A stretch of DNA of 49,404 nucleotides from Okeania sp. KiyG1 (GTDB lineage Bacteria; Cyanobacteriota; Cyanobacteriia; Cyanobacteriales; Microcoleaceae). Shown one piece after another: positions 1-49,404 of the stretch. The notes beneath the pieces are model-generated. The model was not told the DNA's origin and did not search any database. It was given only the letters and a program-made list of their open reading frames with translations. The position numbers and the translations under genes were made by a program. The first letter of the stretch is position 1; every line of letters starts with the position of its first letter. The stretch lies in assembly GCF_014132355.1 (NCBI RefSeq), contig NZ_BLZO01000107.1, positions 1 through 49,404 on the forward strand, written 5' to 3'.

Positions 1-650
1 GGGTTCTATATTTAATATCATGTCCGTTGGTATCGTTTGTGTATAAAGTTAGCGAAATATCTACCGTCATATAGAACCCCTAACCGTATCTTCATAAATA
101 TGCGCTTTAGCTAGAGACAGGAGACAGGGAGGTAACCCACCCTAACCCTCCCAGGAGGGGGAGACAGGAGACAGGAGGGAAGATGTGGGGAGAAATAATA
201 CAAAAAATTCAACACTCCTTGCTGATGATTTTTCCTCACTCATTGATGCGCGAAAAGGCTTAATTACCATAATTATATAGACCTCAAATGGGTTCTATAA
301 GGTTTTTCCTTGCCTTGTAGGGGCAAACGGCCGAAAGCTTGCGCATAACTATCGTTAACGCCCCTACTTCTTCCTTGCCTTCTCTATACAATACCGATGC
401 TACCGGACATGATATAAATTCAGGCTAAGAAGTGTGCTGGTACAGCTACAAGATATGTAAGCATTTCCTGCGGAATTCTGCTCAAACAAAAGCTGAGAGC
501 TGACAGCTAATAGCTGAATGCTTATGTATTTTTTCCTATCTTTATTATTGCTTTACATAACTAAACCGTAGACTAACCGATGGCTCTAATATTTGTCAGA
601 TGATTTAATTAAAATAGTGAGATAATCTCACAACTCATTCAAATTCTACC
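1..650. repeat. Repeat-rich intergenic region
   Basis: No gene is seen here. The stretch holds pieces of dispersed short repeats. An inverted pair GGGTTCTATA / TATAGAACCC lies near 1-78, with another GGGTTCTATA near 290. ATCATGTCCG (about 19) and CGGACATGATATAA (about 404) are ends of the CCGGACATGATAT inverted-repeat family found elsewhere in the window. GGAGACAGGAGACAGG runs lie near 117-177. A palindromic stretch (about 457-525) ends in an AGCTGACAGCTAATAGCTGAATGC-type arm that recurs near 32880, 36610, 36760 and 44220. A promoter for the hybrid kinase presumably lies in the last 100 bases, but I could not assign one. Confidence 0.6.
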
Positions 651-701
651 TTGAGAATTGGAATGAAAGAAAATGATAAAAACTATTTTAATGAACTGGC
701 C

Positions 702-3700
702 ATGAACTTCACTATAACACCATTGAGCAATTATGAAATTGGCGACTTAATACATGAGAGCAAGCGTACTGTCGTCTATCGCGGAGTAGCTAAAGCAGAT
801 GCTCAACCAGTGGCGATTAAACTAATGCGCAATCAGTTTCCGGCCTTTAATGAATTAGTCCAGTTTCGCAACCAATACACCATTGCTAGTAATCTGTCCA
901 TTGAAGGTATTGTCAAGCCATTAGCTCTGTTAAGTTATCAGAATGGCTATGCTCTAATCATGCCAGATATTGGTGGCATTTCTTTGGGTGAATATTATCA
1001 AAATTTGTCACCTCATACAAAATATATATCCCAATTTTTAGATATAGCCATTGAGATAGCAGAAATTATCTATCAATTACACCAAAACAGAATTATTCAT
1101 AAAGATATTAAACCCGCAAATATACTAATTAATCCTGAAACTAAACAAATAAAAATTATTGACTTTAGTATTTCTACTCTACTGCCAAAGGAAACTCAAA
1201 CCATTCAAACACCCAATGTGTTAGAAGGAACTTTAGCTTATATTTCCCCAGAGCAAACAGGCAGGATGAACCGAGGAATAGACTATCGCAGCGACTTTTA
1301 TTCGTTGGGGGTAACATTTTATGAGATATTAAATGGAACATTACCATTTGAGACGACTGACCTCATGGAATTGGTACATTGTCATTTGGCGAAAATGCCA
1401 GTATTAGGGAATAGGGAACAGCGGTGCGACCCCGCGTCGGCGACAGACGCAAGCGGTCAGACCCCGCGACGACGCCAGTCGCAAGCGGTCGGACCCCGCG
1501 ACGACGCCAGTCGCAAGCGGTCGGACCCCGCGACGACGCCAGTCGCAAGCGGTCGGACCCCGCGACGACGCCAGTCGCAAGGGAACGCCGACCAAGAGAG
1601 GGAACGCCGACCAAGAGAGGGAACGCCGACCAAGAGAGGGAATGCTGACCAAGAGAGGGAATGCGCACCAAGAGAGGGAGTAGGGAGTAGGGAAGGAAGA
1701 ACAGGGAATAGTGAAGAAAGCAAGGGGGTTTGTGAAACACAAATACCTCAAATGCTAATCGACATTGTTATGAAGTTGATGGCGAAAAATGCGGAAGATA
1801 GGTATCAGAGTGCTTTGGGTTTAAAATATGATTTGGAAAAATGCCGACAGGAATGGGAAGAGAAGGGAGAAATAGAGTCTTTTGAGTTAGGAAGTAGGGA
1901 TATTAGCGATCGCTTCCTCATCCCGGAAAAACTCTATGGACGAGAAGCAGAAGTACAAACTTTACTAGATGCTTTCGAGCGGGTAGCTCATCCCCCTGTT
2001 AGTAAGGAGGGGGGAGGTAGAGCAGAAATGATGCTAGTGGCAGGATTTTCTGGTATTGGTAAAACTGTTGTTGTCAATGAAGTGCATAAACCCATTGTCC
2101 GGCAGCGCGGGTATTTTATTAAAGGTAAATTTGACCAGTTTAATCGGAATATTCCTTTCTCTGCTTTTGTGCAAGGGTTTCGAGACTTGATGGGGCAACT
2201 GTTGAGTGAGAGTGATGCTCAACTGGAGGAGTGGAAAAACAAAATACTTGATGCTGTAGGGGAGAATGGGCAAGTTATTATTGAGGTGATTCCGGAGTTA
2301 GAAAAAATTATTGGCAAGCAACCTTCTGTGGCAGATTTATCAGGAAGTGCGGCTCAAAATCGTTTTAACTTACTATTTGGCAAGTTTATTCAAGTTTTCA
2401 CCACCAAGGAACATCCTTTAGTCATTTTCCTGGATGATTTGCAGTGGGCAGACTCCGCTTCTCTAAATTTGATGAAACTGTTGATGAGTGAGGCTTCTAA
2501 CTCCTATTTGTTGACGATTGGGGCATATCGGGATAATGAAGTATTTCCTACCCATCCGTTGATGTTAACCCTGGATGAGATGGTGCAAGCAGAGGCAACA
2601 ATTAACACCATTACCTTAGCACCTTTGTCTCAGGATAATATTAATCATTTGGTGGCAGATACCTTGAGTTGCGATCTAGAGGTAGCTAAACCTTTAACAG
2701 ATTTGGTGTATCAGAAGACGAAAGGAAATCCGTTTTTTACGACTCAGTTTCTGTTGGGTTTGTATGGGGATGAATTAATTAGTTTTAATTTTGAACTTAG
2801 GCATTGGGAATGTGACATTGCTCGGGTAAAACAAAGGGCGCTTACTGATGATGTGGTGGAGTTTATGGCCGAGCGGTTACAGAAACTGCCATCAGAAACA
2901 ATTGAAGTGTTGAAGTTAGCTGCTTGCATTGGAAATCAGTTTGATTTGGCTACTTTGGCTATTGTTTGCGAACAATCGGAAATGGAAACTTCTACAGCTT
3001 TGTGGAGAGCATTGCAAGAGGGATTTATATTACCTCAAAGTGAAGTTTATAAGTTTTATTTTGGTCAGGAGCAACAGCAAAAGTTTAGTCCAGCAGGAAT
3101 TTCGGAGCTGGTTAACTATAAGTTTTTGCATGACCGAGTTCAACAAGCTGCTTACTCGCTAATTCCTCAAGAGCGTCAACATTATACTCATCTGCAAATT
3201 GGTCGCTTGTTGGCCAGTCATACAAAGCCTACAGAAATTGAAGGGAATATCTTCAATATTGTTTCTCAATTCAATGCTGGAATAGAATTTGTGACCCAGC
3301 AAAAAGAGAAAAATGAAATCGCTCGCTACAACCTTATTGCCAGTTGTAGAGCAAAAAATTCTGCTGCTTATCAACCTGCTTGGAATTATGCAAAAATTGG
3401 GATCGGTTTGCTCGGTCCGCAATGTTGGCAAAATTGCTATCAACTGACTCTACAACTTTACGAAGAATCAGTTGAATTAGCCTACCTCAATGGCGATTTT
3501 GAGACGATGGAAAAGCTCTCAGAGATTTTCTTTAACAAGGCTAACACATTTCTCGAAAGAATCAAAATTTATCAAGTCAAAATACAAGCTTGCGTCGCCC
3601 AAGACAGATTGTTAGACGGGGTAGCAATTGGTTTGAATGCCCTCAAATCTTTGGGAGTAAACTTGCCGGAAGAACCCACTGAAGAAGATTTGCAACAAGG

Positions 3701-6428
3701 TAGGTCTGAAATTGCTTTCCTCACTAAAGATCGAGAAATTCCAGATTTAGCTAATCTGCCACAAATGACTAACCCTAAGATCCTAGCAAAAGTGCAAATT
3801 TTATCGAGTCTATTTGCTCTAACTTTTTTCACGAATCCAAATCTTTGTTGGCTCACAGTAATTAAACAAATTATTCTCTCTCTCAAACATGGTAACGCCC
3901 CAGTATCTGCTTTTGCCTATGCTAATTACGGTATGATGAAATGTGGCATTTTACAAGACATCGAAATTGGCTATCAATTTGGACAGCTTGCTCTTTCAGT
4001 TTTATCTCAACTGAATGTTAGAAGTCTGGAAGCAAAAACACTCTATATTATTAATACTGGTATCTCCCATTGGAAAGAAAGCCTGCACGACACCGTACCT
4101 AATTTTAAAGAAGTTTATCTCAAAGGATTAGAGACAGGCGATTTCGAGTTTTCAGGTTATGGCGGTATCAGCTACTGCTACTTTTCCTATATCCCTGGTA
4201 AAGAACTGAAAGAACTCAGTCGAGACATGGAAATTTATGGTTTAAAGATGCAAGAAATTCAGCAACAATCTTCTTTAAACCTTTTGAATATCTTTTGGCA
4301 AGCTGTGATGAATTTGCAACAAGAATCTCAAGCACCTTGGAATTTAGATGGAGAAATATATAACGAACACCAATTTCTGCCAATTTATCTTCAAAGTAAC
4401 AACTATCTAGCTTTAGGATATTTGTATTTTAATAAGCTGATTTTAGCTTACTTATTTAGCAATTACCCTGAAGCAGGAATCATTTGCGCGGAATCTGAAA
4501 AGTATTTATCGGTTTTAACTGGAACCCCGGTATTGCCTCCCTACTTTCTCTATAATTCCCTAACTAAACTAGCGTTGTACTCAGAGTCTACCGAGGAAGC
4601 ACGAGAGCAAATATGGCTACAATTAGCAAAAAATCAAGAAAAGTTGAAAGACTGGGCACATCATGCACCAATGAATTGCCAGCATAAATACGATTTAGTA
4701 GAAGCAGAAAAAGCACGAGTGTTAGGAGAAAAATGGCAGGCGGGCGAACTATATGACAAAGCTATTTCTGGAGCAAAAGAAAACGAATACATCCAAGAAG
4801 AAGCCCTCGCTAACGAACTAGCTGCAAAATTTTATCTGGAATTGGGGAAAGACAAAATAGCTGCAGGCTATATGCAAGATGCCTATTACTGCTATGCTCG
4901 TTGGGGAGCAAAAGCCAAGGTGGAAGATTTAGAAAAACGCTATCCTTTCCTCCTGAAACCAATTATCGAAAGACAACTCTATAGCTCGACCTCTAGTGCT
5001 ACTTCGATCGATTTAACTCAAGGCACAATTTCCAAAACAACCACAGGGTCGGGAGAAATGTTAGACTTAGCCACCCTAATGAAAGCATCGCGTACTCTCT
5101 CAGAAGATATCTCCTTAGAAGGAGCAATAACTAATTTAATGCAAGTAGTCAGAGAAAATGCTGGTGCTGAAACCGTGGCATTGATGCTGTTTACTGACCA
5201 AGTATTAATGCTGACAGCTCTGGTTACTGGCCCAGAAAATTCCACCCTGACCCCTCTTCCTGTGGTAATCACTCATGCAGTACCTTTGAGTATTGTCAAC
5301 CAAGTCAAGCACAGCCAAAAGCCTTTAGTTCTGGATAACGCTAGTAACAACAATGCTTATGCTGGCGATGCTTATATTCAAAAATATCAACCTCAATCAA
5401 TTTTCTGCCTACCCTTAATAGCTCGGGGTAAACTCATTGGCATTCTCTACCTAGAAAATAATCAAGTAGCTGGAGCATTTACCCAAAAACGGGTGGAAGT
5501 GCTAAATTTGCTTTGTTCTCAGGCAGCAATTTCTCTGGAAAATGCCCAATTGTACCAACAAGCACAACAAGCACTGACCGACTTGCAAAAAGCACAGTTG
5601 CAACTGGTACAAACAGAAAAAATGGCAACATTAGGAAATCTGATGGCGGGAGTCGCTCATGAAATTAATAACCCCCTGGGTTTTATGGGTGGCAATATCA
5701 ATATTATCCAAGAGTATCTTGCCGATCTGTTTACCATTATTGAGCGATATCAGGAAGAGCTACCGAACCCTAGTCCTGGACTGACTGATGAAATAGAGGA
5801 ACTGGAACTTGATTTTCTGATGGAAGACTTACCCAAAACCATTGCATCTATGGAAACAGGAATTAGGCGCATTGGTGAAATTAGCGTCTCCTTGCGTACT
5901 TTTTCTCGCACCGATACGGAGAATAAAAGCGAGTTTAACTTGCATGATGGTCTTGATAGCACCCTGTTAATCTTGAAATATCGCCTCAAAGCTAACGATC
6001 GTCGTCCGGGGGTTAAAGTAATTAAAGATTATGGAGATTTACCGAATATCCAGTGTTATCCAGGACAATTAAATCAAGTATTTATGAATATTATTGCCAA
6101 TGCCATTGATGCATTAGATGAAGCAAATGAAGGCCAAACTTTCCGTGAAATTGAAGCCAATAATAATTGCGTTACTATTAGTACGAAATTAAGTACGGAC
6201 AAAAACATGGCGGTAGTAGAAATTGCTGATAATGGTCCAGGAATGAGCGAACAAGTGCGCTCCAGAATATTTGAGCAGGGATTTACAACTAAGGGGGTGG
6301 GCAAAGGAACGGGGTTAGGGATGGCAATATCCCAGCAAATTATTCAAGCAAAACATGGAGGAACAATTGATTGTATCTCAGCATTAGGTAAAGGCACAAA
6401 ATTCATCATTACTTTACCTTTAAGTTAA
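702..6428 (+). CDS. Hybrid Ser/Thr kinase - AAA ATPase - GAF - histidine kinase
   Basis: Giant cyanobacterial signalling hybrid of about 1,908 aa. Numbering is from ATG 702, which matches the start of the paralogue at 6912; in-frame TTG 651 and ATG 663 are alternatives. The Ser/Thr kinase domain has the beta-3 lysine K40, catalytic HKD (D135) and DFS instead of DFG (D154). It is interrupted at about residues 234-345 by repeat-derived sequence. An AAA_16-type ATPase follows, with P-loop GFSGIGKT (448-455) and Walker B FLDD (about 576-579), then a long helical repeat region, a GAF domain (about 1475-1640), an H-box with AHEINNP (H1653), and HATPase N-box (N1800), G1 DNGPG (1843) and G2 GKGTGLG (1867). 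It probably transduces an unidentified signal through both Ser/Thr and His phosphorylation. The HKD and DFS variants occur in this kinase subfamily, so activity is likely but unproven. Confidence 0.93.
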   Translation: MNFTITPLSNYEIGDLIHESKRTVVYRGVAKADAQPVAIKLMRNQFPAFNELVQFRNQYTIASNLSIEGIVKPLALLSYQNGYALIMPDIGGISLGEYYQNLSPHTKYISQFLDIAIEIAEIIYQLHQNRIIHKDIKPANILINPETKQIKIIDFSISTLLPKETQTIQTPNVLEGTLAYISPEQTGRMNRGIDYRSDFYSLGVTFYEILNGTLPFETTDLMELVHCHLAKMPVLGNREQRCDPASATDASGQTPRRRQSQAVGPRDDASRKRSDPATTPVASGRTPRRRQSQGNADQERERRPREGTPTKRGNADQERECAPREGVGSREGRTGNSEESKGVCETQIPQMLIDIVMKLMAKNAEDRYQSALGLKYDLEKCRQEWEEKGEIESFELGSRDISDRFLIPEKLYGREAEVQTLLDAFERVAHPPVSKEGGGRAEMMLVAGFSGIGKTVVVNEVHKPIVRQRGYFIKGKFDQFNRNIPFSAFVQGFRDLMGQLLSESDAQLEEWKNKILDAVGENGQVIIEVIPELEKIIGKQPSVADLSGSAAQNRFNLLFGKFIQVFTTKEHPLVIFLDDLQWADSASLNLMKLLMSEASNSYLLTIGAYRDNEVFPTHPLMLTLDEMVQAEATINTITLAPLSQDNINHLVADTLSCDLEVAKPLTDLVYQKTKGNPFFTTQFLLGLYGDELISFNFELRHWECDIARVKQRALTDDVVEFMAERLQKLPSETIEVLKLAACIGNQFDLATLAIVCEQSEMETSTALWRALQEGFILPQSEVYKFYFGQEQQQKFSPAGISELVNYKFLHDRVQQAAYSLIPQERQHYTHLQIGRLLASHTKPTEIEGNIFNIVSQFNAGIEFVTQQKEKNEIARYNLIASCRAKNSAAYQPAWNYAKIGIGLLGPQCWQNCYQLTLQLYEESVELAYLNGDFETMEKLSEIFFNKANTFLERIKIYQVKIQACVAQDRLLDGVAIGLNALKSLGVNLPEEPTEEDLQQGRSEIAFLTKDREIPDLANLPQMTNPKILAKVQILSSLFALTFFTNPNLCWLTVIKQIILSLKHGNAPVSAFAYANYGMMKCGILQDIEIGYQFGQLALSVLSQLNVRSLEAKTLYIINTGISHWKESLHDTVPNFKEVYLKGLETGDFEFSGYGGISYCYFSYIPGKELKELSRDMEIYGLKMQEIQQQSSLNLLNIFWQAVMNLQQESQAPWNLDGEIYNEHQFLPIYLQSNNYLALGYLYFNKLILAYLFSNYPEAGIICAESEKYLSVLTGTPVLPPYFLYNSLTKLALYSESTEEAREQIWLQLAKNQEKLKDWAHHAPMNCQHKYDLVEAEKARVLGEKWQAGELYDKAISGAKENEYIQEEALANELAAKFYLELGKDKIAAGYMQDAYYCYARWGAKAKVEDLEKRYPFLLKPIIERQLYSSTSSATSIDLTQGTISKTTTGSGEMLDLATLMKASRTLSEDISLEGAITNLMQVVRENAGAETVALMLFTDQVLMLTALVTGPENSTLTPLPVVITHAVPLSIVNQVKHSQKPLVLDNASNNNAYAGDAYIQKYQPQSIFCLPLIARGKLIGILYLENNQVAGAFTQKRVEVLNLLCSQAAISLENAQLYQQAQQALTDLQKAQLQLVQTEKMATLGNLMAGVAHEINNPLGFMGGNINIIQEYLADLFTIIERYQEELPNPSPGLTDEIEELELDFLMEDLPKTIASMETGIRRIGEISVSLRTFSRTDTENKSEFNLHDGLDSTLLILKYRLKANDRRPGVKVIKDYGDLPNIQCYPGQLNQVFMNIIANAIDALDEANEGQTFREIEANNNCVTISTKLSTDKNMAVVEIADNGPGMSEQVRSRIFEQGFTTKGVGKGTGLGMAISQQIIQAKHGGTIDCISALGKGTKFIITLPLS
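1402..1737 (+). repeat. Repeat-derived insertion inside the kinase domain
   Basis: Two tandem arrays lie in frame in the hybrid kinase. The first is about four copies of a 32-bp GC-rich unit containing GCGACGACGCCAGTCGCAAG. The second is about five copies of a 19-bp unit, GGAACGCCGACCAAGAGAG. Because 32 and 19 are not multiples of 3, successive copies are read in different frames, giving an Arg/Pro/Asp/Ser-rich segment of about 112 residues. The paralogue at 6912 has a short normal loop at this site. The insertion is clearly richer in GC than the flanking DNA, and overlapping minus-strand reading frames here are by-products. Confidence 0.85.
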
Positions 6429-6911
6429 AGCGAGGTACTGATAACTGATAACTGATAACTGATACAGCGGATTCCACTTTGGTGAGGTACACTCCGAAGC
6501 GGGCAAGATGCCCGCACTGAGAACGTTTAATTGTTACAGGACTTACGCAAATTGACTTTTCAACCACCATTTGTAGGGGCGTTAGCGGAGCTTTGCGCTA
6601 GCAAATGGCATTCGCCCTCCCTATATGTAGAGTCTCTGCGTAAGTCCTGTGTTAATATCTGTACTTCATATACTTGGAATATGCCGTAATATCATGTCCG
6701 GATAATTAGTTATAAAAAAACTTTCTCCTTCAACTCCAGTTCTTCTTCTTTCTTCCCTCTTTCCTCCTGACTTCTGACTTCCCCTCCACCGGAGGGGTTA
6801 GGGGTGGGTTGACTCCTGACTCCTCCGTAGTTATTTATTTATCACTGTTCAAGCGGACATGATATAACTGATAACTGATAACTGATAACTGATAACTGAA
6901 ATGATCTGGCC
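6429..6911. repeat. Intergenic repeats between the two hybrid kinases
   Basis: This spacer has no gene. It holds TAACTGA runs (about 6437-6463 and 6866-6898). It also holds an inverted-repeat element with ends CAGGACTTACGCA / TGCGTAAGTCCTG (about 6536-6650) and a full-length element with CCGGACATGATAT-type ends (about 6688-6866). The sequence directly before both kinase starts is identical (CTGGCCATGAAC), which fits a tandem duplication of the ancestral gene. Confidence 0.7.
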
Positions 6912-7967
6912 ATGAACTTAACTATAACAAACTTAACTGATTACGACATCGGCGACTTAATACATGAGAGCGAGCGTACTGTCGTCTATCGCGCAGTGGC
7001 TAAAGCAAATGCTCAACCAGTGGCGATCAAACTGATGGGCAATCAGTTTCCTTCCTTTTATGAATTAGTCCAGTTTCGCAACCAATACACCATTGCTAGC
7101 AATCTGTCTTTTGAGGGTATTGTCAAACCATTAGCTCTCTTTAGTTATCAGAATGGCTATGCCTTAATTATGCCAGATTTTGGTGGCATTTCTTTAGGTG
7201 AATATTATCAAAATTTACCACCCCGCGAAGCCAAAGACATATCTCTATTTTTAAACATCGCTATTGAGATAGCAGAAATTATCTATCAATTGCACCAAAA
7301 TCGCATTATTCATAAAGATATTAAACCCGCAAATATACTCATTAATCCCGAAACTAAACAAGTTAAAATTATTGACTTTAGTATTTCTACCTTACTGCCA
7401 AAAGAAACTCAAACCATTCAAACACCCAATGTGTTAGAAGGAACTTTAGCCTACATCTCACCAGAGCAAACCGGAAGGATGAATCGAGGAATAGACTATC
7501 GTAGCGACTTCTATTGTCTAGGGGTAAGTTTATATCAGTTATTAAGTGGAGAATTACCATTTACCAGTGGCGACGCAATGGAATTAGTACATTGTCATAT
7601 ATCCAAACAACCTCCACCATTAAAGGCAGAAATACCGGAAGTGTTGTCAGATATAGTGATGAAATTAATGGCCAAAAATGCCGAAGACCGCTATCAGAGT
7701 GCTTTGGGGTTAAAGTTTGACTTGGAAAAATGTCTGTCTCAATGGGAGGAGGCAGGGAAAATTGAGACTTTTGAGTTGGGAGAGCGGGATGTGAGCGATC
7801 GCTTCCTCATTCCCGAAAAGCTCTATGGAAGGGAAACAGAAGTTCAGGCTTTGCTTGATGCCTTTGAACGAGTGGCCAATCCCCCCCTAACCCCCCTTAG
7901 TAAGGGGGAGAAGAATCCCCTAACCCCCTTAGTAAGGGGGAGAAGAGTCCCCCCTAACCCCCTTTAG
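6912..7967 (+). CDS. Hybrid kinase paralogue, N-terminal Ser/Thr kinase part
   Basis: First fragment (351 aa) of a second hybrid kinase, very similar to the gene at 702. It contains the whole kinase domain: K40 in VAIKLM, HKD with D136, and DFS. It lacks the repeat insertion of its neighbour, so its loop (HISKQPPPLKAEIPE) shows the ancestral state. The frame closes at TAG 7965-7967, inside a tandem run of four CCCCTAACCCCCTTAGTAAG-type units. The second unit is 32 bp instead of 36 bp, which pushes translation out of frame with the downstream part at 8020. As it stands, this would be a free-standing kinase domain with a Pro/Lys/Gly tail. One indel in the C or G runs would rejoin it to the rest. 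Confidence 0.85.
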   Translation: MNLTITNLTDYDIGDLIHESERTVVYRAVAKANAQPVAIKLMGNQFPSFYELVQFRNQYTIASNLSFEGIVKPLALFSYQNGYALIMPDFGGISLGEYYQNLPPREAKDISLFLNIAIEIAEIIYQLHQNRIIHKDIKPANILINPETKQVKIIDFSISTLLPKETQTIQTPNVLEGTLAYISPEQTGRMNRGIDYRSDFYCLGVSLYQLLSGELPFTSGDAMELVHCHISKQPPPLKAEIPEVLSDIVMKLMAKNAEDRYQSALGLKFDLEKCLSQWEEAGKIETFELGERDVSDRFLIPEKLYGRETEVQALLDAFERVANPPLTPLSKGEKNPLTPLVRGRRVPPNPL

Positions 7968-8014
7968 TAAGGGGGGAGAAGAATCCCCCCTAACCCCCCT
8001 TAGTAAGGGGGGGA
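7878..8014 (+). repeat. Tandem palindromic linker repeat that breaks the frame
   Basis: Four consecutive units of the form AAT-C(n)-TAA-C(n)-TTAGTAAG(n)-AGAAG start at 7878, 7914, 7946 and 7982, with lengths 36, 32, 36 and about 32. Each unit can fold (CCCCC... with ...GGGGG). The 32-bp second unit changes the reading frame. The paralogous linker (about 1991-2020) contains a single degenerate unit, so the array expanded at one ancestral site. Homopolymer runs of 5-7 C or G make it prone to slippage, and also to sequencing error. Confidence 0.85.
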
Positions 8015-8019
8015 CAGAA

Positions 8020-11000
8020 ATGATGCTCGTAGCTGGCTTTTCCGGCATCGGGAAAACCGCCGTCGTCAACGAGATACACAAACCCATTACCCGGCAGCAC
8101 GGCTACTTCATCAAAGGCAAATTCGACCAATTCAACCGTAATGTTCCCTTCTCCGCATTCGCCCAAGCCTTTCGTCAACTGATAGGACAACTACTCGGTG
8201 AATCTGACAACAAATTAGAAATATGGAAAGAGAAGCTATTAGAAGCTCTAGGAGAAAATGGACAAGTCATCATTAGTCTAATCCCAGAAGTTGCCAACAT
8301 TATTGGTAAACAACCTCCAGTCGCCGAACTATCAGGCAGCGAGAATCAGAATCGTTTTAACCTACTATTTAAAAAATTCGTCCAAGTCTTTACCAGCGCG
8401 CAACACCCCCTAACGATTTTTCTAGACGACTTGCAGTGGGCTGATTCTGCCTCATTAAACCTGTTAAAGCACCTGATGGAACCATCAGAAGTCGAAACAG
8501 AGTCTGGATACCTACTGATTTTAGGAGCTTATCGCGACAACGAAGTCTCCCCTGCTCACTTGCTCATCCAGACATTAAACGACATTGCCAAACAAAGCAC
8601 CCCCATCAACACCTTAACCCTCCAGCCCCTCGGTGAAGGGGACATCACGCGCTTGACCGCCGAGACTCTGTTGTGTTCCGAGGATATTGCTGCGCCACTA
8701 GCCAAGCTAGTGTATCAAAAAACTCAGGGAAATCCATTCTTCACCACACAGTTTTTGCTGGGACTGCACCAGGACCACCACATCACCCTGAACGCAGAAG
8801 CCGGTTATTGGCAATGCGACCTAACCCAAGTGAAAAAACTGTCACTGACTGATGATGTGGTAACATTTATGGTCAGTCGTTTGCAGAAATTGCCAGGCAG
8901 CACCCAAGACCTTTTGAAGCTGGCGGCCTTCATTGGCAACCGCTTTGACTTGGAAACGTTATGCATTGCCTGTCAACAAGGGAGGGAAGATGTCGCGACG
9001 AACTTGTGGTCAGCCCTGCAAGAGGGGTTAATTGTTCCAGAAAGCGAAACCTACAAGTTTTTCCAGGGCGAATCTGAATCGGCTAAATCAGCCAAAAATA
9101 TTACGGTTGAGTATCGTTTTCTCCATGATCGTGTTCAACAGGCTGCTTACTCATTAATTCCTGACGAGGAAAAACCGGCTGTTCACTATCGAATTGGATT
9201 ATATTTCCTCGAGAACTTCTCGGAGGAAGAACAAGAGGAGGCACTGTTTGCCATTGTTAATCATTTAAACTTTGGTCAAAGCTTACTCACGGAGAAAAGC
9301 GAGCAGAAGAGACTGGCAGAACTTAACCTCAGAGTCGGCAAAAAGGCTCTGTCTTCAGTGGCCTACAAAGCGGCGATCGAGTACCTGGAAACTGGTATTA
9401 AATTGCTGGAGTCAGAGACTTGGAGCAGTGAATACAATCTGTTTTTCGAGCTGTACAAAGGTTTGTGCGAAGCTTATTTGGCAGATGCTGAGTATGGCAA
9501 GCTGGAAGATGCTATTGCCATAGCTCTGAATAATATTAGCGACTCCGTAGACCGCATCGAATTTTACATCCTTGAAATCGTCAAGTTTGTACTAGAAGGT
9601 AATTGTGAAAAGTCTATAGAAGTAGGATTAACTGGGCTGAATGAGCTGGGAATTGATGTTGACACGGAAAACTTGCCCGAGTTAATCAATTCTGAGTTTT
9701 CTATGATTGAGCAACAGATGGAGAATCGTTCTATATCGTCGCTTTTAGAGTTGCCCACTCAAGTGGATAGAATAACTGCGGCCAAAATAAAGCTACTGGT
9801 TACTTTAAATTCACCAACATACATACTTGGTAATTTCGACCTTTCTAATTTTGTCTCTTTAAAAGCTACTTCACTATCTGTAAAATATGGCAATATTGAT
9901 GAGTCGATCAAAGCTTATGCCAGTTATGGACTGTTCTTAAATGTAATCAAAGCCGAGTACCAGCGTGCGTATGAGTTTGGCAAGCTGGCGTTAGACTTGA
10001 GCTACACACTCAACAGTAAGGTGGAGCGATGCAAAGCTGGGCTGTTTCTGGGTGCTGCGCTTCATGTGTGGGCAAAGCCAATTCAAGGCGCCGCACAGGT
10101 GAACTACGACTGTTTTCTGGCGGGTACTGAAGCGGGCGAAGTTCAGTTCAGCGGTTACAATTTGTACTGCAATATATTAAACCGCCTGTTTCAGGGAGAA
10201 TATCTGAGTAGCGTTGCTGAGGATATTAATAACTACTGGTTAGTCGCAGAGAAAAGCAAAGACGTTCTTTTGCTGTGTGCTTTGGCTGCCACCAGAATTT
10301 TTGTCCAAAAACTTTGTTTGTCTGCCGATGAATATGAGCAGTCAGCATCACGACTTGAAGCAGAAGCGATTATTCATGAGAATAAAGAATTAGCCTGGAC
10401 CTCAGTCTGCTTCCATTATTGTCTCAATATCCATTCTTGCTATGTGTTGGAATCGTTTGAGGAGAGTTTTGAATATTTTAAAAAGGCAGGGACTATTCTG
10501 GATGCTGCCGCAGGATATACAACAATTAGTAACTATTACTACTATGCTTCTTTAGTTTTACTCCAGTTATATTCCAGGCGATCGCCACAAGAGGAAGTAG
10601 AGCTATTAGAACAGGTGAAAACGAAGCAAAAACAGCTAAAAGCATGGACTGAAAGTTGTCCGGAAAACTTTTTGCACAAATACTTGCTCGTCGAAGCAGA
10701 ACGCCACCGTGTTTTAGACGATAAAGGTTCAGCGATCGAAATATACGATCGCGCTATTTCTGGAGCCAAAGAAAATGGATTCACTCAAGAAGAAGCTCTC
10801 GCCAACGAACTCGCAGCAAAATTCTACCTTGAATGGGGCAAAGAAAAAATTGCCCAAACCTACATGGTAGAAGCTTACTACTGTTATGCCCGGTGGGGTG
10901 CAAAAGCCAAAACCGACCACCTCGAAGCCACCTATCCCCAACTCCTCACTCCCATCCTCCAACAACCAAAATCGACTCTAACTCTCAAGACTAAAACCAC

Positions 11001-12477
11001 CCTCACCTCTGATCGAACCCTTCGCACCACCAGTAATGCCAATACCTCCATTCTCGATATTTCTAGTGCCATTAAAGCCTCTCAAGCGCTCTCTGGAGAA
11101 ATCGAACTGGAAGTCTTGCTCTCCCAACTGATGAAAATTGTCCTCGAAAATGCAGGAGCTGACAAAGCTGCATTAATCTTGAATAATGACGGAACTTGGG
11201 AAATTGTTTCTCAGTGCATAGAAGAAACCTGTCAGTTATGCCTAACCTCCCTCGACAATAGCGATCGTCTCCCTGCCAGCATTGTTCGTACCGTCCAACG
11301 CACTAAAAAACCTATTATTCTCAACCACGGGGTTCAAGACACCCACTTGGCATCGGATACTTATCTCATACAACAGCAACCCAAAAGCTTATTCTGTAAC
11401 CCTATTCTCAATCAAGGTCAGCTCATTGGTATTTTGTACCTCGAAAATAATCTCAGTGCGGGAGCTTTTAGCAGCGAACGGGTGGAACTGCTGAATTTAG
11501 TCTGTTCCCAGGCAGCGATTTCTATTGAAAATGCCCGCTTATACCAACAATCTCAAAATTATGCTAAAAAACTTGAAGGTACAGTGCAAGAGCTTCAGCA
11601 GACACAGCAGCAATTGCAGAAATCTTTTGAGGAGTTGAAACAAGCACAACTGCAACTTGTGCAAAGTGAAAAAATGGCTTCTATTGGTCAGTTAACTGCC
11701 GGAATTGCTCACGAAATCAACAATCCATTAGGTTTTATTTCTGGGAATTTCACTTTTACTGACTATTATATTCAAGACCTAATTGAACTGTTGAAACTTT
11801 ATCAAGCAGAATTGCCTTCTCCTAGTGAAAAAATTCTGAATAAAGTTAAGGAGATGGAGTTAGATTATCTCATAGAAGACTTACCCAAAAATATTGATTC
11901 GATCAAACAAGGTATCAAGCGGATTACTGAAATTAGCACATCAATGAGAATCTTTTCTCGTGCCGATACTGTAGCTAAAGTTCCTTTTAATCTCCACGAA
12001 GGAATAGATAGCACTTTATTAATTCTCAAACACCGACTCAAAGCTGATGAAAAACGCCCAGAAATAGAAGTGGTGAAAAACTATGGTAATTTATCGGAAG
12101 TTAATTGCTATCCAGGACAATTAAATCAAGTATTTATGAATCTAATTGCTAATGCTATTGATGCTTTAGAAGAAAATAATCTAGGTAAGACTTTTGAGGA
12201 GATTGAAACTGCACCAAATCAGATTATTCTGACTACAGAAATTGACAGAGAAAAACAACAGATAATCATCCGCATTCGAGATAATGGCATGGGCATGAGT
12301 AAGGAAGTCAAAGAAAAAGTTTTTGAACATTTATTTACGACTAAAGGAGTAGGAAAAGGTACGGGTTTAGGTTTATCAATTTCCCGGCAAATTGTAGAAG
12401 AAAAACATGGAGGTCAAATTGTTTTGACTTCAGAATTAGGAGAAGGCACAGAATTTGCTATTGTTCTGCCTCTTTAG
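8020..12477 (+). CDS. Hybrid kinase paralogue, ATPase-GAF-histidine kinase part
   Basis: Second fragment (1,485 aa) of the split hybrid kinase. It begins at ATG 8020 exactly where the paralogue reads MMLVAGFSGIGKT. The P-loop is at residues 6-13, followed by FLDDLQWAD Walker B, a long TPR-like helical region, a GAF domain, a coiled coil rich in Gln/Leu before the H-box, AHEINNP (H1231), and HATPase motifs DNGMGMS and GKGTGLGLS. The frame is already open from about 7936, so a frameshift within the upstream repeat would give one protein of about 1,840 aa. Whether 8020 is used as an independent start is unknown, and no convincing Shine-Dalgarno is visible. The coding region is otherwise intact, arguing against old decay. 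Confidence 0.88.
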   Translation: MMLVAGFSGIGKTAVVNEIHKPITRQHGYFIKGKFDQFNRNVPFSAFAQAFRQLIGQLLGESDNKLEIWKEKLLEALGENGQVIISLIPEVANIIGKQPPVAELSGSENQNRFNLLFKKFVQVFTSAQHPLTIFLDDLQWADSASLNLLKHLMEPSEVETESGYLLILGAYRDNEVSPAHLLIQTLNDIAKQSTPINTLTLQPLGEGDITRLTAETLLCSEDIAAPLAKLVYQKTQGNPFFTTQFLLGLHQDHHITLNAEAGYWQCDLTQVKKLSLTDDVVTFMVSRLQKLPGSTQDLLKLAAFIGNRFDLETLCIACQQGREDVATNLWSALQEGLIVPESETYKFFQGESESAKSAKNITVEYRFLHDRVQQAAYSLIPDEEKPAVHYRIGLYFLENFSEEEQEEALFAIVNHLNFGQSLLTEKSEQKRLAELNLRVGKKALSSVAYKAAIEYLETGIKLLESETWSSEYNLFFELYKGLCEAYLADAEYGKLEDAIAIALNNISDSVDRIEFYILEIVKFVLEGNCEKSIEVGLTGLNELGIDVDTENLPELINSEFSMIEQQMENRSISSLLELPTQVDRITAAKIKLLVTLNSPTYILGNFDLSNFVSLKATSLSVKYGNIDESIKAYASYGLFLNVIKAEYQRAYEFGKLALDLSYTLNSKVERCKAGLFLGAALHVWAKPIQGAAQVNYDCFLAGTEAGEVQFSGYNLYCNILNRLFQGEYLSSVAEDINNYWLVAEKSKDVLLLCALAATRIFVQKLCLSADEYEQSASRLEAEAIIHENKELAWTSVCFHYCLNIHSCYVLESFEESFEYFKKAGTILDAAAGYTTISNYYYYASLVLLQLYSRRSPQEEVELLEQVKTKQKQLKAWTESCPENFLHKYLLVEAERHRVLDDKGSAIEIYDRAISGAKENGFTQEEALANELAAKFYLEWGKEKIAQTYMVEAYYCYARWGAKAKTDHLEATYPQLLTPILQQPKSTLTLKTKTTLTSDRTLRTTSNANTSILDISSAIKASQALSGEIELEVLLSQLMKIVLENAGADKAALILNNDGTWEIVSQCIEETCQLCLTSLDNSDRLPASIVRTVQRTKKPIILNHGVQDTHLASDTYLIQQQPKSLFCNPILNQGQLIGILYLENNLSAGAFSSERVELLNLVCSQAAISIENARLYQQSQNYAKKLEGTVQELQQTQQQLQKSFEELKQAQLQLVQSEKMASIGQLTAGIAHEINNPLGFISGNFTFTDYYIQDLIELLKLYQAELPSPSEKILNKVKEMELDYLIEDLPKNIDSIKQGIKRITEISTSMRIFSRADTVAKVPFNLHEGIDSTLLILKHRLKADEKRPEIEVVKNYGNLSEVNCYPGQLNQVFMNLIANAIDALEENNLGKTFEEIETAPNQIILTTEIDREKQQIIIRIRDNGMGMSKEVKEKVFEHLFTTKGVGKGTGLGLSISRQIVEEKHGGQIVLTSELGEGTEFAIVLPL

Positions 12478-12676
12478 TAAACTTTTATTTTTTGCTCTAC
12501 TAATATAATGTCCGGATGATTAGATATCTCCAGAAAAGAGGGAACAGGGAACAGGGAACAGGGAACCCACCCTCGCCCCTCCCCTCCCAGGAGGGGAATA
12601 ATTGATAATTTATGGATAAGAATTGATTTGATTTTTAATTTTTGGAGATGTCTATTAGTTATAATAAAATTTTTGT

Positions 12677-12728
12677 TTGTAGTTGGGCTTTAGCCCGAAC
12701 TCTAGATAGGGCTAAAGCCCAACTACAA
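12677..12728. terminator. Perfect hairpin between convergent genes
   Basis: A perfect 20-bp stem (TTGTAGTTGGGCTTTAGCCC, its complement at 12709-12728) with a 12-nt loop lies between the convergent ends of the hybrid kinase and the membrane protein. It could end transcription from both sides. The same arms recur at 23352-23369 and 23580-23597, separated there by about 210 bp, so it is also a dispersed repeat. The rest of this spacer (12478-12752) holds a GGGAACA run and one ATAATGTCCGG repeat end. Confidence 0.55.
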
Positions 12729-12752
12729 GCTTTAATTATTAATTATTAATTG

Positions 12753-14840
12753 TTAAATACTACCATTTTTTATAATCTGGTGATTTGTATCTAATTTATA
12801 AGCTTTACCTGATTTAGCATCAAATGCCCAAGCTGCAATTTTCAACTTACCTTTTGGTAATAATTTACCAGAAATTGTTTGTTCCCAACCTGCATTAAGG
12901 TATGCTGGATTATTGAATAGTTGAACTAAATTTTCTCTTGGAGTTTGAGCAGACATCAAAACATCAAAAATAATCCAATCATCTTTTTCTTTTGAGTTTA
13001 ATACCCCGTCATCTACAGGGTGTTTATAATTAGTTGGGGTTTGAGTCCCCATCCACTTTTTCCTTATTCCTTCTTCCTTCTTCTTTCCTCCTTCTTCCTT
13101 ATTCCTTCTTCCTTCTTCATTAGTTGGAGTTTGAGTCCCCATACGCTTATTCCTTATTCCTTCTTCCTTCTTCCTTCTTCCTTCTTTTTTATAGGTTAAA
13201 ATAATTGCATCCGCAGGTTCATTACGGTCTGGTAAAAATGCCCAACCATTGACAAAATACCAACTATTTAAAGGTATAATTCCATCTAATGAACCATAAT
13301 TTTTATCTTTCTGTTTTTTATTAGCTATCGCTTTGATATTATTGCTGGTAACTAAATTAGGTTTTAACATACCTAAGTAGTTAAGTTTATTGACTAAATC
13401 TTTAACATAATCATAACTTGCTAAAATATTTTCTTCAACACAAGATTTATTTTCAATGATATTAATGAATGACAAACAAGTTTTTCCTTCCATACGCAAT
13501 TGATAGCTGGATTTAATTTCTTTCACGCTATAAGTAAATGATTGATAGTGTAAAATCATCGCTCCAGTTATGGCGATCGCTACTTTCAAGAATTTAGAAT
13601 TTAGAATTAAGAATTTAGAATTACCTCTTCTTATAAATAAGAGGATTGGATCAAAGAATTTTTTTTCTTCTCTTGGTCGATTGGATATGGCGAGGGAAGC
13701 TCCGTTAACTACCGCTTTTTTATCCATGAATGGAGAGGCTTTATACCTAAATTTTTCGGTGATTTTATGGAGCCATACTTGCGATTTCCTCGGATTTATC
13801 TGACTAGAAATATGACTAAAAACTATTGGTAATAAATGTATAATCGCGATTATTAAATAAAGAGAAAATGTTGTATACTTTGAAGATAAAGCACTTTCTA
13901 GTCCAAAACCAACTCTACCAACGGCAGTAATTAAAGCACTAATGATTGAATAGAAAGCAATCATTATCCAACCAATTGTTCTCTGGAAAAGATGCAGATT
14001 TTTAATATGTTTGAGTAGGTAAATAAATAAACAGCTAAATATTCCTATTTCTACTCCACCAATAAATATCGAAGAAGTAAGAGGAGATATTTCAAAACCA
14101 GAACCTAAAGGAGAACCCAAAAAGGCTAGGAAAAAATGTAAAGTCTGCTCTGGATGCCGAAATGCTGGTATGAGACTAGGGCTAAGTTTAGGCTTTTGAT
14201 AATCATAAAAATAGATAATTATATTGCTGATAGAAACTGCTATCCAGCTTAAGAATAACCATTTTTGTTTCAGTAAATCTGACGTTGATTTTGCCGTAAC
14301 TAATGTGAGTACAGGTAAGACAATTACCCAAGCTATCATCCCATTAGAATAGGAAAAAGTACTAATGATGCAAAGCATCATACAAATTAAAAATTTATAT
14401 CTAGTATTAAAGTAGGAATAGATAACTGAAATTGCTGTAGTAATACAAGCGATCGGCATCATAACTACTAATTGGATTCCCCAAAACCAGTTATCATATT
14501 GAATTGGAGAAAATATCAGTAGATTTGCTAATAAAGCTATGACTGAAGTTGTCAATAAATTAGCGTTTACAGTTAATCTATTGAGGCGATAAATATTAAC
14601 AGAAACTAGACAAGCTAACATAAATATTACTAACATTTCATATCTCACATCCCAGTTAGTTAAATATGCCAGTCCGAGAAATATTAGTCGTGGAAATAGT
14701 TTTCTACTTTCATTATGTTGAGCAATCAAGTCTTGCCAGGACAAGGAATTTTGGGAAATTTTTATGAATAATTGAGGCATGAGATTCCATTGGTCCCAAT
14801 AAGGCATATTAACGCTGTAAGTCAGAATTAATATTCCCAT
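12753..14840 (-). CDS. Polytopic membrane protein, possibly a GT-C type glycosyltransferase
   Basis: About 695 aa with roughly ten hydrophobic segments in the first 350 residues and another near 420-435, then a soluble C-terminal part. It lies 133 bp downstream of a GtrB-like glycosyltransferase on the same strand, suggesting it uses the lipid-linked sugar or modifies the same glycan; this is inference. ATG 14840 falls inside a hydrophobic stretch (the upstream frame reads ISIFLVILPAVA), so the true start may be further upstream (open to about 14915), perhaps at a rare codon. Residues 361-418 are encoded by a mobile repeat that also occurs between genes. Residues about 548-607 are encoded by GAAGGAA-type repeats with two MGTQTPTN copies. 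Despite both insertions the frame stays open. Confidence 0.75.
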   Translation of the reverse strand: MGILILTYSVNMPYWDQWNLMPQLFIKISQNSLSWQDLIAQHNESRKLFPRLIFLGLAYLTNWDVRYEMLVIFMLACLVSVNIYRLNRLTVNANLLTTSVIALLANLLIFSPIQYDNWFWGIQLVVMMPIACITTAISVIYSYFNTRYKFLICMMLCIISTFSYSNGMIAWVIVLPVLTLVTAKSTSDLLKQKWLFLSWIAVSISNIIIYFYDYQKPKLSPSLIPAFRHPEQTLHFFLAFLGSPLGSGFEISPLTSSIFIGGVEIGIFSCLFIYLLKHIKNLHLFQRTIGWIMIAFYSIISALITAVGRVGFGLESALSSKYTTFSLYLIIAIIHLLPIVFSHISSQINPRKSQVWLHKITEKFRYKASPFMDKKAVVNGASLAISNRPREEKKFFDPILLFIRRGNSKFLILNSKFLKVAIAITGAMILHYQSFTYSVKEIKSSYQLRMEGKTCLSFINIIENKSCVEENILASYDYVKDLVNKLNYLGMLKPNLVTSNNIKAIANKKQKDKNYGSLDGIIPLNSWYFVNGWAFLPDRNEPADAIILTYKKEGRRKKEEGIRNKRMGTQTPTNEEGRRNKEEGGKKKEEGIRKKWMGTQTPTNYKHPVDDGVLNSKEKDDWIIFDVLMSAQTPRENLVQLFNNPAYLNAGWEQTISGKLLPKGKLKIAAWAFDAKSGKAYKLDTNHQIIKNGSI
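13588..13760 (-). repeat. Inverted-repeat element read in frame inside a CDS
   Basis: A copy of a dispersed element embedded in the membrane-protein gene. From 13760 down it reads ACCGAAAAATTTAGG, TATAAAGCCTCTCC, AAAAAAGCGGTAGTT, ATATCCAATCGACCAAGAG and AAGAGGTAATTC, followed by AATTCTAAATTCT tandem repeats. Other copies are near 15935, 19231, 22079, 26074, 37242 and 38385. It contributes the peptide from TEKFRYKAS to about NSKFL (residues 361-418). Confidence 0.85.
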
Positions 14841-14973
14841 TGCGACTGCTGGAAGTATTACTAAAAATATGCTGATCCAATATAGAATTTGGAAATTATA
14901 CTTGAATATTTTTTGTTAATTAGGGATTTTTTTCTGTTGTCATTATCCTCATTACGTTCCAAAGTTGAAGTTT

Positions 14974-15927
14974 TCAACTTTCATCTGAACTGATTTTTTC
15001 AAAGCCAATTTTTTCTCTAATAATATAGTATGGTCTTTGTCTAACCTCATCATAAATACGACCAATATATTCTCCAATAATTCCTAGAGACAGCAGTTGT
15101 ACTCCCCCCATAAAAAATGTTGTAGTTAAACCATAAGCCCAGGATAAAAATTCTTGCCCTAAAACAAATTTAACGTAAAGACCAATTGTTCCGATAATAA
15201 AAGAGAAAATTGCAGATACTAACCCTAAAATAGTTGCTATTTTCAAGGGAATAGTTGAAAAAGAAAATATGCCATCAAAAGCAAGCTTAAATAACTTAGC
15301 AACTGAAACTTTAGGCTCACCTCGATATCGAGGACCACGTTCTACATAAACTCCTATTTGTTTAAATCCAGCATAAGCTCTTAAACCACTTAAATATTTG
15401 TTGCGTTCTGGCATTTGCCGTAGAGTTAATATGACTTTTCTATCCATTAATGAAAAGATACCTGCATCCATGGGAGTGATAATTCCTGACAACTTCCTTT
15501 GAATGTAATAAAAACTTTTAAATGCTAATCGTTTCAACAACTTTTCTTTACGATTCTTTCTAATAGCATAAACCACATCATATCCCTCTTGCCAAAGTCT
15601 TGAAAAACTAATAATTGCTTCAGGAGAATCTTGCAAATCTCCATCCATTAAAATAACAGCTTTTCCATCAGCATGATCGATTCCTGCAGACAAAGCACAT
15701 TGATGCCCAAAATTTCTAGAAAAGTTAATAATTTTTACTTCTAAGTGTTGCTGACTTATTTTTTTTAACAGTTCAAAGGAAGAATCTACACTACCATCAT
15801 TGATAAAAATTACTTCACTATTACCATCAAGTCGCTGTAAAACATCTAATAACTGTCGCCATAGTTCAGGGATAATTTCTTCTTCGTTGAAGATGGGAAT
15901 AATTATAGAATAATCTATATTTTTCAT
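14974..15927 (-). CDS. GtrB/DPM1-type family 2 glycosyltransferase
   Basis: 317 aa. The GT-A domain starts SIIIPIFNEEE (7-17), followed by NDGSVDSS with D44 and the metal-binding MDGDLQD (D96, D98). Two C-terminal membrane helices (about 225-255 and 265-290) and a cytoplasmic tail end in IGRIYDEVRQRPYY, typical of undecaprenyl- or dolichyl-phosphate sugar transferases (GtrB, DPM1-like). It would move a sugar from a nucleotide donor onto a polyprenyl phosphate at the inner membrane face. The length is normal for the family. It is the first gene of a likely two-gene unit with the membrane protein ending at 12753. The sugar cannot be told from sequence. Confidence 0.92.
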   Translation of the reverse strand: MKNIDYSIIIPIFNEEEIIPELWRQLLDVLQRLDGNSEVIFINDGSVDSSFELLKKISQQHLEVKIINFSRNFGHQCALSAGIDHADGKAVILMDGDLQDSPEAIISFSRLWQEGYDVVYAIRKNRKEKLLKRLAFKSFYYIQRKLSGIITPMDAGIFSLMDRKVILTLRQMPERNKYLSGLRAYAGFKQIGVYVERGPRYRGEPKVSVAKLFKLAFDGIFSFSTIPLKIATILGLVSAIFSFIIGTIGLYVKFVLGQEFLSWAYGLTTTFFMGGVQLLSLGIIGEYIGRIYDEVRQRPYYIIREKIGFEKISSDES

Positions 15928-16448
15928 AGTTTTTACCGAAAAATTGTGGTTTAAAGCCTCCCATTTTAAGGGGATAATAAAGAAAAATTTTCCTGTTCGT
16001 CAATCCTATCCGTTTTAAAGGAAAGGTAATAATTAATAATTAATAATTAATAATTAATAATTAATAATTAATTGTTGAATCACTTCTCGCCCAAATGATA
16101 CATATCTAGTTTATAATTGTCAACCCAGGAGATAATATCATGTCCGGTTGAATAGTTATTGTATAGTTGGGTGTGGGGAACCCACCCCTAACCCCGACCG
16201 TGGAGGGGAAAAGGGGAGTGGGTGAGTAGGGGAGATTGAAGTATTTATAGAATTATAAACATATACTATATAACCGGATTTTATATAAGAAATTATTTAC
16301 AGCACTTTTGAGGAAGTGTGAGGTACAGTTGTAAGACTATTCTTATATTCCCTGTTCCCTATTCCCTGTTCCCTGTTCCCTATTCCCTAGAGCAATAAAA
16401 CTTTGTACCTCCAAGACTAGAAAACTACTGTAATAAAAAGGAATCAAA
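15928..16448. repeat. Divergent intergenic region with repeats
   Basis: The spacer lies between the divergent glycosyltransferase and rnhA genes. It holds a short form of the ACCGAAAAATT element (15935 to about 16075) that lacks the internal GCGGTCG...CGACCAAGAG cassette. An AATTAATAATTAATA tail follows, then an ATATCATGTCCGG repeat end (about 16133) and TTCCCTATTCCCTGTTCCC runs (about 16346-16388). Promoters for both genes must lie here, but none is clear. Confidence 0.65.
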
Positions 16449-16919
16449 ATGACAGAAAAAATCTCAAAAGTTACTATCTATACTGATGGTGCTTGTAGTG
16501 GCAATCCTGGCCCTGGAGGGTATGGAGTTGTTATTATTACCGATAAACACCGCCAAGAATTATCTGGAGGTTATAATTTAACTACTAATAACCGCATGGA
16601 ATTAATGGCAGCAATACTAGGACTTCAAACTCTAGAATCTACTTGTGATGTGACTCTTTATACTGACTCTAAATATATCGTTGATGCCATTACTAAAGGT
16701 TGGGCAAAACGCTGGCGAGCTAATGGTTGGAAACGGAATAAAAAAGATAAAGCAATGAACCCCGATCTATGGGAACAATTATTAGATTTATGTAACCAAC
16801 ATCAAGTGGAATTTTCTTGGGTGCGTGGTCATTCTGGCAATCTAGAAAATGAGCGATGCGATCGCTTGGCAGTGCAAGCATCACAACAACCAAATTTACC
16901 ACCAGACTCCGGTTACTAA
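16449..16919 (+). CDS. rnhA: Ribonuclease HI
   Basis: 156 aa, the usual length for bacterial RNase HI. It cleaves the RNA strand of RNA/DNA hybrids (R-loops, Okazaki primers) in the cytoplasm using two Mg ions. The catalytic residues are visible: D13 in [14 protein letters not shown]51 in NNRMELMA and D73 in YTDSKYI. Late motifs are the active-site loop His in RGHSGN and the final Asp in NERCDRLA. A Shine-Dalgarno-like AAAGGA precedes ATG 16449. It stands alone: the upstream gene is divergent and the downstream spacer is repeat-filled. Confidence 0.96.
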
Positions 16920-17707
16920 GGGGGAGTGTGAGGAGTGTGGGAAGTGTGGGGAGTGTGGGGAGTATGGGAAGAAATTAAAAAATTAGGACTTAGGCAGTAG
17001 AACGTATTTCCGTCATTGCGACCGATAGGGTTTGCGGAGCAGTCCGGAACGGAAAGCAATCTCAAACGCTACTTTTTCCTGCCTCGTGGGTAATATCATG
17101 TCCGCATAAGAGCGTGATAAAAAAAACGGCGTTGCTGAATTGAAGTATGAATGCGCGATTGTTTGGTTCTCGCCTTCGCCCCCGCGCATCCCCCGTTCAA
17201 CAAAAAGCGCAGCAACATCTGGCTTCCCCCTTTTCAAGGGGGACAGGAGGGGGATCAAGGGGGACTTTTAGAGTTTTATTCCCCCCAATTTTGGCTTGCT
17301 CGGGGGGCAAAATCATACCCAAAATCAGCAACACCAAAAAAACTTTCTCCTCTCCTCCTCTTTCTTCTTCTTTATTTTCTCCTGATATAGAATCCGGTTA
17401 TACAGTATATGTTTATAATTCTATCCACACTTTCTCGCCTTCAATCTCTTGACTTCCCCTTCTTCCCACACGAACCAACTTCCCACACTCCCCACCCCCA
17501 AATATACGATAAGTATTCAACCGGATTTGATATGACTCCTGACTCCTGACTCCTCCGTCGTTTATTTATAACTGTTCAACCGGACATGATATAAGTCCAG
17601 ATATCTTTAACATTACTATGCAGGACAACCATTATTTGAAGTCTTTCAAAAAGTGCATTTAGCCTCTAAACTAGATTCAGCAATCTATAATATTAGGAGG
17701 GTTAGCT
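16920..17707. repeat. Repeat-filled spacer upstream of mgtE
   Basis: No credible gene. It contains GGGGAGTGTGG runs (16921-16965), a TAATATCATGTCCGC end (about 17090) matched by AACCGGACATGATATAA (about 17576-17594), and between them an element with GGCGTTGCTGAATTGAAG / GCAACATCTGGC ends (about 17130-17220). A CCCCCTTTTCAAGGGGGAC...CCCCCCAATTTTGG palindrome (about 17225-17310) and CTCCTGA runs follow. The small reading frames here are built from these repeats. An AGGAGG at 17695-17700 is the ribosome site for mgtE. Confidence 0.65.
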
Positions 17708-19114
17708 TTGACTGAAGATAATAACTATTCATCCCCTTCCATAGCCACTATTTCTCGTCAAGAATTACGGGAGTTAGTTCGATCGCAACTTCAAGCTCTG
17801 CTAGAACAAGATAACTTATCTGGAGCTAAAGCAATGTTAGTTCCCGTACAACCCGCTGATATTGCCGAAGCGATCGAAGGTTTACCAGAAACAATGCAAG
17901 TCATAGCATTTCGCTTACTTTCTAAAGGTGAGGCGATCGAAGTCTATGAACAACTAGACTCCAGCGTACAACAGTCTCTTTGTGAAAAATTCAAACGTCA
18001 AGAAGTTATAGATATCGTTGATAAAATGTCACCTGATGACCGTGCTAAACTATTTGAAGAATTACCCGCAACCGTTGTCAGGCGTTTATTAGGTCAACTT
18101 AGTCCTGCCGAACGCCAAGCTACAGCGCAACTTCTGGGTTACAACTCTGGAACAGCAGGACGAATAATGACTCCGGAATACATCTCCCTCAAAGAAGAAT
18201 ATACAGTTTCTCAAAGTTTAGAACGTATTCGCTCATTAGCTCACGTTACTGAAACAGTTTATTCTCTATATGTCACTGACACTAACCGTCATCTCACAGG
18301 TATTCTGTCGTTGCGAGATTTAGTCACTTCTCAACTCAACCAAACCATCAGCGAAATTATGAGTCGTGATTTTGTCTGCGTGCAAACTGGTACTGACCAA
18401 GAAGAAGTTGCTCGTATTATTCAGCGTTACGACTTTCTGGCAATACCAGTAGTAGATAGTGAACAACGACTGGTGGGTATCATTACCATTGATGATGTGC
18501 TAGATATTTTGGAACAAGAAACTACTGAAGATATTTATGCTTTAGGTGGGGTGCAGTCTGAAGGTGATAACTATTTCCAGATAAATCTATTTACTGCTGC
18601 TCGTAGAAGAGTGGTCTGGTTATTTGTGTTACTACTGACAAATAGTGTTACGGGTGGAATTATTACAGCACAAGAAGATATTCTGCAAAAAGTAGTTGCC
18701 TTAGCAGCATTTATTCCATTGTTGACTGGTACTGGAGGGAATGTGGGGGCGCAATCTTCTACTGTTGTGATTAGAGGTATGAATACCGATGAAATCTGGA
18801 AAATTGGGCCGTTTAAAGTGATTCTGCGTGAAGCTGCTGCTGGTGCAATACTTGGGAGTGTTCTCGGTTTGTTAGCAACAGTTTGGGCTTTCCTGTTTAT
18901 TGTCAATGGTAATTTAGAAGTGTCAGTGACAGTGGGTGTAAGTTTGCTAGCAATCTCAATTTTGGCTTCTGTTGCTGGTTCGTCTTTGCCATTCCTATTT
19001 CGCTCATTTGGGTTAGACCCCGCCTTAATGTCAGCACCTTTTATTACTACTGCGGTGGATGTTCTCGGTGTTCTGATTTATTTCAACTTGGCACGAGTAA
19101 TTTTACAAATATGA
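17708..19114 (+). CDS. mgtE: MgtE-type magnesium transporter
   Basis: 468 aa, the full MgtE length. The TTG start at 17708 is supported by a strong AGGAGG at 17695-17700 with a 7-nt spacer. The N-terminal superhelical domain (about 30-130) contains DIAEAIEGLPE and ELPATVVRRLLGQLSP. Two CBS domains follow (about 135-265, with PVVDSEQRLVGIITIDD), then the connecting helix and a five-helix channel domain with the diagnostic TGGNVGAQSSTVVIRG. It carries Mg2+ (possibly other divalent ions) into the cell, gated by cytosolic Mg2+ binding between the N and CBS domains. The gene is intact and not obviously in an operon. Confidence 0.95.
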   Translation: MTEDNNYSSPSIATISRQELRELVRSQLQALLEQDNLSGAKAMLVPVQPADIAEAIEGLPETMQVIAFRLLSKGEAIEVYEQLDSSVQQSLCEKFKRQEVIDIVDKMSPDDRAKLFEELPATVVRRLLGQLSPAERQATAQLLGYNSGTAGRIMTPEYISLKEEYTVSQSLERIRSLAHVTETVYSLYVTDTNRHLTGILSLRDLVTSQLNQTISEIMSRDFVCVQTGTDQEEVARIIQRYDFLAIPVVDSEQRLVGIITIDDVLDILEQETTEDIYALGGVQSEGDNYFQINLFTAARRRVVWLFVLLLTNSVTGGIITAQEDILQKVVALAAFIPLLTGTGGNVGAQSSTVVIRGMNTDEIWKIGPFKVILREAAAGAILGSVLGLLATVWAFLFIVNGNLEVSVTVGVSLLAISILASVAGSSLPFLFRSFGLDPALMSAPFITTAVDVLGVLIYFNLARVILQI

Positions 19115-19458
19115 AAGAATTTGTGGAGGAGTCATTTCAGTTATCAGTTATCAGTTATCAGTACCTCTACTTTAAAAGGGGAGACTTGAGACCTTATTTT
19201 TTGGTCAGACAGATTTATAATGCCCAAATTACCTATAAATTGTGGTTTAAAGCCTCCCCTTTTAAGGGGAAAAAAGCGGTCGTTTGCGGAGCATTCCGTA
19301 GGATGGGATGGCGAGGTCTCCTCGCCATATCCAATCGACCAAGAGAAGAAAAAAATTTTCCTGTTCGTCAATCCTCTTCTTTTCAAGGAGAGGTAATTAT
19401 TAATTATTAATTATTAATTATTAATTGTTGAAATTATCTTTAACTTCTTAACTCTAAA
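19115..19458 (+). repeat. Full-form dispersed element and repeats
   Basis: TTATCAG repeats (about 19138-19161) are followed by a full copy of the AAATTGTGGTTTAAAGCC element (about 19231-19430) with the internal GCGGTCGTT...ATATCCAATCGACCAAGAG cassette. The element ends in AGGAGAGGTAATTATTAATT tandem repeats. A 99-codon frame across it (19111-19410) is composed of repeat sequence and is not called. Confidence 0.75.
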
Positions 19459-20202
19459 ATGGGAGTAGTTTATATAGGCGATCGCGCCGTCGGCAAAACT
19501 CATTTAGCCTTAGAATTGGCCAATCCCCAAGGAAATTATGTCCAGGTTTCTTTGGTCAATCAAAATTATCAAAATCTCCAGGCAAATTTACTTAATTTAG
19601 ATGGCACTGCTAAACCTACTCAAAGTATTGAAAAACGTTCTTTGGATGTGAAAGTTAGACTTTCTACTGGTATTAGCAAAATTCCTGTAGATTGGATAGA
19701 TTCTCCTGGGGAATTATTTCGTAGGTCATGGCAATCTGAGCATATTAATGAATGGCAAGATTTTAAAGAAACGGTGGGTAAAAGTGAAGGGATTTTTTTA
19801 ATTGTTCCTCCCTATCGAGAAATTTTACAGCCTCATATTAACCCAGAAAATTATATTACTCAGCAACAATGGTGCAATAGATTTAATCGTTGGACTGACT
19901 TTTTTATTTATGATTGTCCTCAAGCTCGACGTATTGTAATATGTCTGAATAAAGCCGATCTAATTAATTGTAATCTTGAGCAAGAAATTGCTAAATTGGC
20001 TTATTTACCTCATGGTTCTACTATGAATTGGCTGCAACGTCATAATTATGTGGTTAATAGTTATTTTTTACCACTAAAATCACAGTTAGAACAAATAAAT
20101 AGCAGTCGTTCAGGTTTGTCTGTCCGGTGTTTTATTACCAGTATTTATCACCGTAGTTTATTAGAATTACCTTGGATTTATTTAGCTAGTTATTTAGCTT
20201 GA
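19459..20202 (+). CDS. P-loop GTPase-like protein A
   Basis: 247 aa. Walker A/G1 GDRAVGKT (7-14), G3 DSPGE (81-85) and G4 NKAD (164-167) support a TRAFAC-type GTPase fold; the guanine-specific NKxD motif is complete. It has no membrane segment. It is the first of three GTPase-like genes on this strand (also 21272 and 22358), followed by a membrane-anchored partner. This resembles the multi-GTPase modules predicted as conflict or signalling systems in multicellular bacteria (double-GTPase systems described by the Aravind group); family membership is inference. The start at ATG 19459 gives Walker A right at the N terminus, as usual for such proteins. No clear Shine-Dalgarno is visible. Confidence 0.8.
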   Translation: MGVVYIGDRAVGKTHLALELANPQGNYVQVSLVNQNYQNLQANLLNLDGTAKPTQSIEKRSLDVKVRLSTGISKIPVDWIDSPGELFRRSWQSEHINEWQDFKETVGKSEGIFLIVPPYREILQPHINPENYITQQQWCNRFNRWTDFFIYDCPQARRIVICLNKADLINCNLEQEIAKLAYLPHGSTMNWLQRHNYVVNSYFLPLKSQLEQINSSRSGLSVRCFITSIYHRSLLELPWIYLASYLA

Positions 20203-20344
20203 AAGAACGAATAAGGAAGAGAGAAGAAGGAAGAGGGAAGGAAGAAGAAAGTTGGGTAGTTATTTGATATTTCTCATACTCATACTCAATTTGTTGAGAT
20301 TTTTATTATCAAGTTGGTGAGTAATCTCAAAGTATAAAATACGG

Positions 20345-20962
20345 TTAGTCATGGCAGTGTAATATAACAGCTAAATAATCTGGGAAATCCGATTTTATTT
20401 GCCGAACTTTCTCTCTCCAATTTATCTCATCCTCACTCATCACTTCTATTCCCTTTATTTCTTTGTTAACAAAAGCTTCCAGTCCAGCCTCTTCTCCAAG
20501 TTCGTGCCACTTACCATCTGGAGTAACTACAGCATAAGGTATAAATTCAATTTCCTTAACTGCAAACGTATGAATATCGGGAACAAAAAAACGCGATGTC
20601 ATACCTTCCATATCTGCAAATTTGTACCAGTCCCATTTGCCATCTGGATTAAGAGTTGTCATTTTGTATTCTCCGTTTTCATCTACTCCATCTATTAGCT
20701 CATCAAACCAATCTAATTCAAACTTAGCTAATACTTCTAAATTGTTGGCTTCTACCTCCCAACCTTTTGCTATTTTATTAATTTCTTCTTCAGACATACT
20801 CTTAAGCTCATTGATTTTTTTAACTAATTCTTCTCGATCTAGATACTCCTTGTATGGTTCTACTTCTATATAATAATCGTAAGGTAGTAGGAGTTTTTCT
20901 ACCTTGCTTTTTACATTGACAGTAGATGGGTGAATTATAATTAAAGCTGTCAAAAAAGTCAT
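20345..20962 (-). CDS. Hypothetical protein, possible Rhs immunity protein
   Basis: 205 aa, acidic, soluble, on the opposite strand to the surrounding GTPase genes. I see NPDGKWDWYKF (about 105-115), VVTPDGKWHELGE (about 145-157) and the C-terminal DYLAVILHCHD. These resemble a family of hypothetical proteins common on phages and mobile elements. Directly upstream on the same strand (21059 to about 21216) is a fragment of an Rhs/YD-repeat protein, so this gene sits where an immunity gene follows an Rhs toxin. The toxin part is missing and the immunity role is inference. The start is ATG 20962. It separates GTPase A from GTPase B and looks like an insertion into that cluster. Confidence 0.65.
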   Translation of the reverse strand: MTFLTALIIIHPSTVNVKSKVEKLLLPYDYYIEVEPYKEYLDREELVKKINELKSMSEEEINKIAKGWEVEANNLEVLAKFELDWFDELIDGVDENGEYKMTTLNPDGKWDWYKFADMEGMTSRFFVPDIHTFAVKEIEFIPYAVVTPDGKWHELGEEAGLEAFVNKEIKGIEVMSEDEINWREKVRQIKSDFPDYLAVILHCHD

Positions 20963-21058
20963 TTTACCATCAAAATTTATAGTGTTTTTGGTCTAAATTT
21001 TTATTAAACTGCTCTCCTAATAATAAATAATCATTCTTTATACTACCACTCTCATAAA

Positions 21059-21216
21059 TCAATTCTCCAAACACACCTTATAAGTATAACTAGCAACAAC
21101 TTTCCCAGTCTCGTCCTCATTCTCCTCAAGAACTTGAGTATAAGAACGATTAGCATCTACCAAATTAAGTAGTCTTCGTCCCATTAATACTCGAACTAAC
21201 CCGAATATTCCTTTTA
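21059..21216 (-). pseudogene. Rhs/YD-repeat protein fragment
   Basis: Translation of the minus strand, ending at TGA 21061-21059, reads LVDANRSYTQVLEE, then GKVVASYTYK. This is the typical Rhs core pattern (VDxNxxYAQVLEE...G.LVASYTYG). Only about 50 residues remain. No long frame lies upstream, and the stop follows where a toxin domain would begin. It is too short for a gene and is best read as the relic of an Rhs element that brought in the downstream gene at 20345. Confidence 0.6.
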
Positions 21217-21271
21217 TCAAACAAGCAAGTTAAATTAATCAATAGTAATAGTAAAGATATAAGTCAAAAAA

Positions 21272-22087
21272 ATGGGGAATATTTGTATTATTGGACCTAC
21301 GGGTGCGGGAAAGACTACTTATCTAGCAGGATTAGCTTATTGGCCAGAAAAAAGTCACCCAAATTTTCAAATTACAGCCATTACTAATGATGCTCAAAAT
21401 TTAGCTAATAAAGCTGAAACAATTATTCTCAATGGTGCTTCTTTAGAACCCACTATTATTGATGGAATAAAAATCAAAAGTTTCTATGATTTACCTTTGT
21501 ATTCTTTTCACATAGAAATCAAACGTTGGTGGCAACAAAAACCAGAAGAAATTAATCTAGTAGTGCGAGATTATCCAGGAGAGATTTTTAATGAATTACA
21601 AGGAGGTATTTCTAATCCTTTACATCAAGAATTTATCGATGAATGCCTAATCAAAGATAATGTCGGCTGTCTAATTTTACTCCACAAATGGGAGCCAGGA
21701 AGCGACATATTTTATAGTAATGTGATGGAGAGATTTATTAATTTAATAGATGAGCGCGACCGCTCCCAAGATTTACGTCTAGCTATAGCAATGAGTAAAT
21801 GTGAAAGAGGAGAAATTTGGCCTGGTCGTCTTGACCCAGAATTAGACATATTTAAAGTACATTTACCAAGAACAACCAGTATTTTACAAAAGCGTATTCC
21901 TCAACAAAATTTACGGTTTTATGCTATATCTACTTTTGGCGTTCTACAACGAAATGACCCCCGTCCAAATCGTACTGATGAATTAGGAAGTCCCCACTCA
22001 ATATTACGGGAACCTTTGAAATGGAAACCTTATGGTATAGTTTCACCCCTGTATTGGTTAAGTCAAGGCAAAACAATTAATAATTAA
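21272..22087 (+). CDS. P-loop GTPase-like protein B
   Basis: 271 aa. G1 GPTGAGKT (8-15), G3 DYPGE (100-104) and a variant G4 SKCE (175-178) replacing NKxD. The C terminus contains KWKPYGIVSPLYWLSQGK. The same ending (KWRPFGLVSPIYW) and order of motifs occur in the next gene (22358), so B and C are paralogues with a distinct C-terminal signature, while A (19459) is more distant. It is predicted soluble, with nucleotide-dependent switching likely but untested. It lies 309 bp downstream of the minus-strand insertion and is separated from gene C by a nested repeat. Confidence 0.8.
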   Translation: MGNICIIGPTGAGKTTYLAGLAYWPEKSHPNFQITAITNDAQNLANKAETIILNGASLEPTIIDGIKIKSFYDLPLYSFHIEIKRWWQQKPEEINLVVRDYPGEIFNELQGGISNPLHQEFIDECLIKDNVGCLILLHKWEPGSDIFYSNVMERFINLIDERDRSQDLRLAIAMSKCERGEIWPGRLDPELDIFKVHLPRTTSILQKRIPQQNLRFYAISTFGVLQRNDPRPNRTDELGSPHSILREPLKWKPYGIVSPLYWLSQGKTINN

Positions 22088-22352
22088 TAATTAATAATTA
22101 ATAATTACCTCTCCTTGAAAATAAGAGGATTGACTCAAAGGAAAATTTTTATTTATTGTCCCCTTAAAAGGGGAGGCTTTAAGAGGTTGTCTGAGAACCC
22201 ATTTGCTACATCCAAGCCCCCTAAATCCCCCAAGTTTGGGGGACTTTTAGAAGCAAATTGACTCTTTTTCCCCCCAAAGTTGGGGGGCTAGGGAGCAAAA
22301 TTCAGTATCAAAAAACTTTTCAGATATTCTCTAAACCACAATTTTTCGGTAA
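22079..22352 (-). repeat. Dispersed element with a nested insertion
   Basis: A short-form copy of the ACCGAAAAATT element in reverse orientation (TTACCTCTCCTTG... to ...AATTTTTCGGT at 22341-22350). It is interrupted between GGCTTTA and TAAACCACA by another element (about 22183-22331). The inner element has imperfect inverted ends (AGAGGTTGTCTGAGAA / TTTTCAGATATTCTCT) and contains CCCCCAAGTTTGGGGG and CCCCCCAAAGTTGGGGGG palindromes. Confidence 0.7.
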
Positions 22353-22357
22353 AAAAA

Positions 22358-23257
22358 ATGTTTAACTCCCTATTAAAACCCCGAATTAATGAGAATTTAA
22401 AAGAGGAAAATTGTTCTGGCATTTTACGAGTAATAGGCGATCGTGCTGCTGGTAAAACTACTTATATGGCAGCTTTGGCTAGGTGGCCAAATGCTGATTT
22501 TTCTAGTCCTGTTGAATTAGTTACTCCAGCAAATAAAGATGGAGAATTTTTGATTAAGCAGGCACAAAATTTTATAGAGTCAGGGCTACAAATTGAACAA
22601 ACTCGTCTAGCTAATGATGTGTTAGAAATTAAGGATTATAGTTTAAGAATTACTCTCAAACCAGAAGATAATTTTAGGCGTTCTAATACTGTTTTGAATT
22701 TAGATATTAGTTGCAAAGATTATTCTGGAGAATTTTTTAGCGATGTACTTCAGCAAACAGATTCTCAATTACTTCGAGACTATTTAAATGATTGTTTTCC
22801 AGCCACGGGAATTATGTTAATGATTGATGGTACAACTCATCGTAAAGACCTAGAATATGCTAGAGGAGTAGATCAACTTTTAGTAGCATTAGCAGGCCGG
22901 GATTTGTTTAGTGAAAAACGGCGTATTGCTTTGGTTTTAACTAAGTGTGAATTAGCTGATTTATGGGTAAATAGAAATAGACCAAAATTTTTAGCCGAGG
23001 CACGGTTTCCTACTATTTTTGAAAGATTAGAATCTTGGCAAAATTTGGGAATGGGTAGTGTGGAATATTTTACAACTTCTGCTTTTGGTGTGACAGGAAA
23101 TAAATATTCTAAACCAAATTCTCAGCAAATTTATCGGGGTCGTGGTGGGGTAGCATCAGTATTAGAAGACTCGAAAAAATGGCGACCTTTTGGCTTAGTT
23201 TCTCCTATATATTGGATTTGTACAGGTAAACGTAATTCACAGTTAGATAATGATTAA
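22358..23257 (+). CDS. P-loop GTPase-like protein C
   Basis: 299 aa. G1 GDRAAGKT (27-34), G3 DYSGE (121-125) and a variant G4 TKCE (195-198), with C-terminal KWRPFGLVSPIYWICTGK. It is a paralogue of gene B, with a 26-residue N-terminal extension. The change from N to S/T and from D to E at G4 in both B and C suggests relaxed guanine specificity or dependence on a partner. By position and pairing it belongs with A and B and with the membrane-anchored protein encoded from 23663. It is soluble, with no extra domain visible. Confidence 0.8.
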   Translation: MFNSLLKPRINENLKEENCSGILRVIGDRAAGKTTYMAALARWPNADFSSPVELVTPANKDGEFLIKQAQNFIESGLQIEQTRLANDVLEIKDYSLRITLKPEDNFRRSNTVLNLDISCKDYSGEFFSDVLQQTDSQLLRDYLNDCFPATGIMLMIDGTTHRKDLEYARGVDQLLVALAGRDLFSEKRRIALVLTKCELADLWVNRNRPKFLAEARFPTIFERLESWQNLGMGSVEYFTTSAFGVTGNKYSKPNSQQIYRGRGGVASVLEDSKKWRPFGLVSPIYWICTGKRNSQLDND

Positions 23258-23662
23258 GGAGTCAGGAGGGGAAGAAGGAAGAAGGAAGAAGGAAGAAGGA
23301 AGAAGGAAGAAGGAAGAAGGAAGAGGAGGAAAAGAAGAAAATTTTTTGTTCGTAGTAGGGCTTTAGCCCATGAAATATCTATCTTATAATTGATAAATGT
23401 TTGCTACAAATAGCTAGGGTATTTCTTAGAAGTAAGGAGTGAGAACTCAGAAGTCAGAATGAATAGCTTCAATGCCAGTTTTTAGACCGGAAATTCTCTT
23501 TTTTGTCAAATAATAGGTTTCCTGTAAAGTCTTTTAGTCATACTTATTATTCGTAAAATTCTTTTTGAAATTGGTATTAGGGCTAAAGCCCTACTACAAG
23601 CTTTAATTATAACTATTCAACCGGACATAATATAAGACCTAAAACCTTCCCCAAATCAGCAA
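23258..23662. repeat. Intergenic repeats before the broken partner gene
   Basis: GAAGGAA tandem repeats (about 23273-23325) are followed by an inverted pair GTAGTAGGGCTTTAGCCC (23352-23369) / GGGCTAAAGCCCTACTAC (23580-23597) around about 210 bp of unassigned sequence. An AACCGGACATAATATAA repeat end lies at about 23618-23634. No gene is seen. Confidence 0.65.
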
Positions 23663-24118
23663 ATGGAAACTATTGAAATTCACGAGTTCAGCACAGGTAT
23701 AATTCCCGAAATATTACCCGATGGTAAATGGATTTCTCGGGGATTTAAAGTAGGGGAATATATGAACTTAACCTTGCCTCAAGTTCCCCATTCTGTAGGA
23801 AGAGCAATTGCTAATAAAGGCTTTGAAGTAGCCAAAGACCGTAATAGTCAAGAACCTACTTTTGTCGGGCGAGTTGTCTTAAGTATAAGTAATGAAGAAC
23901 CAGATTATTCAGTAGTTGCTGTAGTAACTACTGGGCAAGACGAGTATGGGCGTTCTACTTCTTTTTATCGTTATTTTCTCTGTTCCGGTAAAGATAATAT
24001 TTGGCAAATATTAGACTGGATAAATACTCAACAACAACAAGGTATTAATCCAGTATTTAATCCATCTGAAACTAAAGAAGTTGGGAAACCAAATCAACAT
24101 AAAATTACTAAAAATTAG
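23663..24118 (+). CDS. N-terminal part of the GTPase-cluster partner protein
   Basis: 151 aa. ATG 23663 begins a domain with DGKWISRGF, GEYMNLTLPQVPHSVGRAI, FVGRVVLSI and DEYGRSTSFYRYFL. I do not recognise a named family, but its place after paired GTPases recalls the GTPase-associated (GAP1-type) proteins of double-GTPase systems. The frame stops at TAG 24116-24118. The next frame is open from 24112 and reads LPTEWQKWLSSQVIPVIIPTELSD, which looks like the natural continuation. This is therefore probably the first piece of one protein of about 720 aa ending at 25839. Confidence 0.65.
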   Translation: METIEIHEFSTGIIPEILPDGKWISRGFKVGEYMNLTLPQVPHSVGRAIANKGFEVAKDRNSQEPTFVGRVVLSISNEEPDYSVVAVVTTGQDEYGRSTSFYRYFLCSGKDNIWQILDWINTQQQQGINPVFNPSETKEVGKPNQHKITKN

Positions 24119-24216
24119 AAATAAATTTACCCACAGAATGGCAAAAATGGCTGAGTAGTCAAGTTATACCTGTAATAATCCCCACTGAATTATCTGACTT
24201 ACAAATTATTAATAAA

Positions 24217-24675
24217 ATGGCTGAAATTAAAGCCAACGATCTACCTATATCATGGGCTTATAATGTCGAAGCAATTGAACGACCAGAACAATTTATTATT
24301 ATTCATCCTGCTAATACTGAAGTAGAAGCAAGTCTGTCACAAACACAGACAAAGATGATGAAAAATCCCAGGGAAAATATCTCAACAAATATAGATGAAG
24401 CAGCTATAGAAACAGCAATTAAAGGATTAATTAGTGGTTCTCAAATCAAACAAGAATGGGTAGAAAATTTAATTTTAAAATTACAGAATGGTCAAGTTAC
24501 ATCAAAATATTTAAACAACCTATTTGATAATCTGGGAGCAGGCAATGCTGTTAAACAAGGAAATGCTAATGCTCAAATGGTTAGGTTATTAACTTTAAGA
24601 GCAATTTTTATTCCCGAAACTTTACCAGAATATCTAAATTGGTTAAATATTACTGGAGATGGAAAAAGAAGATGA
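24217..24675 (+). CDS. Middle part of the GTPase-cluster partner protein
   Basis: 152 aa from ATG 24217, but the frame is open from 24112 and the homologous segment probably starts there, so this ATG is likely internal (NKMAEIKANDLPISW). It contains WAYNVEAIERPEQFIIIHP, then a low-complexity link and a helical region. It ends at TGA 24673-24675. The same frame then continues open to 25839. An alternative frame across the stop reads LLEMEKEDEKQKYL, which looks more like natural helix, so two nearby indels rather than a simple stop mutation may be the cause. Confidence 0.55.
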   Translation: MAEIKANDLPISWAYNVEAIERPEQFIIIHPANTEVEASLSQTQTKMMKNPRENISTNIDEAAIETAIKGLISGSQIKQEWVENLILKLQNGQVTSKYLNNLFDNLGAGNAVKQGNANAQMVRLLTLRAIFIPETLPEYLNWLNITGDGKRR

Positions 24676-24753
24676 GAAACAAAAATATCTCTAAAATTAC
24701 AATCTCAACTGAAAAATTATCAAAAATCATTAGATCCATTAATTGTACTAGGA

Positions 24754-25839
24754 ATGAATTACGCCTTCTATCAAATATTAGGAGGAAAAATATCTGTTCC
24801 TGCTTTCTGTTGGCTATTAAAAACTAAAAATAGTTTATGGTCAACCTATTCTACTATAATCAAACAACAAGTTAGCCACGATTTAGAATATTTGGGTAAC
24901 AATTTATTAAACACAAGTATTGACCAAGAAATAGAGCAATTAATTTATGGAGATACTATTTGGAAGAAACTCATTTCCCACTTAAAATCTAGTCGCGAAC
25001 GCTGCAATTATTATCAACCTTTTGCTGAGTTATTTTCTCAACTACCCGATTATGAGTTAGCAGCTTATTTTCATCAACTCAGTCATGGAAAAGTACCAAG
25101 ATCGATATTTACATCAGCATTTCCGAGATTAAAGTCAATTTATGAAATCAGAATTTTTGGGTTAAATGTTCAGCAAGAATTAACTGTTTCCGACCGAATA
25201 GTTATCCTCATAAAAAAGTATGGCTTGCCAGTAGCAACAACTTGTTTATTAATACTTTCTCATGGTTTATTTTTTGCTTTAGGATATCAGATAAGTAAGT
25301 TTAATACTGGCACTATTGCTGAACCGAAAAAAAATGAACATTCCCCTTTTTCAGAAGAACAATTAACTGATAGTTCAACAAAAAATGTTAGCGTAATTTC
25401 CTCAGTCAAAATGGAAAAAGCACTAGACAATTTTCCCACTACTAGCAGTGTAATTCGAGAAATAGTCCGGGAACTAGAGACAGAAATATTATCTCAAAAT
25501 TCAACAGTAGTTACATCAGAAGAAGCACGCTTAAAAATTATTCAAGCAATTAAGCAAATTCTAGAAAATGATATAAAACTTCAGTATTCTGGGGCGATAG
25601 AAGATGAACTTTTAGGAGAACCAGAGAAATATTTAGAAGCACAAAAACAATGGATAGAAGCAATTTATTCTTATCAGCAAAAGTTTTTTAGTAGTGGTTT
25701 TGGCTACATAGAACCAGGTAAACAAACAGCAGGTAGATTGAAGTGTAATGTGGCTGATTTATTAGGTATTCAATTACAACAAAGACCTCAATATTGTGGA
25801 AGAAAATTAGATAAGGAGTCAGGAGTCAGGAGTCAGTAG
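24754..25839 (+). CDS. C-terminal, membrane-anchored part of the GTPase-cluster partner
   Basis: 361 aa from ATG 24754, although the frame is open from 24676 (KLQSQLKNYQKSLDPL) and this ATG is probably internal. A helical domain (1-150) precedes one membrane segment (about 156-182, VATTCLLILSHGLFFALGYQ). A second, probably extracytoplasmic, helical domain follows (about 215-345). The tail (GVRSQ) comes from a GGAGTCAGGAGTCAG repeat that supplies the stop. The cluster thus has three soluble GTPase-like proteins and one single-pass membrane protein. The function is unknown, and the gene is broken into three pieces in this sequence. Confidence 0.6.
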   Translation: MNYAFYQILGGKISVPAFCWLLKTKNSLWSTYSTIIKQQVSHDLEYLGNNLLNTSIDQEIEQLIYGDTIWKKLISHLKSSRERCNYYQPFAELFSQLPDYELAAYFHQLSHGKVPRSIFTSAFPRLKSIYEIRIFGLNVQQELTVSDRIVILIKKYGLPVATTCLLILSHGLFFALGYQISKFNTGTIAEPKKNEHSPFSEEQLTDSSTKNVSVISSVKMEKALDNFPTTSSVIREIVRELETEILSQNSTVVTSEEARLKIIQAIKQILENDIKLQYSGAIEDELLGEPEKYLEAQKQWIEAIYSYQQKFFSSGFGYIEPGKQTAGRLKCNVADLLGIQLQQRPQYCGRKLDKESGVRSQ

Positions 25840-26425
25840 TCAGTAGTAGGGGCGTTTTGTTCCGCATTTTTCCTACCTTATATCTAAGTCCTGATTTTAT
25901 GAAATTGATATTAAATGGAGGCAATATCTGCTCTTGAAAAATTATAGCAGTGGAAATAAAGGGCGCGGACAAATCAAAAGCTTCAAACTCAGACAGTGCC
26001 AGATTTTTCCTTCTTCCTTCTTCCTTCTTACTTCTTACAGAATTATTAATTATTAATTATTAATTATTAAATAATTATGGTTTAAAGCCTCCCCTTTTAA
26101 GGGGAAAAAAAAGCGGTCGTTGCGTAGCTTCCCGAAGGGTGGGATGGCTCCGAAACCTGCGCCATATCCAATCGACCAAGAGAAGAAATAATATCTCCTT
26201 ATATTCAATTCCGTAACGGTTTTAACCAGAGGTAATTATCAATTATCCATTATCAATTATCCATTAATGAATTCCCTCCTGACTCCTGACTTCTGACTCC
26301 TGACTCCTAAGAAATACCCTAGTGCAGGATTGTGGAAATAACTGATCGGTTACAAAATCCTAAAACAATTACAAATCAATACTTTTGACTTTTGACTTTT
26401 GACTTTTGACTTCCGCATAGCGGCC
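25840..26425. repeat. Intergenic repeats with a full-form element
   Basis: CAGTAGTCAGTAG repeats at the start are followed by TTCTTCC runs (about 26008-26034). A copy of the TATGGTTTAAAGCCTCC element (about 26074-26255) has the GCGGTCGTTGCG...CCAATCGACCAAGAG cassette and is flanked by TTAATTATTAATTA on one side and ATTATCAATTATCCA on the other. Then come CTCCTGACTTCTGA and TTTTGACTTTTGAC runs. No gene is seen. Confidence 0.65.
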
Positions 26426-26815
26426 CTAGCTCATCAATGGACTACCATGATGATGAATCAAATACCAATTTCCACCCATCCGCTCAAAAATATTCGTTGC
26501 GATACACTGAGCTTTAGTTCTCCTACCTCCAATCACTTGCATCAAATTTTCGACTAAAACAACATAACCAATATCCCCATTAACTTCTGTTGTCACAATA
26601 TCAAGATCTATTTCAATATAATTAGTATTCTTAAATATTAAATCCCAGGAATTCCGAATATTTTCAAAACCACGAATGGCATTACGACCTGGATGAATAC
26701 AAACTGTGTCAATACCCTTGGACAAAATAGAACTAATAGTTTCGATGTCCCGTTTTTCAAAAGCTCGATAAAAAGCTTGATTTGCTGTTAACATTGCTTG
26801 CTTTTCGTCAGTCAT
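26426..26815 (-). CDS. NTF2/SnoaL-like domain protein
   Basis: 129 aa, a single-domain cone-shaped NTF2-like fold judged from ANQAFYRAFEKRDIETISSI at the N terminus, CIHPGRNAIRGFENIRNSW in the middle, and the final strand NWYLIHHHGSPL. Proteins of this DUF4440/SnoaL_3 class in cyanobacteria are mostly uncharacterised, and no substrate can be inferred. The length is normal. It is divergent from the DUF1499 gene at 26889 with a 73-bp shared promoter region. Confidence 0.85.
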   Translation of the reverse strand: MTDEKQAMLTANQAFYRAFEKRDIETISSILSKGIDTVCIHPGRNAIRGFENIRNSWDLIFKNTNYIEIDLDIVTTEVNGDIGYVVLVENLMQVIGGRRTKAQCIATNIFERMGGNWYLIHHHGSPLMS

Positions 26816-26888
26816 AAAATTTTGGGTTTAGATATAGAATAATTGTTATTATATTAGCCAGTTCAATCAAATTATTCTCCGATAGACT

Positions 26889-27413
26889 ATGGAAACAACA
26901 GAAAAAAAATCTCCTAATATATTTTTGAAAATGTTATACATTACCCTCTTTTTGTTAGTAACAGTTGCCATTGTTGTCGGAGTTAATGCCACCTCTGACA
27001 AACTAAGCTTATTTGCTGGCACCAGACCCGATAATCTCGGCGTATATTCTGGACGACTAGCGCCTTGTCCCAATAGTCCAAACTGTGTCAGTAGTTACAG
27101 TCAGGATGCAGAACATGGTATAGTCTCTCTTAGCTATGACTCTAATAATCCAGAAACAGCGATCGCTAACCTCAAACAAATAATTGCATCTATGTCTCGG
27201 ACAAATATTGTCAAGGAAGATAAAAATTATTTGTATGCTGAGTTTACAAGTAAAATCATGGGATTTGTAGATGATGTAGAATTTTATGTAGACGAAGATG
27301 GTAACGCTATTCAAGTACGTTCAGCTTCCCGTCTTGGAGAATCAGATTTAGGTGTTAACCGCGAACGAGTCGAAACTATTCGGACAAAATGGAACGAACT
27401 AAAAACAAGTTAA
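26889..27413 (+). CDS. DUF1499 domain protein, membrane-anchored
   Basis: 174 aa. One N-terminal hydrophobic segment (about 14-36, ITLFLLVTVAIVVGVNA), then a DUF1499 domain with the hallmark LAPCPNSPNCVSSYS, the ATIANLK-like helix, and FVDDVEFYVDEDGNAIQVRSASRLGESDLGVNR-type core motifs. It is probably anchored in a membrane with the domain outside the cytoplasm. The biochemical role of DUF1499 is not established. It is divergently arranged with the NTF2-like gene. The stop at 27413 is followed at once by an inverted-repeat element (27414-27524). Confidence 0.9.
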   Translation: METTEKKSPNIFLKMLYITLFLLVTVAIVVGVNATSDKLSLFAGTRPDNLGVYSGRLAPCPNSPNCVSSYSQDAEHGIVSLSYDSNNPETAIANLKQIIASMSRTNIVKEDKNYLYAEFTSKIMGFVDDVEFYVDEDGNAIQVRSASRLGESDLGVNRERVETIRTKWNELKTS

Positions 27414-27776
27414 GTAATATCATGTCCGGTTGAATAGTTATAGATAACAAAGGAGGAGTCAGGAGGAAGAAAGAGTAGTAGAAGGAGAAAGTTTTTTGTT
27501 CGCGCTCTGCTCCGGACATGATACCATAGCTCAAATCACCAATGCCAAATTCTCCTACTCTCCCCCCACTCCCCCACTCCCTTCCGTATCCGTGTATCCT
27601 TCCATGATAGTCACTCCCCTACTCTGTTCCCTCTCACTAAAAGAATATAAACCATGACCGATAAATTTTGGGTATGCGTCTCCGGATAGAAAAAAAGAGA
27701 ATATTCCTGATTTCAAACCTCCTTATTGCAGAGGTACTGATAACTGATAACTGATAACTGATAACTGATAACTGAA
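27414..27776. repeat. Short inverted-repeat element and tandem repeats
   Basis: A compact element (27414-27524) has ends TAATATCATGTCCGG / CCGGACATGATACC and a purine-rich centre (GGAGGAGTCAGGAGGAAGAAAG). Unassigned sequence follows, then TAACTGA repeats (about 27738-27775) that run right up to ATG 27777. No gene is seen. Confidence 0.65.
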
Positions 27777-28343
27777 ATGGCAACAACCTCAAACTATACA
27801 AACACCATAAACCAAACTGAAACAACCGTCCCCCAATTAGGTGCATTTTTACAAGCACATAATGAAATTGAATACATTCTACCTCCCTTAGTCGGAATCA
27901 TGATTACCACTAGATTTAAACTACGGGGTGCTACTGCACTTCTAGTGAACCTAACAGTTGCAGGTTTTGTACGCCAAATAATTGAACAACTAAAAGAACA
28001 AACAGAAACTATACCTGTAATTGATACTGAGCAAACAAATATTTCTCAACCAGTGACAACTGTTGCTAGTGATGACTCACCAACATACACAATAGTGCAT
28101 TCAGTTCCCGGTCGCATCCGACTGCGAATCCCAAAAGTAGCATCTGACCCAAATTACGTCAGACGTTTAGAACAACTTTTAACAGCAGACTCCCATGTAT
28201 TAGGAGTACGGATAAATACAGCAGCAGCTTCCATCGCCATCCAGTATCAAGCTGATGGAATGTCAGACTGGGAACTAGGAATGTTATTGATGAATATTAT
28301 TCAAGAAGCTGATTGTGATGAAGAGGAAATACCCGAAGCATAG
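27777..28343 (+). CDS. HMA-like domain protein preceding a P-type ATPase
   Basis: 188 aa. A hydrophobic segment (about 35-65, ILPPLVGIMITTRFKLRGATALLVNLTVAGF) is followed by a degenerate heavy-metal-associated-like domain (about 100-175: YTIVHSVPGRIRLRIP, LEQLLTADSHVLGVRINTAAASIAIQY). It lacks the CxxC metal-binding pair. The same domain type starts the P-type ATPase at 29946 (SLVHGIPGRVRLRV), suggesting a shared regulatory or interaction role. The two genes are on the same strand but separated by a large minisatellite. ATG 27777 directly follows TAACTGA repeats, so its ribosome-binding site is weak. Confidence 0.8.
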   Translation: MATTSNYTNTINQTETTVPQLGAFLQAHNEIEYILPPLVGIMITTRFKLRGATALLVNLTVAGFVRQIIEQLKEQTETIPVIDTEQTNISQPVTTVASDDSPTYTIVHSVPGRIRLRIPKVASDPNYVRRLEQLLTADSHVLGVRINTAAASIAIQYQADGMSDWELGMLLMNIIQEADCDEEEIPEA

Positions 28344-28498
28344 GTAATTTCAGTTATCAGTTATCAGTTATCAGTTATCAGTAATATCAAATCCATTTAA
28401 TTAGGTATAAAGCAAAATTTTTCGGTCTCCATAATTACTAAATTTTGTCTCATTCCTATTTATTCGGTACTGTCAGTTCTTATTTAGTAGGTTGGGTT

Positions 28499-29773
28499 GA
28501 GGAACGAAACCCAAAAACTGTGAGGAACGAAACCCAAAAACTGTGAGGAACGAAACCCAAAAACTGTGAGGAACGAAACCAAACAACTGTGAGGAACGAA
28601 ACCCAAAAACTGTGAGGAACGAAACCCAAAAACTGTGAGGAACGAAACCAAACAACTGTGAGGAACGAAACCCAAAAACTATGAGGAACGAAACCCAAAA
28701 ACTATGAGGAACGAAACCAAAAACTATGAGGAACGAAACCAAACAACTGTGAGGAACGAAACCAAAAACTATGAGGAACGAAACCCAAAAACTATGAGGA
28801 ACGAAACCCAAAAACTATGAGGAACGAAACCCAAAAACTGTGAGGAACGAAACCAAAAACTGTGAGGAACGAAACCCAAAAACTGTGAGGAACGAAACCC
28901 AAAAACTGTGAGGAACGAAACCCAAAAACTGTGAGGAACGAAACCCAAAAACTATGAGGAACGAAACCCAAAAACTGTGAGGAACGAAACCAAACAACTG
29001 TGAGGAACGAAACCCAAAAACTGTGAGGAACGAAACCCAAAAACTGTGAGGAACGAAACCAAAAACTGTGAGGAACGAAACCCAAAAACTATGAGGAACG
29101 AAACCAAAAACTGTGAGGAACGAAACCCAAAAACTATGAGGAACGAAACCCAAAAACTGTGAGGAACGAAACCAAACAACTGTGAGGAACGAAACCCAAA
29201 AACTGTGAGGAACGAAACCAAAAACTGTGAGGAACGAAACCAAAAACTGTGAGGAACGAAACCAAAAACTGTGAGGAACGAAACCCAAAAACTGTGAGGA
29301 ACGAAACCAAAAACTGTGAGGAACGAAACCAAAAACTGTGAGGAACGAAACCAAACAACTGTGAGGAACGAAACCAAACAACTGTGAGGAACGAAACCAA
29401 ACAACTGTGAGGAACGAAACCAAACAACTGTGAGGAACGAAACCAAACAACTGTGAGGAACGAAACCAAACAACTGTGAGGAACGAAACCAAACAACTGT
29501 GAGGAACGAAACCAAACAACTGTGAGGAACGAAACCAAACAACTGTGAGGAACGAAACCCAAAAACTATGAGGAACGAAACCCAAAAACTATGAGGAACG
29601 AAACCAAACAACTATGAGGAACGAAACCAAAAACTATGAGGAACGAAACCCAAAAACTGTGAGGAACGAAACCAAACAACTATGAGGAACGAAACCCAAA
29701 AACTGTGAGGAACGAAACCCAAAAACTGTGAGGAACGAAACCCAAAAACTGTGAGGAACGAAACCAAACAACT
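28499..29773 (+). repeat. Minisatellite of about 56 units of 22/23 bp
   Basis: Uninterrupted head-to-tail array. The units are GAGGAACGAAACCCAAAAACTGT (23 bp, written as GAGGAACGAAACCC + AAAAACTGT), a variant with CCAAACAACTGT, a 22-bp form with CCAAAAACTGT, and versions ending CTATG. There are no spacers, so it is not a CRISPR array. The left flank is GTAGGTTGGGTT and the right flank GTTGGGTTGCGCTACCGCTTA + ACCCAACCTAC, the arms of a common cyanobacterial palindromic repeat, so the array probably grew from its interior. Mixed 22/23-bp units keep all minus-strand frames open by chance of composition. Confidence 0.95.
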
Positions 29774-29945
29774 CTATGTATCTGTTGGGTTGCGCTACCG
29801 CTTAACCCAACCTACTGTATAACCACCTGCTCCCTGCTCTGTCTTTTGGAGGAGATGTCTATTAGAGTTGTTGGGTTGCACTACCGCTTAACCCAACCTA
29901 CCGTATAACTACCGTATAACTATATCCATTACCAATTACTCAACA

Positions 29946-32192
29946 ATGCAAACTATCAAATCACAACAATCAGGGTCAACATCAACACTAACAGTCAAAA
30001 CTCCCACAATATCATTAGTGCATGGCATTCCCGGAAGAGTCAGACTTCGCGTCATGCACTTGAGTCTAGACAAAAACTATACTGACAATGTACAAACATT
30101 ATTAGAATCAGATATCCACGTCAAACAAACTCGCATTAACCAAGCAGCAAGTTCGATCGCCATTAATTATCAGACCAAAGGCAAATCAGAAACAGAAATA
30201 CTAGACCATCTTATATCTCTAATAGAAAACGTCGATCGCTCTACCGTAACAATTGCCAAAAACAAAGTTAAATCCCAAACACCACCAGAAACAGAAGACC
30301 AAAATGAAGGAGAATGGTCAAGTTTAGTAATACCAAGTCTAGCAACCCTTTTAGCTTTCCTCAGCGGACCATTAAAATTACCAATTTCTCCACAACTGAG
30401 TTTTAGCGCCTTGGCCATTGCAGCATTTCCAGTTGTCAAACGCGCTTTCCAGAGCTTATTAATCGAACATTGCCTGAATATAGACTGTCTCGACTTCCTC
30501 TCCCTAACCCTCGGTGCCATCCAAGGCAAAGTATTAACCCCTGCATTAGTATTAACTCTCCACGAACTGGGAGATGTAATCCGCGAACAAACAGCCAGAT
30601 CCACCGAACATCAAACTTCAGACCTGTTAGACGCCATCGGACGTTTTGCCTGGGTAGAAAAAGATGGAGAAAAACAACAAATACCAAGCGACCAAGTCAA
30701 ACGAGGCGATACAGTTATAGTCTACCCAGGAGAACAAATACCAGTAGATGGAGAAGTATTACAAGGTGAGGCAGTCATTGACCAACAGCAACTCACCGGA
30801 GAGTCAATGCCAGTTGTCGGCAAACCAGGTACATTAGTCTATGCTTCGACCTTAGTACGTTCCGGTCAAATTTATATTCGGGCAGAAAGGATAGGCAAAC
30901 AAACTCGTGCTGCTGCTAGTATCGAACTATTACAAAAAGCTCCAGTACATGACACCAGAATGGCAAATTATGCCTCTCAAATGGCAGACAAATTAATTTT
31001 GCCATCCTTGATATTAGCTGGCATTGTCTTAGCCACAACTCGCGACCCCAGTAGAGCTGCATCTATTCTCACCCTAGACTTTGTCACAGGAATTCGAGTA
31101 TCAGTTCCCACCGCATTTTTGGGAGCGCTAAACCATACTACCAGACACGGTATTTTGGTTAGGAGTGGTCGTACTCTGGAAATGTTAGCCGAAATTGATA
31201 CTATTGTTTTTGATAAGACTGGTACTTTGACTCAAGGTAATATTGCTGTGGTGGGAGTAGAAACAGTATCAGGACGAATGAGTGCCACAGAAGTTTTGGC
31301 TTTAGCAGCTTCTGCGGAACAACGTATTACTCATCCAGTGGCAGAGGCGATCGCTCGTTATGCTCAGGAACAAGGTGTGAATATTTATCCACGGGGTGAG
31401 TGGGAGTATAAAGTAGGATTGGGTATTCAGGTAGATATTAATGGTCAGGATGTTTTGGTCGGCAGTGCTAAGTTTTTGACTCAAGCAGGAGTAGATTTAG
31501 ATTGCTTCTATGAAAATCATCCTTGTTTTCAGGAAAGTTGTGCCCATACTGACCAAGAATGCCCAGTTTCTGAGTGGTTATCTTTGATTTATGTGGCCTG
31601 CAATGGCGAGTTTCAAGGGGCAATTCAATATAAAGACCCAGTGCGTCCGGAAAGTATGCCTCTGATTATGAGATTGCAACAAGAATATGATATGGAAGTG
31701 CATTTACTGACTGGGGATAACGAGGTCAGGGCGAAGATGGTGGCCACAGAGTTGAAAATTCCAGAGTCTCAAGTTCATGCTGAGGCTTTTCCTGACCAAA
31801 AAGCTGCTATTGTTCGAGATTTACGCCGCACCGGAAAAACTGTGGCTTTTGTGGGAGATGGGTTAAATGATTCTGTGGCTTTAGCTTATGCAGATGTGTC
31901 TGTTTCTTTTGAAAATGGTTCGGATGTAGCGAGGGAAACAGCAGATGTGGTTTTGATGAATAATAATTTATCTAGTTTGTTGGAGGCGATCGCTATTGCC
32001 AAGGAGACTAAACATCTCATCGAACAAAATACTGTTATGGTAGTAGGGCCAAATTTGGTAGCTTTAGGGTTGGCCTCTACAGTGGGACTACATCCTCTCA
32101 TTGCTACGGTGGTCCACAATGGCAGTGCGATCGCTGCTGGTTTAAATAGTTTACGTCCTCTGGTGCAGCATCAGTTAGAAAGTAGTACATAA
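29946..32192 (+). CDS. P1B-type cation ATPase lacking the CPC motif
   Basis: 748 aa. An N-terminal HMA-like domain without CxxC (about 20-95) precedes the membrane segments. Catalytic motifs follow: TGES (284-287), DKTGT (D423), HP (H463) and GDGLND (637-642). Where P1B ATPases normally carry CPC or SPC, this protein reads VTGIRVSVP (380-388), so its metal cannot be predicted by the usual rule. The nucleotide-binding domain has an extra loop with four Cys (520, 527, 532, 539) and two His (525, 534), a possible metal sensor. It would transport a cation across the membrane. It probably works with the HMA-like protein at 27777 and the small protein at 32406. Confidence 0.9.
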   Translation: MQTIKSQQSGSTSTLTVKTPTISLVHGIPGRVRLRVMHLSLDKNYTDNVQTLLESDIHVKQTRINQAASSIAINYQTKGKSETEILDHLISLIENVDRSTVTIAKNKVKSQTPPETEDQNEGEWSSLVIPSLATLLAFLSGPLKLPISPQLSFSALAIAAFPVVKRAFQSLLIEHCLNIDCLDFLSLTLGAIQGKVLTPALVLTLHELGDVIREQTARSTEHQTSDLLDAIGRFAWVEKDGEKQQIPSDQVKRGDTVIVYPGEQIPVDGEVLQGEAVIDQQQLTGESMPVVGKPGTLVYASTLVRSGQIYIRAERIGKQTRAAASIELLQKAPVHDTRMANYASQMADKLILPSLILAGIVLATTRDPSRAASILTLDFVTGIRVSVPTAFLGALNHTTRHGILVRSGRTLEMLAEIDTIVFDKTGTLTQGNIAVVGVETVSGRMSATEVLALAASAEQRITHPVAEAIARYAQEQGVNIYPRGEWEYKVGLGIQVDINGQDVLVGSAKFLTQAGVDLDCFYENHPCFQESCAHTDQECPVSEWLSLIYVACNGEFQGAIQYKDPVRPESMPLIMRLQQEYDMEVHLLTGDNEVRAKMVATELKIPESQVHAEAFPDQKAAIVRDLRRTGKTVAFVGDGLNDSVALAYADVSVSFENGSDVARETADVVLMNNNLSSLLEAIAIAKETKHLIEQNTVMVVGPNLVALGLASTVGLHPLIATVVHNGSAIAAGLNSLRPLVQHQLESST

Positions 32193-32261
32193 TAGAAGGG
32201 TAGGGGAATAGTTTTTGTAGATATTTGTATATATATTTTGGTTAATTCCAAAAGTTTATTT

Positions 32262-32324
32262 ACCCCACCGAGGAGCTAAGGCTCGGTAGGAATCCCCGTG
32301 CCTTTAGGCCGGGGAGGATGTCAA
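32262..32324 (+). other. Orphan IS200/IS605-type right end (double hairpin)
   Basis: Two hairpins in a row, ACCGAG...CTCGGT (32267-32287) and CCCCGTGCC...GGCCGGGG (32294-32314), are followed by AGGATGTCAA. This is the typical 3' end of IS200/IS605-family elements, and of the guide-RNA scaffold next to tnpB. No tnpA or tnpB is present upstream, so it is a remnant or a non-autonomous end. It may also act as a terminator for the P-type ATPase gene. Confidence 0.6.
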
Positions 32325-32405
32325 CAAACAAACCCCCCACAAAAAAACTAATCTTATCTTCTTCCTTTTTCCTTCTTCCTTCTTCCTTCCTAATTAAAAT
32401 TAATT

Positions 32406-32684
32406 ATGTCACTTGTTCATTTAAAAAAATCTGTAGTCACTCTTCACCTCCGAGAAATGGTTGAAGATGGTCAAACAAACGATCGCTTTGCCTTATTCGG
32501 ATTAGGTGCCTTTTTGCTCAGTCCATTAGTTGCTCCTACTGTCACAAAAGTTGCGAGAAAAGTAGTTAAGGATGCGATTAAAAGTGGTCTTTCTATGTAT
32601 GAACAAAGTCAGGCGACTTTTGCCGGAATTAGTGAAGAGTTTGCCGATAATTTGGCAGAATCTCAAACTAATCGTGGAAATTAA
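32406..32684 (+). CDS. Small membrane-associated protein next to the P-type ATPase
   Basis: 92 aa with one hydrophobic segment (about 28-45, FGLGAFLLSPLVAPTV) and an amphipathic helix (VARKVVKDAIKSGLSMYEQ). It lines up with the protein at 37518-37916 (GVGAIVLTPVLLPLLKPVA then IKTGVSFLEKTK and then VFGDIVAEA), so the two are paralogues. Proteins of this kind (DUF5132-like; assignment tentative) often sit beside HMA-like/P-type ATPase genes in cyanobacteria, and this one lies about 210 bp downstream of the ATPase. The function is unknown, perhaps an accessory of metal transport. Confidence 0.7.
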   Translation: MSLVHLKKSVVTLHLREMVEDGQTNDRFALFGLGAFLLSPLVAPTVTKVARKVVKDAIKSGLSMYEQSQATFAGISEEFADNLAESQTNRGN

Positions 32685-33737
32685 AATTATTAAGTTAGGG
32701 GTGAGTTGAATAATTAGATAAAACTTCACCTCTATAGAACCAAAATTGCTTCTATAGAAGTCTAAGAACGACTCAAAATTATAGAAATTTATCGCTTTAG
32801 CAAAAAAAATGATTCTGTGTAGACAAAAATCATTTTTTACTCCTAATATCAAATCCGGTTAAATACCCTCATAATCAATGTAAGCATTTCCTGCGGAATG
32901 CTGCGCAAACAGCTATTAGCGGTCAGCTGTCAGCTTTTTAAAGAATGAAGTAAAAATTCGTTTAACTTATACTATATTTTCGTAAGTATTTCCTGCGGAA
33001 TGCTTACTAATCAATAGCTTAAAACCCTGATTATTACGTTATTGGATCTATGTGCAATTAGGCGGATTTGATATAATTTATTGTGAGCTGAATAAAATGT
33101 TGAGCAGGTAATTATATCATGTCCGGATAATTAGTGATCAAAAAAACTTTCTCCTTCTTTTCTTCTTTCTTCCCTCCTGAATTCTAAATTCTGTTTGCGG
33201 AGCATTCCGTAGGAAATTCAGAATTCTGAGTAGTTTATTTATAACTGTTCAACCGGACATAATATTATTGCTCCATCCAGCTATTTTTCGTTTGTTTTTT
33301 ATTCCAGTTTTTACAGTTTTTCTTGATTTAACAAATTTAAAGCTATTTGTCTAATTAGGGTTTGCTGATTAAATCTCAAAGTACTGATAAATAAAGGTAT
33401 TGGCCTTTTTATAATCGAAAAAAGTGTGCCTGTTTCAATTCACTTACCCTCAAAAAGTGAGTATGCGTGGGGTGAGTATGGCAGAAAAATCACTCTAACA
33501 ATTATTCCTCCTACTTTCTCTGTCTTCCCACCCTCCCCACACTTCCCACACTTCCCACACTCCCCACACTCCCCACCCCCCACACTTTGCTTTTTTCAGC
33601 AAACCCTAATTACTGCCAAATTTTCTGGAGCATGAGTTTTCTGATTCTAGATTCATCTTCCTGAAATTGAACATCTAAAAACCAATTTAATTTAAAATCA
33701 ATTAAAATAAAGCTAAATTTAAGATTGGATTGGAGGA
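32685..33737. repeat. Long intergenic region with two inverted-repeat elements
   Basis: No credible gene. An element with ends TAATATCAAATCCGG / GCGGATTTGATATAA (about 32845-33076) holds palindromes of the GCATTTCCTGCGGAATGCTGCG type. It is followed by a full-length element with ends ATATCATGTCCGG / CCGGACATAATATT (33112-33266). CACACTTCCCACACTCCCC runs (about 33536-33580) make up a short spurious frame (33426-33635). A GGATTGGAGG near 33725 supplies the ribosome site for the sulfotransferase. Confidence 0.65.
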
Positions 33738-34595
33738 TTGAAAATGACCAATATACCTGAATGGGTAAAAACAGAATGGGTGGAAAGACGGCAAAAACAA
33801 ATAACTGATTTTAAGAGAAATGAATCTCCATTTGAATCAATCTTAAAAATACGCGGAGAAATCGCAGCTTATAGTAGAGCTTTATTACTAAAACATCAAA
33901 TATTTGAAAAAAAATTTGTGATTTTTGGACAGCCGAGAACAGGAAGTACATTATTGGTTCAATTACTCAATAATCAACCGAAAATTTATTGTGAAAAGGA
34001 AATATTAAGTGCTAAAGATTATAGAAAAATGTTATTCCCAAATCTATATATCCAAGGCAGGCGTGTAAAGTTTTCTGGTAAAGTTTATGGCTTTAAGCTG
34101 ATGATATCTCAATTGCCAGAAGAGCAATATGTAGATCCAGAAAAATTTATGTTTAATTTGTATTACCAGGGTTGGGCAATAATTCATTTAATCCGTAATA
34201 ATTACTTACGAAGCATTATTTCTAGTATGTTGGCTAGTTCAAGAAACCAATGGGAAGCCAAATCAAAAAGCTCACTAAATTATCAGACAATAAAGATAGA
34301 TTGCAACAAATTAATTGAGCTTTTGAAACGGAGAGAAATATATCGAGTTAAAGAGAAAGAAATATTAGAAAAACTTGACCACATAAAAGTAATTTATGAA
34401 GAAGATTTACTACTAGAAGAAAACCATCAAAATACCTGCGATCGCATTTTTAATTATTTAGGACTGGAGTCAATACCAATAAAAACAAAGTTAGTAAAAA
34501 CTACATCCAATCAGCTTTCAGATGTTATTGAAAATTATGAAGAATTTGTGGAAAAAATTAGCCAAACTAAATATGCAAAATTTTTGAGCAATTGA
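33738..34595 (+). CDS. Sulfotransferase family protein
   Basis: 285 aa. The 5'-phosphosulfate-binding loop is QPRTGSTLL (65-73), and the 3'-phosphate-binding segment RNNYLRSIISSMLAS begins at R153. Together these are the PAPS-binding signature. It would transfer sulfate from PAPS to a carbohydrate or other hydroxyl acceptor; the acceptor is unknown. A good GGAGG lies about 10 nt before ATG 33738. It has no signal peptide. Its neighbours are unrelated, so it is probably monocistronic. Confidence 0.88.
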   Translation: MKMTNIPEWVKTEWVERRQKQITDFKRNESPFESILKIRGEIAAYSRALLLKHQIFEKKFVIFGQPRTGSTLLVQLLNNQPKIYCEKEILSAKDYRKMLFPNLYIQGRRVKFSGKVYGFKLMISQLPEEQYVDPEKFMFNLYYQGWAIIHLIRNNYLRSIISSMLASSRNQWEAKSKSSLNYQTIKIDCNKLIELLKRREIYRVKEKEILEKLDHIKVIYEEDLLLEENHQNTCDRIFNYLGLESIPIKTKLVKTTSNQLSDVIENYEEFVEKISQTKYAKFLSN

Positions 34596-34925
34596 CTAAG
34601 AAGTAAATCAAAGAAAAACTTAACTACAGTGGTTTAGACAAAACTTGAGCGGAAAATAGTCTCAAATTTAGACAGGGAGAGGTTTTTAGTTCAGACAGAT
34701 CTAAATCTAGCAATGACAAAGGTTTCCAGTATTTTTTAGGTCTTCGACTTTTTTCTCTTGCCTACAACATAAATTAAATTAGATAGAGAATTTAAAAATA
34801 GAAAAGTTTATCCTTATAAAAAAGCATAATTATCTACCAATTATGATGTTTGACTAAATTATCCACTTTGACAAAGATACCAAACAGCTTTTATAACAGT
34901 AAAAAAAGAAAGCGTTAAATTAATT
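34596..34925. other. Spacer with a relic of the DUF3226 gene
   Basis: Mostly unassigned AT-rich DNA. At 34765-34815 it matches the DUF3226 gene (36280-36330) at 46 of 51 positions and translates as QHKLN-stop-IENLKIEKFIL, against QHKLNKIENLKIEKFIL there. Three of the five differences are silent third positions; the other two create the stop. Flanking sequence shows no further match that I can see. Confidence 0.6.
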
Positions 34926-35369
34926 ATGTTTAAATGTATTACAGTTAAAAATTTTAGATGTTTTGAAGAAATTACTATTGATAATATCGAACGAGTTAAT
35001 TTAATTGGAGGTATCAATAATGTTGGCAAAACAGCTCTACTAGAAGCAATTTTTTTGTTAACAAGTTTAAATTCTATAGAAATTCCGTTTCAATTAAATT
35101 TTGATAGAGGAGTATTCCAGCAACAAACTTTTGATGTAGAAGAAGTTTGTGAATGGTTATTCTATAATAAACAAGTAAGTAAAGCCATTGAAATTAAAAT
35201 AGTAAACGAAAATGATGAAGATAACGAATTAAAATTGAGTTTAGATAAAGCATCAAGCCCAAGATTGTTCCCTTTGCATTTAAGGTCAAATAGTATAAAA
35301 ACTCTCAAGGATTTAAAACTAGAATTTAAAAAAATGATCAAAAAATCTTGGGATTTACAACATTTTTAA
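34926..35369 (+). CDS. AAA ATPase, N-terminal part (frameshifted)
   Basis: 147 aa, start of a RecF/SMC-like ATPase of the OLD/AAA_15 class. It opens with the KNFRCFEEITIDNIERVNLI pattern and a Walker A GINNVGKT ending at T36. The frame drifts out at an A-run near 35340-35345; after LEFKKMIKK the continuation ILGFTTFLIPDQEQ is in another frame. With one base change it would join the next frame to give about 360 aa, normal for such ATPases. It is paired with a TOPRIM-like gene (36013), as in ATPase/TOPRIM defence modules. Confidence 0.8.
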   Translation: MFKCITVKNFRCFEEITIDNIERVNLIGGINNVGKTALLEAIFLLTSLNSIEIPFQLNFDRGVFQQQTFDVEEVCEWLFYNKQVSKAIEIKIVNENDEDNELKLSLDKASSPRLFPLHLRSNSIKTLKDLKLEFKKMIKKSWDLQHF

Positions 35370-36013
35370 TACCAGATCAAGAACAAAAAAAAATAAAGAT
35401 AGAAATTCAAGAAGACGAAGAACAGAAAGCTAGAGAAATAGAAGTTTTTCCTCCTAGTGTTTTTCTCAGTAGCCGTTTAAGAGTCTCACCAACCGAAGAT
35501 GCAGAAATATTCAGTAATTTTGAAGCCATAAATCAACAAAATGAAATTATAGAAATCTTAAAAATAATAGAACCAAGATTAAAACGTTTAGCAGTTTTAG
35601 TCACCGGAGGAATTCCAATGATTCATGGAGATATTGGAGGAGATTATTTAATTCCTGTTTCATTAATGGGAGAAGGAATGGAAAGATTATTATCTATTAT
35701 TTTATCGATTATGAATGCACCAGAAGGAACTGTATTAATTGATGAAATTGAAAATGGCATACATCACTCAATTATGGAAAAAGTTTGGCAGTCTATAGCT
35801 GTAGCAACTAGAATATCTAACACTCAACTTTTTGCTACTACTCATAGTTATGAATGTATTAATGCTGCTCATCAAGCATTTTCTAACTCCGAATTATATG
35901 ACTTTCGTTATTTCAGACTAGAGAGAGAAAAAGAGACTAATATTATCAAGAGTTTAGTTTATGACAAAGATAATATTGAGACTTCTTTAGAACTTAACCT
36001 GGAGATGCGTTAA
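35348..36013 (+). CDS. AAA ATPase, C-terminal part (frameshifted)
   Basis: 221 aa if a TTG at 35348 were used, but more likely the continuation of the preceding frame. It contains the signature-like SLMGEGMERLLSI, Walker B GTVLIDEIENGIHHS and the switch His in FATTHSYE, so the two pieces together hold every ATPase motif. Its stop TAA (36011-36013) overlaps the ATG of the next gene by one base (TAATG), meaning tight translational coupling with the DUF3226 protein. Confidence 0.8.
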   Translation: MGFTTFLIPDQEQKKIKIEIQEDEEQKAREIEVFPPSVFLSSRLRVSPTEDAEIFSNFEAINQQNEIIEILKIIEPRLKRLAVLVTGGIPMIHGDIGGDYLIPVSLMGEGMERLLSIILSIMNAPEGTVLIDEIENGIHHSIMEKVWQSIAVATRISNTQLFATTHSYECINAAHQAFSNSELYDFRYFRLEREKETNIIKSLVYDKDNIETSLELNLEMR

Positions 36014-36597
36014 TGAGCCAAATTCAAACAACAATTGAAAAGTCAAAGTTGATTCTTGGTGAAGGAAAAGAAGATGTAATGTTTTTATCTCAATTAATTG
36101 AATATTTAGAAATTAATAATATCCAAGTTAATTCTTATGGAGGGAAAGATAACCTTAATAATTACTTGAAAACCTTGCCTTTAATACCAGGCTTTTCTAA
36201 TTTGCGTTCTTTAGGAATTACTAGAGATGCTGATAAGTCATTCGATGATGCCTCTAAAAGTATTGAATATTCTCTCAAGCAACATAAATTGAATAAAATA
36301 GAGAACTTAAAAATAGAAAAATTTATCCTTCCAGACAACAGTTCTTCAGGAATGCTAGAAGACTTATGTTTAAAATCAATACATACTGATGAAATTAGTT
36401 GTATTGAAGATTTCTTTCAGTGCATTGAGACAAAAGCAAGAAGAAAATTTAATAAGACTTCTAAAGCTAAAATACACGCCTGGTTATCTACTCAAGAACA
36501 TCCCAATAAACGTCTAGGTGCAGCAGCTCAAGCAGGTTATATTAACTGGGATAACGAAGCTTTTGAAAAACTGATTTTTTTTATAGAAAATCTTTAA
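36013..36597 (+). CDS. DUF3226 (TOPRIM-like) protein
   Basis: 194 aa. TOPRIM-like residues are visible: Glu in LILGEGKEDVMF (about 15-26) and the DxD of TRDADKSFDD (about 73-82), with LPDNSSSGMLEDL after. DUF3226/DUF4435 proteins paired with an AAA ATPase form toxin-like nuclease or effector partners in systems such as PARIS (AriA/AriB), and OLD nucleases fuse the two. By that analogy this may be the effector of an abortive-infection pair; the assignment is inference. Its ATG overlaps the ATPase stop. The frame is intact although the ATPase is not. Confidence 0.82.
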   Translation: MSQIQTTIEKSKLILGEGKEDVMFLSQLIEYLEINNIQVNSYGGKDNLNNYLKTLPLIPGFSNLRSLGITRDADKSFDDASKSIEYSLKQHKLNKIENLKIEKFILPDNSSSGMLEDLCLKSIHTDEISCIEDFFQCIETKARRKFNKTSKAKIHAWLSTQEHPNKRLGAAAQAGYINWDNEAFEKLIFFIENL

Positions 36598-37517
36598 ATA
36601 GAGTGTAGCCATTCAGCTATTAGCATTTCCGTTTGTCATGCTCCGCAAACAGCATTCAGCTTTTGAGCGTAATGTAATATAGTAAAGTTAGCTTGTTACC
36701 TTTTTCTTTCCTAGTGAATGCTGCATAAACATCATTTTGAATTCTCCTTCTAAGATAATAAGTTAATAGCTGATAGCTGACTGCTGAATTCTTACAATAG
36801 AGTTTCCCCTACTACAGTTTTTTTCACTTCTTTTTGACAGTATTAATTAAATTAATTGATTTTAATTTTTTAACTAAACTATCTAACTCAACTCATGTCT
36901 GTTTAATTAGCGAACGAAAACTACTTTCTCCTCTTTCTTACTTTTCTCTCCTCATTCCTGATATTAAATCCGTTGGCTTCGGAGTAATATAATTCCGTCG
37001 ATTTTCATACAATGCGTAAGAGCGTTAGCGGCAGCTTTGCATTAGCAAATGGCCATTCGCCCCTACAATATAGGGCGAATGCCATTCGCTCCTACAATAT
37101 AGGGCGAATGCCATTCGCCCCTACTCTTATCTTTAAATACTGAATAACACCCATGCTACAGGATTTGATATGACTCCTGACTCCTCCATAAATAATTTTC
37201 CATTCTAACTCTCTCGAAATAAAGCAATGAGAGAGTATAAATTACCAAATAATTAAGGTATAAAGGCTCTCCATTCATGGAGAAAAAAGCGGTCGTTTTG
37301 CTTCGCATAACTACGTTAACGCTGCGCGACATGTTTGCGCAGCATGACAAACAGAAAAAGCGCAGCGCACCCGTTGGGTGGGATGCTGAGGAAACCTAGC
37401 CATATCCAATCGACCAAGAGAAGAAAAAATCTTTTTAACCAATCATCTTATTTATAAGAAGAGGTAATTCTCAATTCTAAATTCTCAATTCTAAATTCTA
37501 AATTATTGAACAGTAAT
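36598..37517. repeat. Repeat-rich spacer
   Basis: It contains palindromes of the CATTCAGCTATTAGC type (36610-36660, 36745-36790), an isolated TATTAAATCCGTTGG end (about 36963), and about 2.5 copies of a 31-bp unit with AGGGCGAATGCCATTCGC (37035-37125). The longest copy of the AAGGTATAAAG element follows (about 37242-37505). Its internal cassette is enlarged by sequence containing CATAACTACGTTAACGCTGCG and TTTGCGCAGCATGAC. The tail is AATTCTAAATTCTCAATTC. The short minus-strand frame 37156-37350 is repeat-derived. Confidence 0.65.
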
Positions 37518-37916
37518 CTATGGAGTTGCCGACTTATTTGCATTCAATTCTTGTTGAGAATATACACCTGCTTTTAAGTTAGATTTATGTTGTGCTTCTG
37601 CCGCTACTTCCGCCTTAGCCTCCGCCACAATATCCCCGAATACTTCTACTGTTTCTGCTAGAGCACCTTTAGTTTTTTCCAAGAAAGAAACACCCGTTTT
37701 AATAGTTGCTTTAGCGACAGGTTTTAACAAAGGCAAAAGAACTGGAGTTAATACAATTGCACCTACACCTACTGCAATCGGAACTCTATTTTGAATAACA
37801 GTTTGTTTAACTTGTTGAGGAAAGTTTTGAGTTGCTTGTTGCCAGGTTTGATTAGCTACCACAGGTAAATTTTGTACCACTGATTCTGGTAGATTTTGAT
37901 TAGTTTGTTCTACCAT
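37518..37916 (-). CDS. Small membrane-associated protein, paralogue of the one at 32406
   Basis: 132 aa. A Gln/Asn-rich N terminus precedes one hydrophobic segment (about 48-68, VGVGAIVLTPVLLPLLKPVA), the helix IKTGVSFLEKTKGALAETVEVFGDIVAEAK, and a polar tail. A strong AGGAGAG lies about 7 nt before ATG 37916. It aligns with the 92-aa protein at 32406 through the hydrophobic segment and the following helices. It may be DUF5132-like, with a suspected link to metal-ATPase loci. It stands alone between repeat-filled spacers. Confidence 0.75.
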   Translation of the reverse strand: MVEQTNQNLPESVVQNLPVVANQTWQQATQNFPQQVKQTVIQNRVPIAVGVGAIVLTPVLLPLLKPVAKATIKTGVSFLEKTKGALAETVEVFGDIVAEAKAEVAAEAQHKSNLKAGVYSQQELNANKSATP

Positions 37917-38754
37917 ATTAATGCTCTCCTGATTTTAGTATTCTTAGTCTTAAAAAATAATTATAACAAAAAACACGAACGAGGGTAATTAATTTTTTAT
38001 TAAATTTTTGTTGCTATTTATTTTCAACAATAAAATATAGCAGAAGGAAGAAGGAAGAGGGAAGAGGGAAGAAGGAAGAGGGAAGAGGGAAGAGGGAAGA
38101 GGGAAGAGGGAAGAGGGAAGAGGGAAGAAGAAAAAATATTGCTTTGTCTGAGTTTTAAGCTATGGATATGTCCACGGCCTTTCCTTCGAGCTATATTATA
38201 ATAACTCAGAATAAACTACAATAATTAAGATTAAACTTATATCCCATATATTTTAAAAATACTAAAATTTTACACCGAGTTCACTTAAATATTTAATAAA
38301 TAATTTTAAGAGTGAAGAATGTGGCAAAGTAGATGAACTTTTGCTATAAAGCCTTTATTATATCAACTTGATATGAAATTAATTTACCAAAAAATTAAGG
38401 TATAAAGCCTCTCCTTTCAAGGAGAAACAAGAAAAAAAATTCATAATTAGTCAATCCTCTTCTTTTCAAGGAGAGGTAATTGTTAATTATTAATTATTAA
38501 TTATTAATTATTAGAGCTGATTTATAAAGTCAATATTAAGAAGCTGAACTCCTGACTATACTTAGGTTTAGCAAGTTATCGTCCACTAACCCCTAAATTA
38601 CTAAAAGCTATGTATTATAGGACTTTCAGCTAAGTTTACAAATCAGCTCTTAATTATTAATTATTAATTATTAATTATTAATTATTGAACGGAGCTTCCC
38701 TCCAAACTCTAGTTTAACAACTTAAAAATAACCTCAATAAACCCGATCTATTTT
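37917..38754. repeat. Repeat-rich spacer before the ROK gene
   Basis: It holds GAAGAGG tandem repeats (about 38042-38128) and a short-form copy of the AAGGTATAAAGCCTC element (about 38385-38512). An inverted-repeat element with ends AGAGCTGATTTATAAA / TTTACAAATCAGCTCT (about 38513-38649) follows, inserted within TTAATTATTAATTA repeats that continue on its other side. No gene is seen. Confidence 0.7.
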
Positions 38755-39711
38755 ATGAAAAATAAAATTTTAGCCCTTGATTTTGGTGGCACAAAGTTAG
38801 CAGCAGCAGTATTAAATGCTGGCGAAAGAGAATGGCAAAACTATCAAAAAACTTTTTCCCCTCCCCATGCTTGTGCTCAAACAGATATTGAAATAATGCA
38901 AACTATTTCTCACAACCTCCTCAAAGGCGAAAAACCTTCTGCTATAGGAGTCAGTTTTGGCGGTCCCGTAGACGCAACAACAGGTACAGTTCGTCTATCC
39001 CATCATGTAAAAGGTTGGGAAAATATTCCCCTCAAACAAATCTTAGAAACCGAATTTAACTCACCCGCAATAGTTGATAATGACGCCAACGTAGCAGCAT
39101 TAGGAGAACATCGTTTTGGCGCTGGTCAAGGATATGACAACTTACTCTATATTACTGTAAGCACTGGTGTCGGTGGAGGTTGGATTCTCAATGGCAAACC
39201 ATGGCGGGGTGTTCAGAGTATGGCAGGAGAAATAGGTCATGTCACAGTCGATCCAGAAGGTCCAATTTGTCTTTGTGGTAAACGTGGTTGTGTGGAAAGA
39301 TTAGCATCAGGTCCTTATATTGCCCAACAGGTAAGAGAACAGTTGCAATATCAACCTCAAGAAGGGCAAATTTTGCGGAGTTTAGTAAATAATGATTTAG
39401 AAGCAATAACTGCTCAGGAAGTTAGTCAAGCAGCTATTCAAGGAGACAAAATTGCCATTAAGGCGATCGAGTTAGCTGGTTGGGGTTTAGGAGTAGGTAT
39501 TGGGAATGTAGCTAATTTAATTAATCCCGAACGGTTTATTTTAGGGGGTGGGGTGATGAAAGCAGGTGAATTATTGTGGGAAACCCTACAACGAGTAGCA
39601 AGAGAAACAGCTTTACCAGAAGTCAATTTTGAGATTTTACCAGCAGCATTAGGTGATGAAGCACCTTTGTGGGGAGCAGTAGCATTAGCTGAGGATCTGT
39701 TCAACAATTAA
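38755..39711 (+). CDS. ROK family sugar kinase (glucokinase-like)
   Basis: 318 aa, the normal ROK length. The ATP-binding phosphate loop DFGGTKLA (9-16) starts the protein. NDANVAALGE contains the catalytic Asp, and the ROK signature and zinc site read GEIGHVTVDPEGPICLCGKR followed by GCVERLASG. It probably phosphorylates glucose or another hexose (or N-acetyl sugar) with ATP. No DNA-binding domain is present, so it is a kinase rather than a ROK repressor. The last 144 bp belong to a 244-bp unit that is repeated downstream four more times. Confidence 0.93.
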   Translation: MKNKILALDFGGTKLAAAVLNAGEREWQNYQKTFSPPHACAQTDIEIMQTISHNLLKGEKPSAIGVSFGGPVDATTGTVRLSHHVKGWENIPLKQILETEFNSPAIVDNDANVAALGEHRFGAGQGYDNLLYITVSTGVGGGWILNGKPWRGVQSMAGEIGHVTVDPEGPICLCGKRGCVERLASGPYIAQQVREQLQYQPQEGQILRSLVNNDLEAITAQEVSQAAIQGDKIAIKAIELAGWGLGVGIGNVANLINPERFILGGGVMKAGELLWETLQRVARETALPEVNFEILPAALGDEAPLWGAVALAEDLFNN

Positions 39712-40657
39712 TAATTAATCAGGACTTAGGCAAAGGCACTATTTATAGAGTGCAAGTACTATTGGACAATAGTTTTGAACACTATATATGGCGTATCTGC
39801 GTAAGTCCTATGAATTATTGTGGGAAACCCTACAACGAGTAGCAAGAGAAACAGCTTTACCAGAAGTCAATTTTGAGATTTTACCAGCAGCATTAGGTGA
39901 TGAAGCACCTTTGTGGGGAGCAGTAGCATTAGCTGAGGATCTGTTCAACAATTAATAATTAATCAGGACTTAGGCAAAGGCACTATTTATAGAGTGCAAG
40001 TACTATTGGACAATAGTTTTGAGCGCTATATATGGCGTATCTGCGTAAGTCCTATGAATTATTGTGGGAAACCTGACAAAGAGTAGCAAGAGAAACAGCT
40101 TTACCAGAAGTCAATTTTGAGATTTTACCAGCAGCATTAGGTGATGAAGCACCTTTGTGGGGAGCAGTAGCATTAGCTGAGGATCTGTTCAACAATTAAT
40201 AATTAATCAGGACTTAGGCAAAAGCACTATTTATAGAGTGCAAGTACTATTGGACAATAGTTTTGAGCGCTATATATGGCGTATCTGCGTAAGTCCTATG
40301 AATTATTGTGGGAAACCTGACAAAGAGTAGCAAGAGAAACAGCTTTACCAGAAGTCAATTTTGAGATTTTACCAGCAGCATTAGGTGATGAAGCACCTTT
40401 GTGGGGAGCAGTAGCATTAGCTGAGGATCTGTTCAACAATTAATAATTAATCAGGACTTAGGCAAAAGCACTATTTATAGAGTGCAAGTACTATTGGACA
40501 ATAGTTTTGAGCGCTATATATGGCGTATCTGCGTAAGTCCTATGAATTATTGTGGGAAACCTGACAAAGAGTAGCAAGAGAAACAGCTTTACCAGAAGTC
40601 AATTTTGAGATTTTACCAGCAGCATTAGGTGATGAAGCACCTTTGTGGGGAGCAGTA

Positions 40658-42560
40658 CAGGGCCAACGCATCTAATTTTTTTGACAAATGACCAAGAAGA
40701 TAATTTCAAATGGAGACTATGCGATATAGCTGCCGCTAGGCTCCGCCAACGCGTTTGCGTAGCATTCCGTAGGAAAGCGGACTGGAAGTCTATCGCTTCT
40801 CATATCACCATCAAAAAATACCCAAACTTTCAACTGTCAAAACTATCAAATAAATTTCATAATTAATACTTAAAAAAAACACTCTTAAGCTGAATATTAG
40901 AGTTTCCGTATTGGATAATTATCCTAGTAATAATAGAAATTTTCAACAATGAAACTCCAACCCAAAAAGAGTATTTATGAGTATTTTAGTGAACTAGAAG
41001 ACCCGAGGGTAGATAGAACTAAACGTCATCAATTAATTGATATTATTATAATTACTATTTGTGCTGTAATTTGTGGTGCGGATACATGGGTGGATATAGA
41101 AGCTTATGGTGAGTCTAAATATGAATGGCTAAAAAGTTTTTAGAACTGCCTAATGGTATTCCATCTCATGATACATTTGCGCGAGTTTTTGCACGTCTAG
41201 ACCCCGAACAATTACAGAGTCTGTTTTTGTCATGGATTAAGTCAGTAAGTCAAATAACTGAAGGAGAAATAATAGCAATAGATGGTAAAACTCTCAGAGG
41301 TTCTTTAGACCCGAAAAAATCAAGGGAAACCTATTCACATGGTCAGTGCCTGGGCAACGGCAAATCGCCTGGTTTTAGGTCAAGTAAAAGTAGATAATAA
41401 ATCAAACGAAATTACTGCAATTCCTAAACTTCTCAAGGTTTTATCTATTTCTGGTTGCGCGCGTGACCATTGATGCGATGGGATGTCAAAAAGAAATTGT
41501 TAAACAAATTACAGCACAACAAGCTGACTATGTAATTACTTTGAAAAAATCAAGGTTATTTTTATCTGCATAGTAGAAAAATTGCTAAATAAATTATCTA
41601 ACAATGTTGGAGAAAAAAGCCCGCGTAATGTGATTACTGTCAATCTGATTTAACTCATGGTCGTATCGAAGGTCGATACTATTATATGGTGAGTAATATT
41701 TCTGAAGAAGTAGACCCTTTTGGGGAATGGAAAAATCTCAAATCAATTGGCGCTCCTCGATTACTTTCGCTCTGAAAAAGATGGAAAAATCACTTGTGAA
41801 CGAAGATACTACATCAGTAGTTTATCAAATAATGCACAAATTTTAGCTGAAGCTATACGAGGCCATTGGGGAATTGAAAATCAATTAAATTGGGTTCTGG
41901 ATGTTCAATTCCAGGAAGATGATTCTAGAATCAGAAAGGATAATGCTCCTGAAAATTTAGCAGTAATTAGACAAATAGCATGAAATTTATTAACAAGCGA
42001 AAAAACTGTAAAAACTGGAATAAAAAATAAACGAAAAAGAGCCGGATGGAACAATAATTACCTCCTCAAAATTTTGTTCAGCTCATAATAAATTCTGATG
42101 GCAAATAAGTGAAAACATTCGGTATGATGATTTTGTTTGAGTAATAGCAGAATTAGAATTATTATTGATTGTGCTTTGATTACTTAAGCGTGATTGCAGA
42201 CTGTAATATCTGGAATAAAATTCAAGGCTATTTCTATTTTATAGGTGTTTTTTACCCTTGTTTTAACAATGGCCAAAATATTTAGGTGTTAGCGGAGCTT
42301 TGCGGAGCGCAATCGCTTAAAAAACTATAGCGTTAGCGGAGCTTTGCGGAGCGCAATCGCTCTATTTAACATACGCTATACATAGTGTCTTTGCGTAAGT
42401 CCTGCTATAAATACTCCCGTATCAGTTATCGATCAAGGTTGGACGCGATCGCTTACTCGAAAATAGCGTTTGTGGAGCGTGAGCTAAGATGTCTCACAGT
42501 ATCCATTCTCGGAATGTACCTCTTGGTCTTTTGTCAAAAAAATTAGATGCGTTGGCCCTG
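40658..42560 (+). mobile_element. ISAs1-family insertion sequence (1,903 bp, decayed)
   Basis: The terminal inverted repeats begin CAGGGCCAACGCATCTAATT at 40658, and the right end at 42560 reads its complement. They continue to near-identity for about 40 bp (TTTGACAAATGACCAAGA / TCTTGGTCTTTTGTCAAA). The insertion made a 10-bp direct repeat, GGGAGCAGTA, at 40648-40657 and 42561-42570, within the range expected for the ISAs1 family. The transposase is broken. Two non-coding parts (40730-40790 and 42285-42365) carry dispersed GCGGAGC-type repeats, so the element has collected repeats of its host. Confidence 0.93.
40949..42076 (+). pseudogene. ISAs1-type transposase, multiply frameshifted
   Basis: Pieces in different frames line up as one ISAs1 (H-repeat-associated) transposase. 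They run YFSELEDPRVDRTKRHQLID, KFLELPNGIPSHDTFARVF, IAIDGKTLRGS (first catalytic Asp), [27 protein letters not shown] (second Asp), HWGIENQLNWVLDVQF (Glu region), and a tail GIKNKRKRAGWNNNYLLK after a stop. Frame changes fall near 41125, 41330, 41460 and about 41590-41740, and a TGA lies near 41981. Catalytic residues are present but spread over frames, so the element cannot move on its own. Confidence 0.9.
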
Positions 42561-42775
42561 GGGAGCAGTAGCATTAGCTGAGGATATGTTCAACAATTAA
42601 TAATTAATCAGGACTTAGGCAAAAGCACTATTTATAGAGTGCAAGTACTATTGGACAATAGTTTTGAGCGCTATATATGGCGTATCTGCGTAAGTCCTAT
42701 TAATAATTAATAATTAATAATTACCTCAACAGATGTCTAATGGTAAAGTTTTGTAAAATAGAGTAATTTATATTT

Positions 42776-44173
42776 ATGAAACGACAACTAACAGAAGGCA
42801 GAGTCGGCCCACTATTAATAAAACTAACACTGCCTATGGTTTGGGGAGTATTTGCTGTAATAGGATTCAATATAGTTGATACCTACTTTGTGGGTCAACT
42901 GGGAACAAATGAACTAGCAGCAATGAGTTTTACATTCCCAGTCGTAATGGTATTAGGTAGCGTATCAATGGGTTTAGGAACAGGTGCTTCTTCCATAATT
43001 GCTAGAGCTATTGGAGAAGGCGATCGCCACAAAGTAAAACGACTTACCACTGACAGTCTAACTTTATCCCTACTGATAGTCGGAATATTGGTAATTTTAG
43101 GCTTAACAACTATCGACCCCCTATTCACAGCTTTAGGTGCAAAAGCAGAAATTCTCCCTCTAATTCGAGAATATATGCAGACTTGGTATTTGGGAGTAAT
43201 TTTTATAGTAGTGCCAATGGTCGGTAACAATGCTATTCGTGCCGCTGGTAATACATTTATTCCTAGCGTAATTATGATTTTAGCAGGTGTTGTCAACGCT
43301 GCGCTAGACCCGATATTAATCTTCGGAGTGGGCAAAATTCCGGCGATGGGTTTACAAGGAGCAGCATTAGCAACAGTTATCGGAAGAGCAACAACTTTGA
43401 TTGCCTCTTTACTCTTTCTGCATTACCGCGAACGCATGATATCTTGGAGTTTTCCAAATTTTAATCTCCTGCTCAGAAATTGGCAAAGTATCCTTTATAT
43501 TGGTATACCTGCTGCTGCCACAAATATGATTACACCAATTTCGATTACTTTTATTACTAGCTTGATAGCTAGTTATGGTGTCGCAACAGTAGCTGGTTTT
43601 GGTATTGCTTCTAAGGTAGAGTCGTTTTCTATAATTGTCCCAATAGCATTATCTGCCAGTTTCAGCCCATTTGTCGGTCAAAACTGGGGGGCAAAAAAGT
43701 ACGACCGCGTATATTTAGGTTTGCGTTTAGGATTTCAATTTTGTCTGCTGTGGGGAATTTTGCTGGCGATCGCTCTTGGTGTAGGAGGAAGTTTAATTGC
43801 TTCTATATTCGACCCAAACCCAGAAGTTATAGAAATTGCTGCGAAATACTTGTTGATAGTACCTATTAGTTATGGTGCTTCTGGGATGATTTTAATTTCT
43901 AGTGCTACTTTTAATGCTCTGGGTAAACCTTTGCCTTCTGTAGTGATGACGATGACAAGAATGTTATTTTTGTATGTACCTTTAGCATATTTAGGAAGTT
44001 GGTTATTTGGAGTAGATGGTATTTTTGCTGCTGCTTGTTTTGCTAATTTAGCTGTTGGTATTGGAGCTTATATTTGGAGTCAGAAAACTTGTACCTTGAA
44101 AATGACAGCTCAACAGGAAAGAGTAGAAAATATTCCAGAAGTTGTTACATCCTTTCACAGAAGTCAAAAATAG
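42776..44173 (+). CDS. MATE family efflux transporter
   Basis: 465 aa with about twelve hydrophobic helices in two related halves. The first half starts with PMVWGVFAVIGFNIVDTYFV and GTNELAAMSFTFPV; the second contains GFGIASKVESFSIIVPIALS and FVGQNWGAKKYDRV, the usual MATE pattern. It would export organic cations, toxins or metabolites using a Na+ or H+ gradient; the substrate cannot be inferred. The length is normal. The gene follows the end of the 244-bp repeat region and a TTAATAA run, so its promoter is next to expanded repeats. Confidence 0.93.
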   Translation: MKRQLTEGRVGPLLIKLTLPMVWGVFAVIGFNIVDTYFVGQLGTNELAAMSFTFPVVMVLGSVSMGLGTGASSIIARAIGEGDRHKVKRLTTDSLTLSLLIVGILVILGLTTIDPLFTALGAKAEILPLIREYMQTWYLGVIFIVVPMVGNNAIRAAGNTFIPSVIMILAGVVNAALDPILIFGVGKIPAMGLQGAALATVIGRATTLIASLLFLHYRERMISWSFPNFNLLLRNWQSILYIGIPAAATNMITPISITFITSLIASYGVATVAGFGIASKVESFSIIVPIALSASFSPFVGQNWGAKKYDRVYLGLRLGFQFCLLWGILLAIALGVGGSLIASIFDPNPEVIEIAAKYLLIVPISYGASGMILISSATFNALGKPLPSVVMTMTRMLFLYVPLAYLGSWLFGVDGIFAAACFANLAVGIGAYIWSQKTCTLKMTAQQERVENIPEVVTSFHRSQK

Positions 44174-44635
44174 TTATTTATTTGAGAGGATTTGAGAAAT
44201 CGTATTGTATCATGTCTCTTGTAAGCATTCAGCTATTAGCTGTCAGCTCTCAGCTCTCATAACGGAGTTGTAATGAATAATGAGACTTAATTAGGACTTA
44301 CACAGTAGAACCTATTTTCGTCATTGCGACCGAGAGCTGATTTATAAACCACATCGTCACAATCAAAACCTTGTAGGGACCTTGCATGCAATGTCCTTAC
44401 AGTGGTTTACCCAAATCAAAACTGCTGTAATATTAGAAATATGTAGTATTAAAAACCCAAAAATCTTTAATTTCATGTCTGGTTAAATACTTACAAACAA
44501 TTAGGGAGAGGTCAATACCTAAATCCTCAACTTTTACACTACATTGTGAAACACAGAATTTAAGTTGCATAAAATCAGTAATTCTATCTGATGTAGTAGT
44601 AGGTGGAGTGAAAAACTCAGCCTACCAACAAAAGG
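44174..44635. repeat. Intergenic repeats and leader of the duplicated cluster
   Basis: It contains an AAGCATTCAGCTATTAGCTG / CAGCTCTCAGCTCTC palindrome (about 44221-44260), parts of AGGACTTAC and GAGCTGATTTATAA elements (about 44291-44350), and an ATGTCTGGTTAAA end (about 44475). From 44553 the sequence ACAGAATTTAAGTTGC... begins a segment that is repeated from 45537 on; it includes the leader of the next gene. Confidence 0.6.
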
Positions 44636-44689
44636 TTGGGAATTTTGGACAAAACCGAAATTGTAAATCTACTCTATAGCCAACTGATT

Positions 44690-45418
44690 ATGAATCAAAT
44701 TCATTCATACACACTACCTAAATTGAAAGTCCCTGAGAAAACTCCAGAAGGATTCAAACTAATCCCTGAGAATAGCCAGAAACCATATCTATTTCCCCAC
44801 TTTATTGTGAATTGTTTTGCTTCTGCAGTTATTTTCTCTTTTATTGGTGGGTTTATATATGATTTTTCTAATAATCTCAACATAGCTGTTGCTATTTGTG
44901 GAGCTGGATTCATCTTAACGTTTTTAGCAAACGTTTGGAGTTTACGTCTGTACAACAAAAGAACATTTGAACATTCTGGAAAACTGCTTGTTTCTGAGTA
45001 TCCTTTAAAATTAGGGGGTAGCTATCAAATTCGGTATCGCCGTCCCTTGCGTTTGGGTGCTACTTTGAATCAAAATGCTTGCTTGAAAGCAGTGTTAAGG
45101 TGTTCAGAAGTAGTAACTTATTATATTGGAACCGATCCAGAAACCGTTCGACAAATTATTCTAGAAAAGCCTTTAATTAACCAAACTGTACTCGCAGATA
45201 CTCAAGGCATTGAATTTAAAGCATCAATTGAAATTCCCAACAATAGTACCCCATCATTCCGGGCAGATCATAATAGTATTTTGTGGACAATTGAAGTAGA
45301 CCTGAATCAAGAAGAACTGGTTTCTACAGAGAAAACAAACAGAGCAGTTTACGGACCTGATTGGGATTACATTTCATTGAGTTTCCCCTTTACTGTAGAC
45401 CCCATATTAGCAAGTTAA
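44690..45418 (+). CDS. Two-helix membrane protein with beta-rich domain, copy 1
   Basis: 242 aa from ATG 44690. An in-frame TTG at 44636 would add 18 residues (MGILDKTEIVNLLYSQLI) and is equally conserved in copy 2, so the start is uncertain. Two membrane helices (about 37-60 and 66-88) precede a strand-rich domain with LGGSYQIRYRRPL, LRCSEVVTYYIGTD, IEIPNNSTPSF and NSILWTIEVDL. This pattern resembles arrestin-like beta-sandwich domains; that is my inference. It lies in a cluster with a second copy, a small beta-rich protein (46453) and a P-loop ATPase (46807). No known function. Confidence 0.7.
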   Translation: MNQIHSYTLPKLKVPEKTPEGFKLIPENSQKPYLFPHFIVNCFASAVIFSFIGGFIYDFSNNLNIAVAICGAGFILTFLANVWSLRLYNKRTFEHSGKLLVSEYPLKLGGSYQIRYRRPLRLGATLNQNACLKAVLRCSEVVTYYIGTDPETVRQIILEKPLINQTVLADTQGIEFKASIEIPNNSTPSFRADHNSILWTIEVDLNQEELVSTEKTNRAVYGPDWDYISLSFPFTVDPILAS

Positions 45419-45466
45419 TTACCTCAAATTACCGAAAATCCTATTAAGCATTAACAGACAAAAACT

Positions 45467-45547
45467 ATGATAACTATTCAACTCCAAAATGATGTGATTG
45501 AAGTGGGTAAACAGCTCTCCGGAAAATTCTCTTGGGACAGAATTTAA
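45467..45547 (+). pseudogene. Truncated first copy of the small beta-rich gene
   Basis: Twenty-six codons matching the start of the gene at 46453 (MITIQLQNDVIEVGKQLSGK, then FSW) run straight into the repeated leader (GACAGAATTTAAG), which supplies a stop. It marks the junction of a tandem duplication with a period of about 984 bp. Confidence 0.85.
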
Positions 45548-45673
45548 GTTGCATAAAATCAGTAATTCTATCTGATGTAGTAGTAGGTGAAGTAAAAAAC
45601 TCAGCCTACCAACAAAAGGTTGGGAATTTTGGACAAAACCGACATTGTAAATCTACTCTATAACCAACTGATT

Positions 45674-46330
45674 ATGAATCAAATGAATTCATACACACTC
45701 CCTAAATTGAAAGCCTCTAAAAATACTCCAGAAGGATTCAAAATGATCCCTGAGGATAACCCGAAAATACTTCTAGTTAGCTGCTTTATTCTAAATTGTA
45801 TTTTTTCTGCAATTGGTTTCTTTGGTCTTGGTGCACTTATATATTATTTCTCTAATAATCTCCAGATAGCAAAAGTTACCTGTTTAGTTGGATTCATCTT
45901 AAAGTTTTTATATTCAGCAGTTTGGAGTTTACGTCTGTACAACAGAAGAAAATTTGAAAATCCTGGAGAACTGCTTGTTTCTGAGCATCCTTTAAAATTA
46001 GGCGGTAGCTATCAAATTCACTATCGTCGTCCGTTGCGTTCGGGCGCTACTTTGAATCAAAATGTTTACTTGAAAGCAGTGTTAAGGTGTTCAGAAGTCG
46101 TAACTTATTATGTTGGAACCGATCGAGAAACCGTTCGACAAATTATTTTAGAGGAACCTTTAATTAACCAAACGGTACTAGCAGATACTCAAGAGATTGA
46201 ATTTAAAACATCAATTGAAATTCCCAACAATAGCGCCCCATCATTGCAGACATATAATAATTGTATTTTGTGGACAATTGAAGTAGAGCTGAATAAAGAA
46301 AAATTGGTTTTTATAAAAAAACAAACGTAG
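45674..46330 (+). CDS. Two-helix membrane protein with beta-rich domain, copy 2 (truncated)
   Basis: 218 aa from ATG 45674 (TTG 45620 would add 18). It is a close duplicate of the gene at 44690, shifted by 984 bp, with the most change in the first 100 residues including both membrane helices. A frameshift in an A-run near 46313-46322 stops it at TAG 46328-46330. The lost C terminus is still visible in another frame (DYVLCTFPFAVDPILAS to TAA 46401-46403), matching copy 1 (FPFTVDPILAS). It may be functional but short, or newly decaying. Confidence 0.7.
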   Translation: MNQMNSYTLPKLKASKNTPEGFKMIPEDNPKILLVSCFILNCIFSAIGFFGLGALIYYFSNNLQIAKVTCLVGFILKFLYSAVWSLRLYNRRKFENPGELLVSEHPLKLGGSYQIHYRRPLRSGATLNQNVYLKAVLRCSEVVTYYVGTDRETVRQIILEEPLINQTVLADTQEIEFKTSIEIPNNSAPSLQTYNNCILWTIEVELNKEKLVFIKKQT

Positions 46331-46452
46331 AAGTTTCTAGGAGGGAATTGGATTACGTTTTATGTACTTTCCCCTTTGCTGTAGATCCCATATTAGCAAG
46401 TTAATTACCTCAAATTACTGAAAATCCTATTAAGCATTAAGAGACAAAAACC

Positions 46453-46803
46453 ATGATAACTATTGAACTCCAAGATGATGTAATTGAAGTAGGCAAACAA
46501 CTCTCCGGAAAATTCTCTTGGGCAGGAAACATAACTCCACACGAGATCAACCTCAAAGTAGGTTGGCGTACTGAGGGGCGAGGTAATGTTGATACTAAAA
46601 CAGTTTATTCTAATTCTTTTGTAGGAACAACACATTCCACTTTTAGCTGCAAAATTCCTGCTTTGGGTCCTGTATCCTATGATGGAGAAATTATCCGAGT
46701 GATTTGGGAGGTAATTATTGCAACGAAATTTTCCAGAAAATTAAATAGCAAAGAAAAAGGAAAAAAAGTGAAACTGTTTCGAGTTATTCCCAGAGGAGCA
46801 TAA
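46453..46803 (+). CDS. Small beta-rich protein of the ATPase cluster
   Basis: 116 aa, no signal or membrane segment. Strands are suggested by ITIELQDDVIEVGKQLSGKF, INLKVGWRTEGRGNVDTKTV and IPALGPVSYDGEIIRVIWEV. The pattern of an amphipathic N-terminal strand, WRTEGRG, and GPxSYDGxxIRxxWEV resembles an arrestin-like N domain (inference). It would complement the beta-rich domain of the membrane proteins at 44690 and 45674. The stop at 46801-46803 is 3 nt before the GTG start of the ATPase, so the two are translationally coupled. Confidence 0.75.
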   Translation: MITIELQDDVIEVGKQLSGKFSWAGNITPHEINLKVGWRTEGRGNVDTKTVYSNSFVGTTHSTFSCKIPALGPVSYDGEIIRVIWEVIIATKFSRKLNSKEKGKKVKLFRVIPRGA

Positions 46804-46806
46804 ATT

Positions 46807-47088
46807 GTGTGGATTAACCCTTACGAAAGACTAGGATTACGTTGTAACCCTTTTACTGCCGAACAAACTCCTGGTGTTACAGAAGATTTGTGGCTAGACC
46901 GGGGTTTTTCCCAGCCTCCTCAACCTAAAGGACGGGTTCTTTTTCAATTCATTGGAGAAAAAGGAGCTGGAAAAACCTCTCATTTACTCCACTGGCGCAA
47001 AACAGACTGGAGGATCTTACACTTATTATCCCCCTGGGTGGGGAAGGTGGCAAATTCCTCCTGTCGAACCCATTACCTATTGGGATGA
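46807..47088 (+). CDS. P-loop ATPase of the cluster, N-terminal part (frameshifted)
   Basis: 93 aa. GTG 46807, with AGAGGAG about 10 nt upstream, starts WINPYERLGLRCNPF, followed by Walker A GEKGAGKT. After HLLHW the natural continuation (QTGGSYTYYPPGWGRWQIPP) is in another frame. One extra A in CGCAAAACAGAC (about 47000) explains the break. The rest of this frame (LHLLSPWVGKVANSS) is not protein-like. Without the break the protein would be about 215 aa. Confidence 0.75.
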   Translation: MWINPYERLGLRCNPFTAEQTPGVTEDLWLDRGFSQPPQPKGRVLFQFIGEKGAGKTSHLLHWRKTDWRILHLLSPWVGKVANSSCRTHYLLG

Positions 47089-47464
47089 AGCAGACCGCAT
47101 TCCCATACCTTTACTGTTAGCTGCACTAGCTCAAGCTTCTTACCAAGGGGCAACTATTGTAGCTGGAACCCATGAAGATTTGTCTTGGGTAGGGCGTTTT
47201 GTGCGGCTCAAAGTTAGGACAATTAGATTTCATCGCCTTACTCCAGAGACTATTCTTGCTTGGGCTGAGAAACGCATTCAAGCAGTTACACTACCAGAAG
47301 TGAAACAGGTAGGATTAAAATTAGACCGAGCAGATATTGAGCCAATAGTAGCGAATGCTGGTGCTTCTTGGCGCGAAGTGGCAACTTACTTGCACATTTG
47401 GGCTGCTAGAATAGCTATAGCAGGGAACAGGCAACAGGGAACAGGCAACAGGGAAGAAAGATAA
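46952..47464 (+). CDS. P-loop ATPase of the cluster, C-terminal part (frameshifted)
   Basis: 170 aa if ATG 46952 were used, but the true coding part starts near 47000 (QTGGSYTYYPPG). It contains a Walker B-like ITYWDEADRIP (DEAD-like acidic pair), the sensor-like IVAGTHEDLSWVGR, and a helical lid (RLTPETILAWAEKRIQ, ANAGASWREVATYLHIWAA). It is probably an AAA-type ATPase acting on the beta-rich partners. The last residues (GNRQQGTGNREER) are encoded by GGGAACAGGCAACA repeats that replaced the original end. Confidence 0.72.
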   Translation: MEKKELEKPLIYSTGAKQTGGSYTYYPPGWGRWQIPPVEPITYWDEADRIPIPLLLAALAQASYQGATIVAGTHEDLSWVGRFVRLKVRTIRFHRLTPETILAWAEKRIQAVTLPEVKQVGLKLDRADIEPIVANAGASWREVATYLHIWAARIAIAGNRQQGTGNREER

Positions 47465-47664
47465 AAGTACCTCACGCTTACTGAGAAACACTATAAAATA
47501 AAGTCGTAAGGAGCCATGTAAGAATAAGTTGTACAAATTTTAATTGATGAACCACATCTTCACAAGCAAAAATCGTGTAGGGGCGCCATTAGGAGCTTTG
47601 TGGAACGCAAATTCCATTCGCCCCTACAAATGGTGCTTTAAAAGTCAATTTGCGTAAGTCCTGA
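47465..47664. repeat. Spacer with an AGGACTTACGCA-type element
   Basis: An ATGAACCACATCTTCACAAG stretch, two GTAGGGGCG / CGCCCCTAC arms and the end TTGCGTAAGTCCTGAC (about 47649-47664) form a relative of the element at 6536-6650 (shared AAATTGACTTTT and CACCATTTGTAGGGGCG parts). It lies between the convergent ATPase and histidine kinase genes. Confidence 0.65.
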
Positions 47665-49404
47665 CTATGATAATTCTGAACTTAAAATATGGTCAGCTTT
47701 TAACGTTACAACAGTTGGTAGATTTATACTAAAAGTAGAGCCAAAACCAACAGAGCTTTCTACCGTAATTTTTCCACCCATCATTTCACAAAATTTTTGA
47801 CAGATAGAAAGCCCCAAACCAGTTCCACCATACTTACGAGTCGTAGAGTTATCAGCTTGTACAAAAGGCTGAAACACTTTTTCAATCTGCTCTGGAGTCA
47901 TACCTATACCAGTATCAGTTACACTAAAAATTATCCGATCTAATACCCGATCGCTTGAAAGATGACCTGACCCTATTTCCAATGTGCTACTACCATTTCC
48001 ATTTTGCTCTATGTTGTCCTCCCGAACTACTTTTAAAGTGATGATACCTTCGTGAGTAAACTTGCTAGCGTTGCTCAATAGGTTAATCACAACTTGCTTA
48101 ATTTTCGTTCGGTCAGCAACCATAGTTCCAATTTCGCTACTACAATGCATCTCAAAAGAATTACCATTTTTCTTCATCAGTGGTTGTACAATGCATTGAA
48201 CTTCTTTTATTAAAGTCAAGATATCAAATTCTTCTTCATATATAGTCATCTCGCCTGATTCTACCTTAGAAATATCTAAGATATCTTGAATAATTGTTAG
48301 CAGATGTAAACCAGAGCTTTTAATTTGCTCCAGGTCTGGAATAAATTCTTCATAGCCTAAATCTTCAGCATCTTCTCGCAGTAGATCGCTATAGCCAATA
48401 ATAGCGTTAAGAGGTGTTCTCAGCTCATGGCTCATACTAGCAAGAAACATACTTTTAGCTTTATTAGCACCTTCTGCAGCTTCTTTTGCTTGCTTCAACT
48501 CTATATTAGCTAACTTACTTTCTGTAATATCTCTAACAATAGCTAAAACTTCATTTTGACCACTTGCCAATATTCTTGCTTCAAAATGATGACGTTTTCC
48601 ATAGACAAACCACTCATATTCAAATATTTGAATATCTCCTGTTTGCAGCGCTTCCTCAAGATATTGTAAATATTGTTTTGCAACATTTTCTGGCAAAACT
48701 TCGGAAACTTTTTTACCTATTAATTCATCCCTAGACCAGGGTAAATTATTTTTTCTAGAAGGTTTATAGTAGAGAAAAACCCCATTCTTGCTGAATCCGA
48801 AAATTACATCTGGGATAGCATCAAGCAGTGCTCTATTTTTAGCCTCGCTTTGCCGTAAATCTTCTGCTCTTTGTTTTAGATCGCGAATTAGCTCCTCTTT
48901 GCTATGAATTAGTTCTCTAAGTTGATAAGTCATACTATTAAAAGACTTTGCCAATATAGCTAATTCATCTCCAGTACAAATCTCCATCTTCTGAGTTAGG
49001 TCTCCAGAAGCAAAAAGTTTAGTAACTACAGTCATTTCCTGTAGAGGTTCAGTAATAGAGCGACTAATTAACAATGCCAGAAAAGTTCCTGCAGTAGCAG
49101 CGATGGCTGCTACTATCAGACCTTGATTACGCACAGCAGCAATTTTTTGATTTAAAGGAGTTGTAGATAAACCTACACTCACAGCTCCCAGTCTTTTCCG
49201 CCCAATAACTACTGCCTTACCAGCAAGCAGTTTAGTAGAACCCCACTCAAAAATTGTTTCATCGCTCTCTAGTAAACGTTGGCCAAAAGGATCGGGTTTA
49301 ATATTGTAAACCAAAACATCTTCACCATAAGCATCAGCAACTATTCTTCCATCTTTCTCGTAAATACGGCCTGCCGCTAGTACTTGATCTTCTCCAAGCT
49401 GCTC
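47665..49404 (-). CDS. HAMP-PAS sensor histidine kinase (5' end outside the window)
   Basis: At least 580 aa; the frame is open through the right edge (first visible residues [19 protein letters not shown]), so the start lies beyond 49404 and the TTG at 49314 is internal. Order: part of a sensor domain, one membrane helix ([18 protein letters not shown]), HAMP ([18 protein letters not shown]), a short coiled coil, PAS ([19 protein letters not shown]), HisKA with [19 protein letters not shown], and HATPase with [15 protein letters not shown] and [13 protein letters not shown]. It autophosphorylates on the H-box His and passes phosphate to an unseen response regulator. No receiver domain is attached. 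The stimulus is unknown. Confidence 0.93.

Follow-up and report, generated by a model that had tools for sequence, protein, structure and literature searches.

TRAFAC-type DO-GTPases are marked as a family by a glutamate in their Walker B/G3 motif (Kaur et al., 2020, PMC7159879). In the accessible part of that survey, DO-GTPase/GAP1 systems are described as nearly completely absent in cyanobacteria, and the kinase theme of the GAP1-N2 systems as restricted to actinobacteria (Kaur et al., 2020). Here we describe four genes, A, B, C and P, which head a large gene system that occurs across cyanobacteria and is carried in part on plasmids. Judged from their sequences, they look like a divergent three-GTPase counterpart of the DO-GTPase systems with no recognizable GAP1. 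Such a divergent and widespread version, which adds a third GTPase, a membrane partner of its own and a phospho-signaling tail, would fill the cyanobacterial gap reported in that part of the survey. The literature searched, which includes the accessible parts of PMC7159879, PMC11237479 and PMC8195603 and leaves most subscription papers and supplements outside, contains no paper on the operon.

The four genes lie in the window, the whole stretch of 49,404 nucleotides from Okeania sp. KiyG1 that was analyzed. Their features are as follows:

19459..20202, + strand: GTPase A, 247 aa, with GDRAVGKT, DSPGE and NKAD; the operon's first conserved gene
21272..22087, + strand: GTPase B, 271 aa, with GPTGAGKT, DYPGE and SKCE; tail KWKPYGIVSPLYW
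22358..23257, + strand: GTPase C, 299 aa, with GDRAAGKT, DYSGE and TKCE; tail KWRPFGLVSPIYW; passes Pfam DO-GTPase2
23663..25839, + strand: partner gene P, broken here by a frameshift near 24.1 kb and a TGA stop at 24673-24675
23663..24118, + strand: P piece 1, 151 aa, the conserved N-terminal domain (IHEFSTGI ... YRYF)
24217..24675, + strand: P piece 2 from its first ATG, the middle domain; the frame runs back to about 24118
24754..25839, + strand: P piece 3 from its first ATG, with the membrane helix and a C-terminal part that evolves fast
25217..25290 (position approximate), + strand: single membrane helix of P, predicted from sequence and hydropathy

A, B and C had been read in the initial annotation as three P-loop proteins, with these G1, G3 and G4 motifs for A and these G3 and G4 motifs for B and C; their open reading frames are confirmed, and the motifs are conserved in relatives. 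In profile alignments made from chosen subsets of the fetched loci, the P-loop GKT is kept in all 23 A, 25 B and 30 C proteins, and the family-defining glutamate of G3 (DxxGE) is invariant (23/23, 25/25 and 30/30, respectively). The G4 aspartate is present in 23/23 A relatives, and is replaced by a glutamate in 25/25 B and 29/30 C. The C-terminal signature said to be shared by B and C (W-x-P...P-x-[Y]W) is conserved in the relatives of C, and B keeps the tail with a few changes. B and C are clear paralogs (profile-profile E 6e-56); A is also a paralog, though more distant (E 2.8e-11). In five same-genus genomes, window A is 96-97% identical and window C 94-97%, while window B is 98.5% identical to its nearest relative. 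The dN/dS of A, B and C (0.07-0.27) indicates purifying selection on the GTPases.

The class assignment proposed for these proteins holds for C and gains from the relatives, with window A and B remaining under the cut-offs. Window C scores 35.2 bits against DO-GTPase2 (PF19993), over the Pfam cut-off of 27, and window A and B reach 17.1 and 20.7 bits against DO-GTPase1 (PF19975), both under its cut-off of 27. The Pfam scan of relatives covered A and B (for C, the window protein): DO-GTPase1 is matched at E<=0.1 by 25/25 B and 20/23 A members, mostly weakly, with best E-values of 2e-6 for A and 1.2e-10 for B. Roc is also weakly matched by 17/23 A members (best E 2.6e-4), and several AAA families match B weakly. 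Sequence searches of solved structures return only weak P-loop matches for B, the best at E 4.5e-4, and for A, C and P no match falls under E 0.2. Against PADLOC 2.0, A, C and P have no match at E<=0.01, and B is matched only at E>1e-3. The G3 glutamate, the score of C and the matches of the relatives thus support a DO-GTPase-like identity for A, B and C, and their link to the TRAFAC class. The paralogous GTPases stand beside a partner gene as in DO-GTPase/GAP1 systems, here in three copies, A-B-C and then P.

P is intact in five same-genus genomes, as a single open frame of 714-735 aa, and this rules out three separate small genes after C. What had been taken for a separate 23663 protein with a central helix is therefore the start of one gene of about 720 aa, broken here: the first piece (151 aa) has no helix, and the helix is found in the third frame. 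In P, the N half is conserved and the C-terminal part varies, and there is usually a single membrane helix. By simple hydropathy, the helix starts at residues 510-562 in 49/60 relatives of at least 600 aa and is the only one in 47 of these 49; by that measure alone, 13/60 proteins do not follow the single-helix pattern. The C-terminal half has a dN/dS of 0.38-0.54. A peptidoglycan-binding domain (PG_binding_1) is matched in the C-terminal part of 7/42 P proteins, and the window's own P has no such match. P occupies GAP1's downstream place, but was rejected as a GAP1 protein at the level of Pfam profiles: GAP1 families are absent from the matches of 17 members at E<=0.1 and of 42 at E<=0.01 (the sets overlap). 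P may be a very diverged GAP1. In the cyanobacterial genomes searched, GAP1-N1 is found in 0/292 and GAP1-N2 in 0/98, the control being detected for GAP1-N2 only. GASH and FNIII have no Pfam match in the downstream proteins scanned (part of the genes in part of the loci).

The suggested version with three GTPases and a partner anchored in the membrane is supported as a conserved one. The A-B-C order (B within 1.5 kb and A within 6 kb of C, on the same strand) is found in 60/65 loci with at least 1.8 kb upstream, the exceptions being L106, L107, L109 (no A), L168 and L169. P follows within 1.2 kb of C in 59/63 loci with at least 0.8 kb downstream, with L104, L110, L158 and L168 as misses, and the median gaps along A-B-C-P are 26, 2 and 5 nt. 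The four genes are only the opening quarter or so of a longer operon, whose remainder lay beyond the initial annotation's view. On plasmids, this fuller operon has 16-18 largely ordered genes headed by A-B-C-P. There follow a multi-helix protein, a vWA protein whose C-terminus carries a membrane helix, lipoproteins (some with ARC6-IMS), a beta-lactamase-fold protein, more vWA proteins, a zinc-ribbon-FHA protein, a PP2C and a kinase. The Pfam domains matched are VWA, ARC6-IMS (E 1.2e-20), Beta-lactamase2 (E 1.4e-13), PP2C, Pkinase and FHA. In 20 chosen stretches of 12-20 kb, P is present in 19, the multi-helix and vWA-membrane genes in 18 each, soluble vWA in 13, kinase and PP2C in 12 each (together in 11), and the beta-lactamase-fold gene is recognized in 4. 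The multi-helix and vWA-membrane genes lie on the same strand in 37/46 loci with at least 9 kb downstream. The nine exceptions are the window-type Okeania loci L099-L102, together with L117, L132, L154, L156 (where genes of these types sit on the opposite strand) and L160. In 15/50 loci there is more than one P-like ORF, and some of these ORFs are pieces. The kinase, PP2C and standalone vWA of the GAP1-N2 kinase theme are thus present and linked in the operon. The RanBP-type zinc ribbon of the kinase scores under its Pfam cut-off; on Trichormus plasmid B, it accompanies Pkinase and TPR, beside PP2C and VWA. The multi-helix protein was rejected as an FHA protein, as its matches are weak (Pfam in 2/40; Ki-67 chains, which we take to be FHA domains, at E 0.012) and its profile does not match that of the FHA protein in the operon.

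All 72 loci recovered are cyanobacterial. They were found with two short peptide patterns of C, so that distant forms are missed and other phyla are judged within that scan only. Among 292 cyanobacterial genomes, one of which is the window's own, C or a C-like protein is found in 22 (E<=1e-20) and P in 20 (E<=1e-5). C or C-like occurs without P in G007, G095 and G263, and P without C in G100. Both are present in 19 genomes, within about 410 nt of each other in 19/19; the homologs therefore occur together, and not mostly apart as the initial annotation had allowed they might. C and P are also both present on eight plasmid records, six of them typed mobilizable or conjugative. These look like about five distinct plasmids, since three Tolypothrix/Microchaete records look like one plasmid and two Trichormus records likewise. 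The annotation of four plasmid operons agrees with the composition given above; within them no MoxR is annotated and no nuclease or toxin is named, many genes being "hypothetical". One Tolypothrix plasmid locus adjoins MoxR, GUN4 and SUMF1-type genes.

Chances seem even that A-B-C-P forms the head of a cyanobacterial DO-GTPase system, acting as its switch and sensor. Most likely, the system would act as a membrane-anchored switch relaying an envelope signal to a phospho-signaling module. In such a model, P would span the inner membrane with its N half inside, a topology predicted from hydropathy alone. Its outer part, the lipoproteins and the vWA-membrane protein would sense a change in the envelope or cell wall, or an invader at the envelope. 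The N half of P would then control the GTPase assembly, in which B and C would pair closely and A would be a separate third subunit. The state of the GTPases would set the threshold for the kinase/PP2C/FHA/vWA module, which would deliver the response.

The copy in the window is a special case. Its P carries three short deletions in or beside A-runs, which cause the frameshift and the stop. Homopolymer runs of at least six number 7 in the P of intact relatives and 7 in all in A, B, C, the Mg transporter and the P-type ATPase, and these five are full-length open frames in the window. Alignments to L099 and L101 place other small gaps in shared genes (for L098, L100 and L102, the gaps were counted). 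With L101 they affect the final codons of B, and with L099 a site close to the 5' end of ORF 26889, at an alignment edge. These are too few to separate decay from assembly error in P. The operon lies on two or more contigs, part of it on contig C94, and this 92%-complete genome holds a soluble vWA at best 26% identical and PP2C domain matches of 25-36% only. With P broken, the operon split and no close soluble vWA or PP2C, the copy is therefore probably impaired, unless the breaks are assembly errors. The same three observations, with A-B-C spacers larger than in most loci, would also fit a mere decaying remnant without function. We consider this unlikely, because the congeners' A and C and B's nearest relative are so similar, the GTPase dN/dS speaks against decay, and P is intact in five congeners. 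The breaks, in or beside A-runs, may be assembly errors or very recent, and constraint on the in-frame pieces of P is at least as strong as on intact P among congeners.

For the system as a whole, an accessory role against invaders is rather doubtful but deserves weight: P or the lipoproteins would detect phages or plasmids at the envelope, and the cell would be killed or arrested through the kinase/effector output, as proposed for GAP1-N2 systems. The patchy spread over genomes, the carriage on plasmids and the repeated P-like ORFs are consistent with it, as is the Tolypothrix locus, whose neighbors are components of known cyanobacterial conflict systems. The operon kinase is related to the PD-T4-6 and mad6 kinases of PADLOC, but this match is generic, A, C and P match no PADLOC model, the named plasmid genes include no nuclease or toxin, and the plasmid records reduce to about five. 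It is slightly less probable than its opposite that cyanobacteria own a plasmid-mobile, GTPase-centric conflict branch, in which a DO-GTPase trio and a transmembrane non-GAP1 sensor replace the GAP1 systems reported missing. Quite improbable is a regulator of the cell envelope or division, with the ARC6-IMS lipoproteins, the beta-lactamase-fold protein and the peptidoglycan-binding part acting on the septum or wall and the GTPases as positional switches. The ARC6-like and Beta-lactamase2 domains and the PG_binding_1 of some P relatives argue for it, yet a housekeeping role fits poorly with 22/292 genomes and plasmid carriage, and the beta-lactamase-fold gene is recognized in few stretches. Compact annotated plasmid operons, such as that on plasmid B of Trichormus variabilis ATCC 29413, let the role of such GTPases be tested.

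The TerY phosphorylation triad consists of vWA, PP2C and kinase. A similar set is found here, but joined to GTPases, FHA and envelope proteins. Like the VMAP and MoxR-vWA ternary systems, as described in the accessible text of Kaur et al. (2020), this one is multi-gene, vWA-containing and cyanobacterial, and one Tolypothrix locus has MoxR and GUN4 genes as neighbors; unlike them, it has no MoxR annotated in the four plasmid operons, and GTPases would be its switch. At the family level, window C passes PF19993 and B and most A members match PF19975, whereas window A and B stay under the cut-offs and B and C carry Glu for the G4 Asp. With the DO-GTPase/GAP1-N2 systems, as far as that text describes them (PMC7159879), the locus has in common that its TRAFAC GTPases are paralogs and carry the G3/Walker B glutamate, that a large partner gene follows them directly, that components are linked to the membrane and that the neighborhoods are mobile; with their kinase theme, it shares PP2C, a standalone vWA and a kinase whose zinc ribbon scores weakly. 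It differs from them in having three GTPases in place of one or two, GTPases on which no zinc ribbon was found, a partner with no GAP1 match but with its own membrane helix, and lipoprotein, beta-lactamase-fold and FHA components, and in that all 72 of its loci are cyanobacterial.

The three GTPase genes of the window lie in a row and are followed directly by the partner gene P (23663-25839, +).

19459-20202 (+): GTPase A, ORF
21272-22087 (+): GTPase B, ORF
22358-23257 (+): GTPase C, ORF

All three carry the motifs that the initial annotation had read in them, and these are conserved in aligned relatives. The G3 glutamate (DxxGE) is found in 23/23 A, 25/25 B and 30/30 C proteins, and the G4 aspartate in 23/23 A. 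At the G4 position B and C have a glutamate, not an aspartate (25/25 and 29/30, respectively), and since this residue is conserved among their relatives, the odd SKCE/TKCE motif already singled out in that annotation is a family trait rather than an accident. The C-terminal signature said to be shared by B and C also holds: the tail W-x-P-[FY]...P-[IL]-Y-W is conserved in the C relatives, and those of B keep it with a few changes. By profile-profile comparison, B and C are close paralogues (E 6e-56), and A is a more distant one (E 2.8e-11). In a midpoint-rooted tree of 87 sequences, the A-type and B-type proteins form separate groups, with the corresponding GTPase from two-GTPase loci falling inside each, and C is placed at the base of the B group; the four labels require 6 changes, versus 43.0 when shuffled. 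The A-B spacer of about 1 kb (20252-21232) lies outside the alignments to five Okeania relatives, has no Pfam match above cut-off, and contains a minus-strand ORF of 205 aa (20345-20962).

Scanning 84,980 species genomes with a profile of C gave 72 loci, each cyanobacterial by title. Of the 65 loci with 1.8 kb or more upstream, 60 show the order A-B-C; of the 63 with 0.8 kb or more downstream, 59 have P next after C. Median gaps along A-B-C-P are 26, 2 and 5 nt. Two or more P-like ORFs, some being pieces, occur in 15 of the 50 loci with at least 5 kb downstream. Among 292 cyanobacterial genomes including the window's, 22 have C or a C-like protein and 20 have P; in the 19 that carry the two together, they always lie about 410 nt apart or less. 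Two C-like GTPases sit within longer open frames of 1225 aa (G007:C41:16051-16938) and 1029 aa (G075:C5:40214-41086), both possible fusions. At locus L127, the ORF immediately upstream of A (L127:6826-8367), a member of an ORF family occurring in six loci, matches TraG/VirD4-type coupling ATPases.

C is also carried by 8 of 72,556 plasmid records, with P in the same eight, and has no match among 50,697 phage records. By typing, two of these eight are conjugative, four are mobilizable and two are non-mobilizable; they seem to represent about five distinct plasmids. Public annotation shows the operon order described below on Trichormus, Tolypothrix, Nostoc linckia and Gloeothece plasmids, the complete operons having 16-18 genes, and labels A, B, C and P "hypothetical protein". 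On Trichormus plasmid B, A is preceded (L172:18629-19615) by a gene of 128 aa and by a DUF6232 gene, the latter with a sub-threshold match to a cyanobacterial TRADD-N-associated membrane domain.

Five same-genus genomes have one uninterrupted frame of 714-735 aa after C, so the three ORFs at this place in the window are not three genes. The window's P carries short deletions within or next to A-runs, which shift its frame near 24.1 kb and create a stop at 24673-24675. Full-length open frames are kept in the window by A, B, C, the Mg transporter and the P-type ATPase. The breaks may be real decay or assembly error, comparable runs being too few to tell the two apart. The single-helix protein initially placed after C is thus partly retained: the helix exists, in the last piece of P, but the 23663 ORF has none and is only a piece of P. 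By simple hydropathy, 49 of 60 P relatives of at least 600 aa have a helix at residues 510-562, the sole one in 47; in the other 13 it is absent, shifted or one of several. The N domain has a conservation of 0.62, which drops to about 0.3 past the helix, and dN/dS in the C-terminal half is 0.38-0.54, versus 0.07-0.27 in the GTPases. PG_binding_1 occurs in 4/17 and 7/42 P proteins (overlapping sets), and the window's own P has no Pfam match to it. One of the 17 aligned relatives matches Uma2 (PF05685, E 3e-5), possibly an altered C terminus.

After P the gene order is largely fixed, with losses: a multi-helix protein of about 360 aa, with weak support for an FHA-like end, a vWA protein carrying a C-terminal membrane helix, lipoproteins of which some contain an ARC6-IMS domain, a beta-lactamase-fold protein, vWA proteins, a 127-aa protein, a soluble vWA, a zinc-ribbon-FHA protein, a PP2C and a kinase. 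Gene content was counted in 20 selected genome stretches, each 12-20 kb long. P is present in 19 of them, and the multi-helix gene and the vWA-membrane gene in 18 each. The counts are 16 for the 127-aa protein, 13 each for soluble vWA and zinc-ribbon-FHA, 12 each for PP2C and kinase (with 11 stretches having both), and 4 for the beta-lactamase-fold gene. At window-type Okeania loci L099-L102, A-B-C-P is followed by other genes, and at L098 inverted 127-aa and zinc-ribbon-FHA genes lie a few kb downstream. On contig C94 of the window's genome, multi-helix and vWA-membrane genes stand together at one site, and a lipoprotein, the 127-aa protein, zinc-ribbon-FHA and a kinase at another; beta-lactamase-fold and membrane vWA genes were seen at neither of these two sites, where the search was made. 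In that genome as a whole, soluble vWA has distant matches only (best 26% identity) and PP2C domain-length matches only (25-36%). Contig C45 holds a second version of the system.

G000:C45:19000-38999 (L170 2205-11033) (-): two-GTPase version, with A-like, B-like, 1037-aa P-like, multi-helix and vWA-membrane genes

Within the window, overlapping minus-strand ORFs at 28473-29611 are a tandem repeat array of a GFVPHSFWVSFLTV-like unit, a giant kinase/histidine-kinase gene (6912-12477) appears split at 7967/8020, and an ATPase-like gene (34926-36013) appears split into two frames overlapping at 35348-35369.

A mechanism can be proposed from gene order, domains and conservation, which are directly observed for this system. 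P would cross the membrane, its outer part sensing the state of the envelope or an invader together with the lipoproteins and the vWA-membrane protein, and its inner part governing the A/B/C trio; output would then pass through the kinase/PP2C/FHA/vWA module.

The window's C passes the Pfam DO-GTPase2 cut-off (35.2 bits against 27), and its A and B are below family cut-offs. DO-GTPase1 is matched at E<=0.1 by 25/25 B members (best 1.2e-10) and 20/23 A members (best 2e-6), with weak matches to other P-loop families as well, including Roc in 17/23 A members. The mark of the DO-GTPase family, according to Kaur et al. (PMC7159879), is the Walker B glutamate. The proposed link to this class is supported for the GTPases, and P has no GAP1 match in Pfam searches. 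The same survey describes such systems as almost wholly missing from cyanobacteria. In the present analysis, GAP1-N2 was found in 0/98 cyanobacterial genomes, with one control positive, and GAP1-N1 in 0/292, where no control gave a signal either. Because GAP1 was looked for in P and did not appear, we do not claim full membership of the DO-GTPase class. In anatomy the system resembles that class, and we read it as a divergent variant of DO-GTPase systems in cyanobacteria, one with three GTPases, a partner in the membrane that shows no recognisable GAP1, and a large signalling operon.
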